The position numbers and the translations under genes are program-made. A stretch of DNA of 63,442 bases from Pirellula sp. Its GTDB lineage: Bacteria; Planctomycetota; Planctomycetia; Pirellulales; PNKZ01. The stretch lies in assembly GCA_013822735.1 (NCBI GenBank), contig PNKZ01000029.1:1-63442 (forward strand), read 5' to 3'. This document shows, one piece after another, positions 1 to 63,442 of this stretch (position 1 is its first letter; each line of letters begins with the position of its first letter). The notes below the pieces were generated by a model, which was given only the letters and a program-made list of their open reading frames with translations, was not told where the DNA came from and ran no database searches.

Positions 1-108
1 GCGAAGATCTCTCCTTTACGGCAATTGTTTCATCGCGCCACGGCGCAAGTTAAGATGGCCCGGCACCGGCAGGCGGAGTCGAAATCTTATCGATCGGCGG
101 AGGTTCGT

Positions 109-1779
109 ATGCGCGTAAGCTCGAGACTATGGGCAGCGACGTCAGTTCGCGCGCTCGTCATCGCGTCGGCATGGAGCGCGGCCCTCGTCGGTAGCGATGC
201 GGCTGCCGAAGCGCCGGCGCCCTACTTCGACGAAACGCAGTGTACGACGCTGTTTGCCTTCGACGACGTCTCCATCCCGCATTCGCAGAACCTGCGGTTG
301 GAGATGCGCAAGCCGATGCGGCATTCTGATAACCCCGTGCTCGCGCGCGGTCCGGCGGGAAGCGTCGATGCGCTCGGCGTCCAGTTCTACGGGTCCATCA
401 TTCGTGAGAACGGTAAGTACCGCTTGTGGTACGTCGCCGTCGACGACGACGTCGAAAATAAAGTCCCGTACTCGCGCTGGCGCGCCGCCTACGCCGAAAG
501 CGATGACGGCGTGCATTGGACGAAGCCGAACCTCGGGCTCGTCGAGTTCAAAGGCAACAAAGACAACAACCTAATTCTCACGGAGCCTGGTCCGCTGGGG
601 TTCGTGAACTTGAAGGTGTTGGCCGATCCGGACGATGCCGATCCCGCGCGACGTTACAAGATTTCGACGCACGCGTACTTTCAGCATCAATCGCGGCTCG
701 GCACCTTGGCGCCGTTTGCCAGCGCCGACGGCTTGCGGTGGAAGCTCCTGGTTCCCGCCGAACTCAAAGACGCGCAGCTGCAGAAGAAAGATTTGGTGTT
801 GCCGGCGATTCACTTTGAACCGAGCGGCGGCCTCTACAAATGGGACGGGCTCTTCTATGCCTGCGGTCAGAACGCATTGAACGCCACGCGGCCGTATCAG
901 GGGCGCGTCACGCGGATGTTCCACTCGCGCGATTTCGTGCATTGGTCGCATACCAGCTCGATTGGCTTTATTCGCGAGCCGCAGCATAAAGTGCTCGGCC
1001 CGGGGCGAAGCTTGGAAGGGGAACAAACGCACGAAGGAATCAGCGTATGGAATCGGAAGAACCTGCTGCTCGGCATCGTCGGTATTTGGCACGGTGCGCC
1101 GGAGTGGAAAGACATCAGCATCGACCTGGGCTTCGTCGTGAGTAACGACGGCGTGCGCTTCCGCGAGCCGGCGCATGAGCGGCCGTTTCTCGAGATTGGG
1201 CTCGACGGCGCTTGGGATCAGGGGGGACTGCTGCAGGGACAAGGCTTTGAGAACGTCGGCGAGCAGACGTTTGTGTACTACGGATCGTGGGACCCTCGCG
1301 CTTGGAAGAAGCAGGCTCCGCGCGGCGGCGTGGGCATTGCGATGTTGCCGCGCGATCGGTTTGGCGAGCTCGTCGTCGAATTGAAAGGAAAAGGGCCGGG
1401 GGACTATCAACTGCCGGAGATCACGAGCGAGTTTATCACGGCGGCAATTCCGATGAAGACGAAGGGGCCGCAAACGCTCTACCTCAACGCCGACGGGCTG
1501 GGTGAGGACGCAGCGTTGCGAATCGAGCTACTCGACGATCAAGAACGGCCGCTCGCCGGCTACTCGGGCGCCGACGCCGCCGTGGTGCGCACGAGCGGCT
1601 TCCAAACGCCGATCGTGTGGAACGGCAAGACGGAAGTACGCGACTTGCCTGAGCGAATTCGCGTGCACGCCGTGTTTGAGGGGAAGAAGAACACGGACAT
1701 TCGGTTCAGCGCGATCTATCTGCGCGAGACTGCTGCGACAGCTTCGCGCGTCGATGTTCATCGCGCCGATGCGAGATAG
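109..1779 (+). CDS. Secreted beta-propeller protein, glycosidase/sialidase-like
   Basis: A 556-residue exported protein. The ATG at 109 is preferred to the upstream ATG at 25 because a purine-rich GGCGGAGG lies just before it and the protein then opens with a signal peptide (basic start, hydrophobic stretch about residues 12-30, Ala-rich cleavage region). The body has repeated Trp/Gly/Asp-rich segments such as YRLWYVAVDDD, YAESDDGVHWTKP and FHSRDFVHWSH. These are typical of the five-bladed propellers of GH32/GH43/GH33-like enzymes, in which each blade carries an S-x-D-G-x-x-W motif. The last 120 residues (from about 435) look like a separate beta-sandwich. Action on a polysaccharide outside the cytoplasm is inferred; the substrate is unknown. 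It is convergent with the next gene across a palindromic repeat. Confidence 0.7.
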   Translation: MRVSSRLWAATSVRALVIASAWSAALVGSDAAAEAPAPYFDETQCTTLFAFDDVSIPHSQNLRLEMRKPMRHSDNPVLARGPAGSVDALGVQFYGSIIRENGKYRLWYVAVDDDVENKVPYSRWRAAYAESDDGVHWTKPNLGLVEFKGNKDNNLILTEPGPLGFVNLKVLADPDDADPARRYKISTHAYFQHQSRLGTLAPFASADGLRWKLLVPAELKDAQLQKKDLVLPAIHFEPSGGLYKWDGLFYACGQNALNATRPYQGRVTRMFHSRDFVHWSHTSSIGFIREPQHKVLGPGRSLEGEQTHEGISVWNRKNLLLGIVGIWHGAPEWKDISIDLGFVVSNDGVRFREPAHERPFLEIGLDGAWDQGGLLQGQGFENVGEQTFVYYGSWDPRAWKKQAPRGGVGIAMLPRDRFGELVVELKGKGPGDYQLPEITSEFITAAIPMKTKGPQTLYLNADGLGEDAALRIELLDDQERPLAGYSGADAAVVRTSGFQTPIVWNGKTEVRDLPERIRVHAVFEGKKNTDIRFSAIYLRETAATASRVDVHRADAR

Positions 1780-1805
1780 ACATGGAAAGACATGTTTCGA
1801 GCGAG

Positions 1806-1861
1806 TATTTAGCCCTCGGTCTGCGACCGGGGGTGCCCGCCGTCGCGACGGCGGGCTAAAT
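1806..1861. repeat. Palindromic double-hairpin repeat, copy A
   Basis: A 56-bp element bounded by TATTTAGCCC and GGGCTAAAT. It contains two adjacent GC-rich hairpins, one built on CGGTC/GACCG and one on GCCCGCCGTCG/CGACGGCGGGC. The outer ends are themselves complementary. A second copy in the opposite orientation lies at 18156-18213. It sits between two convergent genes and could act as a bidirectional terminator, but its main character is that of a REP/BIME-like dispersed repeat. Confidence 0.75.
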
Positions 1862-1890
1862 GTTGGCAAGCGGTGCATCACTCGGTCGCG

Positions 1891-3288
1891 TTAGTCGCCG
1901 ATGCCGGGGAGCGGCTTGCCGTCCGTGTTCGGTAGGTCAAGGCCGAGCACGTGGGCGATGGTCGGAGCGATGTCCAAGTTGCGGATGAGGCCGAGCTTCG
2001 TGGCGGGCTTTACTCCTGCGCCGGAGATGACGCAGGTGGCGTAGAGGTCGGGCTGGTCGGGACGATAGCCGTGGGTGCCGATTTGCGATTCCTTGGCGAC
2101 GATGAGTTGGTCCCCCGCCGGCGAGTCGGAAAACGTGTAGCCGCCCCGGCACGAGAGCCAAAGGTCCGCGGCACGCGGGTCTTGGGTGAGCGTCGGTTGT
2201 CCGATGTCGGTGAACTGGTCGGGAGTGTAGACCGCGTCGACCCCTTCGAGCTTGGCGAACTCTTGCTTGAGTTGAGCAGTGAGTTCGGCGCGGCGGGCGT
2301 CGTCGTGAATGTAGAGGGCGCACGAGCCCCCTTCCGGTCGACCGATGGCGACGCGCGTGGTGACCTTGTCGTCCTGGGTTTCGAGGAGCTTGAGTTGTTT
2401 GAGCAGGACGTTGGGGCGGATCTCTTTGGTGACGGGGTGGAAGCCGTGGTCGCTGCAGATGAAGAACGTGGTTTGTTCCTTGAGGCCGGCGCGCTCCACG
2501 GCGTCGAGCAGTTCGCGCAGGCGCTCGTCGCCGTAGGCCACGGCCCAATAGGCGTCGTCTGTTCGCGGGCCGACGCGGTGTTGCACGTGGTCCGTTTCGA
2601 TGAGGTGCACCATCAACAGATTCGGCTGGTGCTTCTCAATGAGGTTGACGGCCATGCGCGTCGACATCCAATCGCGCTGCACGCCGCCGGACTTGTCGAC
2701 GAACCAGGTGTGGTAATGATCGACGGGAATCCCTTCGCTGCGGAGTTCTTCGAGCCAGCTGCGCGTGCCGTATTGCGTCCACGCTTCGGGGCCTCCCATG
2801 TCGGGCACCGTGAAGTCGAGCGACTTCGAGCCGCGCGTGGCGGGCCAGATGATGCCGGCGGTGCGCAGGCCGGCCGCGTGGGCAACATCGTAGATCGTCG
2901 GAACTTTGACGAGTTCGTCCTGGTCGTACACGGGGTCGAGAATCAGCTGAACGTTGGCGCTCTTCGCGCGATCGTAGTAGGCGTTGCCGATCACGCCGTG
3001 CTTCGACGGCGGTACGCCCGTGACGAGCGTCGTATGATTCGGCCAAGTGACCGTCGGAAAGGAGCAGAGCATTCCGTCGGCGCGGGCTCCTTCGGCGGCC
3101 AAGCGCCGCAGGTTCGGCATGTGGGCGCGCGAGTCGTCGAAGTAGAAGTTCGCCAGCCCGTCGAGGCTCACGAGAATGACGTAACGATCCTTGTGCGGCT
3201 CGGCGCGCGCGGGCTGCTCGGCGAGTGCGGCGACCGTGAAGCAGAAAGCCCAAAGCGCAAGGCAAGACTTACGAAAGGCGGGACGCAT
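1891..3288 (-). CDS. Secreted nucleotide pyrophosphatase/phosphodiesterase-like enzyme (alkaline phosphatase superfamily)
   Basis: A 465-residue exported member of the NPP branch of the alkaline phosphatase superfamily. The start at 3288 gives a signal peptide (residues 1-29, ending ARA) with GAGG eight bases upstream; an in-frame start further up would only add a basic, non-signal extension. The two-zinc ligand set of the family can be read: D43 in LVSLDGL, the nucleophile T81 in TVTWPNHTT, D233 and H237 in ETDHVQH, D280-H281 in SDHGFHP and H406 in GTHGYRP. These enzymes hydrolyse phosphodiester or pyrophosphate bonds in nucleotides, lipids or sugars; the substrate here cannot be told. Length is close to bacterial NPPs. 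It is probably transcribed alone. Confidence 0.88.
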   Translation of the reverse strand: MRPAFRKSCLALWAFCFTVAALAEQPARAEPHKDRYVILVSLDGLANFYFDDSRAHMPNLRRLAAEGARADGMLCSFPTVTWPNHTTLVTGVPPSKHGVIGNAYYDRAKSANVQLILDPVYDQDELVKVPTIYDVAHAAGLRTAGIIWPATRGSKSLDFTVPDMGGPEAWTQYGTRSWLEELRSEGIPVDHYHTWFVDKSGGVQRDWMSTRMAVNLIEKHQPNLLMVHLIETDHVQHRVGPRTDDAYWAVAYGDERLRELLDAVERAGLKEQTTFFICSDHGFHPVTKEIRPNVLLKQLKLLETQDDKVTTRVAIGRPEGGSCALYIHDDARRAELTAQLKQEFAKLEGVDAVYTPDQFTDIGQPTLTQDPRAADLWLSCRGGYTFSDSPAGDQLIVAKESQIGTHGYRPDQPDLYATCVISGAGVKPATKLGLIRNLDIAPTIAHVLGLDLPNTDGKPLPGIGD

Positions 3289-3569
3289 GAGAAACCTCGA
3301 AAGGTGGGGTCGAGCGCGAGCATTGCGAGGCAGGGCGACTACGTAACGTCGGCGGGTCATGATACTGCCGCCGCGCGCGAAGGTGTAGCGATTGCGGCGT
3401 GTGGTCTGCCGTTCCGATGTCGCCGCGATGACACTATTGCAGCCCAAAAGCCGCCGCGGCCGGCCATTCCTTTCCTTGTGGCGGCTTTAGGCTTGGACTA
3501 GCATGGGGACTTCGTTTCTCCCGCCTTTTTGTTCCCTGCCCACCCCGGCGATTCTCGCGCTATACAACC

Positions 3570-5174
3570 ATGTCGACCACTCCTGCGCCCGCTGCCAAAC
3601 TGACCTCCACGCAATGGCTTATTTGTATCATCGCGTCGATTGGCTTCGCATTTGATATCTACGAATTGCTAATGCTGCCGCTGATCTTGCGGCCTGCCTT
3701 GCTCGAACTAGGCGGCATTCAGCCGGGTACGCCGCAGTTCACCACTTGGTTCAGTATTTTGTTCTATGTGCCGGCCATCGCGGGGGGCGTCTTCGGATTG
3801 CTCGGCGGTTATCTCACCGATCGTCTCGGCCGCCGCCGCGTACTCACCTGGAGCATTCTGCTCTACGCGTTCTCCGCGTTCGCAGCCGGTTTCGCGACGA
3901 ACCTCGGCATGCTCTTGTTCTTCCGCTGCTTGGTGTTTATCGGCGTGTGTGTCGAATTCGTAGCCGCCGTAGCATGGTTGGCGGAACTGTTCGACAACCC
4001 GCACCAACGCGAGAAGGTGTTGGGCTTCACGCAGGCGTTCTCGTCGATCGGCGGGCTCACCGTGGCTATTGCCAACGGCATGGCCGTCGCTTGGGCGACC
4101 GGGGCGGCCTACGAGTTGCTGCCTGCAATTAGTCTCGCGGGTATAAACTTCCCGAGCATTACTTTCCCGGGCGTGCAATTGCCTGCGATTCAAATGCCCG
4201 GTTTCCTCTCGTTCCTCGGCGCGGTGCAAAACGAACACGCACCTTGGCGCTATACGCTCATGTCGGGACTCATTCCGGCGATTCCGCTGTTGATTATTCG
4301 TCCGTTCCTGCCGGAGTCGCCGGCTTGGAAACAAAAGCGCGAGACCGGCAAGCTGCGCCGTGCGAGCATCGGGCAGTTGTTCTCGCCGCAACTCAAGCGA
4401 ACGACGATCATCACGACGATCATGTTCACGTGCAGTTTCGCCGCCGCTTTTGGCGCGATCCAGCAGATGCCTCAGATCGTGCCGGGCTTGCCGGAAGTGC
4501 AGGCGCGCGTAAAGGATGCTCTCGATAAGGGCTTCCCCGCCGAAAAAGAGGCGGCACTGGTAGCCAAGCTTAAGAGCGAGAATAAGCCGGAAGCCGATAT
4601 CAAGAAGGCGGTTGGCGCGGAGAAGCGAAAGATCTCGGGCCCGGTTGAACAGGCTGCGGCGTCGAACGCTACGAAGATCCAAGAAGTCGGCGGGCTCGTC
4701 GGCCGATTCCTTTTGGCAGGCCTCGCGCTCTATATCGTCAGCCGCCGCTCGCTACTGCGCGTGTTCCTGATCCCCGGTCTCGTCGCGATGCCGCTCATCT
4801 TCGGTTGGGCTGCGATCAATAGCTTGAGCTATCTGCATATCGGCATGTTTTTCGCCGGATTGCTCACGGTCGGACAGTTTAGCTTTTGGGGAAACTATCT
4901 GCCGCTCGTCTACCCGGTCCACTTACGCGGCACGGGTGAGAGCTTCGCCGCCAATATGGGCGGACGCTTAGTCGGTACGAGCTTCGCGGCCGTTACGACG
5001 ACGATCGTAGGCGCATTGGTCGCCCCCGGCCCAAACGGTGCTCCACCGAGCGCAATCAATGTCGCCCACACCACGGCCTACGTCGCCGCGGGCGTGGCGT
5101 TTACCGTGTACTTGGTGAACTTCATCGCTTCGTTCTGGCTGCCGGAACCGAAGGAAGGGGAGTTCGATGAGTAG
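3570..5174 (+). CDS. MFS transporter with a proline pentapeptide loop
   Basis: A 534-residue permease of the major facilitator superfamily. The hallmark loop between helices 2 and 3 is present (GGYLTDRLGRRR, residues 79-90), as are twelve hydrophobic segments. Two features are unusual. Between helices 5 and 6 (residues 185-211) lies a tandem pentapeptide repeat of the form P-[AGS]-[IV]-x-[LFM]. Between helices 7 and 8 (about 300-372) lies a charged, Lys/Glu/Ala-rich insertion. The family couples solute transport to an ion gradient; the substrate is unknown. A second MFS gene follows 99 bp downstream on the same strand, so the two may be co-transcribed. The start at 3570 is the first ATG of the frame. 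Confidence 0.85.
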   Translation: MSTTPAPAAKLTSTQWLICIIASIGFAFDIYELLMLPLILRPALLELGGIQPGTPQFTTWFSILFYVPAIAGGVFGLLGGYLTDRLGRRRVLTWSILLYAFSAFAAGFATNLGMLLFFRCLVFIGVCVEFVAAVAWLAELFDNPHQREKVLGFTQAFSSIGGLTVAIANGMAVAWATGAAYELLPAISLAGINFPSITFPGVQLPAIQMPGFLSFLGAVQNEHAPWRYTLMSGLIPAIPLLIIRPFLPESPAWKQKRETGKLRRASIGQLFSPQLKRTTIITTIMFTCSFAAAFGAIQQMPQIVPGLPEVQARVKDALDKGFPAEKEAALVAKLKSENKPEADIKKAVGAEKRKISGPVEQAAASNATKIQEVGGLVGRFLLAGLALYIVSRRSLLRVFLIPGLVAMPLIFGWAAINSLSYLHIGMFFAGLLTVGQFSFWGNYLPLVYPVHLRGTGESFAANMGGRLVGTSFAAVTTTIVGALVAPGPNGAPPSAINVAHTTAYVAAGVAFTVYLVNFIASFWLPEPKEGEFDE

Positions 5175-5273
5175 GACTAGGTTCGTGGTGCTTCGTACCT
5201 AGTTCTTTGTGCTTGGTTGGGTGTTGCTGATCGCCGGTTGGTTTTGCCGTTTCTCCCGTTCCCGAGGTTTGTC

Positions 5274-6890
5274 ATGGTCGCCACGACGTCGAAGCTTGCT
5301 CCTGCGAATACGCCTCCGTCGGGCGACTCGGAAGGAACATCGAGCGGAGCCTGGATGGCGCTGATCGCCGCGCTCTTGGGCTGGCTCTTCGACGGTGCGG
5401 AGATGGGCGTCTTCTCGATGGTGGGACGGGCCGCCGTGCAAGACATGCTCGGTATCGCCGGAGCCCCGACGCCGGAGCAAGAAAGCTACATTGGCTTCTT
5501 ATTCGGCGTGATCATCGCCATCTTCTTGGTCGGCGCGGCCACGGGGGGCGTCGTCTTCGGCTGGTTGGGCGATCGCATCGGCCGCGTGCGCGCGATGAGC
5601 CTGAGCGTGTTAACCTACGCAGTGTTCACCGGGCTTTGCGGCTTGGCTCAAAGTCCTCTGCAACTCGGCGTGCTGCGCTTCATCGCGTCGCTCGGCATGG
5701 GGGGCGAATGGGCGCTCGGCGTCGCGCTCGTGATGGAAGTGTGGCCGAACCGGTCCCGCGCGCTGATGGCGGGTTTGATCGGTGCCGCCGCGAACGCAGG
5801 TTACTTACTCGTCGGCGTGATCGGCATCGGGCTATCGGCCATCCTGCATAAGTTTGAAGTGTGGTTGCCGATGGTCGGCGTGGGGCCGGAGACCGTCACG
5901 ATGCTCGTGGCGTTTAAAGGTTGGCGGCTCATGATGTTGCTTGGTACATTGCCCGCGCTGCTCACGTTTTTCTTCCGGATCTTCGTGCCGGAATCGCATA
6001 AGTGGGAAGAGGAGAAGGCCAAGGGGACGACATCGAACTGGGCCACCGTCGACTTGCTCGGTGTGTTGTTCGGGGCAATTGGTCCGGTGTTGATCGTGTA
6101 TGTGTGGCTGCCCGAGGCATTGGCGTTTTCCAAGACGACCGCCACGATGCGGATCGTCGGCACGGTCGTGGGCTTGGCGATCGCCGTGGTCGGATACACG
6201 TACCCGGTGTTGCGTTACCTGCAGCGTTCGATCTTGCAACACACGGAAGGAGCGCGGACGCCGTGGCCGACGGTTCGGATCATGTTGCTCGGTGCGTGTA
6301 TTAGCGGCGTCGCGCTTTTGGGAACGTGGGGTTCGACGCAATGGGCCGCCACTTGGGCCGGTCAACTGACGCAGGGGAAGCCGGAGTTTGCCAACTCGCA
6401 TCCGCGCGAATGGACGCAGATTTGGCTGGCGATGGGGGCGATGGTCGGCACGATTCTCGCGGCTATGTGCGGCGATTGGCTCGGCCGACGCGTAACGTAT
6501 TGTTTGCTTTGCGTTCTCTCGCTCCTTTCGGCCATCATCTTCTTTCAAACGCACAATGCCTACGGAACTTCGTTTCTGATTTGGGCGTTCATCGCCGGCG
6601 CGTGCACCGCTTCGTTCTACGGATGGTTGCCGCTTTACTTGCCGGAACTCTTCGCGACGAAAGTTCGCGCGACCGGTCAAGGGTTCTCGTTTAACTTTGG
6701 CCGCATCTTGGCCGCGATCGGCACTCTTCAGATGAGCGCGCTCCTGCCGTACTTCGCCGAAACGTCGACGCGCGCCGGCATCAAGGGGGGCTATCCGGTG
6801 ATCTGTAGCTACATCAGCGCGATCTACTTCCTCGGCATGGTCATCATCTGGTTCGCCCCGGAGACGAAGGGGAAGCCGTTGCCGGAGTAA
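5274..6890 (+). CDS. MFS transporter
   Basis: A 538-residue major facilitator superfamily permease. The ATG at 5274 follows CCCGAGGTTTGTC, a good ribosome site; the in-frame TTG at 5217 is less likely. The signature GWLGDRIGRVRA is seen after helix 2, with GMGGEWALGVALVMEVWP in helix 4, a pattern common in the sugar- and aromatic-acid-transporting MFS groups, and GDWLGRR in the second half. The first predicted helix begins only about 25 residues in. A long periplasmic segment (about residues 200-225) separates helices 5 and 6. The gene lies behind another MFS gene but the two are clearly diverged. Substrate not predictable. Confidence 0.85.
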   Translation: MVATTSKLAPANTPPSGDSEGTSSGAWMALIAALLGWLFDGAEMGVFSMVGRAAVQDMLGIAGAPTPEQESYIGFLFGVIIAIFLVGAATGGVVFGWLGDRIGRVRAMSLSVLTYAVFTGLCGLAQSPLQLGVLRFIASLGMGGEWALGVALVMEVWPNRSRALMAGLIGAAANAGYLLVGVIGIGLSAILHKFEVWLPMVGVGPETVTMLVAFKGWRLMMLLGTLPALLTFFFRIFVPESHKWEEEKAKGTTSNWATVDLLGVLFGAIGPVLIVYVWLPEALAFSKTTATMRIVGTVVGLAIAVVGYTYPVLRYLQRSILQHTEGARTPWPTVRIMLLGACISGVALLGTWGSTQWAATWAGQLTQGKPEFANSHPREWTQIWLAMGAMVGTILAAMCGDWLGRRVTYCLLCVLSLLSAIIFFQTHNAYGTSFLIWAFIAGACTASFYGWLPLYLPELFATKVRATGQGFSFNFGRILAAIGTLQMSALLPYFAETSTRAGIKGGYPVICSYISAIYFLGMVIIWFAPETKGKPLPE

Positions 6891-6896
6891 TCGTCC

Positions 6897-7754
6897 CTAC
6901 TTCCCGCAGTAGTCGATGATCGTCGCGATTTCCGTCTTCAGATTTTTGCGGCTTACGATGCGGTCGATGAAGCCGTGTTCGAGCAGGAATTCGCTCGTTT
7001 GAAAACCCTTCGGGAGCTCCATGCGGAGCGTCGCTTGAATCGTGCGCGGGCCGGCGAAGCCGATCAGCGCCTTCGGTTCGGCGAGAATGAAATCGCCGAG
7101 CGAGGCGAAACTCGCGGCGACGCCTCCCATGGTCGGGTTGGTGAGCACGCTGATGAAGAGGCCCCCTTCTTGATCGTAGCGGGCCAACGCGGCGGAGACC
7201 TTCGCCATTTGCATGAGCGAAAGGATGCCTTCGTGCATGCGAGCGCCGCCGCCGGAGCCGCTCACGATGATCAGAGGAAGCTTCTCGACCGTGGCACGTT
7301 CGCAAAGGCGCGTCAGCTTTTCGCCGACCACGCTTCCCATGCTGCCCATGATGAACGCGCTGTCGGTGATGCCGACGGCGACGCGGCGGGCGCGAATCAT
7401 GCCGGTGCCGGTCACGGCGGCGTCGCGCATGCCGGTGCGGGCTTGTTCGGCCTTGAGGCGCTCGGCGTACGGTTTGCTATCGGCGAAGCCAAGCGGGTCG
7501 CCCGGCATGAGATCGGCGTCCCACTCTTCGAACGTGCCGTCGTCGAGCAATTGGTTAATGCGTTCGGCGGCGCTGACCGTCCAGTGGTATTCGCACTCGG
7601 GACAAACGCCGAGCATTTGTTCGGCTTGCTTGCGAAAGATCGTTTGCTTGCAGCCGGGGCAGCGCTTCCAGAGTCCTTCGGGAACTCCGCGCTTGGCCCG
7701 CGGCTTGTCGGTTTCGGCGGCTGCGGTGGTCGGCGCTTCGTTCCCTGTCGACAT
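6897..7754 (-). CDS. accD: Acetyl-CoA carboxylase carboxyltransferase subunit beta
   Basis: A 285-residue protein with both AccD hallmarks. An N-terminal zinc ribbon has C32-x2-C35 and C51-x2-C54 (RCPGCKQ and VCPECEYHW). A crotonase-fold carboxyltransferase domain carries [12 protein letters not shown] (165-176), [11 protein letters not shown] and the [12 protein letters not shown] oxyanion region. With AccA it moves the carboxyl group from biotin on AccB to acetyl-CoA, giving malonyl-CoA for fatty acid synthesis in the cytoplasm. Length is normal for the family. It is convergent with the MFS gene, six bases away. The next gene upstream on the same strand starts 115 bp away, so an operon is possible but not shown. 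Confidence 0.97.
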
Positions 7755-7869
7755 TCCTGGCGAGTTCCTTATCAGCGGATACTTCGTGCGGTGCTAAGCG
7801 GTCGCGGCCGGCGGCGTAAAAGCTCGGCGGCGGGTGCGACTGCCGGGGGTTCGATTATAAGCCGTCGGC

Positions 7870-8565
7870 TTAGACTTTGTGAGTCTCAACGTGCGAGCCG
7901 TTTTTCGGGGCCGCGATGCCGGTCACGGACGTCGGAACGACCGGGCTGCCGTTGAGGGCCGAATGGGCCGCATTGGGAACGACCTTCGGAACCGGCCGGC
8001 CGCCGGATAGTTCGACCGTAATCAGGCCCCAACAGCCATGTTCGCAATTGGCCTGCCAGAGGTCGCCGAGGTCGCCTTGCCCTAGATGTTCCCGGACCAC
8101 GCTCGCCAGCGGCTCCGGCACGACCAAGCCGATGACTCCGTCTTTGTGCTTCTTTAATACCTTGGCCAGCGCCGTTTCCACGCGGCTCCGGGCGTGATCG
8201 ATGGTCTCGCCGTCGGGCGGGCAGACGCTTTCCGGCTGTTCCTGCCATTGGCGATAGACGCGCGGCTGCTTCTGCTTCACTTCGTCGATGAGCAGCCCCT
8301 GCCACAAGCCGTGGTCGAGGTTTTCGAGGTTGTCGAGCTTTTTAACCTTCAGGCCGAGCGCCTTGCCGATTCCTTCGGCCGTTTGCACGGCGGAGGAGCA
8401 GCAAGACGAGTAGATCACTTCCAGCCCTAAATCTTGCACTTCTCGGCTGATTCGCTCGACTTCGGCTCGCCCTTCTTCACAGAGCGGAATGTCCAGGTCG
8501 CCATGAATGCGGCCTTGAAGTTCGTAGTCGGTGGCACCGGGCAGGATCAATACAACTTGCGACAT
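7870..8565 (-). CDS. Histidine-phosphatase-fold protein lacking the catalytic residues
   Basis: A 231-residue cytoplasmic protein of the phosphoglycerate mutase/histidine phosphatase fold. The order of elements is right: an N-terminal strand (VVLILPGATDYELQGRIHG), DIPLCEEGRAEVERI, YSSCCSSAVQTAEGIGKALG, ENLDHGLWQGL and PDGETIDHARSRVETAL. The residues that make it an enzyme are replaced. Where family members have R-H-G this protein has P-G-A (residues 9-11). The Arg of the S-S-x-x-R-A-x-x-T-A segment is missing, and the second catalytic His region reads VVPEPLAS. It is therefore probably a non-catalytic or altered-function member. The start at 8565 is chosen over 8598 because the family fold begins directly there. 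Confidence 0.75.
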   Translation of the reverse strand: MSQVVLILPGATDYELQGRIHGDLDIPLCEEGRAEVERISREVQDLGLEVIYSSCCSSAVQTAEGIGKALGLKVKKLDNLENLDHGLWQGLLIDEVKQKQPRVYRQWQEQPESVCPPDGETIDHARSRVETALAKVLKKHKDGVIGLVVPEPLASVVREHLGQGDLGDLWQANCEHGCWGLITVELSGGRPVPKVVPNAAHSALNGSPVVPTSVTGIAAPKNGSHVETHKV

Positions 8566-8979
8566 AGATGATCGACGTTGGGCCTGACGCTCGCGCAATG
8601 CGATAAGGTCGGGCGACCTAAAGGGGGAACGACGTCGGTAGAAACCCGACGCGGAGATGCTTCGTAAGCGGCGGGGGGCTTCGACAGAGAGCCCACCGTA
8701 TGCATGTGCAAACAGCCCTGTTGGGGACAGCTCGCAAAAAAGGCGGAAGCGGAATGGGATCCACGATTCACGCGCTTCCAGTGCCCGTTACGGCACCGAA
8801 GCGGAAGGCTCTATTCTACCAGCGGCACAGGGCGACGTCTGCGCGGGGGTGTGGTTAGCCGCAAACCTTTGCCTTGCAAAGGCTTAACGGCTGCCACAGC
8901 CCCCTAACATTGCGGAGTCGGGGCGTCTTGCAATCTCGAAAAATGCCGCAAACCGGGGTCCGGTGCCGTTGGTTGGTTC
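8566..8979. other. Intergenic stretch without a supported gene
   Basis: Between two minus-strand genes. Short open frames exist on both strands but none has a ribosome site or a protein-like composition. It presumably contains the promoter for the gene ending at 7870 and the 3' end of the esterase unit. No convincing hairpin was found. Confidence 0.5.
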
Positions 8980-9876
8980 CTACTTCTTCTCCAAGACGCC
9001 GAGCGACTTCATCCAATCGGCGGCTCGGGCCGGCCAACTGGAGATGAGGTTTTCGCTCGGCCGCAAGCCATAGCCGTGGCCGCCGACCGGGTAGAGGTGC
9101 ATCTCAGCTTGGACCTTCGCTTCTTTCAAGGCCAAGTAGTAGAAGAGGCCGCACTCCACGCGCACGCCGTCGTCCGCCGTCATGGCGATAAACGTCTTGG
9201 GGGTCTCCTTCGAAATCGGCAACTCCGGCGAAATCTTGTTCTCCTTGTCGACCAGATAAGCCGGGTAGATCAACACCGCGAAGTCGGGGCGGCAGCTTAC
9301 TTCGTCGGCCGCGTCGACCGTCGGGTAGGTGCGTTTGCCGAAGTTGTTGGATGCCGCCGCCGCGAGGTGGCCGCCCGCCGAAAAGCCCAGCACGCCGATC
9401 CGCTCCTGATCCAATCCCCATTCGCTCGCCCGATGCCGGACCATGCCGATGGCTCGTTGCACGTCTTGGAGCGGCGCTTCGTGACGCTCGCGTTCCATTC
9501 GCTTCGGCACGCGATATTTCAGCACGAAGCCGGTGACGCCGACCGAATTGAGCCATTGGGCGACTTCGGTTCCTTCCTTATTGAAGGCCAAGATGTTGTA
9601 GCCGCCGCCCGGGCAGATGATTACCGCCGCGCCGTTGGCCTTATCGGCCGCGGGGCGGAAGACCGTAATCGTCGGGTCGGATACGTTGCCCAGCCGGATC
9701 GTGTTGTCATTGGGTCTCGCCGGCTGCGGAGCTTCGGGCGGCAGATCCCCTTTCTCTCCGGGCGCGGCGGCCGGCCAAAGGCGGATTTGCTCCGGCTCTG
9801 CTCCGTTCGAGGACAACGTAGCGAATGCCGCCGCGGGCAAAGCCAAGATCAACGTGAGAATTCGCAAGCAACGCAT
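8980..9876 (-). CDS. Secreted alpha/beta-hydrolase, acetylxylan-esterase-like
   Basis: A 298-residue exported alpha/beta-hydrolase. A signal peptide occupies about residues 1-26. The oxyanion-hole motif is CPGGGYN (88-94), the nucleophile elbow GFSAGGH places Ser at 166, the acid is probably D235 or D236 (MTADDGV), and the His is H267 in VGGHGYGL. This order and spacing match the bacterial BD-FAE/Axe-like esterases that remove acetyl or feruloyl groups from plant polysaccharides. The specific substrate is inferred only. In planctomycetes such genes often sit near other secreted carbohydrate enzymes; here it stands alone on the minus strand. Confidence 0.83.
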   Translation of the reverse strand: MRCLRILTLILALPAAAFATLSSNGAEPEQIRLWPAAAPGEKGDLPPEAPQPARPNDNTIRLGNVSDPTITVFRPAADKANGAAVIICPGGGYNILAFNKEGTEVAQWLNSVGVTGFVLKYRVPKRMERERHEAPLQDVQRAIGMVRHRASEWGLDQERIGVLGFSAGGHLAAAASNNFGKRTYPTVDAADEVSCRPDFAVLIYPAYLVDKENKISPELPISKETPKTFIAMTADDGVRVECGLFYYLALKEAKVQAEMHLYPVGGHGYGLRPSENLISSWPARAADWMKSLGVLEKK

Positions 9877-10050
9877 CGGGGTGGGCCTCGCTGAGGAGTA
9901 AGTTTCGGCGGGAGACGGGTCGTATGTCGGGCGGCGTCATATTATCTTGCAGCCGTGCCGATTGCACGCGATGGATAAATGACGCAACGTCGATTCAATC
10001 TCCGCTCCCCAAACTAGCAACTAGCCACCAGCGACTAGCAACTTCCTCCT

Positions 10051-10905
10051 ATGCCCAACCCCTGGACCGGCCGCGGGAATCCTTACACCCGGCAAGAAGT
10101 TCGCGATCGCCTTCAAGGCGCCCTCGACCGCGGAGAGCCGCTCATTGCTGCCGGGGCCGGCACCGGCATCTCCGCGAAGTTTATCGAGCGCGGCGGCGCC
10201 GATCTGATCATCGTTTACAACTCCGGCCGCTACCGCATGGCGGGCCATGGGTCGACGGCCGGCCTCATGTCGTACGGCGATGCGAACGCCGTGGCGATGG
10301 AGATCGGCGAGTATGAAGTACTGCCGGTGGTTGAAGAGGTGCCGGTCATCTGCGGCGTACATGCCACCGACCCGCGTCGGCGGATGTGGCACTGGCTGCT
10401 GAAGGTGAAGGAGATGGGCTTCTCCGGCGTCAACAACTTCCCGACCCACGCGATCGTCGACGGCAACTTCCGGCAAATCCTGGAAGAGACCGGCATGAGC
10501 GTACAGAAGGAGTTCGAGATGATCGCGCTGGCCCGGAAAATGGACCTGTTCACGATCGTCTACGTCGCCACTTCGGAGGAGGCCCGCGCCATGGCCGAGG
10601 CCGGCGCCGATGCGATCATCGCGCATGTCGGCACTACGGTCGGCGGTTCCATCGGCGTCACTGGCGCGGCGTGCACGATGGACGAAGCGGTGCGGAAAAC
10701 GCAGGCCGTGATCGACGCGGCCCGGGCGGTTCGCGACGACATTTTCTATCTCTGCCACGGCGGCCCGATCGCCGCCCCCGCGGACGCCGCCGAAGTGATT
10801 AAGCGGACGGATTGCGTCGGCTTCGTCGGCGCGTCGAGCCTCGAGCGCATGGCCGTCGAGCAACCGCTGGTGGAGATCACGCGCAAGTTTAAGGCAATTC
10901 GGTAA
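10051..10905 (+). CDS. Phosphoenolpyruvate-hydrolase-family TIM-barrel protein
   Basis: A 284-residue cytoplasmic protein without signal or membrane segments. The sequence runs as alternating strands and helices of a TIM barrel: PLIAAGAGTGISAKFIERGG, ADLIIVYNSGRYRMAGHGS, VPVICGVHATDPRR, MGFSGVNNFPTHAIVDG, DLFTIVYVATSEEARAM, ADAIIAHVGTTVGG and FVGASSLERM. This pattern fits the PEP_hydrolase (PF09370) family, also labelled TIM-barrel signal transduction protein, found in bacteria, plants and fungi. Catalysis by this subfamily is not well established, so a PEP-cleaving role is tentative. It is preceded by a 174-bp gap and followed by a convergent gene. Confidence 0.82.
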   Translation: MPNPWTGRGNPYTRQEVRDRLQGALDRGEPLIAAGAGTGISAKFIERGGADLIIVYNSGRYRMAGHGSTAGLMSYGDANAVAMEIGEYEVLPVVEEVPVICGVHATDPRRRMWHWLLKVKEMGFSGVNNFPTHAIVDGNFRQILEETGMSVQKEFEMIALARKMDLFTIVYVATSEEARAMAEAGADAIIAHVGTTVGGSIGVTGAACTMDEAVRKTQAVIDAARAVRDDIFYLCHGGPIAAPADAAEVIKRTDCVGFVGASSLERMAVEQPLVEITRKFKAIR

Positions 10906-10937
10906 GGCGACCCATTAGCCGCCTTACCGTAGTCTCA

Positions 10938-11786
10938 CTACTTCTTCTCAAACGCCGGAGCTTTGCCGATCGGCCAAAGTTCCACGCGACGGAAGTAGCA
11001 CTCGGCCAATTCGGTTTGAATTTGAATCTTGCCGGCCGACGGCGTTACGTCGAACGCTTGGTTGACCACCACGCCGTTGACGATGTTCGTCACTTTGTCG
11101 CCGTCGCAAATCACGTCCATGCGCGTCCATTCGCCGCTCGGGCTCTCCACATCGTTCTTGCCGCGGAAGCCCTTTACGTCTTTCCAATCTTCATCGCGAC
11201 CGAACCAGTTTACGCGCCCCCGGGCGAAGACCTTCTTCTCTCCTCCCTTGTGCCACACGTTCTCTTTATCGCGATCCTGCCGCACTTCGGCCGTAATTGA
11301 AAGCTTCTGGTTCGGGTCGGGCGTCGTTCCGGCGACGACGATGAAATCGCCGCAGCCTCCTTCGATCACCTGCGCCTCGATGGAGCGCGCCCAGATGCCG
11401 CTATGCGCCCCATCTTCACCGAACGAGTGGATGAGCACGCCCGAGTCTTTTGTTTTGTTCTCGCGCGGCGCCCACGTGCGCTCGCCGAACTTGAATTCCA
11501 CGATCAAGTGATAGTCACGGTACGCTTCCTTGGTTGTGATGCAGCCCAGACCGTCGCCCGAGATATGGATCATCCCGTCGTGCACGGTAAACACTTTGCG
11601 CGGGTCTTCGTACTTCGTGTCTTTCAGCCAGGTGTACCAGTGCGTGAGGTCTTGGCCGTTGAAGAGCGCGATCTTTTCTTGCGGCGCAACGGCTTCGGCG
11701 GCCTGCACCGACGAAGTGTTGATCGAAGTCGCGAGGACGGCGAGGAGTGTCGAGGCGCAGACAAAAACCGAGGCGAAACGAGGCAT
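10938..11786 (-). CDS. Secreted DUF1080 (3-keto-disaccharide hydrolase family) protein
   Basis: A 282-residue exported protein with a clear signal peptide (about 1-29, ending VQAAE). The DUF1080 start IALFNGQDLTHWYTW and later features such as YRDYHLIVEFKFGE, GVLIHSFGEDG, IEAQVIEGGCGDF and GEWTRMDVICDGDKVTNIVNG are those of the concanavalin-like fold expanded in Planctomycetes and Bacteroidetes. Some members hydrolyse 3-keto-glycosides; whether this one does is unknown. A ribosome site (AGGAAG) sits in front of the ATG at 11786. It is convergent with the TIM-barrel gene, 32 bp apart. Confidence 0.9.
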   Translation of the reverse strand: MPRFASVFVCASTLLAVLATSINTSSVQAAEAVAPQEKIALFNGQDLTHWYTWLKDTKYEDPRKVFTVHDGMIHISGDGLGCITTKEAYRDYHLIVEFKFGERTWAPRENKTKDSGVLIHSFGEDGAHSGIWARSIEAQVIEGGCGDFIVVAGTTPDPNQKLSITAEVRQDRDKENVWHKGGEKKVFARGRVNWFGRDEDWKDVKGFRGKNDVESPSGEWTRMDVICDGDKVTNIVNGVVVNQAFDVTPSAGKIQIQTELAECYFRRVELWPIGKAPAFEKK

Positions 11787-11951
11787 GGCGAGAGCTTCCT
11801 GAGGTGAGTTGGTTCCGGCGGGATCGGCAGAGCCGACGTCGCTAGAGTATCAACCACGGGAGGCCATGTCACCTTGCGCGGAGTTCTATAAAATCGCGCG
11901 ATGCGCTCGCGCCACCGCATCGCGGAGTAGTGCCCCTCTTTTGAGCCGTCG

Positions 11952-12449
11952 CTACTTGTTCTTCATGATGAAGTACACGAGCGCCCCGAATGCCCCGCCG
12001 ACCACTAAGAGCGCGATCATCGCGATCCGCAGACCGGTTTTGCTCGAAGCCTCTTCTTGCTGCCGCGCGATCGCTTGCTGCTGTTGACGGTGCTCGACGC
12101 TATTCTCGAACGCGACGACCACCTGCGCGTTGCAGTACGGGCAGATCGTCGTCGTGCCCAACAGGTCTTCGGGCGTCGGAAGTTCGTGACCGCGCGGGCA
12201 GACGATGCGCAGAATGCGCGACATCGGCGCCGGAGCTTGAAAGGCCGCCGGCTGTTGCGGGCCGGGACCGTACGCATGCTCGAAGGCTTGCTGCGGCGCG
12301 GAAGCCGTCACAGGTCCGGAACCTCTCGCGGACCCGGCCGTCGGAAACACAAACACCGCGGCGCAGTTTGGGCAGCGCCCTTGCGTTCCTTGTTGCGATT
12401 CGTGTCCTTCGAGCAAATGTCCTTGCGGGCAGTAAAACGTAAACGGCAT
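11952..12449 (-). CDS. Double zinc-ribbon protein with a C-terminal membrane anchor
   Basis: A 165-residue protein. Two treble-clef-like ribbons are seen: CPQGH followed by RCPNC (residues about 7-30) and CPRGHELPTPEDLLG followed by ICPYC (about 83-110). They are joined by an Ala/Gln/Pro-rich linker. A single hydrophobic helix (IALLVVGGAFGALVYFIM, about 143-160) ends the protein with a short MKNK tail, giving a tail-anchored topology with the ribbons in the cytoplasm. A Gln/Glu-rich coiled segment precedes the helix. The start at 12449 is chosen because the first ribbon begins immediately after it. Function unknown; proteins of this layout are frequent in planctomycetes. Confidence 0.72.
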   Translation of the reverse strand: MPFTFYCPQGHLLEGHESQQGTQGRCPNCAAVFVFPTAGSARGSGPVTASAPQQAFEHAYGPGPQQPAAFQAPAPMSRILRIVCPRGHELPTPEDLLGTTTICPYCNAQVVVAFENSVEHRQQQQAIARQQEEASSKTGLRIAMIALLVVGGAFGALVYFIMKNK

Positions 12450-12515
12450 GGTGTGGGGCTCAGGATAGTTGTGCGTTACGTGAGTCATGGTTGTGCGGCG
12501 CCAATCCGCTTCGAA

Positions 12516-13130
12516 CTAGCTCGATCCGCCGACGGCTCGCTCGAGCGAGTAGTCGAAAAGCGTCTTCCATTCCAGCATCTGAATCGAGCGGCAAGATTTC
12601 TCCAGGTCGGCGCGTCCGTGGCAGGCCGCCTTGCAGAGATCGACGAATGCATACGGGTTCCATTCGCGCTCGCCGTCGAGCAACGTGAGGATGTCGAGCG
12701 GCGCGAAGGCGCGCGTCGTATCGGCGCCGCGATGCGAATCGCGGACGTATTCGTCGCGCGCCGCTTGCCGCAATGGAGCAAACGCCGGATGCGCACCGGC
12801 CTGTCGAAACCAATACTTGGAGTTGTCGTAGTCCCCCTCGCGACGGTGCATGATCGCGTGCCAATAGCTACCGGTCGACGAGTTCAGGTCTTGGCTGATC
12901 CGGTGCGACTCGTCGAGAAAGTTGTGCAAGAGCCAGAGCCCGGCGAGGCACGCTTGACCGAAGTCGGCGTCGACGGTCTTTTGGGACATCGCCAAGTCTG
13001 CTGTTTGGAGTTTTGCCAGCCGCGGGCGCACGGATTCATTGGGGGAACCCGCATCCAGCGGCATGCCGGCAGTTCCAGGTAGCAGCAATTCACGCACGGC
13101 CGGGGAATAACGATCGGCGGCAAGCGGCAT
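12516..13130 (-). CDS. Conserved hypothetical protein
   Basis: A 204-residue soluble protein. The start at 13130 is set by GGGAGGAAATCGCC directly upstream; an open frame continues to 13211 without a ribosome site. The centre holds a highly conserved-looking segment, WHAIMHRREGDYDNSKYWFR, preceded by a helical LAGLWLLHNFLDESHRISQ stretch and followed by a second domain with EWNPYAFVDLCKAACH. I recall close matches to this segment in many bacterial hypothetical proteins but know no assigned function. The His/Asp/Trp density suggests a binding pocket. It is divergent from the S1 gene, with 233 bp between the two starts. Confidence 0.75.
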   Translation of the reverse strand: MPLAADRYSPAVRELLLPGTAGMPLDAGSPNESVRPRLAKLQTADLAMSQKTVDADFGQACLAGLWLLHNFLDESHRISQDLNSSTGSYWHAIMHRREGDYDNSKYWFRQAGAHPAFAPLRQAARDEYVRDSHRGADTTRAFAPLDILTLLDGEREWNPYAFVDLCKAACHGRADLEKSCRSIQMLEWKTLFDYSLERAVGGSS

Positions 13131-13363
13131 GGCGATTTCCTCCCAAGTTTGGGGACATCTTAACATAGTCGTCATAAAAGCGAGCACCTTCCCGGCCGTC
13201 TCGCTTTCCACGTCGTCACCACCCGCCGGCGGCTCAAGGCCGAGCGGCTTGCAGCGGCGCGCCGAAGCACGACTCCGCGTCTACCCTGCCCTGGTAGCGA
13301 GTGGTACATTAAACGGTCCGATTCTTTCCGAGTTCCCCAACCGTCTGAGAGCCTCGTCCGGCC

Positions 13364-14914
13364 ATGAGCAGCGAACCGCAATTGTCGACTGACACCGCTT
13401 CTTCCGTTCCTCCGCAAACCGAGACGGCGACCACGCCCGAGATCGCCGCGACCGATGCCTCCGTTGCGGCAAGCGGCGAAACCGCACCGCAGGAACTTTC
13501 TGCCGACTCGGGCCCAGGCGACGATGCCGACAAAGCACAACGGATGAAGATCGGTTCGCAGCGCGGTCCCGGCAGCGCACCCCCCGCCGGCGGTTCGCCG
13601 CGAGTGAAGAACGCCGCCAAGCGCATGTTGAGCGAGTCGGCCGCGCCGCGCGAGAAGATCGCGGTCCCCAATCGCCGCGCCTCACTGCCCGATGATCTCG
13701 AAGCCGAAATCGCCGCGGCCTTGGAAGGAACATCGCTCAACGAAATGGTGGACGCCGCAGGCACCTCGACCAAGTCGCTCGATCTCGAGCCGGAAACGCG
13801 CGTGAAGGCGAAGGTCTTGAAGGTGTACCACGGCAACGTCTTCGTCGACCTCGGCAACTTCCAACAAGGAACGTTGCCCGTGCTGCACTTCACCGACATT
13901 CCGGCGGTCGACTCGACGATCGACGTCGTGATCGGTCGCTTCAACCACGACGAAGGAATGTACCTCGTCTCGCTGCCGAATCGTTCGGTCGACGTCGGCG
14001 GCGATTGGTCGCTCGTCAACGAAGGCTCGATCATCGACGTGCGCATCTCGGCGGCCAACAAAGGGGGGCTGGAGTGCGAAGTCGGCGGCCTGCGCGGCTT
14101 CATCCCGGCCGGCCAAGTGGCCGTTTACCGCGTGGAAGACTTCTCGCAATTCGTCGGCGAGCGTTGGGCCTGCCTCGTGCAAGAGGTCAATCCCGAACGC
14201 CGCAAGCTCGTCTTGAGCCGGCGCGCGGTGATCGAGCGTGAGAAGGCCGAGGCCAAAGAAAAGTTGATGGCCGAACTGCAGGTCGGCGCCGTGTTGGAAG
14301 GGATCGTCACCCGAATTCAAGACTTCGGCGCGTTCGTCGATATCGGCGGAGTCGACGGCCTACTGCACGTCAGCCGCATGGCATGGCAGCGCATCAAGCA
14401 CCCGAGCGAGATTCTCGAAGTCGGCCAGAAGGTGAAAGTAAAGGTCACGCAGATCGACCAGGAAAGCGGCAAGATCGGCCTTTCGCTGCGCGACCTCATG
14501 GCCGATCCGTGGGTCGGCGCGACGATGAAGTACAAGCAGGGGGACGTCGTGCGCGGCCCGGTGGTGCGCGTGCTCGACAAAGTCGGCGCGTTCGTGCAAC
14601 TGGAGCCGGGCATCGACGGCATGGTGCACATTAGCGAAATCGCCTACTCGCGCGTGTTCCGCGTCACCGATTTCCTCAAGGAAGGGGAAGACGTCGAGGC
14701 GAAAGTGCTCGCCGTCGATCCCGAACAAAAGCGGATCAGCCTTTCGGTAAAGGCGCTGCTCGCGCGTCCGGAACCGGTGAGCAAGAAAAAGGAAGAAGAA
14801 GAGCAGGAGATCGAAGACACGACTCCGCCCGCCCCGCTGCCGCAGCAACCCAAGAAGCTCAAGGGGGGCATGGGCAAAAAGAGCGGCGGCGCGCAATTCG
14901 GCCTGAAGTGGTAA
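13364..14914 (+). CDS. S1 RNA-binding domain protein, ribosomal protein S1-like
   Basis: A 516-residue cytoplasmic protein. After a disordered, Ala/Ser/Pro-rich N-terminus (1-100) come four S1-type OB folds at about 145-215, 223-300, 305-378 and 387-465. The third and fourth are the most canonical: FGAFVDIGGVDGLLHVS and VGAFVQLEPGIDGMVHIS, each closed by a KIGLSLRDL- or RISLSVKAL-like strand. The C-terminal 50 residues are charged and end in a Gly/Lys-rich tail. Four S1 copies resemble ribosomal protein S1 of Gram-positive-type bacteria, but the long disordered start and basic tail differ from classical rpsA. It could be S1 itself or an S1-like accessory factor that binds mRNA. Confidence 0.85.
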   Translation: MSSEPQLSTDTASSVPPQTETATTPEIAATDASVAASGETAPQELSADSGPGDDADKAQRMKIGSQRGPGSAPPAGGSPRVKNAAKRMLSESAAPREKIAVPNRRASLPDDLEAEIAAALEGTSLNEMVDAAGTSTKSLDLEPETRVKAKVLKVYHGNVFVDLGNFQQGTLPVLHFTDIPAVDSTIDVVIGRFNHDEGMYLVSLPNRSVDVGGDWSLVNEGSIIDVRISAANKGGLECEVGGLRGFIPAGQVAVYRVEDFSQFVGERWACLVQEVNPERRKLVLSRRAVIEREKAEAKEKLMAELQVGAVLEGIVTRIQDFGAFVDIGGVDGLLHVSRMAWQRIKHPSEILEVGQKVKVKVTQIDQESGKIGLSLRDLMADPWVGATMKYKQGDVVRGPVVRVLDKVGAFVQLEPGIDGMVHISEIAYSRVFRVTDFLKEGEDVEAKVLAVDPEQKRISLSVKALLARPEPVSKKKEEEEQEIEDTTPPAPLPQQPKKLKGGMGKKSGGAQFGLKW

Positions 14915-14938
14915 CTCTCGCGCGAGGTTGAAGCGGCC

Positions 14939-16270
14939 TTACGGCGCTTCGTCGCCCAGCGGTTCGTAGTAGACGTAGCCGCGCATGACTTCGACGAAGC
15001 CTTCCGCGAGGTAGCGGCAGCCGTGCGTGTCGTGTTCACGGCCGACGAGACACGACAGGTCGCGATGCTCCACGCGCCCTTGCAAATCGGGAATGCATTG
15101 CAAGCCCGCCAGTCCGGTATAGCCGAGCGATTGCTGCCCCTGCCGACGGCGAAGCGTCAGTTCGTAGAGCAGCGGATACCATTTCATCGCCGGGTCGAGG
15201 TGGTTGCGGCCGACGAGCAATCGATCGATCTGCGACGGGGCCATTTGCATGTAACGCCCCGGCATGAAGCAGTCGTTGTCCATCGCTCCGGCCAGCAACA
15301 CGGTTCGCACTGCGCGATCTTGCACGTGATGCTCCGCCAACGCCCGACCGCGCAGCGTGCCGCCGCCGAGAATGTGCAAGCTCGCGCTAATGACGCGGGT
15401 GCCGAAGCTGTAGCCGATCATGCTCACGCGGGCTTCCGCAGGCAACCGGTCGGCGATGTAAGCCAAGTAATAGCCGTAGCACTCGGCGCGCACGGCTTTG
15501 ATTTGCACATCTTTGCGCGAGCCGATGTTTAGTCGGTCGCTCGGCCAAGTGAAGATCACCCAGCGAATCGGGCCTCGGTCTTTACATCCGCCGCCGGTGA
15601 ACTTCGTGTAGAAGGCCCATCCGCCGCAAAGGGCATCGCAAAAGGTCACGCGATTGCCGTGCACGTGGAGACAAACCGGCACGCGCGTATCGGCGGCGGA
15701 AAACTCCGCGACGCTCGACGTTTGCCATCGGCCTGAGCCGTCGTAGCGCCAAACGTCGAAGCCGGTCGGGCCGTCGGCGGTGAGACGAGCGCGGCGGGCC
15801 GAAACGATCCAAAGCTCGTCGTTATCGGCAAGCATCTCGGCGGCCGAAGCCGCCGTGGAAGCAAGCGAAGCCTCGAGCACGGGCGAGGCGTTCGCGGTCG
15901 CGTCAAACTCCGTCGCGTTAAACGCCGCAGCCTCTTCTTCGGCGGCGAGCTCGGCCGCTTCTTCGGGCGTGAGCTCCGCGAGAGCCTCGTCGGCGGCTTC
16001 GAGCGAATCGTCTTCTCGTTCGCGGGCGTCTGCGGGAGCAAAGTCGGCGTCGGAACCGGTATCGAGCAATCCGGCGCGCAGCGAAAGATCGTCACCGCGG
16101 GCCGCGGCTAAGGGGGCGATCGCGCCGAGCAATAGGAGCGCGAGAAGTAGAAACAAGGTCGCGAGAGGCCGTCGCGCGGAAAACTGGCGCGCGCAGGGGA
16201 CCGCGGTGCTCCCGTTGTTCGGGAGACGGAGAGAGACGTCGCTCCTTCGCGCCATCAACATTCGAGTCAT
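14939..16270 (-). CDS. Membrane-anchored or secreted alpha/beta-hydrolase with an acidic linker
   Basis: A 443-residue protein. A hydrophobic segment (residues 36-58, LATLFLLLALLLLGAIAPLA) acts as signal or anchor. It is followed by a strongly acidic, Ala/Glu-rich region (about 68-150), then an alpha/beta-hydrolase core. The core shows VCLHVHGNRVTF (199-210), IRWVIFTWPSDR (235-246) and the nucleophile elbow SMIGYSFGTRV with Ser288, an arrangement seen in DUF900-like esterases. The catalytic His is probably in the C-terminal part. Substrate unknown. The start at 16270 is uncertain: three close in-frame ATGs (16270, 16261, 16255) exist and none has a strong ribosome site. Confidence 0.7.
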   Translation of the reverse strand: MTRMLMARRSDVSLRLPNNGSTAVPCARQFSARRPLATLFLLLALLLLGAIAPLAAARGDDLSLRAGLLDTGSDADFAPADAREREDDSLEAADEALAELTPEEAAELAAEEEAAAFNATEFDATANASPVLEASLASTAASAAEMLADNDELWIVSARRARLTADGPTGFDVWRYDGSGRWQTSSVAEFSAADTRVPVCLHVHGNRVTFCDALCGGWAFYTKFTGGGCKDRGPIRWVIFTWPSDRLNIGSRKDVQIKAVRAECYGYYLAYIADRLPAEARVSMIGYSFGTRVISASLHILGGGTLRGRALAEHHVQDRAVRTVLLAGAMDNDCFMPGRYMQMAPSQIDRLLVGRNHLDPAMKWYPLLYELTLRRRQGQQSLGYTGLAGLQCIPDLQGRVEHRDLSCLVGREHDTHGCRYLAEGFVEVMRGYVYYEPLGDEAP

Positions 16271-16479
16271 CCGTGAGCGTCGCGACGTTTCCTCAGCGGA
16301 GACGCCGCAACAATCGGCCTCGTTACGACCGGAACTTCCGGCACCGTTTCGCGCGCCGCTCCAAAACCGGAGCGCGAGGCAAGGCATCGTTAATGAAACA
16401 TACACGCTGTTTTGCGCGCGGCAAAAAATTCGTGGCAAAAAGTCAACGTTGCCTACTTTGGAAAACATCGCCGTTTCAT

Positions 16480-16507
16480 TTGCACATCGTCGAGGGTGTT
16501 GTATTGT
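16480..16507 (+). promoter_or_regulatory. Candidate sigma-70-type promoter for the small lipoprotein gene
   Basis: TTGCAC (16480-16485) and TATTGT (16502-16507) are separated by 16 bp and lie 60 bp before the lipoprotein start. The match to the consensus is moderate and planctomycete promoters are poorly defined, so this is a weak call. Confidence 0.3.
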
Positions 16508-16566
16508 TGCTCGACCCATTCGGCACCGTCGCGTGGGCGATCCTTTGTGAAGCGGAGGTATGAGCC

Positions 16567-16749
16567 ATGAAGCGGCTAATGTTGTTGGCGGTCGTAGCGA
16601 CTGTAACGGTCGTTGCTTCCGGCTGCGGTCTTTGCGATCGGTTCCGTCGCGGTCCCCACTGCGACACGTGCCCGAGCGGAAGCCCGTACGCGCCGGGCCC
16701 GACGGTTTCGTCGGCTCCCGCGGAAACGTATTTGCCCGCCCCCGGTTAG
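16567..16749 (+). CDS. Small lipoprotein
   Basis: A 60-residue protein with a textbook lipoprotein signal: MKR start, hydrophobic core, and a VASGC lipobox with the acylated Cys at position 20. The mature part is only 41 residues and includes CDRFRRGPHCDTCPSGSP, with three further cysteines, then a Pro/Ala-rich end. The ribosome site GCGGAGG lies upstream and a strong hairpin with a T-run follows, so the gene is probably a monocistronic unit. Short Cys/Pro-rich lipoproteins of this kind are common in planctomycete genomes; no function is known. Confidence 0.8.
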   Translation: MKRLMLLAVVATVTVVASGCGLCDRFRRGPHCDTCPSGSPYAPGPTVSSAPAETYLPAPG

Positions 16750-16818
16750 TCGGTTCTCGGCGGTCGACGAACTCTCTCTCGTCGCGCGGCCGAACCCTCT
16801 ATCCTGAAATGCGGGAGT

Positions 16819-16874
16819 GCTTCCCGCGAGCCGTTGCGCCATCCTGAACGCAACGCTCGCGGGAAGCGCGTTTT
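16819..16874 (+). terminator. Intrinsic terminator of the lipoprotein gene
   Basis: A long hairpin: arm 16819-16838 (starting GCTTCCCGCGAG) pairs with 16849-16867 apart from one bulged base, with a 10-base loop. GCGTTTT follows. It lies 70 bp downstream of the lipoprotein stop codon. Confidence 0.65.
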
Positions 16875-17455
16875 CTCTCACGCAGCGCACCGGCCCTCCA
16901 TGCTCGGCTCGCATCCCGGCGGATCGATTCTCTTTCGATCGTGCGGAGCACTCTCTCGTGGGCGTCAACCGTTTTTTAGCGACTCCGTCGCCGCACGGCC
17001 GCTTGGTCTTGCGCGCCTGGCTGGCCGCCGAACGTGATGCGGCGCGCACGCGTCCGACGTCTGCGCTTGCGGCGGCAGTTGTGCCCGTCACGGTCGCCGG
17101 CCGATCGTCGAAGCCGGGCGCACACGGTCTCCCCTCGCCCCATTTCGCGCCGCTGGTCGGTGCGGCACGGAAGTTTGCCGCCGCGCCCAAGGCCTGCGCC
17201 AAGTCGCGGATTGTCGGTCGATAAGAAGATGGGCTGCGCGCCATAACATCGGGCGCCCGGGGCCGGATCCGAAGGCGAAGCCCCGGTCTCCGGGGCGGCA
17301 CGTTGTTCTGCCCCAGCCGCCCGCCGACAGTGTTTCGGCTGACAGTTCTCCGCAGGCATCGCACCATCGTCGCACCTCATTTTCAGCGGGAAACGAATGC
17401 ACGGATCGGGCTGCGCACGCCCCCCGCAAAAATCAACAGAATTGTCCGATCGACG

Positions 17456-17485
17456 TTGTAAGACGGCAAAACATCTGGATATACT
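17456..17485 (+). promoter_or_regulatory. Candidate promoter of the RRM protein gene
   Basis: TTGTAA (17456-17461) and TATACT (17480-17485) with an 18-bp spacer in a locally AT-richer stretch. Transcription from here would give a leader of about 175 nt, similar to the long leaders of cold-inducible RNA-binding protein genes. Confidence 0.4.
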
Positions 17486-17611
17486 TCGTTTGGTTGGTTC
17501 GTTGTCCGGGCTCGAAGCCAGACGTTTGTCGGTCGTGATCCGATCTGAAAAGTCTCCGCTCGATTTCCGCTCCTACCTTCCGGGCCGACGCGCCGGCCTT
17601 CTACTTAGCTC

Positions 17612-17637
17612 GGTTCGATCGTGCGCTCGATCGGACC
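17612..17637 (+). promoter_or_regulatory. Hairpin in the leader of the RRM gene
   Basis: GGTTCGATCG (17612-17621) pairs with CGATCGGACC (17628-17637) around a TGCGCT loop. The stem can be extended by flanking CTTAG/CCAAG pairing. It ends 20 bases before the ribosome site and could modulate translation. Regulation is inferred from position only. Confidence 0.4.
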
Positions 17638-17667
17638 AAGGCAGTGTTTGTTTGCAGGAGAGTTTGT

Positions 17668-17985
17668 ATGGGTAAGCGGTTGTACGTAGGGAATTTGCCG
17701 TATAGCACAAGCAGCGCCGATCTCGAAGCGTTGTTCGGCGCCTACGGCAAGGTGACCAGCGCTCAGGTCATCCAAGATCGTGACACGGGTCGGAGCAAAG
17801 GCTTCGGCTTCGTCGAAATGTCTTCCGATTCGGAAGCACAAGCCGCGATCAACGGCTTGAACGACAAGGAAAACAATGGTCGTCCCCTCACCGTGAATGA
17901 AGCCAAGCCCCGGGAAAACAACCCGCGCGGCGGCGGCGGCGGTGGCGGCGGTTACGGCGGCGGCGGCGGCGGACGCCGCTACTAG
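17668..17985 (+). CDS. RRM-domain RNA-binding protein with a glycine-rich tail
   Basis: A 105-residue protein made of one RNA recognition motif (residues 1-80) and a short Gly/Arg tail. RNP2 is LYVGNL (residues 4-9) and RNP1 is KGFGFVEM, so the aromatic RNA-stacking positions are kept. It is the bacterial Rbp type found in cyanobacteria, planctomycetes and others, where several members are cold-induced RNA chaperones. The ATG at 17668 is preceded by GCAGGAGAG, which fixes the start; an upstream in-frame start at 17644 lacks one. A leader of about 175 nt lies upstream and a strong terminator downstream, so it is a single-gene unit. Confidence 0.92.
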   Translation: MGKRLYVGNLPYSTSSADLEALFGAYGKVTSAQVIQDRDTGRSKGFGFVEMSSDSEAQAAINGLNDKENNGRPLTVNEAKPRENNPRGGGGGGGGYGGGGGGRRY

Positions 17986-18059
17986 TCGTCGCGCGTCGCT
18001 TTGACGACGCGTGCGCGACCCGCGGCAGCACAATGACTGCCGTTTGGCTACGACGAAGT

Positions 18060-18096
18060 GCCGGCTCTTTCCCAAGGAAGAGCCGGCTTTATTTTT
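18060..18096 (+). terminator. Intrinsic terminator of the RRM gene
   Basis: GCCGGCTCTT (18060-18069) pairs perfectly with AAGAGCCGGC (18078-18087) and is followed by TTTATTTTT. A textbook terminator, 75 bp after the stop codon. Confidence 0.88.
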
Positions 18097-18155
18097 GCGC
18101 CGTGGCGTTTCTTGGTTCCGTGCGCAGATGCTTGTCTTAGCGCCGCTGCTCTCGC

Positions 18156-18213
18156 TATTTAGCCCGCCGTCGGCGACGGCGGGCGCCCCCGATCGCCGAC
18201 CGGGGGCTAAATA
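18156..18213. repeat. Palindromic double-hairpin repeat, copy B
   Basis: A 58-bp element bounded by TATTTAGCCC and GGGCTAAATA. Read on the minus strand it aligns with copy A (1806-1861) over its whole length with only a few differences. Some of these, on paired positions, keep base pairing. It contains two GC-rich hairpins and complementary outer ends. Confidence 0.75.
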
Positions 18214-18220
18214 AGCACTC

Positions 18221-18566
18221 GCGCACCGTCTGCCGCGCGCATCGTGCGCTTTACGCGCATTTTGCTGCGCCGAGTCCTCATTCTTGTGCGCCGTTCGCGC
18301 ATTTTCGCGCAACCAATGCGCCGAGCGCCGTTCGGCAATGTGCGCAACAAATCTAGTTTTGCGCACTCCGCCGCGTCGCGTCTCCTCCGCATCGCGCCGC
18401 CGTCGGCAAATATTGCCGGCCGCCGGTCCGGCAATCGACGTAAGTCCGAACCACGCGCACCGTACTCTGCGCACTAGCCCGACCACGCAGTGCGCGGCCT
18501 TGTTGGTAAGCGCTCCGACGCGCACTCGCAGGGGGCCGTTGTGCGCAGTTTCGCGAATTAGTGCGC
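18221..18566. repeat. GCGC/TGCGCA-dense tract with helical spacing
   Basis: About eleven GCGCA and ten TGCGC pentamers occur in 350 bp. In the first part GCGC begins at 18246, 18255, 18267, 18288, 18297, 18307, 18318, 18342 and 18361, close to multiples of 10.4 bp, with T/A-rich steps in between. Four full TGCGCA palindromes are present. No coding explanation was found. Confidence 0.55.
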
Positions 18567-18613
18567 GGCACTTACGTCGATTTGGAATTCCTTTTGCATG
18601 ACGTGCGACAACG

Positions 18614-18660
18614 CCCTTCTCCCCTCGCGGGAGAAGGTGCCCGAAGGGCGGATGAGGGGG
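18614..18660. repeat. Common GC-rich dispersed repeat
   Basis: The sequence begins CCCTTCTCCCCTCGCGGGAG and continues through GAAGGTGCCCGAAGGGCGGATGAGGGG. It is an imperfect palindrome of the type scattered in intergenic regions of many GC-rich proteobacteria and planctomycetes. Recognised from memory; a genome count would confirm it. Confidence 0.7.
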
Positions 18661-18938
18661 CAACACCGCGCTCCACGCACAAATGTTTCCAGCGAAGTTC
18701 AACATGGCGCAGCGACTCACGACCGGGCGCAATAGAAAAATCACGCCGCATTATCCCAAACCCGCCGGCCCACTTTCCAGAGCAGATTTGGCCAGGCAAC
18801 ATTTCGGCCGGCCCAAAAACGCGCTTGACACTCGTAGTGCAATGCATCGACGGTCGCTCGCAATCCTACTCGCAACCGCGAGCGCCGGTACGTCGCCTTC
18901 ACCTGCCCTGCGGGAATCCTCTTCTGGAGGGAGCGGAG

Positions 18939-20141
18939 CTATTTCGCGTCGACCAATGTGCGGCGCAGCGCCATCAGCATGGCCGCCGTCGGATGCGCGG
19001 CGTGGGCTCCTTCGGCTCCCTTGTTGCCGTAGGGAAACTTTGGCAGCCAATGGCTCATGATGGCCTCGCCTTCGACGAGGCATTCCCCTTCGAAGAGCAG
19101 CATCCCGAGTGCAAAGCCGCGGCGCGGATCGTCGGCCGGCGCGTAATGCTTCGGCGTGTTCTTCGACGTCCATCGGCTCGCCGGGCCGGTGTAAGGATCG
19201 GTCATCGGCGCGAGTCCGTCGCGTGCAAATTGAAAACCGCGATCCAGGGCCGCTTGAAACTTCGGGTCGCGATACGACGTCGTGTAGCGCTGCAACTGGA
19301 TCATCGCTTCCATCGTCACCATGTAGTAGCCGAGGATGTCCTTGTTGTCGGGATCGTTGCCGCGGAAGCCGTAGTGCCAATAGCCGTCGGGCTCCTGAGC
19401 AGGAAGCACGCGCTCGTAGATGCATTTGTCGGCCTTGGCCTTGAGGCGGGCCGCGAGTTGGGGATCGATGTCGCGCACGCACTCGCCGGTAACCGCCGCG
19501 GCGAGCGCCATGGCGACGTTTTTATTGACGGCCCCTTGCTGTGAAAGCGGTACCATCAGCTCGCCGGTCTTCATGTCGACCGTGTTGGCCCACCAGCCTC
19601 CTTCGTTCCACGGGAACCAATCGATCACGCCTGCGAGGTACTTCAACTCCTCGTTGGTCCCTCCTTCGCGCTTGAGAATGTACGCCGTCCAGGCCGCATA
19701 CCAGCCGAGTGCGGGAGGGCCGCCGCCGGCGATCATTTCGCCGTCGCCGGCTTCCTTCTCCTTGATGTAGAGCACGCCGAACTTCGTCTGCTTCATCTGG
19801 CTCAAGATGCGCCGCGCCAATTCGACCGCCGCTGCGCGATAGCGCTGCTCGCCGGTGAGCTCGGAGAGGTGATAGTAGGAGATGGCCGTCATGGAATCGG
19901 CCCCTTTACTCGACAACTCGGCGACATGCCCTTTGGCATCGAGCAACTGATCGAGATGCTTGGTCAAGGCCGTAGTGAGCCGGATTTGCAAGTCGCGAGC
20001 TTTCTCGCGCTGCGCCGCATCGGGCCTTTGGCGCAAGGGACGTGTCGCCGCGGGTTCCGCGCCCCAGGCTTGAGTCGAGGTTTCTGAAACGGCGACCGAA
20101 AACAGCAGCCCGACGATGACGCGAACCATTGCGGCAAGCAT
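18939..20141 (-). CDS. Secreted alpha-helical (toroid-like) hypothetical protein
   Basis: A 400-residue exported protein. The start at 20141 gives a signal peptide ending near TQAWGAE (about residue 29). The mature part is a series of helix pairs with Gly/Trp-rich loops, for example ADSMTAISYYHLSELTGEQR, GWYAAWTAYILKREGG, DWFPWNEGGWWANTVDMK and DILGYYMVTMEAMIQLQRYT. This resembles the (alpha/alpha) barrels of polysaccharide lyases, GH88/GH105 and squalene-cyclase-like proteins. No catalytic signature was identified, so enzyme class is open. It is probably monocistronic, with a 219-bp gap to the divergent DUF502 gene. Confidence 0.68.
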   Translation of the reverse strand: MLAAMVRVIVGLLFSVAVSETSTQAWGAEPAATRPLRQRPDAAQREKARDLQIRLTTALTKHLDQLLDAKGHVAELSSKGADSMTAISYYHLSELTGEQRYRAAAVELARRILSQMKQTKFGVLYIKEKEAGDGEMIAGGGPPALGWYAAWTAYILKREGGTNEELKYLAGVIDWFPWNEGGWWANTVDMKTGELMVPLSQQGAVNKNVAMALAAAVTGECVRDIDPQLAARLKAKADKCIYERVLPAQEPDGYWHYGFRGNDPDNKDILGYYMVTMEAMIQLQRYTTSYRDPKFQAALDRGFQFARDGLAPMTDPYTGPASRWTSKNTPKHYAPADDPRRGFALGMLLFEGECLVEGEAIMSHWLPKFPYGNKGAEGAHAAHPTAAMLMALRRTLVDAK

Positions 20142-20360
20142 GGTGAACTCACTCTTGAGCGTGAAAGGCTGCGGTGTGAAGACCTCTGCCAAGTTCGACG
20201 CTTGAGTGCGGGGAAATATTCTTAGCCCGACGAAGAACGTCGGCGTGCGCGAATGCGGTAAGCTATTCCGAAACTTCGCACAGGCCTGCGCTCACCGGCC
20301 GTGCCGAGACGAAACACGCGACAGGGGAATGCTCCCCGCTTCCGGAGGCGCCGCAGGACG

Positions 20361-20990
20361 ATGAAAGACAAACTTGACGACTCGATCAGTTTTTTTAAGA
20401 CCACGGCGATCGGCGGAGTTCTGTTCTTGTTGCCGTTTCTGGTCGTCGTCGGCTTGCTCGTCTACGTGCATCGGGCCGTCGTCGCCGTGCATGAGGTTCT
20501 CAAGCCGTGGATTCCGCTCGACTCGGCGACCAGTTTTGCGCTGCTGTTTGCCGTGGCGCTGGCCGCGCTGTTGGCAATGTGCTTTGCGGCCGGCGTGGCG
20601 GCGCGACGCGCCATCGGCGTCCGCTTTGCCAATACGATCGAGAAGCAATTGATGAAGGTGTATCCCAAGTACGGCATCTACAAAGACATGCTGGCCGGCA
20701 AATTCGGCGGCGCCGACAACGTGCCGTCGCTGCGATCGGTGCTCGTGAAGCGCGACGGAATGCTCGTGCCCGCGTTTCAGGCCGATCGACTTGAGGGGGG
20801 CTTGGTCGTCGTGTACTTTCCCGGCGCGCCGGATACTTGGTACGGCTCCATCGCGCTAGTGCCGCCGGAGAACGTGCAAGCGATTCCGTTGGCGTTCAAC
20901 GACGCACTGGAGATCTGCGAACGGCTCGGTCGCGAGTCGGCGGCACAGCTGCAACCGATCGTTGCAAGCGCCGTTCGGTCCGGCGGTTAA
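20361..20990 (+). CDS. DUF502 family membrane protein
   Basis: A 209-residue inner-membrane protein with two N-terminal transmembrane helices (about 17-38 and 52-78) and a C-terminal soluble domain. The order fits DUF502: FFKTTAIGGVLFLLPFLVVV, then after the second helix YPKYGIYKDMLAGKFG, VLVKRDGMLVPAFQAD, VVVYFPGAPDTWYGSIALVP and a final helix. The family occurs from bacteria to plants (LCV-like proteins) and its biochemical role is unknown. The start at 20361 is preferred because the family begins directly before the first helix; the frame extends upstream to 20301 with a basic, unlikely leader. Confidence 0.85.
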   Translation: MKDKLDDSISFFKTTAIGGVLFLLPFLVVVGLLVYVHRAVVAVHEVLKPWIPLDSATSFALLFAVALAALLAMCFAAGVAARRAIGVRFANTIEKQLMKVYPKYGIYKDMLAGKFGGADNVPSLRSVLVKRDGMLVPAFQADRLEGGLVVVYFPGAPDTWYGSIALVPPENVQAIPLAFNDALEICERLGRESAAQLQPIVASAVRSGG

Positions 20991-21128
20991 GTATGCCGAA
21001 CGTTACGGCTGATTCAACTGACGGCGGCGCGTTTGGCCGATCGACGCACGAAGCTGAATGCTGCGCGAGGTTTCTCATTATACGTGCGCAACGTGAGGAG
21101 CTTGGCCTTCGCCGCTGCGCACGAGCCT

Positions 21129-22214
<1,086 letters not shown>

Positions 22215-22490
22215 ATCGATCGCCTCGTCCGAGCGCAAGAAGTGCCGCGCTTAAGCCTACTGCGCAGCGCCGCGTGAGGTCCTTATCGGGCCGGAGGGCG
22301 CGAAGGTTTTAGTGCTGCGAAAGAATTGCAGGTCGGGCCGACCTTGACGCTTATAGCTGTTGCGACGGACCGAGCGAGAAAGGCCGCGAATTCGGAATGT
22401 GCACTGGCGGACCGGCGGGAGCGAAGTCGAAATTTAGGAGAGTATCCGAAGGCGGCGGGCGTTTCCGACGCGACTTAGACGAGGCGGTTG

Positions 22491-23471
22491 ATGCAGACGA
22501 CCAGAATGGCGCCGAGCGTTTGCGGACGCGTCGCGGCGGTCGTCGCCTGCTGCATGTTTGCGGCCGTGCCGAGCTTCGCCGCCGCACAAGATGCCGACGT
22601 TGCCTGGACCGATCCGGCGGCGCTCGCCGCGCTGCGGAAAGATCGTGGCTCGCTACCGCCGGCGTTGCGGTTGGTCGACGTCGTCGAGGGCTCCGCCGAA
22701 CCGAACATTGCCGACCCCGGGCCCGACATGGGAGACTTTCCGAACAGCGCCTTCACGCTGCCGCGCGGGAGGGTCTATATCGAGTCGGCCCCGCTCACGA
22801 TGATCACCGGCGATTCGTTTGGCCCGGCGGCGTATCTCTGGCCGTATCTCTTACGCTACGGCGTGACCGACGACATGGAATTGCGGTTATTGGGCAACGG
22901 ACTCACGAGCGTGTTTGGCGGGGAGCCCACCTCGGGCTTCAGTCCGACAGCGATCGATATGAAGGTGCATCTGTGGGACGGCAATGAGCGCTTCATCCCG
23001 GCCTCGTCGCTGGAAGTGTATCTGCTCACGCCGTGGGGGAGTCCGGCGTTTCAGGGAGGATGGCAACCTTCGCTGAACATGAACTTCGATTTGCCGATCA
23101 GTCAGAAGACGAATTTGGAATGGACGCTCGGCTATAGCGGCGTGCGTGATGCGGTGAATGTGAATACCGGCGAGCGCGTGAAACCGCGTTTCCATCACTT
23201 GGTGCCCGCGCTGCACGTGCCCGGAGCGAACGTATATCAGTTCTCCGTTCAATGGGCGATCGAGCGCACGGTGACGGAGCGTCTGCAGGTCTTCTTGCAC
23301 GGCTACATCGACGGCACGCTGCTCTTGCAGCAAGGCAGCGGCAAAGTCATCGGCGTCGGCGGGCAGTATCAACTGACCGAGCGCTGGATGACGTTCGGCT
23401 CCTGCAACGCCGGACTCGACGACGCCGTGGCCCCGTTCAGCGGGCAATGGGGATTTGCGTTCGCGCTTTAA
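22491..23471 (+). CDS. Secreted beta-barrel outer-membrane-type protein (MetA-pathway/transporter family)
   Basis: A 326-residue exported protein with a signal peptide of about 32 residues ending AAAQD. The mature part is rich in alternating-hydrophobic strands ending in aromatic residues and closes with WGFAFAL, a typical outer-membrane barrel end. Segments such as YLWPYLLRYGVTDDMELRLL, TAIDMKVHLWDG and LNMNFDLPISQKTNLEWTLG match the Phenol_MetA_deg (PF13557) transporter family. GAGG precedes the ATG at 22491. A short membrane protein gene follows on the same strand 125 bp later. Channel or transport function is inferred from the fold. Confidence 0.75.
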   Translation: MQTTRMAPSVCGRVAAVVACCMFAAVPSFAAAQDADVAWTDPAALAALRKDRGSLPPALRLVDVVEGSAEPNIADPGPDMGDFPNSAFTLPRGRVYIESAPLTMITGDSFGPAAYLWPYLLRYGVTDDMELRLLGNGLTSVFGGEPTSGFSPTAIDMKVHLWDGNERFIPASSLEVYLLTPWGSPAFQGGWQPSLNMNFDLPISQKTNLEWTLGYSGVRDAVNVNTGERVKPRFHHLVPALHVPGANVYQFSVQWAIERTVTERLQVFLHGYIDGTLLLQQGSGKVIGVGGQYQLTERWMTFGSCNAGLDDAVAPFSGQWGFAFAL

Positions 23472-23596
23472 GCCTTGTTGAGCCGTCGACGTATGGCGGC
23501 GGGCCGCGACGTACGTTAGTCTTTAGGCCATATCCATCGGGTACTTGAAACCGATCTCTGGATCCGCCCCGTCACCGAACACGATCTAAGGCAGTC

Positions 23597-23791
23597 ATGA
23601 GCGCGAAGCACCACGACCACGGACACGGCGACAAACACCATCCGAACCCGAAGTGGAAGCCGCACACGGATTGGCGCGTCTGGACCGTCGTGCTCATGCT
23701 TGTCGCCATGGCGATCTACGTGCTGACGGTGGACGAATCGCTCCAGCCCGGCGGACAGCAAGGGGACCGCGTGCCGGCGGCTTCGCCGTAG
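23597..23791 (+). CDS. Small histidine-rich single-span membrane protein
   Basis: A 64-residue protein. The N-terminus is very His-rich (MSAKHHDHGHGDKHHPNP), followed by a Trp-containing approach and one transmembrane helix (WTVVLMLVAMAIYVLTVDES, about 29-48), then a short polar tail. I recall short planctomycete proteins of this form (His-rich, W-R-x-W, one helix, DES) with no assigned role. The His-rich part could bind metal. It stands downstream of the barrel protein. Confidence 0.6.
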   Translation: MSAKHHDHGHGDKHHPNPKWKPHTDWRVWTVVLMLVAMAIYVLTVDESLQPGGQQGDRVPAASP

Positions 23792-23864
23792 AGATGCGCG
23801 TGAGTCGGGGCGGGGGTCCGCCTAGGGTATTCTTGCGTTCTGCCCCGGCTATCCGACATTGCAA

Positions 23865-26800
23865 TTAGCGGCGCGGCGCCCGTTCGTCGTCGGCAAGGTC
23901 CGGCTCGTCCGTCGGGTCGCCGTGTGCGGCATCGTCGTCCGAGTTGCTAGTAGAATGGCCGTTCCCGTTCGTGGCGTGGCCATGGCCGTTGGGTTCCGTG
24001 CGATACCGCAATTCCGGCGGGCGATAGCCGGCCGAGGCCGCAAAGCCTTCGCCCGAAGTGAGCGCCTTGGTGTCGTGGCCGGAGGCGACTTCGTACTGCA
24101 TCTCTTTCGGCACTTCGAGCGGCGGCAATTCGGAATCGAGCGGGGGGAGATCGGGCTCCGCGACTGCCATCGCGGGGCGACGCCCCCAAATCATCCGGCT
24201 CAGGCCCGTTTGCATTTCCATGCAAATGGTGAAGAGCGCGGGAATGAAGAAGAGCGTGAAGAAGGTCGAGAAGACGAGCCCGCCGAGCGTCACGCTGCCG
24301 AGGCCGCGATAAAGTTCGCTGCCTGCGCCGGGCGAAATGACCAGCGGCAACAAGCCGAGCAGGCCGATGAGCGCGGTCATGAAGATCGGGCGGATACGCG
24401 TGCGCACGCTGTCGAGCACCGCATCGCGCGGGCTCATTCCTTCGTCGCGCACGTTCTGCAGCGCTTGTTCGACGATGAGAATCGGATTGTTCACGACGGT
24501 GCCGACCAAGATGATGAAGCCGACCATGGTGAACATGTCGAGCGGTTGAAACGTGCCGGGACTGAAAGTCTCCAAGCCCTTATTTAATAGCCAGAGCCCG
24601 ATGAACCCGCCGACTGCGCCTAGCGGAACGCTCATCATGATGATCATCGGATACAGCCACGACTCGAACAGTGCGGCGATGACGAGGTACGTGATGATGA
24701 TCGCCAGCACGATGTTCCAGCGAATCGAAAGCCAGGTCGACTGCAGCTTGTCGGCGGTACCGGAAAGATTTACCTGGTAGAGTCCCTTGAGCGACGCGTC
24801 CCCTTCGATCGGTTTGACGATTTTTTCTTGGATCTGCACCATCGCTTCTTCGATGGGCATCTCCGCCGGCGGCGAAACCTGCACGGTGATGGCGCGGAGT
24901 CGCTCGCGGCGATTGATCTGCTCGGGCCCACTCGAGGCGATGACGTCGGCGACGGACTCCAGAGTGACCGTGCGTCCTTCCGGCGTGTGGATCGAAAGCC
25001 CGCGCACGTCTTGGGCGCTCTTGGCGCGCTGTTCGTTGCCGACGATCGCCAAGTCGATGCGGTCGCCGTCGAGGTTGTAGTCGCCCGCGTAGGCGCCGTC
25101 GACGAGCGCGTTGACGGCGTAGCCCATCTCCGAGGCCGTGATGCCGAGGTCGGCCGCTTGATCCCAACGGGGACGAATGTGGAGCTCCGGTGCGGAAAGA
25201 TCGGCGCTCGGGATCGGCCGAAACTGGGCGCCGGGCACGGTCGTGGGCACTTGGCCCATGACCTTGAGCGAGAGGGCGACGAGCTTCGTGACGTCGGGCC
25301 CCATGATTTCGATATCGACGGTGCGACCCGCCCCGAGGCCCGACTCGAACAAGCTGGCTTGCTTCGCCAAGACGAACATGCCGGGAATGTCGGCCGTCGC
25401 TTCTTGAATCAAGCCGAGCAACTTACCGGCCTGCAGCGGGTCTTCGGCGCGCAAGCCCATGAAGAGCATGCGGCCGCGGGCCACGTAGAAGAGGTCGCCG
25501 ATGCCCGCGGTTTTGCGCTCGGCAAGCGGAATGCGCGGGTCGGCGTCCCAATACTTGCGGAGCTTGTCCTCGATCTTCGAGCCGATGGCGTTCAGCTGGT
25601 CTAAGTTGTAGCCCGGCGGCGGCAGCATCAGGCCGATCGCCAAATTGCGGTTGCCGTTCGGCAGGTATTCCACCTTCGGCATCAGCAGCCAGGTAAAGAA
25701 GAACGAGAAAGCGAGGCAGCCGATGATGGTGCCGAGACGGAGGGCGTAGCTGTTTTGAATGACGGCGTTCGCGCCGACGATCAGGCTCGTGAAGGCGTCG
25801 CCGAACTTATCGAGCGGAGTCATGAGCCGTTGCATCCAGGTGCGGCGTCCCCCGTGGGTGTCGCTCATGGCGTCGGCGTCGTGCTGGAGAAGTTGCCCGG
25901 CCGCCATGGGAATGAGAATCAGCGATACGAGCAGCGACAGGCCCAACGCGCAACTGATCGAGAGAGCCAAGTCGTGGAATAGCTGGCCGACCTGGTCGTG
26001 TACGAAGAGTACGGGGACGAATACCGCGAGGTTGGCCAAGGTGCTGGCGATGACGGCGCCCCAGACTTCGCCGGTGCCTTTCACGACGGCGGAGATGATT
26101 GAATCGTGGTTCTGCCGATGCCGGAAAATGTTCTCAAGCACGACGATGAAGTTGTCGACGAGCATTCCGACGGCGAAGGAAATGCCCGCCAAGCTCAACA
26201 AGTTGAGCGAGCGGCCCATCAGCCCCATCATCAAGAACATGCCGATCATGCTGGTGCCGATCGCGATGAAAATCACGATCGTCGAACGGATATTCTTGAG
26301 GAACAACAAGAGCACGATGAAACTGAGCACCGCGCCTTCGACGACGTTGTCCGTAACCACGTCCATCGACGAGTAGATATACTCCGTCTCGTCGTAGACT
26401 TGCGTCAGCTCGAGATCGCGCGTCGCGAGCAGGCCGTCGTTGAGCTGTTGAACGGCGACCTTGAGCCCTTTCATGATGTCGAGGACGTTGGCGCCGGTCT
26501 CGCGCTGGACGTTCAGCGCGATCACGGCCTTGCCGTAGCGGCGCACGACGCCGTCGGGCTTTTTGTATCCCAGCCGCACTTTGGCGACGTCGCGCACGTA
26601 GACCGGCCGCCCGTCGACGCGCGCCAAGATCGCCGCCTCAATCTGTGCGGGCGAGCGAAATTCGCCGAGCGTCCGCACGACGATGCGTCGCTTTCCTTCC
26701 CACAGATCGCCGCCGCTGACGTCGGCATTTTGGCTGCGTAACGCATTGCGCACGGCTTCGATCGTCAACCCGCTCTTCGCCAGGAGTTCCGGCTCGACGA

Positions 26801-27509
26801 CGACCTGCATTTCTTCTTCGCGTCCGCCGACGACGTTGGAGTTCGACACTCCGGGGACGCGCTCAAACCGAGTTTCGATGAAGTCTTCGCAGAAGCGCCG
26901 CAGGACCGTGAGGTCTTGATCTTTCGGCAAGATCTCATTGACCTCGGGATGCTTCACGGCGAGCTCTTGGAGACGCAAAAGCTTCAAGCTGGCGTTGGAC
27001 GTCAGTCGGGCCGATTCGAGCGGCTCGGCCAACTGCGGATGCTTCGCCGCGAAGGCGTTGATCTTGTCGTCGCCCGGCGGCTTCAGATTCAAAATGAACC
27101 AGGCAATCCAGCGCTCGGCCGTATTCGACGAGAGAATCACCGGCTGGTCGGCGTCTTCCGGATACTCGGGCACTTGCTGGAGCCGGGTGCTCACCATCAA
27201 GAGCGCCTTGTTCATGTCGGCGTCGACGGCGAACTCCAAAATGATTCGCCCCATCGAGTCCATGCTTTCGCTCGTGAGCTTTTGCAGGCCTTCGACGCTC
27301 TGGAGTTGTTCTTCCTGCTCCTGGACGATTTCCTTTTCAACTTCCTGAGGGCTCGCACCGGGCCAGCGCGTTTCGACCGTGATCGTCGGAATATCGACGT
27401 CGGGCGTCAGCTGCATCGGCATCTTATAAAGCGCAATGCCGCCGAACAGCGCCACGAGAATGACGCCGACGATCACCTTCACCGGGTTGCGAACAAACGA
27501 CTCAATCAC
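23865..27509 (-). CDS. RND-family efflux permease (HAE1-like)
   Basis: A 1214-residue inner-membrane proton-driven pump. The start MIESFVRNPVKVIVGVILVA is the first helix, followed by the porter domain (PGASPQEVEKEI). The central helices include VLENIFRHRQNHDS and GEVWGAVIASTLANLAVFVPVLFV. The second half repeats the layout and ends with GTVVNNPILIVEQALQNVR and the helix 10-12 region. A charged, His/Gly/Asn-rich cytoplasmic tail of about 100 residues is longer than usual. With the adaptor encoded just upstream (45 bp, same strand) it would form a tripartite pump for drugs, detergents or metals; no TolC-type gene lies in the window. The type is closer to HAE1/AcrB than to CusA. Confidence 0.92.
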   Translation of the reverse strand: MIESFVRNPVKVIVGVILVALFGGIALYKMPMQLTPDVDIPTITVETRWPGASPQEVEKEIVQEQEEQLQSVEGLQKLTSESMDSMGRIILEFAVDADMNKALLMVSTRLQQVPEYPEDADQPVILSSNTAERWIAWFILNLKPPGDDKINAFAAKHPQLAEPLESARLTSNASLKLLRLQELAVKHPEVNEILPKDQDLTVLRRFCEDFIETRFERVPGVSNSNVVGGREEEMQVVVEPELLAKSGLTIEAVRNALRSQNADVSGGDLWEGKRRIVVRTLGEFRSPAQIEAAILARVDGRPVYVRDVAKVRLGYKKPDGVVRRYGKAVIALNVQRETGANVLDIMKGLKVAVQQLNDGLLATRDLELTQVYDETEYIYSSMDVVTDNVVEGAVLSFIVLLLFLKNIRSTIVIFIAIGTSMIGMFLMMGLMGRSLNLLSLAGISFAVGMLVDNFIVVLENIFRHRQNHDSIISAVVKGTGEVWGAVIASTLANLAVFVPVLFVHDQVGQLFHDLALSISCALGLSLLVSLILIPMAAGQLLQHDADAMSDTHGGRRTWMQRLMTPLDKFGDAFTSLIVGANAVIQNSYALRLGTIIGCLAFSFFFTWLLMPKVEYLPNGNRNLAIGLMLPPPGYNLDQLNAIGSKIEDKLRKYWDADPRIPLAERKTAGIGDLFYVARGRMLFMGLRAEDPLQAGKLLGLIQEATADIPGMFVLAKQASLFESGLGAGRTVDIEIMGPDVTKLVALSLKVMGQVPTTVPGAQFRPIPSADLSAPELHIRPRWDQAADLGITASEMGYAVNALVDGAYAGDYNLDGDRIDLAIVGNEQRAKSAQDVRGLSIHTPEGRTVTLESVADVIASSGPEQINRRERLRAITVQVSPPAEMPIEEAMVQIQEKIVKPIEGDASLKGLYQVNLSGTADKLQSTWLSIRWNIVLAIIITYLVIAALFESWLYPMIIMMSVPLGAVGGFIGLWLLNKGLETFSPGTFQPLDMFTMVGFIILVGTVVNNPILIVEQALQNVRDEGMSPRDAVLDSVRTRIRPIFMTALIGLLGLLPLVISPGAGSELYRGLGSVTLGGLVFSTFFTLFFIPALFTICMEMQTGLSRMIWGRRPAMAVAEPDLPPLDSELPPLEVPKEMQYEVASGHDTKALTSGEGFAASAGYRPPELRYRTEPNGHGHATNGNGHSTSNSDDDAAHGDPTDEPDLADDERAPRR

Positions 27510-27554
27510 GGGCAGCGATTCTCGGGCGACGAAAAGTTGGCAGACTCAACAAGA

Positions 27555-28877
27555 CTATTGTGGACGATTGCCAGGAGCGGGCAGTTGCGTCGTCGCGCCG
27601 GCGGGCTGAGCCGCGGGCGTCGGCGCCCCGCGCGATGCCGCGACAATGCGAATCGGCTGCTCCGGACGCAAGCGCTCGTTCCCTTCGATCACGAGCTCCA
27701 TGCCGGGCTCTAACGGGCCCGACGCTTCAAAGTATTCGTCGAACGCGCTGCCGAGCGTCACCGGAATGAGCTTGGCCTTGGCCGTCTCGGCGCCGGCCGC
27801 ATCGCGCACGGCGGCGTAGACGATCGGCACCGGGCCTCCCATGACGACCGCGTCTTGCGGGATCAACAGCACGCTCTCGCGCCGCTCGACCGGCAACCAG
27901 ACGCGGGCAAACATGCCCGACTTCACGAGCGGGTGGTTCGAGGAATCAAACTTATTCTTCAGCCGAATCTTCACCGGAAAATTGCGCGAGCGCGGGTCGC
28001 CTCGCGGCACGACCGCCGACACTTGGCCGACGAACAATTGCCCCGGCAGCGCCGGAATTTCGATCCGCGCGTTGCTGCCGAGCTTCACGAAGTCGAGATA
28101 GTTTTCTAAGACCTGAGCTTCGACTTCGAGTTCGGTGAGTTCCTCGACTTCGGCGACCAACTCGCCCGACTTGATCCATTGCCCGACTTCGGTGTGTTCG
28201 GCGACCACGTAACCTTCAAACGGCGTGGTGATCGTATGCTTCATGAGGAGGTCTTTGAGGCGGTTCACCTCTTCGACCGCCATGAGCTCCCGGGCCTGGG
28301 CTTGCGCGATTTTTTCTACGCGCGGGCCGGCGAGCACGAGATCGTGCGCCGCCTTGGCGGCTTCGTACATTTGAGCCGCGGCCAAGGCCTTCGACATGTC
28401 GTCTTGCAACTGGTCTTCGCTGACCGCATTGCGTTCGAAAAGAGCTTTGGTCCGTTGCAGCTTGAGTTGCACGTAGTCGTAGGCGGCTTGCGCGGCGGCC
28501 ATTTTCGCATTGGCTTCGCGCTTCTCTTCGGGCCGAGCTCCGTTTTGCAATTCTTGCAGTTCCGAGGTCTTCAGTTTCAGGTCGGCCTCGGCGGCGGCGA
28601 TCTGGATTTCGAGTTGCTTGGTGAGCAGCTGCGCCAACGGCTGCTTGGCCGTGACGTAGTCGCCTGCGTTCACTTTGAACTCGACGACGCGACCATCCAC
28701 GGCGCTGCCGATCACGGAGCGGCGAATCGGGTGGACGTGCCCGACGAACGATTGGCCGGCTTCCACATTTTGCCGCACGACGACGGGAGAAACGGAAACG
28801 ATCGCCGGTCCGCCTTGGGCGAAAACGGCGTTCGCCGTCGTGGCGACGAGACAGATCGCGATCAGTGCGATACGCAT
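27555..28877 (-). CDS. RND efflux pump periplasmic adaptor (membrane fusion protein)
   Basis: A 440-residue exported adaptor. The signal peptide is about residues 1-21. A lipoyl-type half-motif (VDGRVVEFKVNAGDYVTAKQ, about 63-82) is followed by a long coiled-coil hairpin (about 85-205, Lys/Glu/Ala-rich), the second lipoyl half (ITTPFEGYVVAEHTEVGQW), a beta-barrel (GSNARIEIPALPGQLFVGQV) and a membrane-proximal domain. A Pro/Ala/Thr-rich end follows. It lies 45 bp upstream of the RND permease and is surely co-transcribed with it. The start at 28877 fits the signal peptide. Confidence 0.92.
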   Translation of the reverse strand: MRIALIAICLVATTANAVFAQGGPAIVSVSPVVVRQNVEAGQSFVGHVHPIRRSVIGSAVDGRVVEFKVNAGDYVTAKQPLAQLLTKQLEIQIAAAEADLKLKTSELQELQNGARPEEKREANAKMAAAQAAYDYVQLKLQRTKALFERNAVSEDQLQDDMSKALAAAQMYEAAKAAHDLVLAGPRVEKIAQAQARELMAVEEVNRLKDLLMKHTITTPFEGYVVAEHTEVGQWIKSGELVAEVEELTELEVEAQVLENYLDFVKLGSNARIEIPALPGQLFVGQVSAVVPRGDPRSRNFPVKIRLKNKFDSSNHPLVKSGMFARVWLPVERRESVLLIPQDAVVMGGPVPIVYAAVRDAAGAETAKAKLIPVTLGSAFDEYFEASGPLEPGMELVIEGNERLRPEQPIRIVAASRGAPTPAAQPAGATTQLPAPGNRPQ

Positions 28878-29161
28878 AGAGGCACGCGAGGCGAGTCAGG
28901 GGGTGCGTGAGTGCTGAGGGGCGAGTCACTCAGTATAGGCAGCGGTCCGTGGCGACAACAACCGCACGAACATGCGAAAGGCGTTAAACCGCAATGGCTT
29001 GCGCTCCCCTCAAGTGTAGGGACGTCAGCTTGTCGCGGCAGGTTCGCGATATCCCTTCCGAGTTATCGAAGTCTCCAGTCCCGCCAAGAGTTGGATGTTT
29101 AAACGCGGCATGTTTACATTGACGCGTAGAAACAGGCCCTTTGCCTCTGGGAGATGTCGTC

Positions 29162-29851
29162 ATGCGCATTATCCTATTCACATTCACGTCGACTTTGGCC
29201 GTATGTTCTTCCACCCTGCTGGGCGGGGCGGAGCCGAAGAAGCCTGAGACGCGCGAACTGAAAGACCTTCCGGTAGTCGTTACGGTAAAGCAACGCACCA
29301 GTGAGGTCGTGCCGGGATCGGAAGGCAAGCTGCAGGTCACCATCGACGACATCACCCGCGGCCAGGTGATCGTCTCGCTCTCGCATCGGAAGCACGGCTT
29401 ATCGATAGGGCCGACTTCGCTGAGGCCGGACGATACGAAGCTCTTCAAGCTCGGTTCGGAAAGCTACCAGCTGCGACTGAAGTCACTGAACAATGCGCTC
29501 CTCGGCGATGATTTCGCGGAATTGGAATTCGCGCCGCCGCCGGACGCGAGCCGGGAAAAGCGTCGTATTGAAACGTTGATTGCGAGAATCGAGCGGATGA
29601 ACGATGCGGCGTTCATTCGACAACGTCGGGAGATTACGCCGAAGGAGGAGGCGGAATTTTTGCGCGCCCTATGGAAAGAAGCGGGTGACGAGGCGGCTAC
29701 CGCGGAGAGATTCGTCGAGTTTATCGACGTGACCGCGAAGCTGGCGGGAGATCCGTATCTCGTCCGACTGTCGGACAAGACCGTGGTGCCCGCAGGAGGC
29801 TATCTACGCGAACAGTTGCGGGAGACGCCGCGGAAGAAGAAGGCCGAGTAA
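29162..29851 (+). CDS. Exported protein with a DUF5329-like C-terminal half
   Basis: A 229-residue exported protein (signal peptide about 1-23). The ATG at 29162 follows GGGAGATGTCGTC. The N-terminal half is a small beta domain (VVVTVKQRTSEV, ESYQLRLKSLNNALLGDDFAELEF). The C-terminal half (about 125-225) has REKRRIETLIARIERMNDAAFIR, EEAEFLRALWKEAGD, RFVEFIDVTA, DPYLVRLSDKTVVPAGGYLR and QLRE. This matches my memory of DUF5329, a family of small periplasmic proteins without known function. It is convergent with the next gene, 37 bp apart. Confidence 0.68.
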   Translation: MRIILFTFTSTLAVCSSTLLGGAEPKKPETRELKDLPVVVTVKQRTSEVVPGSEGKLQVTIDDITRGQVIVSLSHRKHGLSIGPTSLRPDDTKLFKLGSESYQLRLKSLNNALLGDDFAELEFAPPPDASREKRRIETLIARIERMNDAAFIRQRREITPKEEAEFLRALWKEAGDEAATAERFVEFIDVTAKLAGDPYLVRLSDKTVVPAGGYLREQLRETPRKKKAE

Positions 29852-29888
29852 CTTCGCAACGGATCACTGCGATGTCGATGTCCTGCGA

Positions 29889-30179
29889 TCAGGCGAAGAC
29901 GGGATGATTTGCGCGCGAGCTTGCGTGTACGCCCATTACGGCATCGCAACACGCGAAACAGACCAAGCCGGCTTCTTGGCCGTCGTGCGTGCCGCGGTGT
30001 TCATGATCGCGGACGCATTCATCGAACGCAAAACGTTGCCGGAGCGCCGGCAGATCTAAGTAGCAAGCGAAGTAGACCCACTCTCGGCAATTGCTCGACC
30101 ACGGTTGGCCGCGATAGGTTTCGCGAATCCCGGCCGCGAGCAGTGCCCGTTCGAGTTCGACGAGATGTTCGCAGAGCAT
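29889..30179 (-). CDS. Small conserved cysteine-containing hypothetical protein
   Basis: A 96-residue soluble protein. It contains LERALLAAGIRETYRGQPWS, CREWVYFACYLDL, VRDHEHRGTHDGQEAGLVC and CCDAVMG, a His/Cys pattern (DHEHRGTHDGxExGLxCxxCxDxxMG) that I recall as conserved in several bacterial phyla. The C-x2-C plus the DHEH segment suggest a small metal site. Function unknown. GCAGGAG before the ATG supports the start. Confidence 0.75.
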   Translation of the reverse strand: MLCEHLVELERALLAAGIRETYRGQPWSSNCREWVYFACYLDLPALRQRFAFDECVRDHEHRGTHDGQEAGLVCFACCDAVMGVHASSRANHPVFA

Positions 30180-30291
30180 GATGCGGCGACTCCTGCAACA
30201 TGCGTTCGCGGCAAAACGAATTCAACTTACGGACAGGTCGGCCTTACGGCTCTCGACGAAGCGCCCCGGAGATCGTTTCGATGAGCAAGCG

Positions 30292-30326
30292 AAAAAAGCC
30301 GGCCCGGGATTTTACTCCCGGGCCGG
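30292..30326 (-). terminator. Intrinsic terminator of the cysteine-rich protein gene
   Basis: On the minus strand TCCGGCCCGGGA and TCCCGGGCCGGC pair around a TAAAA-type loop and are followed by six T. It lies about 45 bp after the stop codon of the cysteine-rich gene. Confidence 0.85.
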
Positions 30327-30371
30327 ACTTATATTCAGCAGCACTCAGCTTTCGCTCGGCTTCCGCTTAGA

Positions 30372-31592
30372 TTAATAAGCGTGGGCAATCGAGCGGCCGC
30401 TGCGGATCGTGGCCGAAGGATCGACCATCGGAGGAGGAGGCATCGGGCCCTTTTCCTTCTTCGGAGCAACCTTCGGGGCGACCGGAGCTTCCATTCCGCA
30501 AGTCGGAGCAGCGGCACAGGCCGGTTCGGCACAAGCCGGAGCGGCACAGGCAGGAGCAGCACAAGCAGGAGCGGCACAGGTCGGGGCGGCACAGGTCGGG
30601 GCAGCGTTACCGCAAGCCGGTTCGGCACAAGCCGGAGCCGAGCAAGCAGGAGCGGCACAGGCCGGGGCAGCGTTTCCGCAAGCCGGATCAGCACAAGCCG
30701 TGCAGCCGTTGCCCGCGTTGCCGCAGGTGGCTTCGCAGCAGCTGCTCTTGCAGCAAGAGCTACGGCACTTGAACAGGTTGCCTAGCAGACCGCCGCAACC
30801 CTTCTTGCAGCACGAGCTGCCGCAAGGATCGCAGCAGCCGTTGCCGGCTCCGCACGAAGGACCGGCAGCACCGCAAGCCGGATCAGCACAAGCCGAGCAG
30901 CCGTTACCGGCGTTGCCGCAGGTGGCTTCGCAGCAAGCAGCCTTGTCGCAACCGCTATCGCAGCAGCTCTTCTTGCAGCAGCCGCCGAGAAGGCGATCGA
31001 GGATGCCGAGACGCTTGCAGCACGAGCTGCCGCAAGGATCGCAGCAGCCGTTGCCGGCTCCGCACGAAGGACCAGCCGAACCGCAAGCCGGATCACAAGC
31101 AGCTTGACCGCAGCCCGGGCCCGCGTTGCCGCAGGACGGACCGGCAGCGCCGCAAGCCGGATCAGCACAAGCGGCCTTACCGCAAGCCGGATCAGCACAA
31201 GCCGTGCAGCCGTTGCCCGCGTTGCCGCAGGTGGCTTCGCAGCAGGCGGCCTGATCGCAGCAGCCGGTGTCGCAACCGCTGTTGCAGCAATTGCCGCGGT
31301 TCAACAGGCCGCGAAGGCCCGAGAACAGACCGCAGCCGGACTTGCAGCCGCTACCACACGGGTCGCAGCAGCCGTCGCCGGCCGAACCACAGCCCGGATC
31401 GCAGCAGCCGTTACCGGCGGTGCCGCAAGCGGGATCATGACAAGCCTTGCCCGCGTCACAGCAGGACGGTTCGCAGCAAGAAGGGCTGCAGCATCCGCCA
31501 CCCACCATGCGATCGAGCAAGCCGGCTCCGAAGCTTTGGCTACAGAGCCCGGCGCTTAAGACCAGCGCCCCAAGAAACTTAGAGAATTTCAT
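30372..31592 (-). CDS. Exported cysteine-rich repeat protein
   Basis: A 406-residue exported protein with an extreme cysteine content. The ATG at 31592, preceded by AAAGGAG, opens a signal peptide (MKFSKFLGALVLSAGLCSQ). The mature protein has four modules that each begin with a short hydrophobic turn (GLLDRMVGGGCC, GLRGLLNRGNCC, GILDRLLGGCCKK, GGLLGNLFKCRSSCC), followed by CC/CxxC clusters. CCEATCGNAGNGC and CADPACG recur three or more times. The last 110 residues are a CAAPAC/CAEPAC pentapeptide array ending in a Pro/Lys tail. Such a protein is likely cross-linked by disulfides in the envelope, as in planctomycete cell-wall proteins; this role is inferred. Confidence 0.8.
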   Translation of the reverse strand: MKFSKFLGALVLSAGLCSQSFGAGLLDRMVGGGCCSPSCCEPSCCDAGKACHDPACGTAGNGCCDPGCGSAGDGCCDPCGSGCKSGCGLFSGLRGLLNRGNCCNSGCDTGCCDQAACCEATCGNAGNGCTACADPACGKAACADPACGAAGPSCGNAGPGCGQAACDPACGSAGPSCGAGNGCCDPCGSSCCKRLGILDRLLGGCCKKSCCDSGCDKAACCEATCGNAGNGCSACADPACGAAGPSCGAGNGCCDPCGSSCCKKGCGGLLGNLFKCRSSCCKSSCCEATCGNAGNGCTACADPACGNAAPACAAPACSAPACAEPACGNAAPTCAAPTCAAPACAAPACAAPACAEPACAAAPTCGMEAPVAPKVAPKKEKGPMPPPPMVDPSATIRSGRSIAHAY

Positions 31593-32169
31593 CGAGCAAC
31601 GTCTCCTTTGCATGGAACTGGGGCAGCGCGCCGCTGCGCCTAACTCCCGCGGAGAACGCACCTCTTGTGCTGCTGAAGCGAAGTCGATTCCACAATTCGC
31701 ACAGGCTTCATGCCTGGCGTTTCGTGAGGCCGTCTTCAGAGGGTCGTTCCGTCGGTTTGTTTGGCGAAGCTGCGTGGGTCGGAACCCGCAGTTCACAAGT
31801 TATGAACACCAGTGCCGTCGAGCCCTTCCGTGGCTCGAGGATCCAGGTACGGCAACTAATGTCGCAACGGGCCGGTTTGGCTCCGTTTGCATCTAATGGA
31901 CCACGAAGCTCATCGGCCTGACGAAGAATCCGCCTTGAACGCCGGAAGTAATTTTCCCCAAATGGTTTACGTTGCCTTAGGCGCAAACTTTGACCGTCGC
32001 GCAAGATGCGTCGACTTTGCGGGCGCAGCGTTACCAAATGCGTGCATCTCCGCCCGTTTCGGGGCCTTAAAGCTTCTGGTATCCTCCTAGTTTTCCAAGC
32101 GTCGGCCTCCCGTCTGCCTACCCCCTTGGAAAGGCAGACGTAGACCGCACTCCCTCGAAAGTTGCATCG
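31593..32169. other. Divergent intergenic region (577 bp)
   Basis: It separates the cysteine-rich gene (minus) from the VOC gene (plus). It must hold both promoters, and the cysteine-rich gene may have a leader of several hundred bases. It contains a short hairpin before the VOC gene (32111-32140). GC is somewhat lower than in the neighbours. No coding frame is supported. Confidence 0.5.
32111..32140 (+). repeat. Inverted repeat in the VOC gene leader
   Basis: CGTCTGCCT (32111-32119) and AGGCAGACG (32132-32140) form a perfect 9-bp stem with a 12-base loop, 30 bp before the VOC start codon. It could be an operator or an mRNA hairpin; it has no T-run for termination. Confidence 0.45.
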
Positions 32170-32619
32170 ATGTCCATTCGCTATGCGCACACGAATCTCA
32201 TTGCGGATGACTGGCGAGCTTTGGCGGACTTTTACGTCGAGGTCTTCGATTGCGTGCCGGTGAGCTCCGAGCGCAACCATCGCGGGCCGCTTTTCGAAGA
32301 CCTCACCGGAATGACGGGATCCGGCGTTCAGGGACGCCATCTGCGCTTACCGGGCCACGGCGACAACGGCCCGACGCTGGAAGTGTTTACGTACGCGAAG
32401 AATGCGCCCCATCCGCCGACAGAGCTCCATCGGCCCGGCTTTCAGCACTTGGCGTTCGAAGTCGACGACGTAGACCAAAAGCGGGCGGAAATCTTGGCAC
32501 GGGGCGGGCGCGACGTGGGAAAGCTGGTAACGCTCGATATTGCCGGGGCAGGCAAATTGACGCTGATTTATATGACCGACCCCGAAGGGAACATTATCGA
32601 ACTCCAAAAGTGGCACTAG
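32170..32619 (+). CDS. VOC (glyoxalase/dioxygenase fold) family protein
   Basis: A 149-residue cytoplasmic protein with the two beta-alpha-beta-beta-beta units of the vicinal oxygen chelate fold. Unit 1 begins SIRYAHTNLIADDWRALADF and unit 2 contains PGFQHLAFEVDDVDQKRAEIL, ending IYMTDPEGNIIELQKW. The usual metal ligands H7, H near residue 84 and the late E of GNIIEL are in place, so a metal-dependent enzyme (lyase, isomerase or dioxygenase) is likely; its substrate is unknown. The length equals a single-domain glyoxalase I type protein. Confidence 0.9.
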   Translation: MSIRYAHTNLIADDWRALADFYVEVFDCVPVSSERNHRGPLFEDLTGMTGSGVQGRHLRLPGHGDNGPTLEVFTYAKNAPHPPTELHRPGFQHLAFEVDDVDQKRAEILARGGRDVGKLVTLDIAGAGKLTLIYMTDPEGNIIELQKWH

Positions 32620-32895
32620 TCTCCCCAGGTGGCGTTGGCGAAATTCACCTCGGCGAGCTGCCTTCGACGGCAACAATCGTCGATAAGCCGGAACTTTTGC
32701 TCGGTTTTTGCCCGGTTTCGCACCGCGGCCATCCTTGCTCGCCGTTTTCGCCCTGCGTATTCTTAGTGTTCCTTCCTCCTGCCTCCCCGGCTTTTGAGCG
32801 AGAACGAATCGTCGCCGAGCCGGGGCTTTCCCGCCGCCTGCCCCCAGTGTTGTCCCGACACGTACTTCTTCCCAATTCGCATTGAGATGCTTTCT

Positions 32896-35166
32896 ATGAA
32901 CGTCGCTCGCACACTTCGCCGTTTCCTGCATTCCTCCGCGGCGCTGGTCGGCTGCGGTTTCGCGGTGCTCGTTGCTTCGAGCGGCGTCGCCGCCGATCCG
33001 ATGGATTGGCCGAGCTGGCGCGGCCCGGAACAAAACGGCATCTCGCGCGAAACCGGCCTGCCGGGCGAATGGGATTTCGAAGGGACGAACCTGCTTTGGA
33101 AGAACACGGAGCTGGCTACACGTTCGACCCCGATTGTGATGAACGGCAAGCTCTATACGCTGGCGCGCAGCTACCCGGAAACGACGAAGGAAGGGGAAAA
33201 GGTCATCTGCGCCGATGCCGCAACCGGCAAGGTGCTTTGGGAGAACAAGTTCAACGTGTTCCTCTCGGACGTGCCCGCCGAGCGCGTGGCGTGGGGCGTG
33301 TGCGCAGGCGATCCGGAAACGGGCCGCGTCTATGCGATGGGGGTCTGCGGTTTATTTCAATGCATCGACGGCGAGACCGGCAAGACGATCTGGAGCCGTT
33401 CGCTCAGCGAACAGTTCGGCTTGCTCAGCACCTACGGCGGACGTACAAACTCGGCCGTCGTGTTTGAGAACCTGGTGCTCATCAGCGCCGTCATGACGAA
33501 CTGGGGCGAACTCGCCGTCCCGGCGCATCGCTTCATCGCCATGGATAAGGCCACGGGTGAAGTCCTCTGGTTCAACGGCACGAGCCTCCGACCGGACGAC
33601 ACCACCTACAGCACGCCGACCATGAGCGTGATCGGCGGTCAAGCGGCGATGGTGTTCGGCTCGGGCGACGGCCGCGTTTGGGCCATGCAACCGCGCACGG
33701 GCAAGCCGCTGTGGAACTACCAGCTTTCGCTCCGCGGCTTGAACGTTTCGCCGCTCGTCGAGAAAGACATCGTCTACATGGGCCAGAGCGAAGAGAACCC
33801 CGACGATAGCAGCATGGGCGCCGTCGCGGCCATCAACGCGAAGGCGGGCGCGGGCGATGTGACGAAGACCGCAGCGCTCTGGCGCAACAAGAAACAAATG
33901 GTCGGAAAGAGCTCGCCGCTCTTGATCGGCGATCGGCTTTACGCCTTCGACGACGGCAACATCCTCTATGTGCTCGACGCGAAGACCGGCGAAGAAATTG
34001 GTAAACCCGTTCGCTTGATCGGCTCGATCATGCGCGCCAGCCCGCTCTATGCCGACGGCAAGATCTACGCTTGCACGACCAGCGCGTGGCACGTCATCGA
34101 GCCGAACGAAAAGGGTGCGAAAGTGACGCATCGCCTGCGTTTTCCCAACGGCGAAGAAATTCACGGCTCGCCGATTGTTTCGCACGGCCGCATCTACCTG
34201 CCGTCGATCGAGGCCATGTATTGCATCGGTTTGAAAGATGCGAAGCCCGCGGCCGGCGAGATCCCCGCGCCGCCGAAGGAAAACGAAGTCACCGACAAGA
34301 CGGCAGCACAGGTGCAAATCGTGCCGGCCGAGGTGCTCATGAAGCCGGGCGAGAAGATCGCCTTCAAGGTTCGCTTGTTCAACGCCGCCGGGCAACTCGT
34401 CGGCGAAGCGAGCGACGCCAAGTTTAGCGTGACGACCGGCGGCGAAATCGACTCCGCGGGCAACTTCACCGCCTCCAGCGAGCCGAAGCATGTCGGCGTG
34501 TACGTCACCGCCGACGTCGGCGGCATTCAAGGCAAGGCCCGCGTTCGCATCGTGCCGCCGCTCCCTTGGACGTTTGACTTCAACGCCACGGCGATCGACA
34601 CGCCGAACCCCGTGACGGGCGTGCTTGAAGGAGAACCGCCGATCACGTGGATCGGCGCCCGTTATCGCCACAAGATTCGCGTGGTCGACGGCGACAACAA
34701 GATGGTGAAAGTGACGACCATCCCCAAGGGAACGCGCAGCCAAAGCTGGATGGGCCCGACCGATCTGCACGACTACACCGTGCAAGCTGAAGTACGCGGA
34801 GCAGGCGGACCTGGTCGCATGCCGGATGCCGGCGTGATTGCTCAACGCTACACGCTCGACCTGATGGGCAACGCCCAACAATTGCAAATTCGTTCTTGGA
34901 CGGCTCAGTTGCAAAACCGCTTCGCCGTGAACGTTCCGTTCGCTTGGGAACCGGGCGTCACTTATGTTCTGAAGTTCCGCGCCGAGACCGACGGCGAAAA
35001 GGCCCACCTCAAAGGCAAAGCTTGGAAGAAGGGGGATGCGGAGCCCGCTGAGTGGACGATTACCGGCACCGACGAAGCAGGCAACTTAAGCGGCAGCCCC
35101 GGCTTGTTCGGCAACGCATCCGTCGCCGAAGTGACTTACGACAACATCACCGTGACGCCCAACTAG
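32896..35166 (+). CDS. Secreted PQQ-like beta-propeller protein
   Basis: A 756-residue exported protein. The start at 32896 (alternative 32887) gives a signal peptide of about 31 residues ending GVAAD. It opens with the DWPSWRGPEQNGISRETGLP motif that marks planctomycete PQQ-like proteins. Repeated blades follow, each of the type AATGKVLWENKF, GETGKTIWSRSL, KATGEVLWFNG, RTGKPLWNYQL and AKTGEEIGKPV, up to about residue 440. After a linker comes an Ig-like segment (PAEVLMKPGEKIAFKVRLF) and a C-terminal beta-sandwich resembling a carbohydrate-binding module. A second propeller gene follows 104 bp later, probably in one transcript. Enzyme activity is not evident. Confidence 0.87.
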   Translation: MNVARTLRRFLHSSAALVGCGFAVLVASSGVAADPMDWPSWRGPEQNGISRETGLPGEWDFEGTNLLWKNTELATRSTPIVMNGKLYTLARSYPETTKEGEKVICADAATGKVLWENKFNVFLSDVPAERVAWGVCAGDPETGRVYAMGVCGLFQCIDGETGKTIWSRSLSEQFGLLSTYGGRTNSAVVFENLVLISAVMTNWGELAVPAHRFIAMDKATGEVLWFNGTSLRPDDTTYSTPTMSVIGGQAAMVFGSGDGRVWAMQPRTGKPLWNYQLSLRGLNVSPLVEKDIVYMGQSEENPDDSSMGAVAAINAKAGAGDVTKTAALWRNKKQMVGKSSPLLIGDRLYAFDDGNILYVLDAKTGEEIGKPVRLIGSIMRASPLYADGKIYACTTSAWHVIEPNEKGAKVTHRLRFPNGEEIHGSPIVSHGRIYLPSIEAMYCIGLKDAKPAAGEIPAPPKENEVTDKTAAQVQIVPAEVLMKPGEKIAFKVRLFNAAGQLVGEASDAKFSVTTGGEIDSAGNFTASSEPKHVGVYVTADVGGIQGKARVRIVPPLPWTFDFNATAIDTPNPVTGVLEGEPPITWIGARYRHKIRVVDGDNKMVKVTTIPKGTRSQSWMGPTDLHDYTVQAEVRGAGGPGRMPDAGVIAQRYTLDLMGNAQQLQIRSWTAQLQNRFAVNVPFAWEPGVTYVLKFRAETDGEKAHLKGKAWKKGDAEPAEWTITGTDEAGNLSGSPGLFGNASVAEVTYDNITVTPN

Positions 35167-35270
35167 AACAGATCGCCGGAAGTTCTCGGAGCGAGGGCCG
35201 CCGCAAGGTGACTCGCCTCCACGACTTTCTCACAACCGAATACTCAGGCACGACCCGAAGGATTTTCGAA

Positions 35271-37613
35271 ATGACATTCTCGTTGTATAAGTTCGTCGCT
35301 TCCGCCTGTACGGCGGGGCTGATTCTCGTCGCGGGTTGCGAATCGAAGCCGAAGTCTCCCGTCGGCACCGGTAGCGGTGCGGCCTCCGGAAGTTCCGCCG
35401 CCGCGCAGATTCCGGCGGAGCCGCATGCCTCGCCGGTCGTTGAACTCGGCAAGGGGACACCCGCGGCCGAGATGCCGAAAGAAACAAAACCTGCGGAGAC
35501 GAAGCCTGCCGATAAGGCCGTGGTCGCGGAAACGAAACCCGCTGACGTCAAACCTGCTGAGGCCAAACCGGCCGAAGTGAAGCCGACCGTGCAAGCGGAA
35601 AGTAAGCCGGAAGCGAAGCCGGCTCCGGTCGCGGTCGCCATGGCGACCGATGCGAAGCCCGCCGCCGCGGCAAGCGCCGCTTCGAGCGAAACGGAAGCTG
35701 GCTTCATTCCGCCGCAAGCGTCGCTTGCCGGTAAGGAGTCGATTCCCGCGCCGGTCTACGGTGTGAAGAAAGACGATTGGAACCAATGGGGCGGCTCGTC
35801 CGTGCGCAATAACATTCCCGAAGGCAAGAACATCGCCTCGGAATGGGATCTCGGCGAAAGCTATCTCAACGAAGGGGTCTTCAAGAAAGACGAGGCTTCC
35901 AAAAACGTACAATGGGCCGCCGCCGTCGGGTCGCAAACCTACGGCAATCCGGTCGTCGCCAACGGCAGTGTATATGTCGGCACCAACAACGGCGCCGGCT
36001 GGCTCAAGCGCTTTCCGGCCAACGTCGATCTCGGCTGCTTGATCGCCTTCGCTGAAGCAGACGGCAAGTTCCTCTGGCAACACTCCAGCGAAAAGCTCCC
36101 CACGGGCCGCGTGCACGATTGGCCGATGCAAGGCATCTGCTGCTCGCCGCTCGTCGAAGGCACCAAGCTTTGGTACGTCACCAGCCGCGGCTTGGTCGTT
36201 TGCCTCGACACCGAAGGTTTTCACGACGGCGAAGACGACGGTCCGGTGCTCGCCGAACCGGTGCGCTTGTTCGACGTGATGAAGAACGACGACCCGAAGC
36301 TCGACAAAGTGGAACCGATGCTTGTCGAACTTCGCGAAGGCAAGGTCGGCGAAGGCCTGCGCAAACTCTTTGCCGCCTCAGGCCTGGAGCTTCCCGCCGA
36401 CGTGAAAGTTGAAAAGGGAAAGCGCCCCAGCAGCTTCGTGGGCAAGTGCCAAATCGGCGGGGCCGAGCGCGTCGTTCAGTTGCAAATGGAAGGCCCGAAG
36501 CTCGGCGTGTATAAGGTGCTCAACATCACCGACAAAGATGAAGCCGACGTGATTTGGCAGCTCGACATGATGAACGAGCTCGGCGTCTCGCAGCACAACA
36601 TGTGCTCCTGCTCCGTGACCGACGCAGGCGACATTCTTTTCGTCTGCACCTCGAACGGCGTCGACGAAGGGCACATCAACCTGCCGTCACCGAACGCTCC
36701 GAGCTTCCTCGGCGTCGACAAGAAGACCGGCAAGCTCCTCTGGAAAGACGGCAGCCCGGGCCTCAACATTTTGCACGGCCAATGGTCGAGCCCCGCCTAC
36801 GCCGTGATCGACGGCGTGCCGCAAGTGATCTTCGCCGGCGGCGACGGCTGGCTCTACTCCTTCAAGGGAGACGCGGGCAAGGACGGCAAGGTCGAACTCC
36901 TCTGGAAATTCGATGCCAACCCGAAAACCTCGAAGTACATCCTCGGCGGCCGCGGCACGCGCAACGAAATCATCGCCACGCCGGTGATCTACAACGACTT
37001 GGTCTATCTGGCCGTCGGGCAAGATCCGGAACACGGCGAAGGAATCGGCCACCTCTGGTGCATCGACCCGAAGAAGCGCGGCGACATCTCGGGCGAGCTC
37101 GCCTTCAGCCTGAAAGACCCGAAGACGCCGATTCCGCACCGCCGCTTGCAGGCCGTCATCGAAGAAGAAGGGGAAGTCGCTCGGCCGAACCCGAACTCGG
37201 GCGTGGTCTGGCACTACAGCGAGTTTGATAAAGACGGCAACAAGAAGTTTGCCTGGGAAGAGCAGATGCACCGCACCTGCGGCACCGTGGCGATCAAAGA
37301 CGACCTGCTCTACATCGCCGACTTTAGCGGCTTGTTCCACTGCGTCGATGCCAAGACCGGCGTTCCGTATTGGACGCACGACTTGCTCGCCGCGTGCTGG
37401 GGCTCGGCCATGATCGTCGACGGCAAGGTTTACTGCGGCGACGAAGAAGGGAAGATCGTCGTCTTCAAGCACTCGAAGGAGTACGAAGAGCCGATCGTCA
37501 ACGAAATGGGCAACTCGGTCTACACCACGCCGGTCGTCGCCAACAATAAGCTGTTCATCGCCAACAAGACCCACGTCTTCTGCATCGGCGACGAGAAGAG
37601 CGACAAGAAGTAA
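35271..37613 (+). CDS. PQQ-like beta-propeller lipoprotein
   Basis: A 780-residue lipoprotein. The ATG at 35271 follows AAGGATTTTCGAA; the lipobox is LVAGC with Cys near residue 23. A disordered linker of Lys/Pro/Ala/Glu repeats (about 60-140, ETKPADVKPAEAKPAEVK type) carries the globular part away from the membrane. The propeller starts at DDWNQWGGSSVRNN and shows blades such as EADGKFLWQHSSEK, KKTGKLLWKDGSPG, KVELLWKFDANP, KTGVPYWTHDL and ANNKLFIANKTHVF. A rare insertion (about 260-330) interrupts two blades. It is paired with the preceding propeller gene and ends before a strong terminator. Confidence 0.87.
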   Translation: MTFSLYKFVASACTAGLILVAGCESKPKSPVGTGSGAASGSSAAAQIPAEPHASPVVELGKGTPAAEMPKETKPAETKPADKAVVAETKPADVKPAEAKPAEVKPTVQAESKPEAKPAPVAVAMATDAKPAAAASAASSETEAGFIPPQASLAGKESIPAPVYGVKKDDWNQWGGSSVRNNIPEGKNIASEWDLGESYLNEGVFKKDEASKNVQWAAAVGSQTYGNPVVANGSVYVGTNNGAGWLKRFPANVDLGCLIAFAEADGKFLWQHSSEKLPTGRVHDWPMQGICCSPLVEGTKLWYVTSRGLVVCLDTEGFHDGEDDGPVLAEPVRLFDVMKNDDPKLDKVEPMLVELREGKVGEGLRKLFAASGLELPADVKVEKGKRPSSFVGKCQIGGAERVVQLQMEGPKLGVYKVLNITDKDEADVIWQLDMMNELGVSQHNMCSCSVTDAGDILFVCTSNGVDEGHINLPSPNAPSFLGVDKKTGKLLWKDGSPGLNILHGQWSSPAYAVIDGVPQVIFAGGDGWLYSFKGDAGKDGKVELLWKFDANPKTSKYILGGRGTRNEIIATPVIYNDLVYLAVGQDPEHGEGIGHLWCIDPKKRGDISGELAFSLKDPKTPIPHRRLQAVIEEEGEVARPNPNSGVVWHYSEFDKDGNKKFAWEEQMHRTCGTVAIKDDLLYIADFSGLFHCVDAKTGVPYWTHDLLAACWGSAMIVDGKVYCGDEEGKIVVFKHSKEYEEPIVNEMGNSVYTTPVVANNKLFIANKTHVFCIGDEKSDKK

Positions 37614-37644
37614 GAGTAGACTAATCTAGCAATTGCAAACGTCT

Positions 37645-37678
37645 AAAGCCCAGGGACTGCGGTCCCTGGGCTTTATTC
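37645..37678 (+). terminator. Terminator hairpin between convergent genes
   Basis: AAAGCCCAGGGAC (37645-37657) pairs with GTCCCTGGGCTTT (37662-37674), followed by ATT. The same stem sequence recurs at 52184-52207. It ends the propeller operon and may also serve the facing gene. Confidence 0.85.
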
Positions 37679-37748
37679 CTGCGCCGGAGGTGTTTCTCGT
37701 GAGGCGCCGTCTTTACTCACCCCTGACACCTCGACCCCTCACCCCTTC

Positions 37749-39164
37749 TCAATACGCATTCTGTCGCGACAACACGGTAAATACCGTTCGGAACAGAATC
37801 TTCAAGTCGAGCCAAGGCGACCAGTCGCGAATGTATTGGTGGTCGCACTCCACGCGTTTTTCCATCTTCTCCAGCGTGTCGGTCTCGCCGCGCCAGCCGC
37901 TCACTTGGGCCAGGCCCGTAATGCCGGGCTTCACTTTGTGCCGTAGCATGTAGCCTTGGATCTGCTTGCGGAAGTGCTCGTTGTGGGCATTCGCATGCGG
38001 CCGCGGACCGACGAGCGACATCGAACCTTCAAGCACGTTGAATAACTGCGGCAACTCGTCGAGCGAAGTTTTGCGTAGGAATGCCCCGATGGGCGTGAAG
38101 CGGGCGTCCTGCTTCTTCGCCTGCGTGACGACGGAGCCGTTTTCGCAAACGGTCATCGAGCGAAACTTCCAAACGTCGATCGCCCGACCGTCGAGCCCGT
38201 AGCGCTTCTGCTTGAAGAATACCGGTCCGCGCGAAGTGAGCTTCACGGCGAGCGCGACCAGCGCCATTACCGGAGACGCCGCCAGGAGGATCAAGCTGCC
38301 GACGGTGACGTCGAGCAATCGCTTCACCATGCCGTCGACGCCGTAGAACGGGTTCTCGAAAATGCTCACGGCCGGCAAGCCGCCGACGTTGATCCAGCGC
38401 GAATGGAGCAACTCATAGACGTAGAAATCCGGCACGAGGTAAACGCTCGCCGTCGTATCGGCCAGTCGACTGAGCACGCTCTTAATGCGGTTTTCGGCCC
38501 GCAGCGGCAGCGTGATGTAGATCATGTGGACGCGACCGTCGGCCGCTTGTTGCACGAGGTCGTCGATATTACCGACGCAGGCGGCGACGTCGCTCGGAAA
38601 ATGCGCGCGGCGGTCGGCCGGTCGGTCGTCGAAGAAGCCTACGGTTCGTAGCCCGCTCCACGGCGCGCGTTCGATATTGCGAGCCAGTTGAAAACCGATT
38701 TCCGTAGCGCCGACGATCGCCAAGCCGCGCACGTTCAAACCTTTGGCCCGACGACGACGTTGATAAAGTCGAAAGGCCGAGCGCAGCGCAACGATCGCGG
38801 CCGGCGCGGTGACCAACCACGCCAAAGCTCCGGCGCGCGTCAGTTCCGCGTTCACCGGACCGAACATGTTGAACATGAAGCCCAAGAGCAGCAACGCCGG
38901 AACGCAGAGAGACCAATTGAGCACCGCGCAAAACAGTTCGCGTTCGCCCGATACGCCGTGCCAGCTGCGATACAAGCCGGAGATTTCGGCGAAGAGGTAA
39001 AAGAGCACGACGCCGGTCACCGCGGCCGTAACGCCCGCTTGTCCGACGGCGGCGCCCGCCAACGCGGCGGCGACGTACAACCCGAGGAAGACTCCGGCGC
39101 TGTCGGCCAATCGCAAGACGACGGCCAGAAGCGACGTGTGTTGATGGATGCGGCGCGAACTCAT
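37749..39164 (-). CDS. Undecaprenyl-phosphate sugar-phosphate transferase (exopolysaccharide initiating, WcaJ/WbaP type)
   Basis: A 471-residue inner-membrane enzyme. The N-terminal half has four or five transmembrane helices, then a cytoplasmic Rossmann-like domain (RGLAIVGATEIGFQLARNIE). The C-terminal bacterial sugar transferase domain follows, with a membrane segment (GSLILLAASPVMALVALAVKL) and the motifs SRGPVFFKQKRYGLDGR, KFRSM, TSLDELPQLFNVL, MSLVGPRPHA and KPGITGLAQVSGWRGETDT. It transfers a sugar-1-phosphate from a UDP-sugar to undecaprenyl phosphate, the first step of exopolysaccharide synthesis. The start at 39164 is favoured over a TTG at 39224. The polymer genes lie 14 kb further on. 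Confidence 0.93.
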   Translation of the reverse strand: MSSRRIHQHTSLLAVVLRLADSAGVFLGLYVAAALAGAAVGQAGVTAAVTGVVLFYLFAEISGLYRSWHGVSGERELFCAVLNWSLCVPALLLLGFMFNMFGPVNAELTRAGALAWLVTAPAAIVALRSAFRLYQRRRRAKGLNVRGLAIVGATEIGFQLARNIERAPWSGLRTVGFFDDRPADRRAHFPSDVAACVGNIDDLVQQAADGRVHMIYITLPLRAENRIKSVLSRLADTTASVYLVPDFYVYELLHSRWINVGGLPAVSIFENPFYGVDGMVKRLLDVTVGSLILLAASPVMALVALAVKLTSRGPVFFKQKRYGLDGRAIDVWKFRSMTVCENGSVVTQAKKQDARFTPIGAFLRKTSLDELPQLFNVLEGSMSLVGPRPHANAHNEHFRKQIQGYMLRHKVKPGITGLAQVSGWRGETDTLEKMEKRVECDHQYIRDWSPWLDLKILFRTVFTVLSRQNAY

Positions 39165-39337
39165 GGGCGTCGTCGTTTGCGAAAGGAGGGTGCCTTCAAG
39201 GGCGCGCAATCGCCCCACGCACAACGATACGTCGCAAAGCCGTCGGTCGACCGCAACTCACGCAATCGTAAAGGGCCGTCGCTACGGCCCGCAGAATCGC
39301 TAAATTCGCGCCACGTGTTGACCGTCCTCACACGCCG

Positions 39338-39937
39338 TTAGAGTCCTAGCAAGCGCAGGGCCGCCCATTTGCCGAAGACGACGAGCCCGCCCCCGACGAA
39401 CACGGTGACGAAGAGCCCCAAGAGCAACATCGCGGCTGCTCCGCCGCAACCGACGCTTTGCGGCGTGCTGATGCCGTGAAGCCGTCCGAGCGATTCTACG
39501 GCTTCCTTGGCGTCTTTCAGGCCGTCGCCGGTCCGCTCGCGGTAGAGCTTGATTGCGGCGATCTTATTGCCGCCGCGGAGCAGTTCCAAGATTTCGTTGT
39601 CGGCGATCGACGCCGGCGGGGGCGGACCATCAAGTCGGGCCACTTGTCGACCCGCCTCGAGCGCCTCGATGGCCTCCTTGGCTTCGACGAGTCCGCTCCC
39701 CGTCGCCTCGCGGAGCCGACGAATCGCTTCAATCTTCTGCCCGGCGCGCACGCACTCCAACAACTCGGCGACAAAGTCCGGATCGAGCGCTCCGCTCAGG
39801 TCTGATGCCGAGCGCGCGACTGGCGCCGGAGGCTTTGTCGGTGCATCGACCGATTGCGTCAGCCAGGCTTGGCACTTCTCACACCGCGCCGAACCGGGCG
39901 GATTCTGATGACTGCAAAACGGGCATCGGCTCGACAT
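39338..39937 (-). CDS. Zinc-ribbon membrane protein with two L7/L12-CTD-like repeats
   Basis: A 199-residue protein. After the start at 39937 (AAGGAG upstream) comes a zinc ribbon CPFC...CEKC (residues about 5-23). Two copies of a ribosomal L7/L12 C-terminal-like unit follow: AGQKIEAIRRLREATGSGLVEAKEAIEALE (about 65-95) and GGNKIAAIKLYRERTGDGLKDAKEAVESLG (about 112-142). A transmembrane helix (MLLLGLFVTVFVGGGLVVF, about 170-190) closes the protein. In the ribosome this fold recruits translation GTPases; here it is likely a protein-binding module facing the cytoplasm. It is followed on the same strand by the TPR/alpha-CTD gene after a terminator. Confidence 0.78.
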   Translation of the reverse strand: MSSRCPFCSHQNPPGSARCEKCQAWLTQSVDAPTKPPAPVARSASDLSGALDPDFVAELLECVRAGQKIEAIRRLREATGSGLVEAKEAIEALEAGRQVARLDGPPPPASIADNEILELLRGGNKIAAIKLYRERTGDGLKDAKEAVESLGRLHGISTPQSVGCGGAAAMLLLGLFVTVFVGGGLVVFGKWAALRLLGL

Positions 39938-39975
39938 ACGTGCACGCTCCTTCCGCTTTTTCAGATTATACCAAT

Positions 39976-40008
39976 AAAAAACGCGGCGAGGTTGATGCCT
40001 CGCCGCGT
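39976..40008 (-). terminator. Terminator of the TPR/alpha-CTD gene
   Basis: On the minus strand an 11-bp stem, ACGCGGCGAGG with CCTCGCCGCGT, is followed by TTTTTATTGG. It lies 34 bp after the stop codon. Confidence 0.88.
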
Positions 40009-40041
40009 CGGTAGTCATCGGAATATCTGTCTAACGGAGAA

Positions 40042-41367
40042 TCAGTCGCCGCGGAGCTTGATGCCGTATTGCGTGAGCTTTTCACGCACTTCATTCAGGC
40101 TGGTCACGCCGAAGTTCTTGCATTCGAGCAGTTCGTCGCCGGTGCGGCGAACCAGTTCGCCGACCGTTTGAATGTTCAGACGAACCATGCACTTGCGAGC
40201 ACGGACCGAGAGATTCAGATCGGCGATGCTCTTGCCGAGGATCGCTTGTTCGTCCGGGCTGAGGGCTTCCGGCTCGTAGCTGACATCGGTGCGAGCGCGC
40301 TCGTGAGCGAGTTGGCCGAGTTCGAGCCCCTTCGACGCCATCATCTCCTTGATTTCGTTCAGGCTCGTTTCGCCGAAGTTCTTGCTGGAGAGCAATTCTT
40401 GTTCGGTGCAACGGGTCAGATCGCCGAGCGTCATGATGCCCATCTTTTGCAGGCAGTTACGGCTGCGGACGGACAATTCGAAATCGGTGACCGGAACGCT
40501 GAGCACCTGGTTCAAACGCGCGGCTTTGATCTTCTCGTTTTCGTCGTAGACCATATCGGTCGACGCTTGGGCGTCCTTCAAGAAGAGACGCGCCCGCGGA
40601 TCGTTCGGATAGGCATCGAGAATGCGCTGGTAGCATTGGCGAGCCCGTTCAAACTGTTGGCGATCTTCGAAGAGGATGCCGAGGTTGAGCAGCGCACCGA
40701 CATGAGTCGGGAAGCGCGCGGCCGACTTCTGATAGAGTTCCATCGCGGCGTCGTCATTGCCGCGGCGATCGTTTTCCATCGCCAAACCGAACAGCGCGCC
40801 CGGATGGCCGGGATCGACTTCGACGGCCCGCTCCAACAGCGCGACGACTTCGTGCGGATTGCCGCCGAGAGCCGCCACGGTGGCGCTGCGTTGATAAAGG
40901 TATTCGGCCGTTTGTTCGACGGCGCCGGAGAGCCCGTCGAGCATTTGCAGAGCGGTCTTGGCGTCGCCCGAGTTGCGCAGGGCGTCGACGCGGGCCAACG
41001 TGCATTCGTCGCCGGGGAAGCCGGCCTTCGAAGCTTGCTGGTAGGCGTCTTCGGCGCCGCGGTAATCGCCTTGTGCGAACTTCGCCTTGCCCAAGTAGAA
41101 GAGGGCCAGCGCGCCGCCGTCGGCGGTGCTGAGCGTGGCGGTCGCCAAGCGATTGCGGCCCAGCAGGTAATAGCAGATGCCGAGCCGAACCTTTTGGGCG
41201 GGCGTCGGGTTCTCATTGGTTTCCAGCTCGTTGACCCCATCGGCCAACGCGCGGAAATTCGACATATCGGCGGTGATCGCTTGCGAAGCTTGCTTCACTT
41301 CGGCGGGCGAAAGCGGATTGTTCGAGAGCGCCAGTTGTTTGATTTCCGTGTCCAAGCCATACGACAT
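40042..41367 (-). CDS. TPR protein fused to two RNA polymerase alpha C-terminal domains
   Basis: A 441-residue cytoplasmic protein. Residues 1-270 are a tetratricopeptide-like helical array (YLGKAKFAQGDYRGAEDAYQ, GALLNLGILFEDRQQFERAR). Residues 294-352 and 381-440 are each a complete RNA polymerase alpha C-terminal domain. The first (LSVRSRNCLQKMGIMTLGDL, KNFGETSLNEIKEMMASKGL) keeps equivalents of E. coli alpha R265, N268, G296, S299 and E302 at R301, N304, G332, S335 and E338; K298 is Thr. The second keeps the Arg, Gly, Ser and Glu but has Lys392 for N268. It is not RpoA, which needs an assembly domain. GGGAG supports the start; a strong terminator ends the unit. Confidence 0.92.
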   Translation of the reverse strand: MSYGLDTEIKQLALSNNPLSPAEVKQASQAITADMSNFRALADGVNELETNENPTPAQKVRLGICYYLLGRNRLATATLSTADGGALALFYLGKAKFAQGDYRGAEDAYQQASKAGFPGDECTLARVDALRNSGDAKTALQMLDGLSGAVEQTAEYLYQRSATVAALGGNPHEVVALLERAVEVDPGHPGALFGLAMENDRRGNDDAAMELYQKSAARFPTHVGALLNLGILFEDRQQFERARQCYQRILDAYPNDPRARLFLKDAQASTDMVYDENEKIKAARLNQVLSVPVTDFELSVRSRNCLQKMGIMTLGDLTRCTEQELLSSKNFGETSLNEIKEMMASKGLELGQLAHERARTDVSYEPEALSPDEQAILGKSIADLNLSVRARKCMVRLNIQTVGELVRRTGDELLECKNFGVTSLNEVREKLTQYGIKLRGD

Positions 41368-41681
41368 ACGACCATCTCCCCAAAACAATTCCCCGATTCC
41401 AGCCGCGCCTAGCGCGAGGCCGCCGACCTATTGCACCGACAATACCGTCACCGACACGATCGCAAACCTTTTACCCCTCGCCATCGACCCGGCTCCGAAA
41501 GATCTCAGGGCGACACAAGTCGTCGCCGCGAAAGAGCCTAGCCCCGCCATGTGGCGATGACGCTCGGAATCGAGCGTCGTGTCGAAGGGTTTCCAAGATT
41601 ATGGACGTTCTACGCCGCTCAGACAATCGTGCCCCGGAAGGGCGCGCCGTTCGGCGTCATCGAGCCGCGTATCAAGAAAAG
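41368..41681. other. Intergenic region upstream of the TPR/alpha-CTD gene and behind the tRNA
   Basis: About 314 bp. It contains the promoter of the TPR/alpha-CTD gene (not identified with confidence) and the 3' flank of the tRNA. No gene or repeat is seen. Confidence 0.5.
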
Positions 41682-41755
41682 AGCCACCTGCGGGATTCGA
41701 ACCCGCGACCCCCGCTTTACGAAAGCGGTGCTCTACCAATTGAAGCTAAGGTGGC
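41682..41755 (-). tRNA. tRNA-Thr (CGT)
   Basis: The minus strand folds as a tRNA of 74 nt. The acceptor stem is GCCACCT/AGGTGGC, the D arm GCTT..GAGC and the anticodon stem CCGCT/AGCGG, with loop TTCGTAA giving anticodon CGT. The T arm is GCGGG/CCCGC with TTCGAAT. The discriminator base is T and CCA is not encoded. Confidence 0.95.
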
Positions 41756-41909
41756 GTAACGAGTTCCGTCGCTGCGAACGAAGGAATTTCGTAAGTTACG
41801 CTTGGCAGGCGGGCGGCGTCAAGGCCCGTCACACGACCGCGCCCACGCGGGCCTTTCGAGTTCGTCCGTAAGCCCTTGCTCCACAGCCGTTTACGACGTG
41901 CGTCCTGCC

Positions 41910-43868
41910 TTACCCCGGTGAATCGAGGTAATAGTCGAGCCCCATTTCGCCATACGACTTCTCGCGCTGCTGTTCGAAGAACATTAACTGCCGCCGCAGC
42001 GTGAACTGCCGGCTTTCCAAGCGCTTTTGAGCCCGGCGGAAGAGCGGCCCGAGGTTTTCAAACGGCCCGGCGCTCGCTTGGCCTCGCTTCGCCAAGGCTT
42101 CGGCTTGGCTCCGACCGAGACCCTCTTCGAGGATGTCGTCGTCGAGTGAGACAAACTGGCGAAACGTGCCGGGATCGCCCTGCCGGGCGCAGCGGCCGAT
42201 GAGTTGCCGGTCGATCCGTTGTGATTCATGCAACTCCGTGCCGACGACATGCAACCCGCCGGCGGCACGTGCCGCGTCATCCAGGGCAATGTCGGTACCT
42301 CGGCCGGCCATGTTGGTTGCGACGGTCACTCGTCCCGACTCTCCTGCGTGCTCCACGATCTCGGCCTCTTCGCGCAAACGATGCGCATTGAGCACGTGAT
42401 GCACGACGCCGGCCGCGGTGAGCAGTTGCGAAAGGTGCTCGCTCTTATCGATGGAGCGCGTGCCGACAAGCACGGGCCTGCCGGTGCTCTGCATGGCGCA
42501 AATCTCATCCACCACGGCTTGCCACTTCGTCGCGGCGGTGCCGAAGACGCGGGTCGGCAAGAGCTCGCGGCGGCTCGGACGATGCGTGGGAATCGGCACG
42601 ACGCCGGCCTGATACATCGTCCGAAATTCGGCGCGCCCTGCCGAAGCGGTACCGGTCATGCCGGACAGAATTGGGTAGCGGCGAAAGAACGCCTGCACGG
42701 TAACGCGCGCGGCATGGCCTTCGTGCACTTGAACCGCGAGCCCTTCTTTGGCTTCGATCGCTTCGTGGATGCCGTCCTGCCAGCGGCGTCCTTCCCCGGG
42801 ACGGCCGGTGAATTCGTCGATGATGAGAATCTCCGGCTTGCCGCTTTGCGCGCCGTTGCGAACGACGTACTCTCGCTCGCGCAAGTAGTCGCGCTCCACG
42901 CGCAGCGCGCGTTCGAGGTATTCATAGAGCTGCGAGAGAGCGAGACCGGCGACCTCGTTCGGCTTCTGCATCTCGCGCGCGTATCGGCGCCCGTCGGCCG
43001 TTAGTTGCCAAACGCGCGGGCGCTCGGAGACGAAATAGTCGACCCCTTCGCGCAATTCGGCGATCGCTTGCGAAGCCCAGCGGTAACAAACCACTTCGAA
43101 TCGTTGTCCTTCGCCATGGAGCGGAGCCGGCGTGCCGATCACCAGCGGCGTGCTTGCTTCGTCGAGTAAGATGCTGTCGGCCTCGTCGATCAGTACTGCG
43201 TAGGGCGGACGTTGCAGCGGACGATCTTCGTCGTTGCCGCCGGACTTTTTCCACGCCGCGCGGCGATCGGCGGCCGCGATGTCGCCGGCGGTCGTCTGGC
43301 TGCGGCGCCGCGCCGCGAGCCGGTCGCGAAGAAAGTCGAAGCCGAACTCCTTCGCCGTGCCGTAGGTGACGTCGGCCTGATAGGCCAGACGGCGCTCGGC
43401 GGGAGATGACTCCGCCGTGACGACGCCCACGCTGAGTCCGAGCGCCGCGTAGACCGGAGTCAGCGTCTGCGCATCACGGGCCGCGAGATAGTCGTTGGCC
43501 GTAGCGACGTGCATTCCTTTTCCGGCCGCAGCGCGCACGAAGGCCGGCAAAAGCGCCGTCAGGGTCTTTCCTTCTCCGGTTTGCATTTCGACGATGGCGC
43601 GCTCGAGCAAGGCCACGCCTCCCAGGAGCTGCACCTCGTAAGGACGCAAGCCGAGCGTGCGACGGGCCGCTTCGCGCACGAGTCCCAGCGCTTCCGGCAA
43701 CAACTTCGGAAGCGGCTCGCCGCACTTGAGGCAATAGCTCCAGGCCCGCGCGGCCTTGGTGAGGCCGGCATCGTCGAGCTCGGCACAGCGTTGTTCCCAA
43801 GCATCGGCGGCCGGCAACACGCGTCGCCGCCACCAAGACAAGCGCCAAGCTGCGACGATCGAGTTCAT
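41910..43868 (-). CDS. Short SecA-like preprotein translocase ATPase
   Basis: A 652-residue SecA homologue (alternative GTG start at 43892). Walker A is MQTGEGKT (95-102). TYGTAKEFGFDFLRD and the DEAD box DEADSILLDEA are present, followed by a preprotein-binding domain, IIDEFTGRPGEGRRWQDGIH, TGTASAGRAEF in the second motor domain and TNMAGRGTDI. The protein stops within the helical scaffold (about ESRQFTLRRQLMFFEQQREKSYG), so the helical wing and the C-terminal zinc linker of the 901-residue E. coli SecA are missing. It is thus a second, specialised SecA-type motor; a full SecA must be elsewhere. The upstream DUF3467 gene may be in the same unit. Confidence 0.9.
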   Translation of the reverse strand: MNSIVAAWRLSWWRRRVLPAADAWEQRCAELDDAGLTKAARAWSYCLKCGEPLPKLLPEALGLVREAARRTLGLRPYEVQLLGGVALLERAIVEMQTGEGKTLTALLPAFVRAAAGKGMHVATANDYLAARDAQTLTPVYAALGLSVGVVTAESSPAERRLAYQADVTYGTAKEFGFDFLRDRLAARRRSQTTAGDIAAADRRAAWKKSGGNDEDRPLQRPPYAVLIDEADSILLDEASTPLVIGTPAPLHGEGQRFEVVCYRWASQAIAELREGVDYFVSERPRVWQLTADGRRYAREMQKPNEVAGLALSQLYEYLERALRVERDYLREREYVVRNGAQSGKPEILIIDEFTGRPGEGRRWQDGIHEAIEAKEGLAVQVHEGHAARVTVQAFFRRYPILSGMTGTASAGRAEFRTMYQAGVVPIPTHRPSRRELLPTRVFGTAATKWQAVVDEICAMQSTGRPVLVGTRSIDKSEHLSQLLTAAGVVHHVLNAHRLREEAEIVEHAGESGRVTVATNMAGRGTDIALDDAARAAGGLHVVGTELHESQRIDRQLIGRCARQGDPGTFRQFVSLDDDILEEGLGRSQAEALAKRGQASAGPFENLGPLFRRAQKRLESRQFTLRRQLMFFEQQREKSYGEMGLDYYLDSPG

Positions 43869-43933
43869 GGCGTAGAGTGGGGGCTGCGCCACTGAGTTTT
43901 GGTACTGCGCACCGAGGGGAAGGCTGCGGCGAG

Positions 43934-44257
43934 TTACGACTTCGGTTGCGGCAGGACGCGCCGTTGGATATTCGTTTCGATGACGCCGAACGACTTTTCG
44001 TGCCTCTCCAGCGTAATGCCGAGCGCTTGAAACAAGCGCTTCGCCGTGTAGTGGTTGAGCACCAAACGCTTTTCCAGCACGACGGGAATGTGCTGCGTCT
44101 CGGCCGTGGCCGTGTTGAGTCCCAGGTCGATCACGACTTCTTCGGCCGTGTTCGTTACGCGGAAAAAATTGGAGTAGAACGGCTCCATACGCGATTCATC
44201 AATTGCTTGCATCGGGCGCGGGCCTGCGGCGGCCTCGGGGGATTTCTGCTCGGCCAT
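43934..44257 (-). CDS. DUF3467 family protein
   Basis: A 107-residue cytoplasmic protein. The start at 44257 has AGAGGATCC upstream. The body (RMEPFYSNFFRVTNTAEEVVIDLGLN, IPVVLEKRLVLNHYTAKRLFQAL) fits DUF3467, a family of small bacterial proteins with an immunoglobulin-like arrangement and unknown role. It ends 65 bp before the SecA-like gene begins on the same strand, so co-transcription is likely. The link to the SecA-like protein is positional only. Confidence 0.82.
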   Translation of the reverse strand: MAEQKSPEAAAGPRPMQAIDESRMEPFYSNFFRVTNTAEEVVIDLGLNTATAETQHIPVVLEKRLVLNHYTAKRLFQALGITLERHEKSFGVIETNIQRRVLPQPKS

Positions 44258-44375
44258 GGCGGAGGATCCTCTTTCTCGAATGTTCGGGGGGCGGCAACTC
44301 GCGTTGCGGGTCCGATGGTAACGCAAGCCGGCGACCGACTGCAATCGCACTCCCGCCCTCCCCGCCGTGAAAACG

Positions 44376-44411
44376 AAAAAGCCCCGTCGAAAGCCGAGCT
44401 TTCGACGGGGC
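44376..44411 (-). terminator. Terminator of the PH-like membrane protein gene
   Basis: A 13-bp perfect stem on the minus strand, GCCCCGTCGAAAG with CTTTCGACGGGGC, is followed by TTTTTCG. It lies 50 bp after the stop codon of the gene ending at 44461. Confidence 0.85.
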
Positions 44412-44460
44412 CGGGGCGCGAAAAAGGGACTTTCGTCCAAAGATGCCCGCGAGCGAAACG

Positions 44461-45051
44461 TTAGCCGCCGTTCTTTTCGCGAGCTACTTCACACAGCACG
44501 CGACGCAACGTGCTGCGCGAGCCGATGCTCATCCAACCGGTATCGACGATCGTCGGGAACTTGGAGTCGAAGCGAAATAGTTTCAATTGCTGAACGTTGG
44601 AAGGAAGACCCATTTCATCGGTCATCTCCCACGATTCGATATCGTCCCAGGTCATGCGGAAGCCGGCCCAGGCCGGCAGCCAAGCAATACCGCGGCGATC
44701 GACCATGAGACGGCTCGTGAACTCGCGTACGGCCATCACGAACAACACGACGGCGCCGATGATGCCCAGTCCGGCAATGACGGCGATGTTCAGGGCGAGA
44801 CCCGGCGTATCGGGAATCTGCGCCAGGAGAAAGCCGCCGAGCATGCCGGAGAGCAGTCCCCAGGCCACCTTCAAAGATGCTTCGCGGATACGGGCCGGAC
44901 GCATCCGAAACACGGCCGACACCTCGCCTTGCTCGTCGTTGCGTTGCGTTTGCGGACGGCGCGACGAAAGCGATTCCGGCGCGGCGATGCCGCCATGTTC
45001 ATCATCCGGATTCAGTTCAAACTGTGAATCGTTGATTCGTGAAAAGGCCAT
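44461..45051 (-). CDS. Two-helix membrane protein with a PH-like domain
   Basis: A 196-residue protein. A charged, disordered N-terminus (1-55) is followed by two transmembrane helices (about 61-78 and 87-107) and a soluble domain beginning TSRLMVDRRGIAWLPAWAGFRMTWDDIESWEMT. This resembles bacterial PH domains (bPH2), in which a strand-rich domain follows paired helices. The last part (SRSTLRRVLCEVAREK) is helical. Function unknown. It lies between the SbtA-like gene and the DUF3467 gene on the same strand and ends at a strong terminator. Confidence 0.7.
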   Translation of the reverse strand: MAFSRINDSQFELNPDDEHGGIAAPESLSSRRPQTQRNDEQGEVSAVFRMRPARIREASLKVAWGLLSGMLGGFLLAQIPDTPGLALNIAVIAGLGIIGAVVLFVMAVREFTSRLMVDRRGIAWLPAWAGFRMTWDDIESWEMTDEMGLPSNVQQLKLFRFDSKFPTIVDTGWMSIGSRSTLRRVLCEVAREKNGG

Positions 45052-45120
45052 GAGGAGAAACTCCCAATTAACTTCTAGGTCTTATGGAATGGGGGGCGGG
45101 CGGTCGTGCTGCGAATCACA

Positions 45121-45142
45121 CGGCGTTCGTCTGGGAACGCCG
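45121..45142. terminator. Weak hairpin after the SbtA-like gene
   Basis: CGGCGTTC and GAACGCCG form an 8-bp stem 40 bp after the stop codon. No T-run is seen, so it may be a factor-dependent or processing structure. Confidence 0.35.
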
Positions 45143-45183
45143 CGGGCACGCAAGGAGGCGGGGTGTCGTAAACTCTGGAAACG

Positions 45184-46566
45184 TTAGGTCCAGTGCGTCA
45201 CGAGAGCCTTCGCGATGAGCATGTAAACCGGAATACCGATCGTCACGTTGTAGGAGAACGTGAGGCCGAGCGACGCGGCCAACGGCAGCGTGGGGCTGGC
45301 TTCCGGAATGGCCATGCGTTGCACGGCCGGCAGGGCAATGTACGACGCGGCACCGCAAAGCACCGCGAACACGACGTAGGTACCGACTTCCAAGTGGAAT
45401 CCGGTCATGAGCGCGTAACCGTGAGCCATCAGCATGCCGAACGTGGCGAAGACGTTCGGAGCGATCAGCGCGAAGGCGATGAACGGAGCGCCGCCGGCCT
45501 TCAGATCCTTGAGCTTCTGCGAAGCGGTGATGCCCATTTCCAAGAGGAACAAGCAGAGCATGCCTTGGAACAGATCGTACAGCACGATGTCGTATTTCTT
45601 CGTGACTTCGGAGCCTTGCAAGCCGCTGATGAAGCCGATGAGGATGCCGCCGAACAATAGGAAGATGCCCGGGTTCAAAAACACTTCGTGCAGCAATTCC
45701 TTATTGAAGGTCGAACGCTTCGCAGGAGCGATCGGTTTCGACGGCTCCGAGGTCGAGCGCAGAGCGATGTCGTCTTCGGCCTTGAGGGCCTTGGCAAGTT
45801 CGGGGTTGAGGACCGATTCCGGGTCTTCTTCCGGCAGGCCGCCGCCGTGGCCGCCACGTCCGCGATTGCCGTCGAAGCCGCCGCGACGAGCGGTTGTCGT
45901 GTGGCCGCCGTGTGCACCGGCAGTTTCGTAACCGCCGGCACCGGCCGCGACGAGTTCCTCTTCTTGTTGTTCTTCCAAAGCCTTGACTGCGGCGTCGAAG
46001 CTACCGACGGTAGTCGTTGCCCCGTAACCCACTTCGCCGGGCATATTGCCGCGAGCATCCATGCCGCCGTTGCGCATTTTGGCGACGAGGAACAATGCGA
46101 CCAAACAGCCCGGAATCTCCATGACGGCCAACATGACCGGCATATACGAGGCATAAGCGATATGAGCCGCGGCGAGCACGCCGGTGCAGGTGACGAACGT
46201 GCCGGCAGAATCCGAGCCGTAGTAGCCGGCGACGGTTGCGGCGTCGATCTTTCGCAGCTTCGTGAAGCTGCGAAGCGCCCAATACGCCGCGATGCCGATG
46301 ATCGTGTTTGAAACCAGGCCCAGCACCATGAAGCCGACGGCTTGGCCGATGACCGACGAATCGAGCTTCGCGAGTTCTTCGCCGCCGTGCCACCCGATGG
46401 CGAGCAGAAGATAAATCGTCAATGCCTGATAGACCGGCTTCGGAAACTCAAACTTCACCTTCAACACCGGGATCAAAAAGCCCGCGTAAAAGAAGAGCAG
46501 CAGCGGTTTAAACATATTGTGCAAGACATTGTCGGCGAGTTCTGCAAGCATCTTGGCGGGCCTCAT
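45184..46566 (-). CDS. SbtA-family sodium-dependent bicarbonate transporter-like permease with a large insertion
   Basis: A 460-residue polytopic membrane protein of the SbtA (PF05982) family. It has LLLFFYAGFLIPVLKVKFEFPKP, IYLLLAIGWHGGEELA, IDAATVAGYYGSDSAGTFV and, in the second half, GGILIGFISGLQGSE and LFQGMLCLFLLEMGITASQKL. The two halves of the transporter are joined by a cytoplasmic loop. Here this loop (about 165-292) is enlarged with EEQQEEE and a Gly/His/Arg-rich tract, which explains the length of 460 against about 370 in cyanobacterial SbtA. Bicarbonate/sodium symport is the family function; in this heterotroph the substrate is inferred. No sbtB-like regulator gene is adjacent. 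The start could also be the ATG at 46551. Confidence 0.85.
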   Translation of the reverse strand: MRPAKMLAELADNVLHNMFKPLLLFFYAGFLIPVLKVKFEFPKPVYQALTIYLLLAIGWHGGEELAKLDSSVIGQAVGFMVLGLVSNTIIGIAAYWALRSFTKLRKIDAATVAGYYGSDSAGTFVTCTGVLAAAHIAYASYMPVMLAVMEIPGCLVALFLVAKMRNGGMDARGNMPGEVGYGATTTVGSFDAAVKALEEQQEEELVAAGAGGYETAGAHGGHTTTARRGGFDGNRGRGGHGGGLPEEDPESVLNPELAKALKAEDDIALRSTSEPSKPIAPAKRSTFNKELLHEVFLNPGIFLLFGGILIGFISGLQGSEVTKKYDIVLYDLFQGMLCLFLLEMGITASQKLKDLKAGGAPFIAFALIAPNVFATFGMLMAHGYALMTGFHLEVGTYVVFAVLCGAASYIALPAVQRMAIPEASPTLPLAASLGLTFSYNVTIGIPVYMLIAKALVTHWT

Positions 46567-46884
46567 AAAGGAATCTTAAGGAACCGGCGCCCAGCGTCGG
46601 CTGTTACGTTTGTTAGGTGGCACCGACGGCATAGGGGAGTCGACCGCGGCGAAGACTCTTCTCATGCGAACGGCTTTAAGCACGCGTAACGGACTGCCGT
46701 GCAATGCAGGCGTCGTGCCGAGAGGTCGGGTATTACTTGTTCGTAATCCGCTGCCGGTCCGCCTTCCTCGTGCACGGGGCCCGGCTATGCTTGAAAACGC
46801 CTCGACCACCGGGCATTTCTGCGAACGAATCGCGTAATTGTCCGGTGTTCAACGTTTATCGCACGTAGATCGAGGTAAACAGGC
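46567..46884. other. Divergent intergenic region (318 bp)
   Basis: It lies between the SbtA-like gene and the sensor kinase gene and must hold promoters for both. No clear boxes or hairpins were found. The right end has AT-rich patches around the kinase start. Confidence 0.45.
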
Positions 46885-48609
46885 GTGCCGCACAAAATCG
46901 AAAAAAGCGACTCACCGGAAGCCAACTTTTGGACGCGCTTCGTGGCAAGATGCCGGCCACGCGAAAAGTTTTTTGACGCGACTTTTTTCCATATGCTTAA
47001 TTCGCGGCTGCTGCTCAAGATCGCCCTGCCGATGACGGCGCTAAGCCTGTTGTTGCTCACCGTCGGCATCACCGCCGCCTGGCACGTGCAGAAACAACAA
47101 TCGGAAAGCTCCGATCTGATTACGCGCGAAGTGCACGGCCTGATTGCCGCGGAAGATCTCTTCACGACGATGCGCGAGATTCGCCGTGAGCTCGATTTGC
47201 TTCTTCGCACGCACGCCCGCAAGCATCTCGATAATGTGGATGCGTTTCTTATCGATGCCCGCCACCATATCGATGCAGCCCGTGCCGCGGCGCGCACCGA
47301 AGAGGAGTCGAAAATCGTTTCCATCATCGACGACGGTTTTGCGCACTTTCTTGTCGAATACGAAAAGCTGCGCACGCTCCCCAAATCAAACGCGACCGAT
47401 ACGCAATATGCGCGGCTCTGCGACGAAATCCTCACCGACGAAATCCTGGTCCCGGCGCGAAGTTGCATCGACTTCAATACCCACGTCGTCGATCGCACGA
47501 TGGAAGTGGCAAACGTCAACGCCAAGCACATGCGCGTCGGTTTTCTCTTGCTCGGCGTAACCGGCGGCGCGGCGGGCTTGCTCATCGGCCTCAGTTTGGC
47601 GCGGGCTGTCAGTCGCTCGATCGTGCAACTCGACGTTTCCGTGCGTAGCGTGGCCGGTAAGTTGATCGAAGTCGGCGGACCTTCCGGCGGCGCCGTTCGT
47701 ATTTCTCACTACAGCAACGTGCAAAGTCTCAACGTAGGCTTCTCGCACATCGAACGAGAAATCACGCAAGTCGTCGAATTGCTCCATCGGAAGGAAACGG
47801 AGTTGCTCCGCAGCGAGCAGCTTGCCGTCGTCGGTCAGCTTGCCGCAGGCATGGCGCACGAACTTCGCAATCCGCTCATGCCCATCAAAGTGCTGGTGCA
47901 ATCGACCTTGGCGCGCCCGGGCGAAGTATCTTTGCCGCGCCGCCAACTGCAAATCGTCGACGAAGAACTCACGCGCTTGGAGCAATCGATCCAAGCGTTT
48001 CTCGATTTTGCGCGGCCGCCGGAACTGGTGATGAATCGACTTGATGTCGGGGCGATGCTCTTCCAGGCCGTCGACCTCGTGTATCCCAAAGCCCATCAGC
48101 AGGAAGTCGAACTGCATTGCGTGCTGCCGCGCGGCGACTTCTTCATTAACGGCGATCGAACGCAACTGAAGCAGCTGCTCTTGAACCTCCTCTTGAACTC
48201 CATCGATGCGCTTTCCGAGGGGGGGCTCGTCCACATCGTGCTCGAACCCCCGGAGCCGCCGGCCGAACGTCCGTCGCGAGCATCTTCGGTCGATTCCGAA
48301 CAAGACGCGCTCCGCGTCGCGTCCGACGCCGTCCGAGACGACTCGCACCTCACCATTCGCATTTACGACAGCGGTCCCGGCTTTCCCGAAGAGCTCATCC
48401 CCAAGATCTTCGAGCCGTTCGTCACTACGAAAGACACCGGCACGGGCCTGGGGCTGACGATTTGCCGACAAATCGTTCAAGGTCACCACGGCACCATCAC
48501 GGCCCGCAACCGCCGACCGCACGGCGCCGAGTTTTGCATTCGCCTTCCGTATTCGCCGCATGCCGCGGCACCCGCCGAGCGCGCTCTGGCGACGACGTCC
48601 ACAACTTAG
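46885..48609 (+). CDS. Membrane sensor histidine kinase
   Basis: A 574-residue kinase. The GTG at 46885 is preceded by GAGG; an ATG at 46993 is an alternative. Transmembrane helices at about 44-66 and 217-237 enclose a helical periplasmic sensor (about 70-215). A coiled segment leads to the H box AGMAHELRNPLMPIK with the phosphorylated H325. The N box LLLNLLLNSIDA, D box YDSGPGFPEELIPKIFEPF and G box TGTGLGLTICRQIV complete the ATPase domain. An acidic insertion lies between N and D boxes. The gene is followed by a sigma-54 response regulator 28 bp later, so it is the NtrB/ZraS-type partner. Signal unknown. Confidence 0.93.
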   Translation: MPHKIEKSDSPEANFWTRFVARCRPREKFFDATFFHMLNSRLLLKIALPMTALSLLLLTVGITAAWHVQKQQSESSDLITREVHGLIAAEDLFTTMREIRRELDLLLRTHARKHLDNVDAFLIDARHHIDAARAAARTEEESKIVSIIDDGFAHFLVEYEKLRTLPKSNATDTQYARLCDEILTDEILVPARSCIDFNTHVVDRTMEVANVNAKHMRVGFLLLGVTGGAAGLLIGLSLARAVSRSIVQLDVSVRSVAGKLIEVGGPSGGAVRISHYSNVQSLNVGFSHIEREITQVVELLHRKETELLRSEQLAVVGQLAAGMAHELRNPLMPIKVLVQSTLARPGEVSLPRRQLQIVDEELTRLEQSIQAFLDFARPPELVMNRLDVGAMLFQAVDLVYPKAHQQEVELHCVLPRGDFFINGDRTQLKQLLLNLLLNSIDALSEGGLVHIVLEPPEPPAERPSRASSVDSEQDALRVASDAVRDDSHLTIRIYDSGPGFPEELIPKIFEPFVTTKDTGTGLGLTICRQIVQGHHGTITARNRRPHGAEFCIRLPYSPHAAAPAERALATTSTT

Positions 48610-48637
48610 TTAGCATCGCACTTTGAGTCCGCCGAAT

Positions 48638-50122
48638 ATGAAACAGACACTTCTCATCGTCGACGACGAGCCGAATATCCGCCTGAGTCTCGAGGAGAGC
48701 TTGGTTTCGGATACACTCAACGTCGCCAGCGTCGCCGGCGGCAAGGCGGCCCTCGACTTCATTCGCAACATCCGCCCCGACGCCGTCTTGCTCGACGTGC
48801 GCCTGCCCGACATGTCGGGCCTCGACGTCTACGACCGCATTCGCGCGATCGACTCGCGGATTCCTTGCATCATCATGACGGCCTTCGCCAAGACCGACAC
48901 GGCCATCGAGGCGATGCGCCGCGGCGCGTTCGACTACCTCGTGAAGCCGGTCAACTTTCGCCAACTCCAAGCCGCGCTCGAAAAGGCCCTCGATGCCGGG
49001 CGTCTCAGCCACGTGCCGGCCCGCGTCGGCGAAGAAGACGACACGATCGACGCCGACCATATCGTGGGCCTCGCGCCGTCAATGCAAGAGGTTTACAAAA
49101 CGATCGGCCGCGTGGCGCCGCAAGACGCGACGGTGTTGATTCTCGGCGAGAGCGGTACCGGCAAAGAACTCGCGGCCCGAGCCGTCTACCACTACAGCAC
49201 CCGCAACCAAGCGCCGTTCTTGGTGATCAACTGCGCGGCGCTCCCGGAAACATTGCTTGAAAGCGAACTGTTCGGTCACGAAAAGGGCGCCTTCACCGGT
49301 GCCGACCAACGGCGCATCGGCAAATTCGAACAGGTCCACGGCGGCACGATCTTCCTCGACGAGATCGGCGACATGAGCCCGGCCACGCAGGCCAAGGCGC
49401 TCCGGCTCCTGCAACAGCAGCAATTCGAACGCGTCGGCGGCAACACGACGATCCAAACCGACGTGCGCATCATTGCGGCCACCAATCGCGACTTGGCGTC
49501 GATGGTCGAAGAAGGCCGCTTCCGTCGTGATCTTTATTATCGTCTCAACGGCTTCACCATCACGTTGCCGCCGTTGCGCGAGCGCATCGAGGACATTCCG
49601 CTTTTGGCCGATCACTTCCGCAAGCGCTTCAATCGCGAACTGAAGAAACAAGTGCGCTCGATCACCGTCGACGCGCTCGAACTACTGAAGCGTCACACTT
49701 GGCCCGGCAACATTCGCGAACTCGAAAGCGCGATTCGTTTCGCTTTGGTGCGCACGACCGGCGAAGTCATCACGGCGGATTGCTTGCCGGAGACTTGTCG
49801 CAAACAAGAATTGGCGCCGGCGTGGCTTCGCGGGGCCGACGCCGCTCCGCAACTCTCCGCTCCCGACCCGGAACCGGCCGTCGAAGACGCCATCGACAAC
49901 GAGGTCCCTTCCGTCGCCGCGCTGACGCAGCGATTGCTGGCCGATGAATCGAACAACGTCTATCGCGAGATCGGCGCCCACGTCGACCAAGTCGTGCTGG
50001 AAATGGTCATGCGGCACGTCGGCGGCAATCAGCAAGCGGCCGCGGAATACCTGGGCATTTCTCGCATGACGCTGCGTAGCAAGCTGCGTGCGCTCGGCAT
50101 GCTGTCGGAAAAAAACGCCTGA
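48638..50122 (+). CDS. NtrC-family response regulator, sigma-54 activator
   Basis: A 494-residue regulator. The receiver domain (1-115) has the acidic pair at 9-10 and the phospho-acceptor D53 (AVLLDVRLPDMSG). The AAA+ domain (about 140-380) has Walker A ILGESGTGKE, the sigma-54 contact loop GAFTGA, Walker B GGTIFLDEIG and WPGNIRELES. A Fis-type helix-turn-helix (GGNQQAAAEYLGISRMTLRSKL) ends the protein. It activates sigma-54 RNA polymerase when phosphorylated by the kinase encoded just upstream. The ATG at 48638 is used rather than an upstream TTG. Targets are not visible in the window. Confidence 0.96.
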   Translation: MKQTLLIVDDEPNIRLSLEESLVSDTLNVASVAGGKAALDFIRNIRPDAVLLDVRLPDMSGLDVYDRIRAIDSRIPCIIMTAFAKTDTAIEAMRRGAFDYLVKPVNFRQLQAALEKALDAGRLSHVPARVGEEDDTIDADHIVGLAPSMQEVYKTIGRVAPQDATVLILGESGTGKELAARAVYHYSTRNQAPFLVINCAALPETLLESELFGHEKGAFTGADQRRIGKFEQVHGGTIFLDEIGDMSPATQAKALRLLQQQQFERVGGNTTIQTDVRIIAATNRDLASMVEEGRFRRDLYYRLNGFTITLPPLRERIEDIPLLADHFRKRFNRELKKQVRSITVDALELLKRHTWPGNIRELESAIRFALVRTTGEVITADCLPETCRKQELAPAWLRGADAAPQLSAPDPEPAVEDAIDNEVPSVAALTQRLLADESNNVYREIGAHVDQVVLEMVMRHVGGNQQAAAEYLGISRMTLRSKLRALGMLSEKNA

Positions 50123-50590
50123 CGCCCGCCAACCGCCCTGTGCTTGGCGCAAGCAGCGTGCTATACTTACGGCGTAACGAGGTGGTAAGACCGACCTGTC
50201 GTCGCTTCTAAAGCTCGAGTTGGTCGACACGATTGCATCTACGGTAGCGGCCGTTTTTTCCCGGGTTTCGCGGCGTTTTTCGCCCTGCGAGCCGGAAGAA
50301 ACATCTGTCACTCGACCGCGATTCTTGCTTGCCCCCTCCGCCGAACCGCGCGGCTTTCAGTAGCTGCGTCGTGTCCCGAGTTGCGACGTTTCGCAACCCG
50401 ACGAACACGCTTAGGGCTCGGTGCGTAACGGGGTCGACTGCTCACGATGCCGCGCGGCAATAGCTCCGCGCTCTTCCCAGGCAGCGATTATTCGGCGCGA
50501 AACCTTCGCGCCCTCCCTGCGCTTGCCGCGCTCGCTGCCATTGCCGCGAGCCGTAGCCGCTTAGGATCGATGTTCAGAAGAAAGTTGCGA
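50123..50590. other. Long leader region before the RNA helicase gene
   Basis: A 468-bp stretch. An open frame runs in phase with the helicase from 50447, but its 48 codons look non-coding and the family begins at 50591. No ribosome-binding protein gene is seen. DEAD-box helicase genes often have long leaders that control expression at low temperature; this is inferred only. Confidence 0.45.
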
Positions 50591-52120
50591 ATGATTACGT
50601 TTGAAAGTTTGGGCCTCACGGCTCCGGTGCTCGAGGCGCTCAACGCCGAGGGTTACACCACCCCCACGCCGATTCAAGAGAAGGCCGTGCCGCACGTGCT
50701 GGCAGGCCGCGACTTGTTCGGTTGCGCGCAGACGGGCACCGGCAAAACCGCCGCGTTTGCCCTCCCGCTCATCGAGCGGATGCTCGCCAACCCGCAGCAA
50801 CCCGGCCCGCGCCGCTGCCGCGTACTGGTGCTCGCGCCGACGCGCGAACTCGCCGGACAAATTTACGACAGCTTCAAGGCCTACGGCCGCAACGCCAAAA
50901 TCAAGTGCGCGGTGATCTACGGCGGCGTCAACCAACGCCCGCAAGGCACCGCCATGATGCGCGGCGTCGACGTGCTCGTCGCCACGCCGGGCCGGTTGCT
51001 CGATTTAGTGAACCAGCGCCTCGTCGATCTGCGCACCGTCGAATACCTTGTGCTCGACGAAGCCGATCGCATGCTCGATATGGGCTTCATCCACGACGTG
51101 CGCCGCATCGTCGCGATGCTGCCCAAGGAACGCCAAACGCTCTTCTTCTCGGCCACGCTGCCGGCCGAAGTACGCGAACTGGCCAACTCCATGTTGCGTG
51201 ATCCGCTCGAAGTGAAGACGACGCCGCAAGCCACGTCGGCCGAAACCGTCGCCCAATCCGTGTTCCTCATCCCGCAAAAGCAGAAGCGTTCGTTGCTTGT
51301 GCATTTGCTGAAGACGGAAGGAATGAGCCGCGTGATTGTTTTCACGCGCACCAAGCACGGCGCCGACAAGCTCCAACGCGACCTCGAGAAGTCGGGCATC
51401 ACGGCCGCGGCGATTCACGGCAATAAGAGCCAAAACCAACGCGAACGGGCCTTGGCCGCGTTCAAGTCGCAACGCCCGCCGGTGCTCATAGCCACGGACA
51501 TCGCGGCCCGCGGCATCGACGTCGACGGCGTCTCGCACGTCGTGAACTACGAGCTCTCGCACGAGCCGGAAACTTACGTCCATCGCATTGGTCGCACCGG
51601 CCGCGCCGGCATGACCGGCATGGCCGTGAGCTTCTGCGATCACGAAGAGCGTCCTCGTTTGAAGGCGATCGAGCGTTTGATTCGCAAGTCGATTCCGGTC
51701 CGCAACGATCTGCCGGAGTTCCCGACGGTCGACTTCGGCCCCGAGGCCAATTCCGCCGGTCGTGGCGAAGGAAGCATGGGGGGCGGACGACGCGGCAACT
51801 CCGGTCGTCAGGGCCAAGGCAACCGTTCGCGTGGCGGAAGCCGCGGCACGGTGATCGGCGGCGAAGGTGGCGAACGTTCCCGCGGTGGTGACGATCGACG
51901 CGGCAACAGCCGTAGCACGATCCGCCATAAGCACACCCGCGGCGGACACACCGGCGGCCCGCAAGGACAGCGCCAAAGCTCAGGCCAAGACGGTAGCTCC
52001 GCACAATCGCAAGGTTCGCAGGGGGGCGATTCGTCGCAAGGCGGCGGTCAACCATCGTTTGGCGGTACGGCAACCTCCGCCCGACCGCCGAAGCGCAAGA
52101 CCCATCGCCGAGCGCTCTAA
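50591..52120 (+). CDS. DEAD-box RNA helicase
   Basis: A 509-residue helicase of the RhlE/DeaD type. The N-terminal Q motif is present (FESLGLTAPVLEALNAEGY, TPTPIQEKA), with motif I AQTGTGKT, Ia PTRELAGQ, II DEAD (VLDEADRMLDMGF), III SATLP, IV VIVFTRT, V ATDIAARGIDVDGV and VI HRIGRTGRAG. A disordered tail (about 385-509) rich in Gly, Arg, Ser and Gln, including GGRRGNSGRQGQGN, gives RNA binding. It probably unwinds structured RNA during cold adaptation, ribosome assembly or decay. The start at 50591 fits the conserved N-terminus. Two similar terminator hairpins follow. Confidence 0.95.
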   Translation: MITFESLGLTAPVLEALNAEGYTTPTPIQEKAVPHVLAGRDLFGCAQTGTGKTAAFALPLIERMLANPQQPGPRRCRVLVLAPTRELAGQIYDSFKAYGRNAKIKCAVIYGGVNQRPQGTAMMRGVDVLVATPGRLLDLVNQRLVDLRTVEYLVLDEADRMLDMGFIHDVRRIVAMLPKERQTLFFSATLPAEVRELANSMLRDPLEVKTTPQATSAETVAQSVFLIPQKQKRSLLVHLLKTEGMSRVIVFTRTKHGADKLQRDLEKSGITAAAIHGNKSQNQRERALAAFKSQRPPVLIATDIAARGIDVDGVSHVVNYELSHEPETYVHRIGRTGRAGMTGMAVSFCDHEERPRLKAIERLIRKSIPVRNDLPEFPTVDFGPEANSAGRGEGSMGGGRRGNSGRQGQGNRSRGGSRGTVIGGEGGERSRGGDDRRGNSRSTIRHKHTRGGHTGGPQGQRQSSGQDGSSAQSQGSQGGDSSQGGGQPSFGGTATSARPPKRKTHRRAL

Positions 52121-52124
52121 AGTT

Positions 52125-52150
52125 AAAGGCCAGGGACATCGTCCTTGGGG
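52125..52150 (+). terminator. Degenerate terminator hairpin
   Basis: AAAGGCCAGGGAC pairs partly with GTCCTTGGGG around ATC, five bases after the helicase stop. It looks like a decayed copy of the stem at 52184-52207. The T-run is missing. Confidence 0.4.
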
Positions 52151-52180
52151 GAATCGTTAAGTAGTCACGCGCACAACGAA

Positions 52181-52213
52181 AAGGCCCAGGGACGGCTGTC
52201 CCTGGGCTTTATT
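52181..52213. terminator. Terminator hairpin between convergent genes
   Basis: GCCCAGGGAC (52184-52193) pairs with GTCCCTGGGC (52198-52207), followed by TTTATT on the plus strand; the minus strand reads into TTTTCG. It may serve both the helicase gene and the facing FAH-family gene. The stem is identical to that at 37648-37671. Confidence 0.85.
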
Positions 52214-52242
52214 CGCGCGCGTAAGTAATTCGACCTTCGCTG

Positions 52243-53202
52243 CTACTCCGCCACCACCGGCGACGTCAAAGTCCCAATTCCGGCGATGCTCGCATGCAGA
52301 ACATCCCCCGGCTTCACGTAGGTGCCGGTGCTGTTGCCCACTCCGGCAGGCGTGCCCGTGCTGATGATGTCGCCCGGCTCCAGCGTCACCATCGCCGAGA
52401 TAAACTCAATCACGGCCGCCACCGGGAAAATCTGTTGCCGCGTCAATGCGTTCTGTCGCACTTCGCTATTGAGCAACAATCGCATCTCAAGCCCTTGCGG
52501 ATCGGAGATCGCGTCGGCGCTCGTCACGCACGGCCCCATCGGGCAGAACGAGTCGTGCCACTTGCCGTGCAGCCAATCGAAGAACGAATCCTTCTCGCGC
52601 TTCTTCCGCTCCGGGTTCGGACGAAACTTGCGGTTGGAGATGTCGTTGATCACGGTATAGCCTGCCACGTAATTCAGCGCATCGCTTTCCGAGACTCCCT
52701 TGCACTTCTTGCCGATGACGACGGCAAGTTCGAGCTCCCAATCGATAGCGTTGGGGGAGACCTTCGGAATGACCACCGGCTTGCCCGGATCGGTCAGCGT
52801 CGTGGTCGGCGGCTTCATGAAGACGTACGGGAACGTTTCGGCGCGCTCCGTGGCGGCGCCGCCCCCTTCTTGAATGTGCTCGTTGTAATTGCCCGCCAGT
52901 AAGAAGAGTTTCTTCGGCGTCGGAATCGGCACATGCAACTGCACGCTCTTGGTCGCAATCTCGGCGGAGTTCGGCAGTTTGCCGTCGTTGCGCTCGACCC
53001 ATTCGGCGAGCTTCTTCGCCGCTGCGAATCCCTGCCCGGCCGGCGGCAGAAAATCGAGCAAGTCGGTGCTTTGCGGAAGATCGAGCTTCTCATGCGTCGA
53101 AGCTTCGTAGGCGGCTTTGCCTGCTTCGAGCGGTACTACGGATGCTTCACTGTACAAACCGACTTGCGTACTACCTTCGTACGTGAACCTGCAGAGGCGC
53201 AT
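52243..53202 (-). CDS. Fumarylacetoacetate hydrolase family protein
   Basis: A 319-residue cytoplasmic enzyme. A small N-terminal domain (MRLCRFTYEGSTQVGLY) precedes the FAH core: KPPTTTLTDPGKPVVIP, IDWELELAVVIGKKCKGVSE, VAGYTVINDISNRKF, SFCPMGPCVT and TLEPGDIISTGTPAGVG. The acidic metal ligands of the family (E-x-E in WELELAV and D in VINDISN) are kept. Family members act in the last steps of aromatic or sugar-acid breakdown (C-C hydrolases, decarboxylases, dehydratases). The exact reaction is not clear. GGAG lies before the start. The neighbours do not suggest a catabolic operon. Confidence 0.9.
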   Translation of the reverse strand: MRLCRFTYEGSTQVGLYSEASVVPLEAGKAAYEASTHEKLDLPQSTDLLDFLPPAGQGFAAAKKLAEWVERNDGKLPNSAEIATKSVQLHVPIPTPKKLFLLAGNYNEHIQEGGGAATERAETFPYVFMKPPTTTLTDPGKPVVIPKVSPNAIDWELELAVVIGKKCKGVSESDALNYVAGYTVINDISNRKFRPNPERKKREKDSFFDWLHGKWHDSFCPMGPCVTSADAISDPQGLEMRLLLNSEVRQNALTRQQIFPVAAVIEFISAMVTLEPGDIISTGTPAGVGNSTGTYVKPGDVLHASIAGIGTLTSPVVAE

Positions 53203-53294
53203 GGCCGGAATCTCCGAGAGGATGTCGAGGCGGGAGCGTATAGCTTCGCCGACCGGAGATGAAAGTCAAGCAAATCGGCCGCGCCGCCGAGTTG

Positions 53295-54065
53295 CTAGCG
53301 CACCGTCGGCGAAGGGAATCGCCATTCGCGCCAAACGAGTTGCGGAAACACCCACGCATCGTGGGCGTAGCGGTTGAGTAAACGCTTGGGTTCGCTGGCC
53401 AGTCGATGCAGCCATTCGACACCGCACTTTTGCATCCAGCGCGGAGCGCGGGCTTTTTCACCCGCCAGAAAATCAATAGTCGCGCCGATGCAGAGCGCGG
53501 CCTTCACCTGCAAACGCTCTCGATGTTTCGCGATCCACAATTCCTGCTTCGGCGCACCCAAACCGAGCATGAGCACATCCGGTCGAACTGCGTTGATCCG
53601 CTCGCAAATGCTTGTGCATTCCTGCTCGTCGCGCTCGAATCCGAGCGGCGGGCTGTACGTCCCGACCACCTTTGTATTCGGCCAACGTTGCTCGATGTTA
53701 TGCGCCGCGCGCTCCGCCACGCCGGGACCGGCCCCCAATAAATAGACGCTCAGCGGCCGACCGGACGTCGTCGACGCGAACAAGGCGGGAGCTAAATCGC
53801 TGCCGGCTACCCGTTCGGGCAGCGGCTTCTTCAAGAGGCGCGAAGCCAGCACCACCGGGAACCCGTCGGCGAGAACCAACGAAGCATCACGATAGGCGGC
53901 GCGTAAGCCCGCATGCTTTTCAAACATCACGGCATGGTCGACGTTGGGAGTGACGACGTAGCGGCAACGGCGTTCTTCCGCGTCGATCCAAGCATGCAAC
54001 GTGGCGACGGCCTCGGGCATGCGCAACGGCGCGATCTGCATTCCAAAGAGCGAAATGTTCGGCAT
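53295..54065 (-). CDS. WecG/TagA/CpsF-family glycosyltransferase
   Basis: A 256-residue cytoplasmic or membrane-associated transferase. The family signatures are visible: VVTPNVDHAVMFEKHAGLR, SLVLADGFPVVLASRLL, PERVAGSDLAPALF, VYLLGAGPGVAERAA, VGTYSPPLGF, VLMLGLGAPKQELWIAKHR and CIGATIDFLAGEKARAPRWM. Relatives add N-acetylmannosaminuronate or N-acetylmannosamine to a lipid-linked sugar during exopolysaccharide or teichoic acid synthesis (GT26). It is the last gene of a minus-strand run of three with short gaps (30 and 51 bp), consistent with an operon. Confidence 0.93.
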   Translation of the reverse strand: MPNISLFGMQIAPLRMPEAVATLHAWIDAEERRCRYVVTPNVDHAVMFEKHAGLRAAYRDASLVLADGFPVVLASRLLKKPLPERVAGSDLAPALFASTTSGRPLSVYLLGAGPGVAERAAHNIEQRWPNTKVVGTYSPPLGFERDEQECTSICERINAVRPDVLMLGLGAPKQELWIAKHRERLQVKAALCIGATIDFLAGEKARAPRWMQKCGVEWLHRLASEPKRLLNRYAHDAWVFPQLVWREWRFPSPTVR

Positions 54066-54095
54066 GGGTGGTGGCTTTAAATCTGTTGAAATCGT

Positions 54096-55334
54096 TTAAG
54101 TCGTCGCCGCTAAGGCTTGCTGCTTTGCGGGAGCGGCCGCCAATACTCGGGAGTAGATCTCTGCCGTCGCCGCGGCCATGCTGAGGTCGGAAAAGTGTTC
54201 TGACTGACGGCGGTGCGCGGAGATTCGTAGCGCCTGCCAATCGACTTCGCCGGCGATCACGCGCTGGATCTGCTCGGCCAATGAAACGGCGTCGCCCGGT
54301 GCGGCGATGAGGCCGTCGATGTTTTCGCGCACCGCTTCCGGCACTCCTTCCACACGCGTGCCGACGACCGGGATGCCGTACGACATCGCTTCGAGCACGA
54401 CCATCGGTAACCCTTCGCCGAACAAGCTCGGCAGCACGAAGAGGTCCATCAGCGCAAGTTCGGCCGCAATGTCGCTACGGAAGCCGCGCCACGCAATGGC
54501 ATGCTCCACGCCCAGGCGCACCGCTAACTCATGGATCGTCCGTTCGTAATCGGGCGTTTCAAAGCGACCGACGGCCCGCAAATGGGCGTCGACGCCGTTG
54601 CGCCGCAGCTCCGCCAGAGCCTCGATCAACACTTCCAGTCCTTTGCGCGGGCGGAACAGAGCCATGCAGCCGAGAGTCCACGTGCCGACCGGCGTCGGGC
54701 GCTCGGCGAGAACGGGCATGATCGGCACGCCGTTGTGCACGACATGCACACGCTCGCCGGGAATCCCCATTGCAGCGCCATACGCGGCGAGGCTCTTCGA
54801 AACGGCGATGGCCGCCGTCAAATTGCCGATGCTGCGACGTTCGATAAACGCATTGACGAAGTTGCGAAAGTGATGCGTGGTGTCGCCCGAGGTCGGACTA
54901 TGCAAATGATGAATCATCGGCAGACCGGTGCTGCGGGCCGCCAATCGTCCGACCATGGCCGAACGCACCGTGTGCGTATGGATCAAGCCGCACTCTTCAC
55001 GACGCGCGATGTGCGCCACGGCCCGAGCGGCCGTCAGGTCGAACTTGCCGCGCATCGGCGTTTCGTACAGTCGCGCCCCTTGGTACTTCCGTCGCGACGG
55101 AAACTGATCCGGCTTGATCGCGGCGAATACCACTTCGAAGCCGAGTTGCGGCAACGCCGCGGCAAGCAGGTCTTGTACTCGTTCCGCGCCGGCGTAATGT
55201 TCGCCGTTGATTACATGCAACACGCGCTGCCGGGGACGATCGGCCGCTGAGGCCCGCTCCGGCGAAAGTTCGCGAGGCGCGTGCAGATCGGGGCCGCGCT
55301 GGTCCGCTTCGGCGTGCAAGGTGGAAGGGGTCAT
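54096..55334 (-). CDS. GT4 family glycosyltransferase
   Basis: A 412-residue GT-B glycosyltransferase. The N-terminal domain starts RVLHVINGEHYAGAERVQD after about 35 disordered residues. The linker is AIAVSKSLAAYGAAMGIPGE followed by VHVVHNGVP. The C-terminal nucleotide-sugar domain has LGCMALFRPRKGLEVLIEAL, FVLPSLFGEGLPMVVLEAMS and YGIPVVGTRVEGVPE. It transfers a sugar to the growing polysaccharide chain. The start at 55334 is chosen over a TTG at 55343. It is part of the exopolysaccharide unit. Confidence 0.92.
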   Translation of the reverse strand: MTPSTLHAEADQRGPDLHAPRELSPERASAADRPRQRVLHVINGEHYAGAERVQDLLAAALPQLGFEVVFAAIKPDQFPSRRKYQGARLYETPMRGKFDLTAARAVAHIARREECGLIHTHTVRSAMVGRLAARSTGLPMIHHLHSPTSGDTTHHFRNFVNAFIERRSIGNLTAAIAVSKSLAAYGAAMGIPGERVHVVHNGVPIMPVLAERPTPVGTWTLGCMALFRPRKGLEVLIEALAELRRNGVDAHLRAVGRFETPDYERTIHELAVRLGVEHAIAWRGFRSDIAAELALMDLFVLPSLFGEGLPMVVLEAMSYGIPVVGTRVEGVPEAVRENIDGLIAAPGDAVSLAEQIQRVIAGEVDWQALRISAHRRQSEHFSDLSMAAATAEIYSRVLAAAPAKQQALAATT

Positions 55335-55385
55335 AGTTCTCAATTCTCAGACCGGTTTACGAAACTCTCGCGAGCGAACGCGGCA

Positions 55386-56873
55386 CTAGCTGTTGGCGAC
55401 TAACTCGCCCGCTTCTTCGTCTTCTTGCACGTGGTTCTTCGGAGCCGGGCGAGCGGAATACTTCCATGATGCAGACGCCTGCCGCGGCTTGACGGGAGGG
55501 ACGGCGGGCTCGCTTTCGATCGCGGCCGGCGGCAGCTTCGTCGTCAGCAGCAAGCAACCGACGCCGCAGACCAAGCCGCCGAAAATCCCCATGCCGAGCA
55601 AGGTCGTGCGACCGGGGCCTTGCGGGCGCGTCCCCGCATCCGGAGCGTCGATGCGCGTGAGCAAGCTCGCGGCGGTTCCGCCGGCCTGCGCGGATCGGGC
55701 CTCGAGCAGTTGCCGCTCCGCGTCTTCTTGCTGCCGCGTGCGATGCTGCATTTGCATGTTCAGCGACGAATACTCGGCTCGCAGCGTCGCCAGTCGGTCG
55801 AGCCGCGAGCGGGCTTGCGTCAATCGGGCGCGGCGATCGGCGGTGATTTCGTCGGAAAGCGCGAGCTCGGCTTGTACGCCCTTGAGCGCCGTTTGCACTT
55901 CGGTGTTCAAATGTCGGCGAATCTCTTCTTCGGCATCGAGCGAGGCCCGCACTTGCGGATGCTGCCGCGACATGCTGCCGAGCAATTGGCTCGAACGGAT
56001 CTGCGCGTCGATCAAACCTTCCTTAAGCCGCCGCAATGCGGGCTGCGATTCCAGCAAGCGATTCGGCGTCGTCACCAACTCTTGAGGATCCGCGGCCGCG
56101 GCCGTGAGCAACTTTTGTAGTTCCCGCTCGTTGCGGTTCGCGGTTTCGGCCTGGCGAAGCTCGTTCTCCAACTCAACGACGAGCTTCCGCAAATCGCTGT
56201 CTCCGGAGCCGAGTTGTTCGAGGTTGCGGAGTTCGGCCAAGTCGCCGCCGACGGTCGATTCCAGCTTCTGCAACTCTCCGACCGCTTCACGCACGTCGCG
56301 GCGTGCAATGTCGACGGCCGTTTCGAGTTCGCGGACCATGCTGCCCGCCTTTTCATCGCGCAGCTGATGAAACCGCTTGAGAAGTTGCTCCGTGACGGCA
56401 TCGGCCAACTGCACGGCGCGCTCCGCCGAGCGGTCGCGAATCTTGAGATAGAAGACTTCCGTCGATCCGAACTCCGTCCCCTTCGGCGGCACGAGCTTGA
56501 CGGTATCCGCCAGATCGGCGACGGCTTCCGCCGACGGCCAGGCTCCCTTCGAGGCGTCGAAATCGGACGGCGCGCCGACCTTCTGCAGTGCGGCCGTCAG
56601 CACGCTCTTGTTCTTGGCGATCTCCAAGAGGGTTTCTTGAAGCGTCTTCATTTCGGTGAGATCGCGGAAGCGTCCGGCGCCCCCGGTGTTGCCGCTCGCT
56701 TCAGCGCGGACCATCAGTGCTTGCGAGGCTTCCCAGGAAGCCGGCTTCAGCAGCGCGAAAGCCGATGCGCACGTTGCCACAATGGCGGCGGGAAGCAACC
56801 ATCGCAGCGGGTGGCGAATGAATAAACGCGCGACGTCGGCAAGGGTCGGCGTCGGGGCGAGCAAGGTCGTCAT
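55386..56873 (-). CDS. Wzz/GNVR-type polysaccharide chain-length or export protein
   Basis: A 495-residue inner-membrane protein. Transmembrane helices lie at about 24-44 and 441-461, and a long periplasmic coiled-coil region between them (about 190-400) is rich in Glu, Arg, Ala and Leu. The N-terminal Wzz-like part is LADVARLFIRHPLRWLLPAA. This is the polysaccharide co-polymerase layout that sets chain length in Wzy-dependent systems. No tyrosine kinase domain is present; the cytoplasmic end is short and Ala/Lys/Glu-rich. It is first in the minus-strand run. Confidence 0.88.
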   Translation of the reverse strand: MTTLLAPTPTLADVARLFIRHPLRWLLPAAIVATCASAFALLKPASWEASQALMVRAEASGNTGGAGRFRDLTEMKTLQETLLEIAKNKSVLTAALQKVGAPSDFDASKGAWPSAEAVADLADTVKLVPPKGTEFGSTEVFYLKIRDRSAERAVQLADAVTEQLLKRFHQLRDEKAGSMVRELETAVDIARRDVREAVGELQKLESTVGGDLAELRNLEQLGSGDSDLRKLVVELENELRQAETANRNERELQKLLTAAAADPQELVTTPNRLLESQPALRRLKEGLIDAQIRSSQLLGSMSRQHPQVRASLDAEEEIRRHLNTEVQTALKGVQAELALSDEITADRRARLTQARSRLDRLATLRAEYSSLNMQMQHRTRQQEDAERQLLEARSAQAGGTAASLLTRIDAPDAGTRPQGPGRTTLLGMGIFGGLVCGVGCLLLTTKLPPAAIESEPAVPPVKPRQASASWKYSARPAPKNHVQEDEEAGELVANS

Positions 56874-57231
56874 AGCGGGCGGATCCTACAACAGTTCTCA
56901 GGCAGGCGAACGCGGCGCGCGTCCAAACTATGGGCGCGCAGCATCATCGCCGGATACTCAAACCTAGGTCAGTACCGTCGGGAAAGCGGCCTTCGCGACG
57001 GTAAATTGCCGGACTTGGCCGACCGTCGCCCCGCACTTCGTGTCGGTAGCTTTCTTCAACGCAGTGCGGGCGTCGCTACAACCCGCACAATCGCGCTGAT
57101 TCCATCCTCTGATTGCGTCGCTGAAATCCGCGTTTCGGTCGTTTGCCTTACGCCGCGTGTGACCGAGATTTACAGCAGATGCACGCTTCGCAGCATCGCC
57201 CCTGGTCCGTCTCGAGCAGGAACCGTCGATC
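56874..57231. other. Divergent promoter region of the exopolysaccharide cluster
   Basis: A 358-bp gap between the Wzz-like gene (minus) and the deacetylase gene (plus). It should hold promoters for both arms of the cluster. No clear sigma-70 or sigma-54 sites could be picked by eye. Small open frames here are not convincing. Confidence 0.45.
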
Positions 57232-58116
57232 ATGTCTCCTTGGAAACATGCCGCGCTGGCCACGTACTATCACGCCACCCGGCCGTACCGCGCTTGGTGG
57301 AATGCGCGCGCCGCGGCGGCAATGCGTGCGCCGGTGATGATTCTCTTCTACCATCGCGTGGCCGACGATGATGCCAACAGTTGGACCTGCTCCCGACGGG
57401 TGTTCGAACGACAGATGCATTGGCTTAAACGGAACTGTGATTGCGTTTCGCTCGCCGAAGCGCAACGCCGCATCCGTGAAGGCAACGCGCGACCGGCCGT
57501 GGTCGTGACGTTCGACGACGGCTACGGCGAGAACAACGACTTCGCGCTGCCGCTGCTTGTGCGCGAGAAGATTCCTTGCACGTATTTTGTGACCTTGCAT
57601 CATGTGCGCCACGGCATTCCATTTCCGCACGACATGCGAATGGGCAACACGTTTCGCCCCAACTCGCTCGACGACCTAAGGCATTGGGCCGGCGAAGGAA
57701 TCGACATCGGCGCTCACACGCGCACGCATCCCGACATCGGCAAGATCGACGATCGGGCGCGACTCGAAGACGAAATTGTTACGGCGGGCGAAGAATTGCA
57801 GCAATTTCTCAGCCGCCCGGTGCGCTACTTCGCGTTTCCGTTCGGTCTGCCCGCCAATATGCAGCCGGCGGCCTTCGAGTTGGCCTTCGAAGCCGGCTAC
57901 GACGGCGTGTGCTCCGCGTACGGCGCCTACAACTTCCCGGGCGACGATCCGTTTCACTTGCAGCGGATCCATGCCGACGAAGATTTGCTCCGCGTGCGCA
58001 ATTGGCTCTCCGTCGATCCGCGCAAGCTGAACGTGCCAAGGTATCGATATCAACTGCCGACATCGACGGCTCCGGCCACATCATCCGTCGAACAACCGCG
58101 GCAGATCGGCGTTTAG
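57232..58116 (+). CDS. Polysaccharide deacetylase (CE4/NodB family)
   Basis: A 294-residue protein. The NodB catalytic motifs are VVTFDDGYGENNDFA (D95 as base, D96 as metal ligand) and IGAHTRTHPDIGK (H162, H166). FAFPFGLP and a late L-x-R/H region follow. The preceding APVMILFYHRVADD is the usual entry to the domain. There is no signal peptide, so it would act on a cytoplasmic lipid-linked glycan or be anchored by its amphipathic N-terminus. In this cluster it probably removes acetyl groups from the exopolysaccharide unit. It is followed by a GT4 gene 42 bp away. Confidence 0.93.
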   Translation: MSPWKHAALATYYHATRPYRAWWNARAAAAMRAPVMILFYHRVADDDANSWTCSRRVFERQMHWLKRNCDCVSLAEAQRRIREGNARPAVVVTFDDGYGENNDFALPLLVREKIPCTYFVTLHHVRHGIPFPHDMRMGNTFRPNSLDDLRHWAGEGIDIGAHTRTHPDIGKIDDRARLEDEIVTAGEELQQFLSRPVRYFAFPFGLPANMQPAAFELAFEAGYDGVCSAYGAYNFPGDDPFHLQRIHADEDLLRVRNWLSVDPRKLNVPRYRYQLPTSTAPATSSVEQPRQIGV

Positions 58117-58158
58117 TTCTCTTAAACTTCGAAGTTCTCACAACAGCGCAATAGAATC

Positions 58159-59409
58159 ATGTCGCTCACCGCCTTGCTCGCTAAACCGTTTCGCCGCCGT
58201 CGAACCCTGCCGCCGCTCGAAGATCGTGGGCCGTTGAAAGTGATGTTCGTCATCACGTCGATGCCGGTCGGCGGCGCGGAGACGTTGCTCGTCAACCTCG
58301 TCCGACGGATGGACCGCGAACGCTTCCAACCGGAACTTTGCTGCTTGAAGGAATTCGGCCCGCTCGGCGAAGTGCTGGCGAAAGAGATCCCGGCCTGCGA
58401 GAAGCAGATCAATTATAAGCTCGACTGGCGCGTCATCGGTCGGCTCGCAAAGCGGATGTACGAGCGACAAATCGACGCCGTCGTCACGGTCGGCACCGGC
58501 GGCGACAAGATGTTTTGGGGACGCCTCGCGGCGTGGCGTGCCGGCGTGCCGGTCATTCTCTCGGCACTTCACTCGACGGGCCTTCCCGATCGCGTGGAAT
58601 TCTCGAATCGATTACTTGAGCCGCTCACCGACGGCTTCATCGGCTGTGCCCGTCCGCATGGCGAATACCTCGCCCGGCACGAAGGATGCCCGAAGCACAA
58701 GGTGTTCGTCATTCCCAACGGCGTCGACGTCGATCGTTTCCGACCATGCGAGCCCGACCCGCAATTGGCCGCTTCGATCGGCTTGCCCGCGGGAGCGCCT
58801 TGCGCCGCAATCGTGGCTGCTTTGCGTCCCGAGAAAAATCATGGGCTGTTTCTGAACGCAGCGGCGCTCGCGTCGCAACAAGTTCCGGAGAGTCGATTCT
58901 TGGTCATCGGCGACGGAGCGCTTCGTCCGCAACTTGAGCAGCAGGCGCGCGATCTGGGCATCGCTGATCGTGTCCTATTCCTCGGCACGCGGAGCGACAT
59001 TCCGCAACTGCTCGCGCTCACACGGGCGCTGGCGCTCAGCTCGCATATGGAAGCCAATCCGGTCTCCATCTTGGAAGGTCTCGCCTGCGGAAAGCCGGTC
59101 GTCGCCACCCGGGTCGGATCGATTCCTGAGACCGTTCATGACGGCGTCAGCGGCTATCTAACTCTTCCCGGCGAGGTGGGGGAAATGGCGGATGGGCTGA
59201 CTGAATTGCTGAAAAATCCAGAACTTTCTGAAGCGATGGGGACGGCTGGGCGAAATCATGTGGTCGAAAACTGGTCCCTCGCACGAATGGTTTCTGGCTA
59301 TCAGGATCTTATCCAAACTACCTATCTATCCAAACCTTCCTTCACGAAGACTTATGTGAGCCGTTTGGCTCATCCTCGATCAAAGGAGTTACTAAAACTT
59401 CGTGGTTAA
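58159..59409 (+). CDS. GT4 family glycosyltransferase
   Basis: A 416-residue GT-B transferase. It contains KVMFVITSMPVGGAETLLVN, HKVFVIPNGVDVDRF, PCAAIVAALRPEKNHGLFL, RVLFLGTRSDIPQLL, LALSSHMEANPVSILEGLAC and GKPVVATRVGSIPE. It is the second GT4 enzyme of the cluster and presumably adds a different sugar. The last third (from about 59190) has a lower GC content and a different codon use from the rest, and the C-terminal 35 residues diverge from the family. Start at 58159 by position; its ribosome site is weak. Confidence 0.9.
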   Translation: MSLTALLAKPFRRRRTLPPLEDRGPLKVMFVITSMPVGGAETLLVNLVRRMDRERFQPELCCLKEFGPLGEVLAKEIPACEKQINYKLDWRVIGRLAKRMYERQIDAVVTVGTGGDKMFWGRLAAWRAGVPVILSALHSTGLPDRVEFSNRLLEPLTDGFIGCARPHGEYLARHEGCPKHKVFVIPNGVDVDRFRPCEPDPQLAASIGLPAGAPCAAIVAALRPEKNHGLFLNAAALASQQVPESRFLVIGDGALRPQLEQQARDLGIADRVLFLGTRSDIPQLLALTRALALSSHMEANPVSILEGLACGKPVVATRVGSIPETVHDGVSGYLTLPGEVGEMADGLTELLKNPELSEAMGTAGRNHVVENWSLARMVSGYQDLIQTTYLSKPSFTKTYVSRLAHPRSKELLKLRG

Positions 59410-59636
59410 CTGGGCAAAACTACTACAGAATGCACGAACTTCGTACACGCCATAACTTGAACCATTCGCCGTAGTTATCGTATGTTCTGTAGTTGCATTT
59501 ATTATCCAAGTAGCCAGAATCACGCGTATTGCCCAGGTTGTTCGTTGCGGAACGATCAACCGAGGCACGGGCATGAGACAACTACGAGTTGCGAAGTTAC
59601 GCGCTGCTCGGTTTGGTCGAAAGCACGAACGTAAGA
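59410..59636. other. AT-richer gap after the exopolysaccharide cluster
   Basis: A 227-bp region with lower GC than its neighbours. On the minus strand it contains a stretch of about 50 codons (ending near 59428) with an Asn/Tyr-rich, protein-like composition (KCNYRTYDNYGEWFKLW). It has no convincing start, so it is not called as a gene. Confidence 0.4.
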
Positions 59637-60458
59637 ATGGATGGTCCTCCGTTTGGTTCGTCGAGGTTGCACTTCCCCGGTGCGGCCTCCACTTCGCCGC
59701 CCCAGCGCAGCGTTGACGAACCATCTCAACACGATGCCCGCCTCACCGCAACTACGCCGGCCGAACGTGCCTGCGAAGGCTTGCGGCTCCTGCTTCAGTC
59801 GCAACTTTATGCCGACGATGTTGGTGCCGATGGTTGGGAATTCGCCCTCGACCTTGTCGAACTAAAAACGGTCGGCCTTACCAGCAGCGACTTGCGCTGG
59901 TTAGTGCTTAAGGGCTATGCGCAACATGCGCGTGAGACGACCCTTCCCGGCGACGCGCAACGTTCGTTCCGGCCGTCGAAGAGTCTCACGCTTTCGAAAC
60001 GTACCTGCTTCGTAATCACGGATGCCGGCATCGAAGCCGCGCGACAATGGATTGCGGCCGACGAAATTTCCCGCACGCAGCCAACCGCCCGACTACCCGC
60101 AGCGAGCCCAACGCCCGTGGTCGCTCCCGTGCCGGAAACACCGCGCTCGCGCATGGCGCCGCATTGGGATTCCGATCTGCAGGAGCTTCGCGTCAACGGC
60201 CTGATCGTCAAGCGGTTTAAAGTTCCGGCGCCGAATCAGGAAATGATTCTCGCGGCCTTCGAAGAAGAGCACTGGCCGGCCCGCATCGACGATCCGCTAC
60301 CGCCGCATCCGGATCAAGATCCCAAACGCCGGCTGCACGATACGATCGTCAGCCTCAACCGCAACCATAAAAGCCACATGATTCGCTTCATGGGCGACGG
60401 CAGCGGCCAAGGTGTACGCTGGAGCGTAGCGACTGACCAAGACGACGGCACGAGCTAG
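59637..60458 (+). CDS. Conserved hypothetical protein with a C-terminal winged-helix-like domain
   Basis: A 273-residue soluble protein. The N-terminal part (about 40-130) is helical and contains RACEGLRLLLQSQLYADDVG and DLRWLVLKGYAQHARETT. A Pro-rich linker (about 135-180) follows, then a well-conserved-looking end: WDSDLQELRVNGLIVKRFKVP, QEMILAAFEEEHWPARIDDP, PKRRLHDTIVSLNRNHKSHM and IRFMGDGSGQGVRW. This alternation resembles a winged helix. I recall this end in several planctomycete proteins, some with other N-terminal parts. DNA binding is a guess. The start at 59637 lacks a strong ribosome site. Confidence 0.65.
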   Translation: MDGPPFGSSRLHFPGAASTSPPQRSVDEPSQHDARLTATTPAERACEGLRLLLQSQLYADDVGADGWEFALDLVELKTVGLTSSDLRWLVLKGYAQHARETTLPGDAQRSFRPSKSLTLSKRTCFVITDAGIEAARQWIAADEISRTQPTARLPAASPTPVVAPVPETPRSRMAPHWDSDLQELRVNGLIVKRFKVPAPNQEMILAAFEEEHWPARIDDPLPPHPDQDPKRRLHDTIVSLNRNHKSHMIRFMGDGSGQGVRWSVATDQDDGTS

Positions 60459-60472
60459 CAGAAGCGGCGCGG

Positions 60473-60988
60473 CTAAACCGTTACGCTCAGCAACGCTTGA
60501 AACTCCGGGTCGTCGCGCACCCGATCGAAGTCGGATTCCCCCGATACCAAGTCGCGGTATTCGGGATCGCGGCGTAAGGCCTCGCTCAAAAACTCGACCG
60601 CGCGGTGCTTATCGCCGGCCAGGCTCCGATAGCAGGCCAAGTTGTAGTACAAAATCGCCTGCGTCTGGTCGATCTCCAGGGCTCGCTCGAGCGATTCGAT
60701 TGCCAGGTCGAGTCGACCGGTCCGCTTGTAGCACCAGCCCAGCGCCAGGTAGATGTCGATCTTGCTGGGAGCCCGTTCGGCCGACGCTTGCAAGGCGTCA
60801 ATGGCCTCGGCAAATCGCCCCTGGGCCCGATACGCCTCGCCGAGTAGATAGAGGTGCTCGCTTCGCAACGTGCCGGCGTCGTCGATTTTGGCGAGTGTCG
60901 CGACGGCCAAATGCGGCAAATTCAGCTCGAGATATCCCTCGGCTTCCCGCAGCAATCGTTGATAGCGGATGCGACTCTGGAGCGACAC
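60473..60988 (-). CDS. TPR repeat protein
   Basis: A 171-residue soluble protein made of about four tetratricopeptide repeats: LYLLGEAYRAQGRFAEAIDA, IYLALGWCYKRTGRLDLAIE, LYYNLACYRSLAGDKHRAVE and a capping helix. The start codon is GTG at 60988 with AGAGGT upstream. TPR proteins act as scaffolds; partners are unknown. It is convergent with the preceding gene, 14 bp apart. Confidence 0.85.
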   Translation of the reverse strand: MSLQSRIRYQRLLREAEGYLELNLPHLAVATLAKIDDAGTLRSEHLYLLGEAYRAQGRFAEAIDALQASAERAPSKIDIYLALGWCYKRTGRLDLAIESLERALEIDQTQAILYYNLACYRSLAGDKHRAVEFLSEALRRDPEYRDLVSGESDFDRVRDDPEFQALLSVTV

Positions 60989-61397
60989 GCGCGGCGACCT
61001 CTACGAAATACGATCAATCAGCCGTCCTCTCTACTCTCATACTATTCGCCGCCGCCGGCTCGCCAAGTCTAAAACGTGCGCGCCGACGAACCGACCGGCT
61101 GTAAGAGTTTATCGGCCGCGTGAGCGCACGAAATAACGTCGATTCGGCGCCCCGGTCAAGGGATTGCGCCAAGTGAAAATCGCCGCGAACCACGCCGGAG
61201 CGGCTGCGTTTCTCCCGCCGCCGACAATGTCCGAACGACTGGTGCCCTCGAAGTGCGGGCAATCGTTCGCTGCGGCAATACGTCCGACGGCGATCAGAGG
61301 CCGTCCGCTGCCGGCAAAGTGTCCGACCTGGCCGCCGCGTCAAAAGGTCGAATTTCCAAAGATCTGCGCCCGACGGCACGGCCCGCGCGCCGTGAGC
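60989..61397. other. Intergenic stretch (409 bp)
   Basis: It lies between two minus-strand genes. Open frames on both strands have no start signals and look spurious. It presumably contains the promoter of the TPR gene. Nothing else was recognised. Confidence 0.45.
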
Positions 61398-62324
61398 CTA
61401 AGCGGCAGTCGATGCCGCCTCGATGGCAAACCGCTCCGCGAGCCGCATGGCCGGGATTTCCAGTTGCAACGTCGGCCCGAATTCCGCGAAGGTCACGTCA
61501 ACTTCCGTCAGAATCTCTTCGATCGAGATATCGGTGGCGCCGCCGACCAACCGCGTGAAGAATTCGCTGAACCGACCCGCCTCGGTCCAGTGAGCATCGA
61601 GCACCGAGGGCAACAGCGTCGTCGTCGCCACGATCGCCGCTTGCACCGGCAACGGCGTTTCTGCGAACACCGCGTCGATCGACGTATGCCGGCGAATCAA
61701 CTCGCCGAGTTGCGGCGGCAAGTTCCAATTGTCGGCCAAGCAGCCGGCCGCCTCCGCATGGTCCCAGCCAAACGCGGCCCGTTCCAAGCGGCTTAGAGCG
61801 AAGCCGCGTTGCTTGCGGGCTTCCATCAGTGCTCCGTATTCGCGCGGCAGCAACTTGGCCAAGATCGGAATTCCCATATCTTGCAACAATGCGGCCGCGA
61901 AGAGTTCTTCCGAGTCTTTCGGCGTCAGACGTTTGCCGAGCGCTCGAGCCAACAACCCGCGTCGTAGCGAGTCCTGTCGCAAGCTCTTCAGATCAAACGG
62001 CCCCGACTTCGGGTTCGGCATCACGTTGAACACGGCCGTCCACAGCACGAAGTTCTTGATCGTGCGTCCGCCGACCAACCCCACGGCATGCTTCACGCTT
62101 CGCACTTCGCGGCCGAAGCCGAAGTACGAAGAGTTCACAAACTTCAGCACCTGGGCCGTGAGGCCCGGGTCGGCTTCGATCGGCGCCGCATACTCGGCCG
62201 GGCCGTTGTTCGCGCCTTTGGCCACTTCCATCACCGCCAGAGCGCTTTGCGGCAGCGCGGGAAGCTGTTGCCCGGAGAGCAATTTGGCAAGGTTGATCGG
62301 CTGAAGCGGAGCGTTGGCGGACAT
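61398..62324 (-). CDS. HDOD domain protein
   Basis: A 308-residue cytoplasmic protein consisting of a single HDOD domain (a degenerate HD fold). Typical parts are LPALPQSALAVMEVAKGA, DPGLTAQVLKFVNSSYFGF, VRSVKHAVGLVGGRTIKNFV, GLLARALGKRLTPKDSEELF, AALLQDMGIPILAKLLP and ERAAFGWDHAEAAGCLADNW. HDOD proteins act in signalling, often with chemotaxis or cyclic-di-GMP circuits, and do not hydrolyse phosphates. Here no receiver or GGDEF domain is fused. The start at 62324 fits the family. Confidence 0.92.
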   Translation of the reverse strand: MSANAPLQPINLAKLLSGQQLPALPQSALAVMEVAKGANNGPAEYAAPIEADPGLTAQVLKFVNSSYFGFGREVRSVKHAVGLVGGRTIKNFVLWTAVFNVMPNPKSGPFDLKSLRQDSLRRGLLARALGKRLTPKDSEELFAAALLQDMGIPILAKLLPREYGALMEARKQRGFALSRLERAAFGWDHAEAAGCLADNWNLPPQLGELIRRHTSIDAVFAETPLPVQAAIVATTTLLPSVLDAHWTEAGRFSEFFTRLVGGATDISIEEILTEVDVTFAEFGPTLQLEIPAMRLAERFAIEAASTAA

Positions 62325-62681
62325 TACGCGTCCTCAAATGTGGCGGAAGGTTCTTTTCAGGCGGGACTGACTCCGAATAGCTCGCGCTTTCCGGCGGTCA
62401 GCATCAAAAACGTAGGTCACGACCGAACTCGCGGCAAACCGCAGCGACCGATTTCGCACATCCGCAAGGAGCATGTTGCCCAAACACCACACGGCGTTGC
62501 CCCTCTGCAACACCCAGGCTGCTTTCGCCATGGGCCGTGTACACGTGGAAAAACGGCGCAACTCTCCTGCCGCGCAAGCGTTAGACGCGCGCATTACGCC
62601 CCGGTCCCGCGCGCGGCCCTCGCTTTGCTTTTCTCCGGGCAGCAATCGAATTCGCCCCGTTCCGTTCGAGGACCGCCGACC
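62325..62681. other. Divergent intergenic region (357 bp)
   Basis: It separates the HDOD gene (minus) from the small membrane protein/vsr unit (plus) and must hold promoters for both. No repeat, hairpin or RNA gene was recognised. Confidence 0.45.
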
Positions 62682-62999
62682 ATGCTCCGCTACTCTGTTC
62701 ATCTGGTGCTCTTCACCACGGCGGTGCTCTGCGGATGGCAGATCGTGCAGCAACTCGGCGGCCGCGCGCAGCCCGACGGCTCGGCGAACCCGACCGGCGC
62801 GCAATCCGGCGTCGTCGCCAAACACGCCGCGCCGATCCATGTCGCCGAAGCGTGGCAGCGTTATCATGAAGGCCTCCGCCGCGGCATTCCGTGCGACCAA
62901 GACATTCCGCCGCATCCGGGCGTCGTGGCGGCCGTGCTGCTGATCATTTCCCTACGTACGCTCACCGCCCCGCTTCGCCGCGCCGCCGCCGTCGCATGA
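62682..62999 (+). CDS. Small membrane protein upstream of vsr
   Basis: A 105-residue protein with a hydrophobic N-terminus (YSVHLVLFTTAVLCGWQIV, about 4-22) and a second hydrophobic segment (GVVAAVLLIISLRTL, about 80-94). A polar middle contains VAEAWQRYHEGLRRGIPCDQ. It could be a two-span membrane protein or an exported protein with a C-terminal helix. The stop codon overlaps the vsr start (ATGA), showing translational coupling. Not recognised. Confidence 0.6.
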   Translation: MLRYSVHLVLFTTAVLCGWQIVQQLGGRAQPDGSANPTGAQSGVVAKHAAPIHVAEAWQRYHEGLRRGIPCDQDIPPHPGVVAAVLLIISLRTLTAPLRRAAAVA

Positions 63000-63412
63000 C
63001 CGATCTGTTTACCGTCGCCGAGCGTAGTCGTGTGATGCGAGCCGTTCGCTCGCGCGACACGTCGCCCGAGTTGACGGTCCGTCGCATCGTGTCGAGCCTC
63101 GGCTATCGCTACCGGCTCCACAGCCGCCACGTTCCCGGCACTCCCGACCTGGTGTTCGCCGGCCGGCGCAAAGTAATCTTCGTCCACGGTTGCTTCTGGC
63201 ATCGCCACAACTGCCCGCGCGGCCAATCGACCCCCGCAGCGAACAAGAAGTTCTGGCTCGCCAAATTTGCTCGCAACCTGGCCCGCGACGTCGAAGTTCG
63301 CAAACAACTTCGTCGCGAAGGATGGCGCGCCCTGATCATTTGGGAATGCCAACTGAAGCCGCAGCAACTCGACCGCACGGCCGCGCGACTCAAGAAGTTC
63401 CTCGAGTCGTAG
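62996..63412 (+). CDS. vsr: Very short patch repair (Vsr) mismatch endonuclease
   Basis: A 138-residue protein. The catalytic and structural residues of Vsr are all visible, at the same numbers as in E. coli: E25 in SPE, D51 in GTPDLVF, H64 and H69 in IFVHGCFWHRH. RSRDTSPELTVRR opens the domain, and FWLAKFARNLARD and WECQL follow. Vsr nicks DNA 5' of the T in a T:G mismatch that arises when 5-methylcytosine is deaminated, and usually travels with a cytosine-5 methyltransferase (dcm type). None is in the window, though it could lie just beyond the right edge. It overlaps the previous gene by four bases. Confidence 0.95.
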   Translation: MTDLFTVAERSRVMRAVRSRDTSPELTVRRIVSSLGYRYRLHSRHVPGTPDLVFAGRRKVIFVHGCFWHRHNCPRGQSTPAANKKFWLAKFARNLARDVEVRKQLRREGWRALIIWECQLKPQQLDRTAARLKKFLES

Positions 63413-63442
63413 CGTCATCCTCCCCTCGCGTGTGTGTTCCTT

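Follow-up and report, generated by a model that had tools for sequence, protein, structure and literature searches.

A cysteine-rich exported protein of Pirellula sp. is encoded behind a conserved promoter-like element and a structured leader RNA, and relatives of its gene were found across the order Pirellulales. The gene lies in the window, the whole stretch of 63,442 nucleotides that was analyzed. Its product is probably a structural matrix protein that cross-links by disulfides in the cell envelope and is subject to transcriptional and RNA-level control of its own. With its conserved promoter-like element and covarying leader, the cysteine-rich reading frame becomes a regulated, order-wide gene and a strong candidate for tightly controlled envelope building material.

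An earlier note on this gene was partly supported: export, modular build, recent internal duplication, and distinctness from the YTV-type proteins stood. The promoter-like element, the leader RNA, the terminator-like hairpin, and the order-wide occurrence had no place in it. The features are listed in Table 1.

Table 1. Positions of the features of the cysteine-rich gene and its flanking regions in the window
Feature	Position	Strand	Basis or remark
Terminator-like hairpin	30299..30326		11 pairs, 10 of them G-C, and a T run; about 45 nt past the stop codon
Gene for cysteine-rich exported protein	30372..31592	-	406 aa; ATG at 31592, stop codon 30372-30374 included
Cysteine-free conserved C-terminal tail (PMPPPPMVDPSA...)	30375..30485	-	Two family alignments
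C-terminal array of CAxPxC units	30516..30659	-	Motif count
Repeat CCEATCGNAGNGC, copy 3	30702..30740	-	Repeat search
Hydrophobic segment 4 (GGLLGNLF region)	30765..30794	-	Translation and family alignment
Repeat CCEATCGNAGNGC, copy 2	30897..30935	-	Repeat search
Hydrophobic segment 3 (LGILDRLLGG region)	30981..31013	-	Translation and family alignment
Repeat CCEATCGNAGNGC, copy 1	31206..31244	-	Repeat search
Hydrophobic segment 2 (GLFSGLRGLLNR)	31296..31331	-	Translation and family alignment
Hydrophobic segment 1 (GLLDRMVGG)	31497..31523	-	Translation and family alignment
Predicted signal peptide MKFSKFLGALVLSAGLCSQSFG, residues 1-22	31527..31592	-	Reading of sequence and alignment
Shine-Dalgarno (SD) region AAGGAGACGTTGCTCG, directly before ATG	31593..31608	-	SD beside a CUC able to pair with its GAG
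Structured leader RNA (model R1)	31797..31879	-	57.5 bits; covariation
Promoter-like element TCAAG-N16-GCCGAT	31912..31938	-	Upstream alignments and pattern search
Conserved A/T-rich stretch (TAAACCATTTG..GAAAA.TACTTCCG), upstream of promoter-like element	31943..31969	-	Upstream alignments

Features of the protein and its internal repeats

The gene boundaries given earlier were exact, and the four hydrophobic segments and cysteine blocks described with them are real. Cysteine accounts for 78 of the 406 residues (19%), and the cysteine blocks alternate with short hydrophobic segments at residues about 24–32, 88–99, 194–204, and 267–276. Export, as proposed in the earlier note, is indicated by a signal peptide read from the sequence, in which type I cleavage after SFG is likely. 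The cysteine in the signal segment was tested as part of a lipobox and was not conserved in all members (L189, L191, L193, and L200 are without it), which argues against a lipoprotein; the residue preceding this cysteine is mostly L, V, I, M, or F, and A in L097.

The modular build is borne out by CCEATCGNAGNGC, present in three exact copies (at residues 117, 220, and 285), by CADPACG, present in four (at residues 132, 142, 235, and 300), and by seven copies of CA[AEST]P[AT]C within residues 312–359. The window protein contains 60 repeated 8-mers, compared with a mean of 0.004 and a maximum of 2 in 2000 shuffles. At the DNA level, repeats of 82 nt (at 30804 and 31014) and 41 nt (at 30702 and 31206) are 96–98% identical, indicating that the duplication is recent, as had been claimed, or that the copies have been kept uniform by homogenization. 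Gaps of exactly five residues between cysteines numbered 17 against 6.3 ± 2.4 in the shuffled window protein. CC doublets, at 17 against 12.7 ± 2.5 in shuffles, were barely above the expectation from composition. AlphaFold2 gave a mean pLDDT of 45.7, and the mature part was mostly without confident structure. Terminator-like sites such as that downstream of the stop codon numbered three in the region and 2.8 in shuffles, so their frequency is at chance level.

Distribution and composition of the family

The earlier note had suggested a search of planctomycete genomes for relatives, and these are present throughout the order Pirellulales. A single-sequence search yielded relatives in 54 of 97 related genomes. 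From named genomes, 80 loci were taken as the best of 84; they include loci from Rhodopirellula rubra, R. solitaria, R. sallentina, Aporhodopirellula aestuarii, and Roseimaritima sediminicola. A profile search of the class, whose matches are partly compositional, gave matches in 66 of 248 genomes, including 60 of the 65 genomes within the same order. Two of the five same-order genomes missed by the profile (G023 and G090) still carry the leader and a cysteine-rich reading frame. In a few genomes, such as G029 and G092, the profile hits a different cysteine-rich gene that has no leader, so the family has paralogues. The window's own genome contains one on contig C10 (L002:1492-1902, + strand), which encodes a cysteine-rich, exported-looking protein of 137 aa and has neither an R1 match nor the promoter element.

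Outside the order, 6 of about 183 genomes had profile matches, which were weaker and without the leader; searching the class with R1 matched none of the six. The three that were inspected (L218–L220) encode cysteine-rich, exported-looking proteins, and the promoter element and the hairpin are absent from them. The proteins of L218 and L219, from another family of the same class, are short and carry CCPEPTCC repeats with no leader RNA; these two may be distant relatives or cases of convergence.

Cysteine content was 9–23%, with a median of 17.6%, at the 96 of 110 loci with a protein of at least 180 residues. The family consists mainly of Cys, Ala, Gly, and Pro; Trp and Tyr are almost absent, and His amounts to 2.0%. 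In the alignments, the signal peptide and the LLDRMLG that follows it, the hydrophobic LLxxLF segments, and the cysteine-free tail PMPPAPxxDPSA are conserved, and the cysteine blocks between these parts turn over freely. No description of this protein family or of its leader was found in the literature covered, which leaves out most subscription journals.

The gene neighborhoods of 80 loci (L032–L111) revealed no clear functional partner among the conserved neighbors. At 26 of the 80 loci, the opposite strand carries beta-propeller (PQQ_2-like) genes, almost always upstream. In the window, two consecutive PQQ_2/BamB-like beta-propeller proteins are encoded at 32794–37613 (+). A cobalamin riboswitch on the opposite (-) strand was found upstream at 2 of 12 loci scanned (L011:853-1072 and L014:795-1052), both from family f8, and probably belongs to a divergent neighbor.

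Structure and distribution of the leader RNA

The 5′ leader is roughly 300 nt long. Within it, model R1 comprises an outer helix, a CCG/CGG helix, and a hairpin, which reads CGAGCC-ACGGAAG-GGCUCG in the window and has the consensus CGAGYC-(A)NGGA..-GGYUCG across sequences. In a training set of 39 sequences, picked for diversity from 66 distinct hairpin regions, 89.3% of the cells were paired, compared with 24–36% when the structure was slid along the alignment. The set contained 63 two-sided changes against 17.8 when shuffled, and its covariation score was reached in 0 of 500 shuffles. Two-sided changes were found in 9 of 17 pairs (4 of 500 shuffles): six of six in the outer helix, three of four in the second helix, and none in the hairpin. 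At 27 independent sites, defined as R1 sites at places outside the training set, such changes affected 13 of the 17 pairs, four of them in the hairpin, with 0 of 500 shuffles reaching any of the measures; pairing was 90.6% against 23–38% in slid controls, in an alignment that was fitted to R1 and therefore leans towards the model. These data support the leader as a structured RNA in which compensatory changes keep the pairing.

R1 gave 79 matches in 75 of the 97 genomes and no match in the other 22, and 75 of the 79 lie at a cysteine-rich exported reading frame, nearly always with one site per genome. Inspection of 57 matches, in which the reading frame richest in cysteine within reach was taken, showed that a cysteine-rich frame follows in 53; the remaining 22 are on the same contig as a single-sequence protein match. 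L205 and L206 (E > 1e-3, no cysteine-rich frame) were treated as chance matches, and L207 and L208 run into contig ends. In the class search, 42 of 248 genomes matched, all 42 within the same order.

At the Rhodopirellula-type loci, R1 matched 0 of 14 at E ≤ 1, indicating that the leader RNA differs within the order. A different conserved leader is present there; its hairpin loop mostly contains GGA, and a CTCC before the start codon is invariant in the 14 aligned. In L057, L072, L075, L083 (R. rubra CECT 8075), and similar loci, this strongly conserved leader lies about 360 nt upstream and has long-range ACGAAGUC/GACUUCGU complementarity, and most have GGAG..CUCC complementarity at the start codon. 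A relationship is conceivable between the leader, especially in its Rhodopirellula-type form, and the Rhodopirellula-1 motif, a candidate RNA known here by the table line that lists it for Proteobacteria and Planctomycetes (Weinberg 2010, PMC2864571).

Candidate translational control

The hairpin loop carries ANGGA at 25 of the 27 independent sites and GGA at all 27. The corresponding numbers in the training set are 37 and 39 of 39; these sequences were collected by a pattern requiring GGA, so the latter number proves nothing and the former is only partly free. CsrA binds ANGGA motifs displayed in hairpin loops. An exact CUC 3′ of the SD was present in 68 of 79 distinct sequences, compared with 7.3 in shuffled tails, although only 30 SD tails are distinct, 20 of them with CUC; a laxer YUY pattern was found in 73 of the 79. 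Every one of the 97 genomes has CsrA, at 2 to 14 matches per genome and eight in the window's own, and its presence therefore discriminates nothing. From the ANGGA loop, the CUC after the SD, and the occurrence of CsrA in 97 of 97 genomes, we infer a CsrA-type translational control of the leader, a reading that is weakened by the AGGA that the SD contains anyway.

It is unlikely that the leader, instead of being a protein target, is a riboswitch that senses a small molecule such as a sulfur compound. The compact covarying structure and a hairpin sequence conserved beyond the needs of pairing would suit a riboswitch; however, a CsrA-type target accounts better for the ANGGA loop and the arrangement at the SD. 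Many riboswitches act on several genes, whereas this leader has one site in nearly all matching genomes. It is also without an Rfam match: Rfam 15 gave none for the window leader (E ≤ 1) or for 12 related loci (E ≤ 0.5).

Promoter-like element

TCAAG-N16-GCCGAT was found in 66 of 92 distinct upstream regions, at 122–383 nt before the start codon. These regions were drawn from 110 loci by removing duplicates and one short region and keeping paralogue L002. The spacer was 16 in all 66 although 8–24 was permitted, and such constant spacing at a variable distance to the gene fits a promoter. Among sites located with the RNA model, many of them the same places as the upstream regions, the element was present in 29 of 30 in a first set and in 18 of 24 in a second set, including one with N15 and counting two chance matches in the 24. 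L221–L224, from four genomes of the same order without a significant genome-wide R1 match (L221 itself gave a weak one, E 0.007), likewise have the N16 element, and the protein follows. Genome-wide, TCAAG-N16-GCCGATA occurs in 85 of 97 genomes, with many sites away from the gene; this exact form is absent from the window's own genome because the window has GCCGATG. The constant spacing suggests that the element acts as a dedicated, conserved promoter of the gene.

Proposed function and alternatives

The export signal, the high cysteine content of 9–23%, the lack of any enzymatic or known domain, and the retention across the order speak for a structural matrix. The window protein had no match in Pfam, NCBIfam, or PDB at E ≤ 1, and a profile compared with PDB gave no known domain for it. 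The wall of R. baltica is described as a protein sacculus with disulfide bonds in a passage of PMC2754498, and this description, together with the cysteine-rich YTV wall proteins treated in part of PMC8567305, provides a prior for a disulfide wall. A disulfide-stabilized coat, one of the two functions offered in the earlier note, is the best-supported reading, plausible but unproven.

Under this reading, the gene would be transcribed from the dedicated promoter-like element, and the leader would fold into a three-helix RNA whose hairpin loop exposes ANGGA; the SD of the leader lies next to a CUC able to pair with it. Translation would be controlled by an RNA-binding protein, for which one of the several CsrA homologues is the likeliest candidate. 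The predicted signal peptide would export the protein, and the cysteine blocks would cross-link by disulfides outside the cytoplasm to give an insoluble network, with the short hydrophobic segments and the cysteine-free C-terminal tail perhaps serving assembly or anchoring. The protein would work like vertebrate keratin-associated proteins, alongside the YTV proteins of the same cell. We regard it as possible, though somewhat short of probable, that the leader is a new cis-regulatory RNA class with one target per genome across the order, gating production of a keratin-like disulfide matrix from which the planctomycete protein wall is built.

The protein could instead be secreted, or kept reduced and metal-binding. 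An exported metal-binding or storage protein, whose cysteine clusters bind Cu, Zn, or Cd and whose leader senses metal or redox state, seems improbable. Clusters of the CC, CxxC, and CxxxC types and nearby efflux-type genes in the window (HlyD/CusB-like at 27555–28877 and RND-like at 23865–27509) point in this direction, but efflux-like genes were absent from the 14 most frequent neighbor clusters of the 80 loci, judged from one example each, and histidine is just 2.0% of the family. A match to a metallothionein-type family, which the earlier note had named as counter-evidence to its proposal, was found neither for the window protein (Pfam, E ≤ 1) nor among 22 aligned members. Classical metallothioneins are small and cytosolic, and the signal peptide argues against one.

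Low probability also attaches to an adhesive or holdfast/stalk protein, that is, a disulfide-cross-linked polar glue of sessile cells. The protein is exported, of low complexity, and cysteine-rich, and R. baltica, according to a passage of PMC2754498, forms a holdfast and passes through sessile and motile stages. However, no glycan-partner or secretion genes were evident among the most frequent neighbors of the 80 loci, and the protein is found whether or not a genome has flagellin, which means that it does not follow the swarmer lifestyle.

The distribution of flagellin bears also on the idea that the cysteine-rich protein is a flagellar-regulon product under a sigma-28 (FliA) promoter. This is very improbable: GCCGATA resembles the sigma-28 −10 element, but the sigma-28 consensus spacing is two shorter than the spacing here, the window's own genome has no flagellin, and the link was largely refuted by flagellin-free genomes with the protein (in family f8, 11 of 11 genomes with a protein match and 0 of 11 with flagellin) and by the occurrence of the N16 element in 0 of 30 flagellin upstream regions, three of which (L146, L150, and L151), however, carry TAAA and CCGAT at a distance shortened by one base. 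The congeneric genomes G001–G003, unlike the window's own genome (G000), do have flagellin.

Significance for the planctomycete wall

In the 1980s the walls of planctomycetes were characterized as protein sacculi containing disulfide bonds, as cited in a passage of PMC2754498, and YTV proteins are the wall candidates named in the literature passages covered. The cysteine-rich protein is a second wall candidate, order-wide and with a conserved regulatory leader, so that a single deletion and a single reporter could probe what a protein wall is made of and how it is controlled. With one RNA for one gene, the leader is also a clean setting in which to look for a new regulator and, if the proposal is true, would be an RNA switch for a non-peptidoglycan wall.

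Comparison with known systems

YTV proteins (PF07639) resemble the window family in being cysteine-rich, repeated, and restricted to planctomycetes, and they are wall-associated. They differ in being encoded by separate genes, with 21 matches over three contigs in the window's own genome, and the YTV profile matched neither the window protein nor the 22 aligned members at E ≤ 1, in agreement with the distinction drawn in the earlier note. Because this genome has YTV proteins, the cysteine-rich protein cannot be its sole wall candidate. Cysteine-rich YTV proteins have been found in planctomycete wall preparations (part of PMC8567305, citing Hieu 2008 and Mahajan 2020a), and a passage of PMC10632474 reports a YTV protein in the essential set of Planctopirus limnophila.

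The nearest functional analogy is to vertebrate keratin-associated high-sulfur proteins (PF13885 and PF01500), which share CCxPxCC-like repeats and a disulfide matrix, the latter being proposed for the bacterial family. Keratin_B2_2 (PF13885) matched 6 of the 22 aligned members (best E 9.1e-9) and not the window protein, in low-complexity sequence where the match may be compositional; we read it as convergence on a disulfide-matrix design, not as membership. In contrast to the keratin-associated proteins, the bacterial family is exported and has hydrophobic segments and a conserved C-terminal tail. Among PVC bacteria, chlamydial OmcA and OmcB are cysteine-rich, disulfide-linked envelope proteins of the outer membrane; the window protein differs from them in lacking any Pfam match at E ≤ 1.

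In mRNA leaders controlled by CsrA/RsmA, GGA lies in hairpin loops with a further site at the SD, and the leader described here is likewise arranged. It differs from those leaders in being long, about 300 nt, and in carrying a conserved, covarying three-helix domain.
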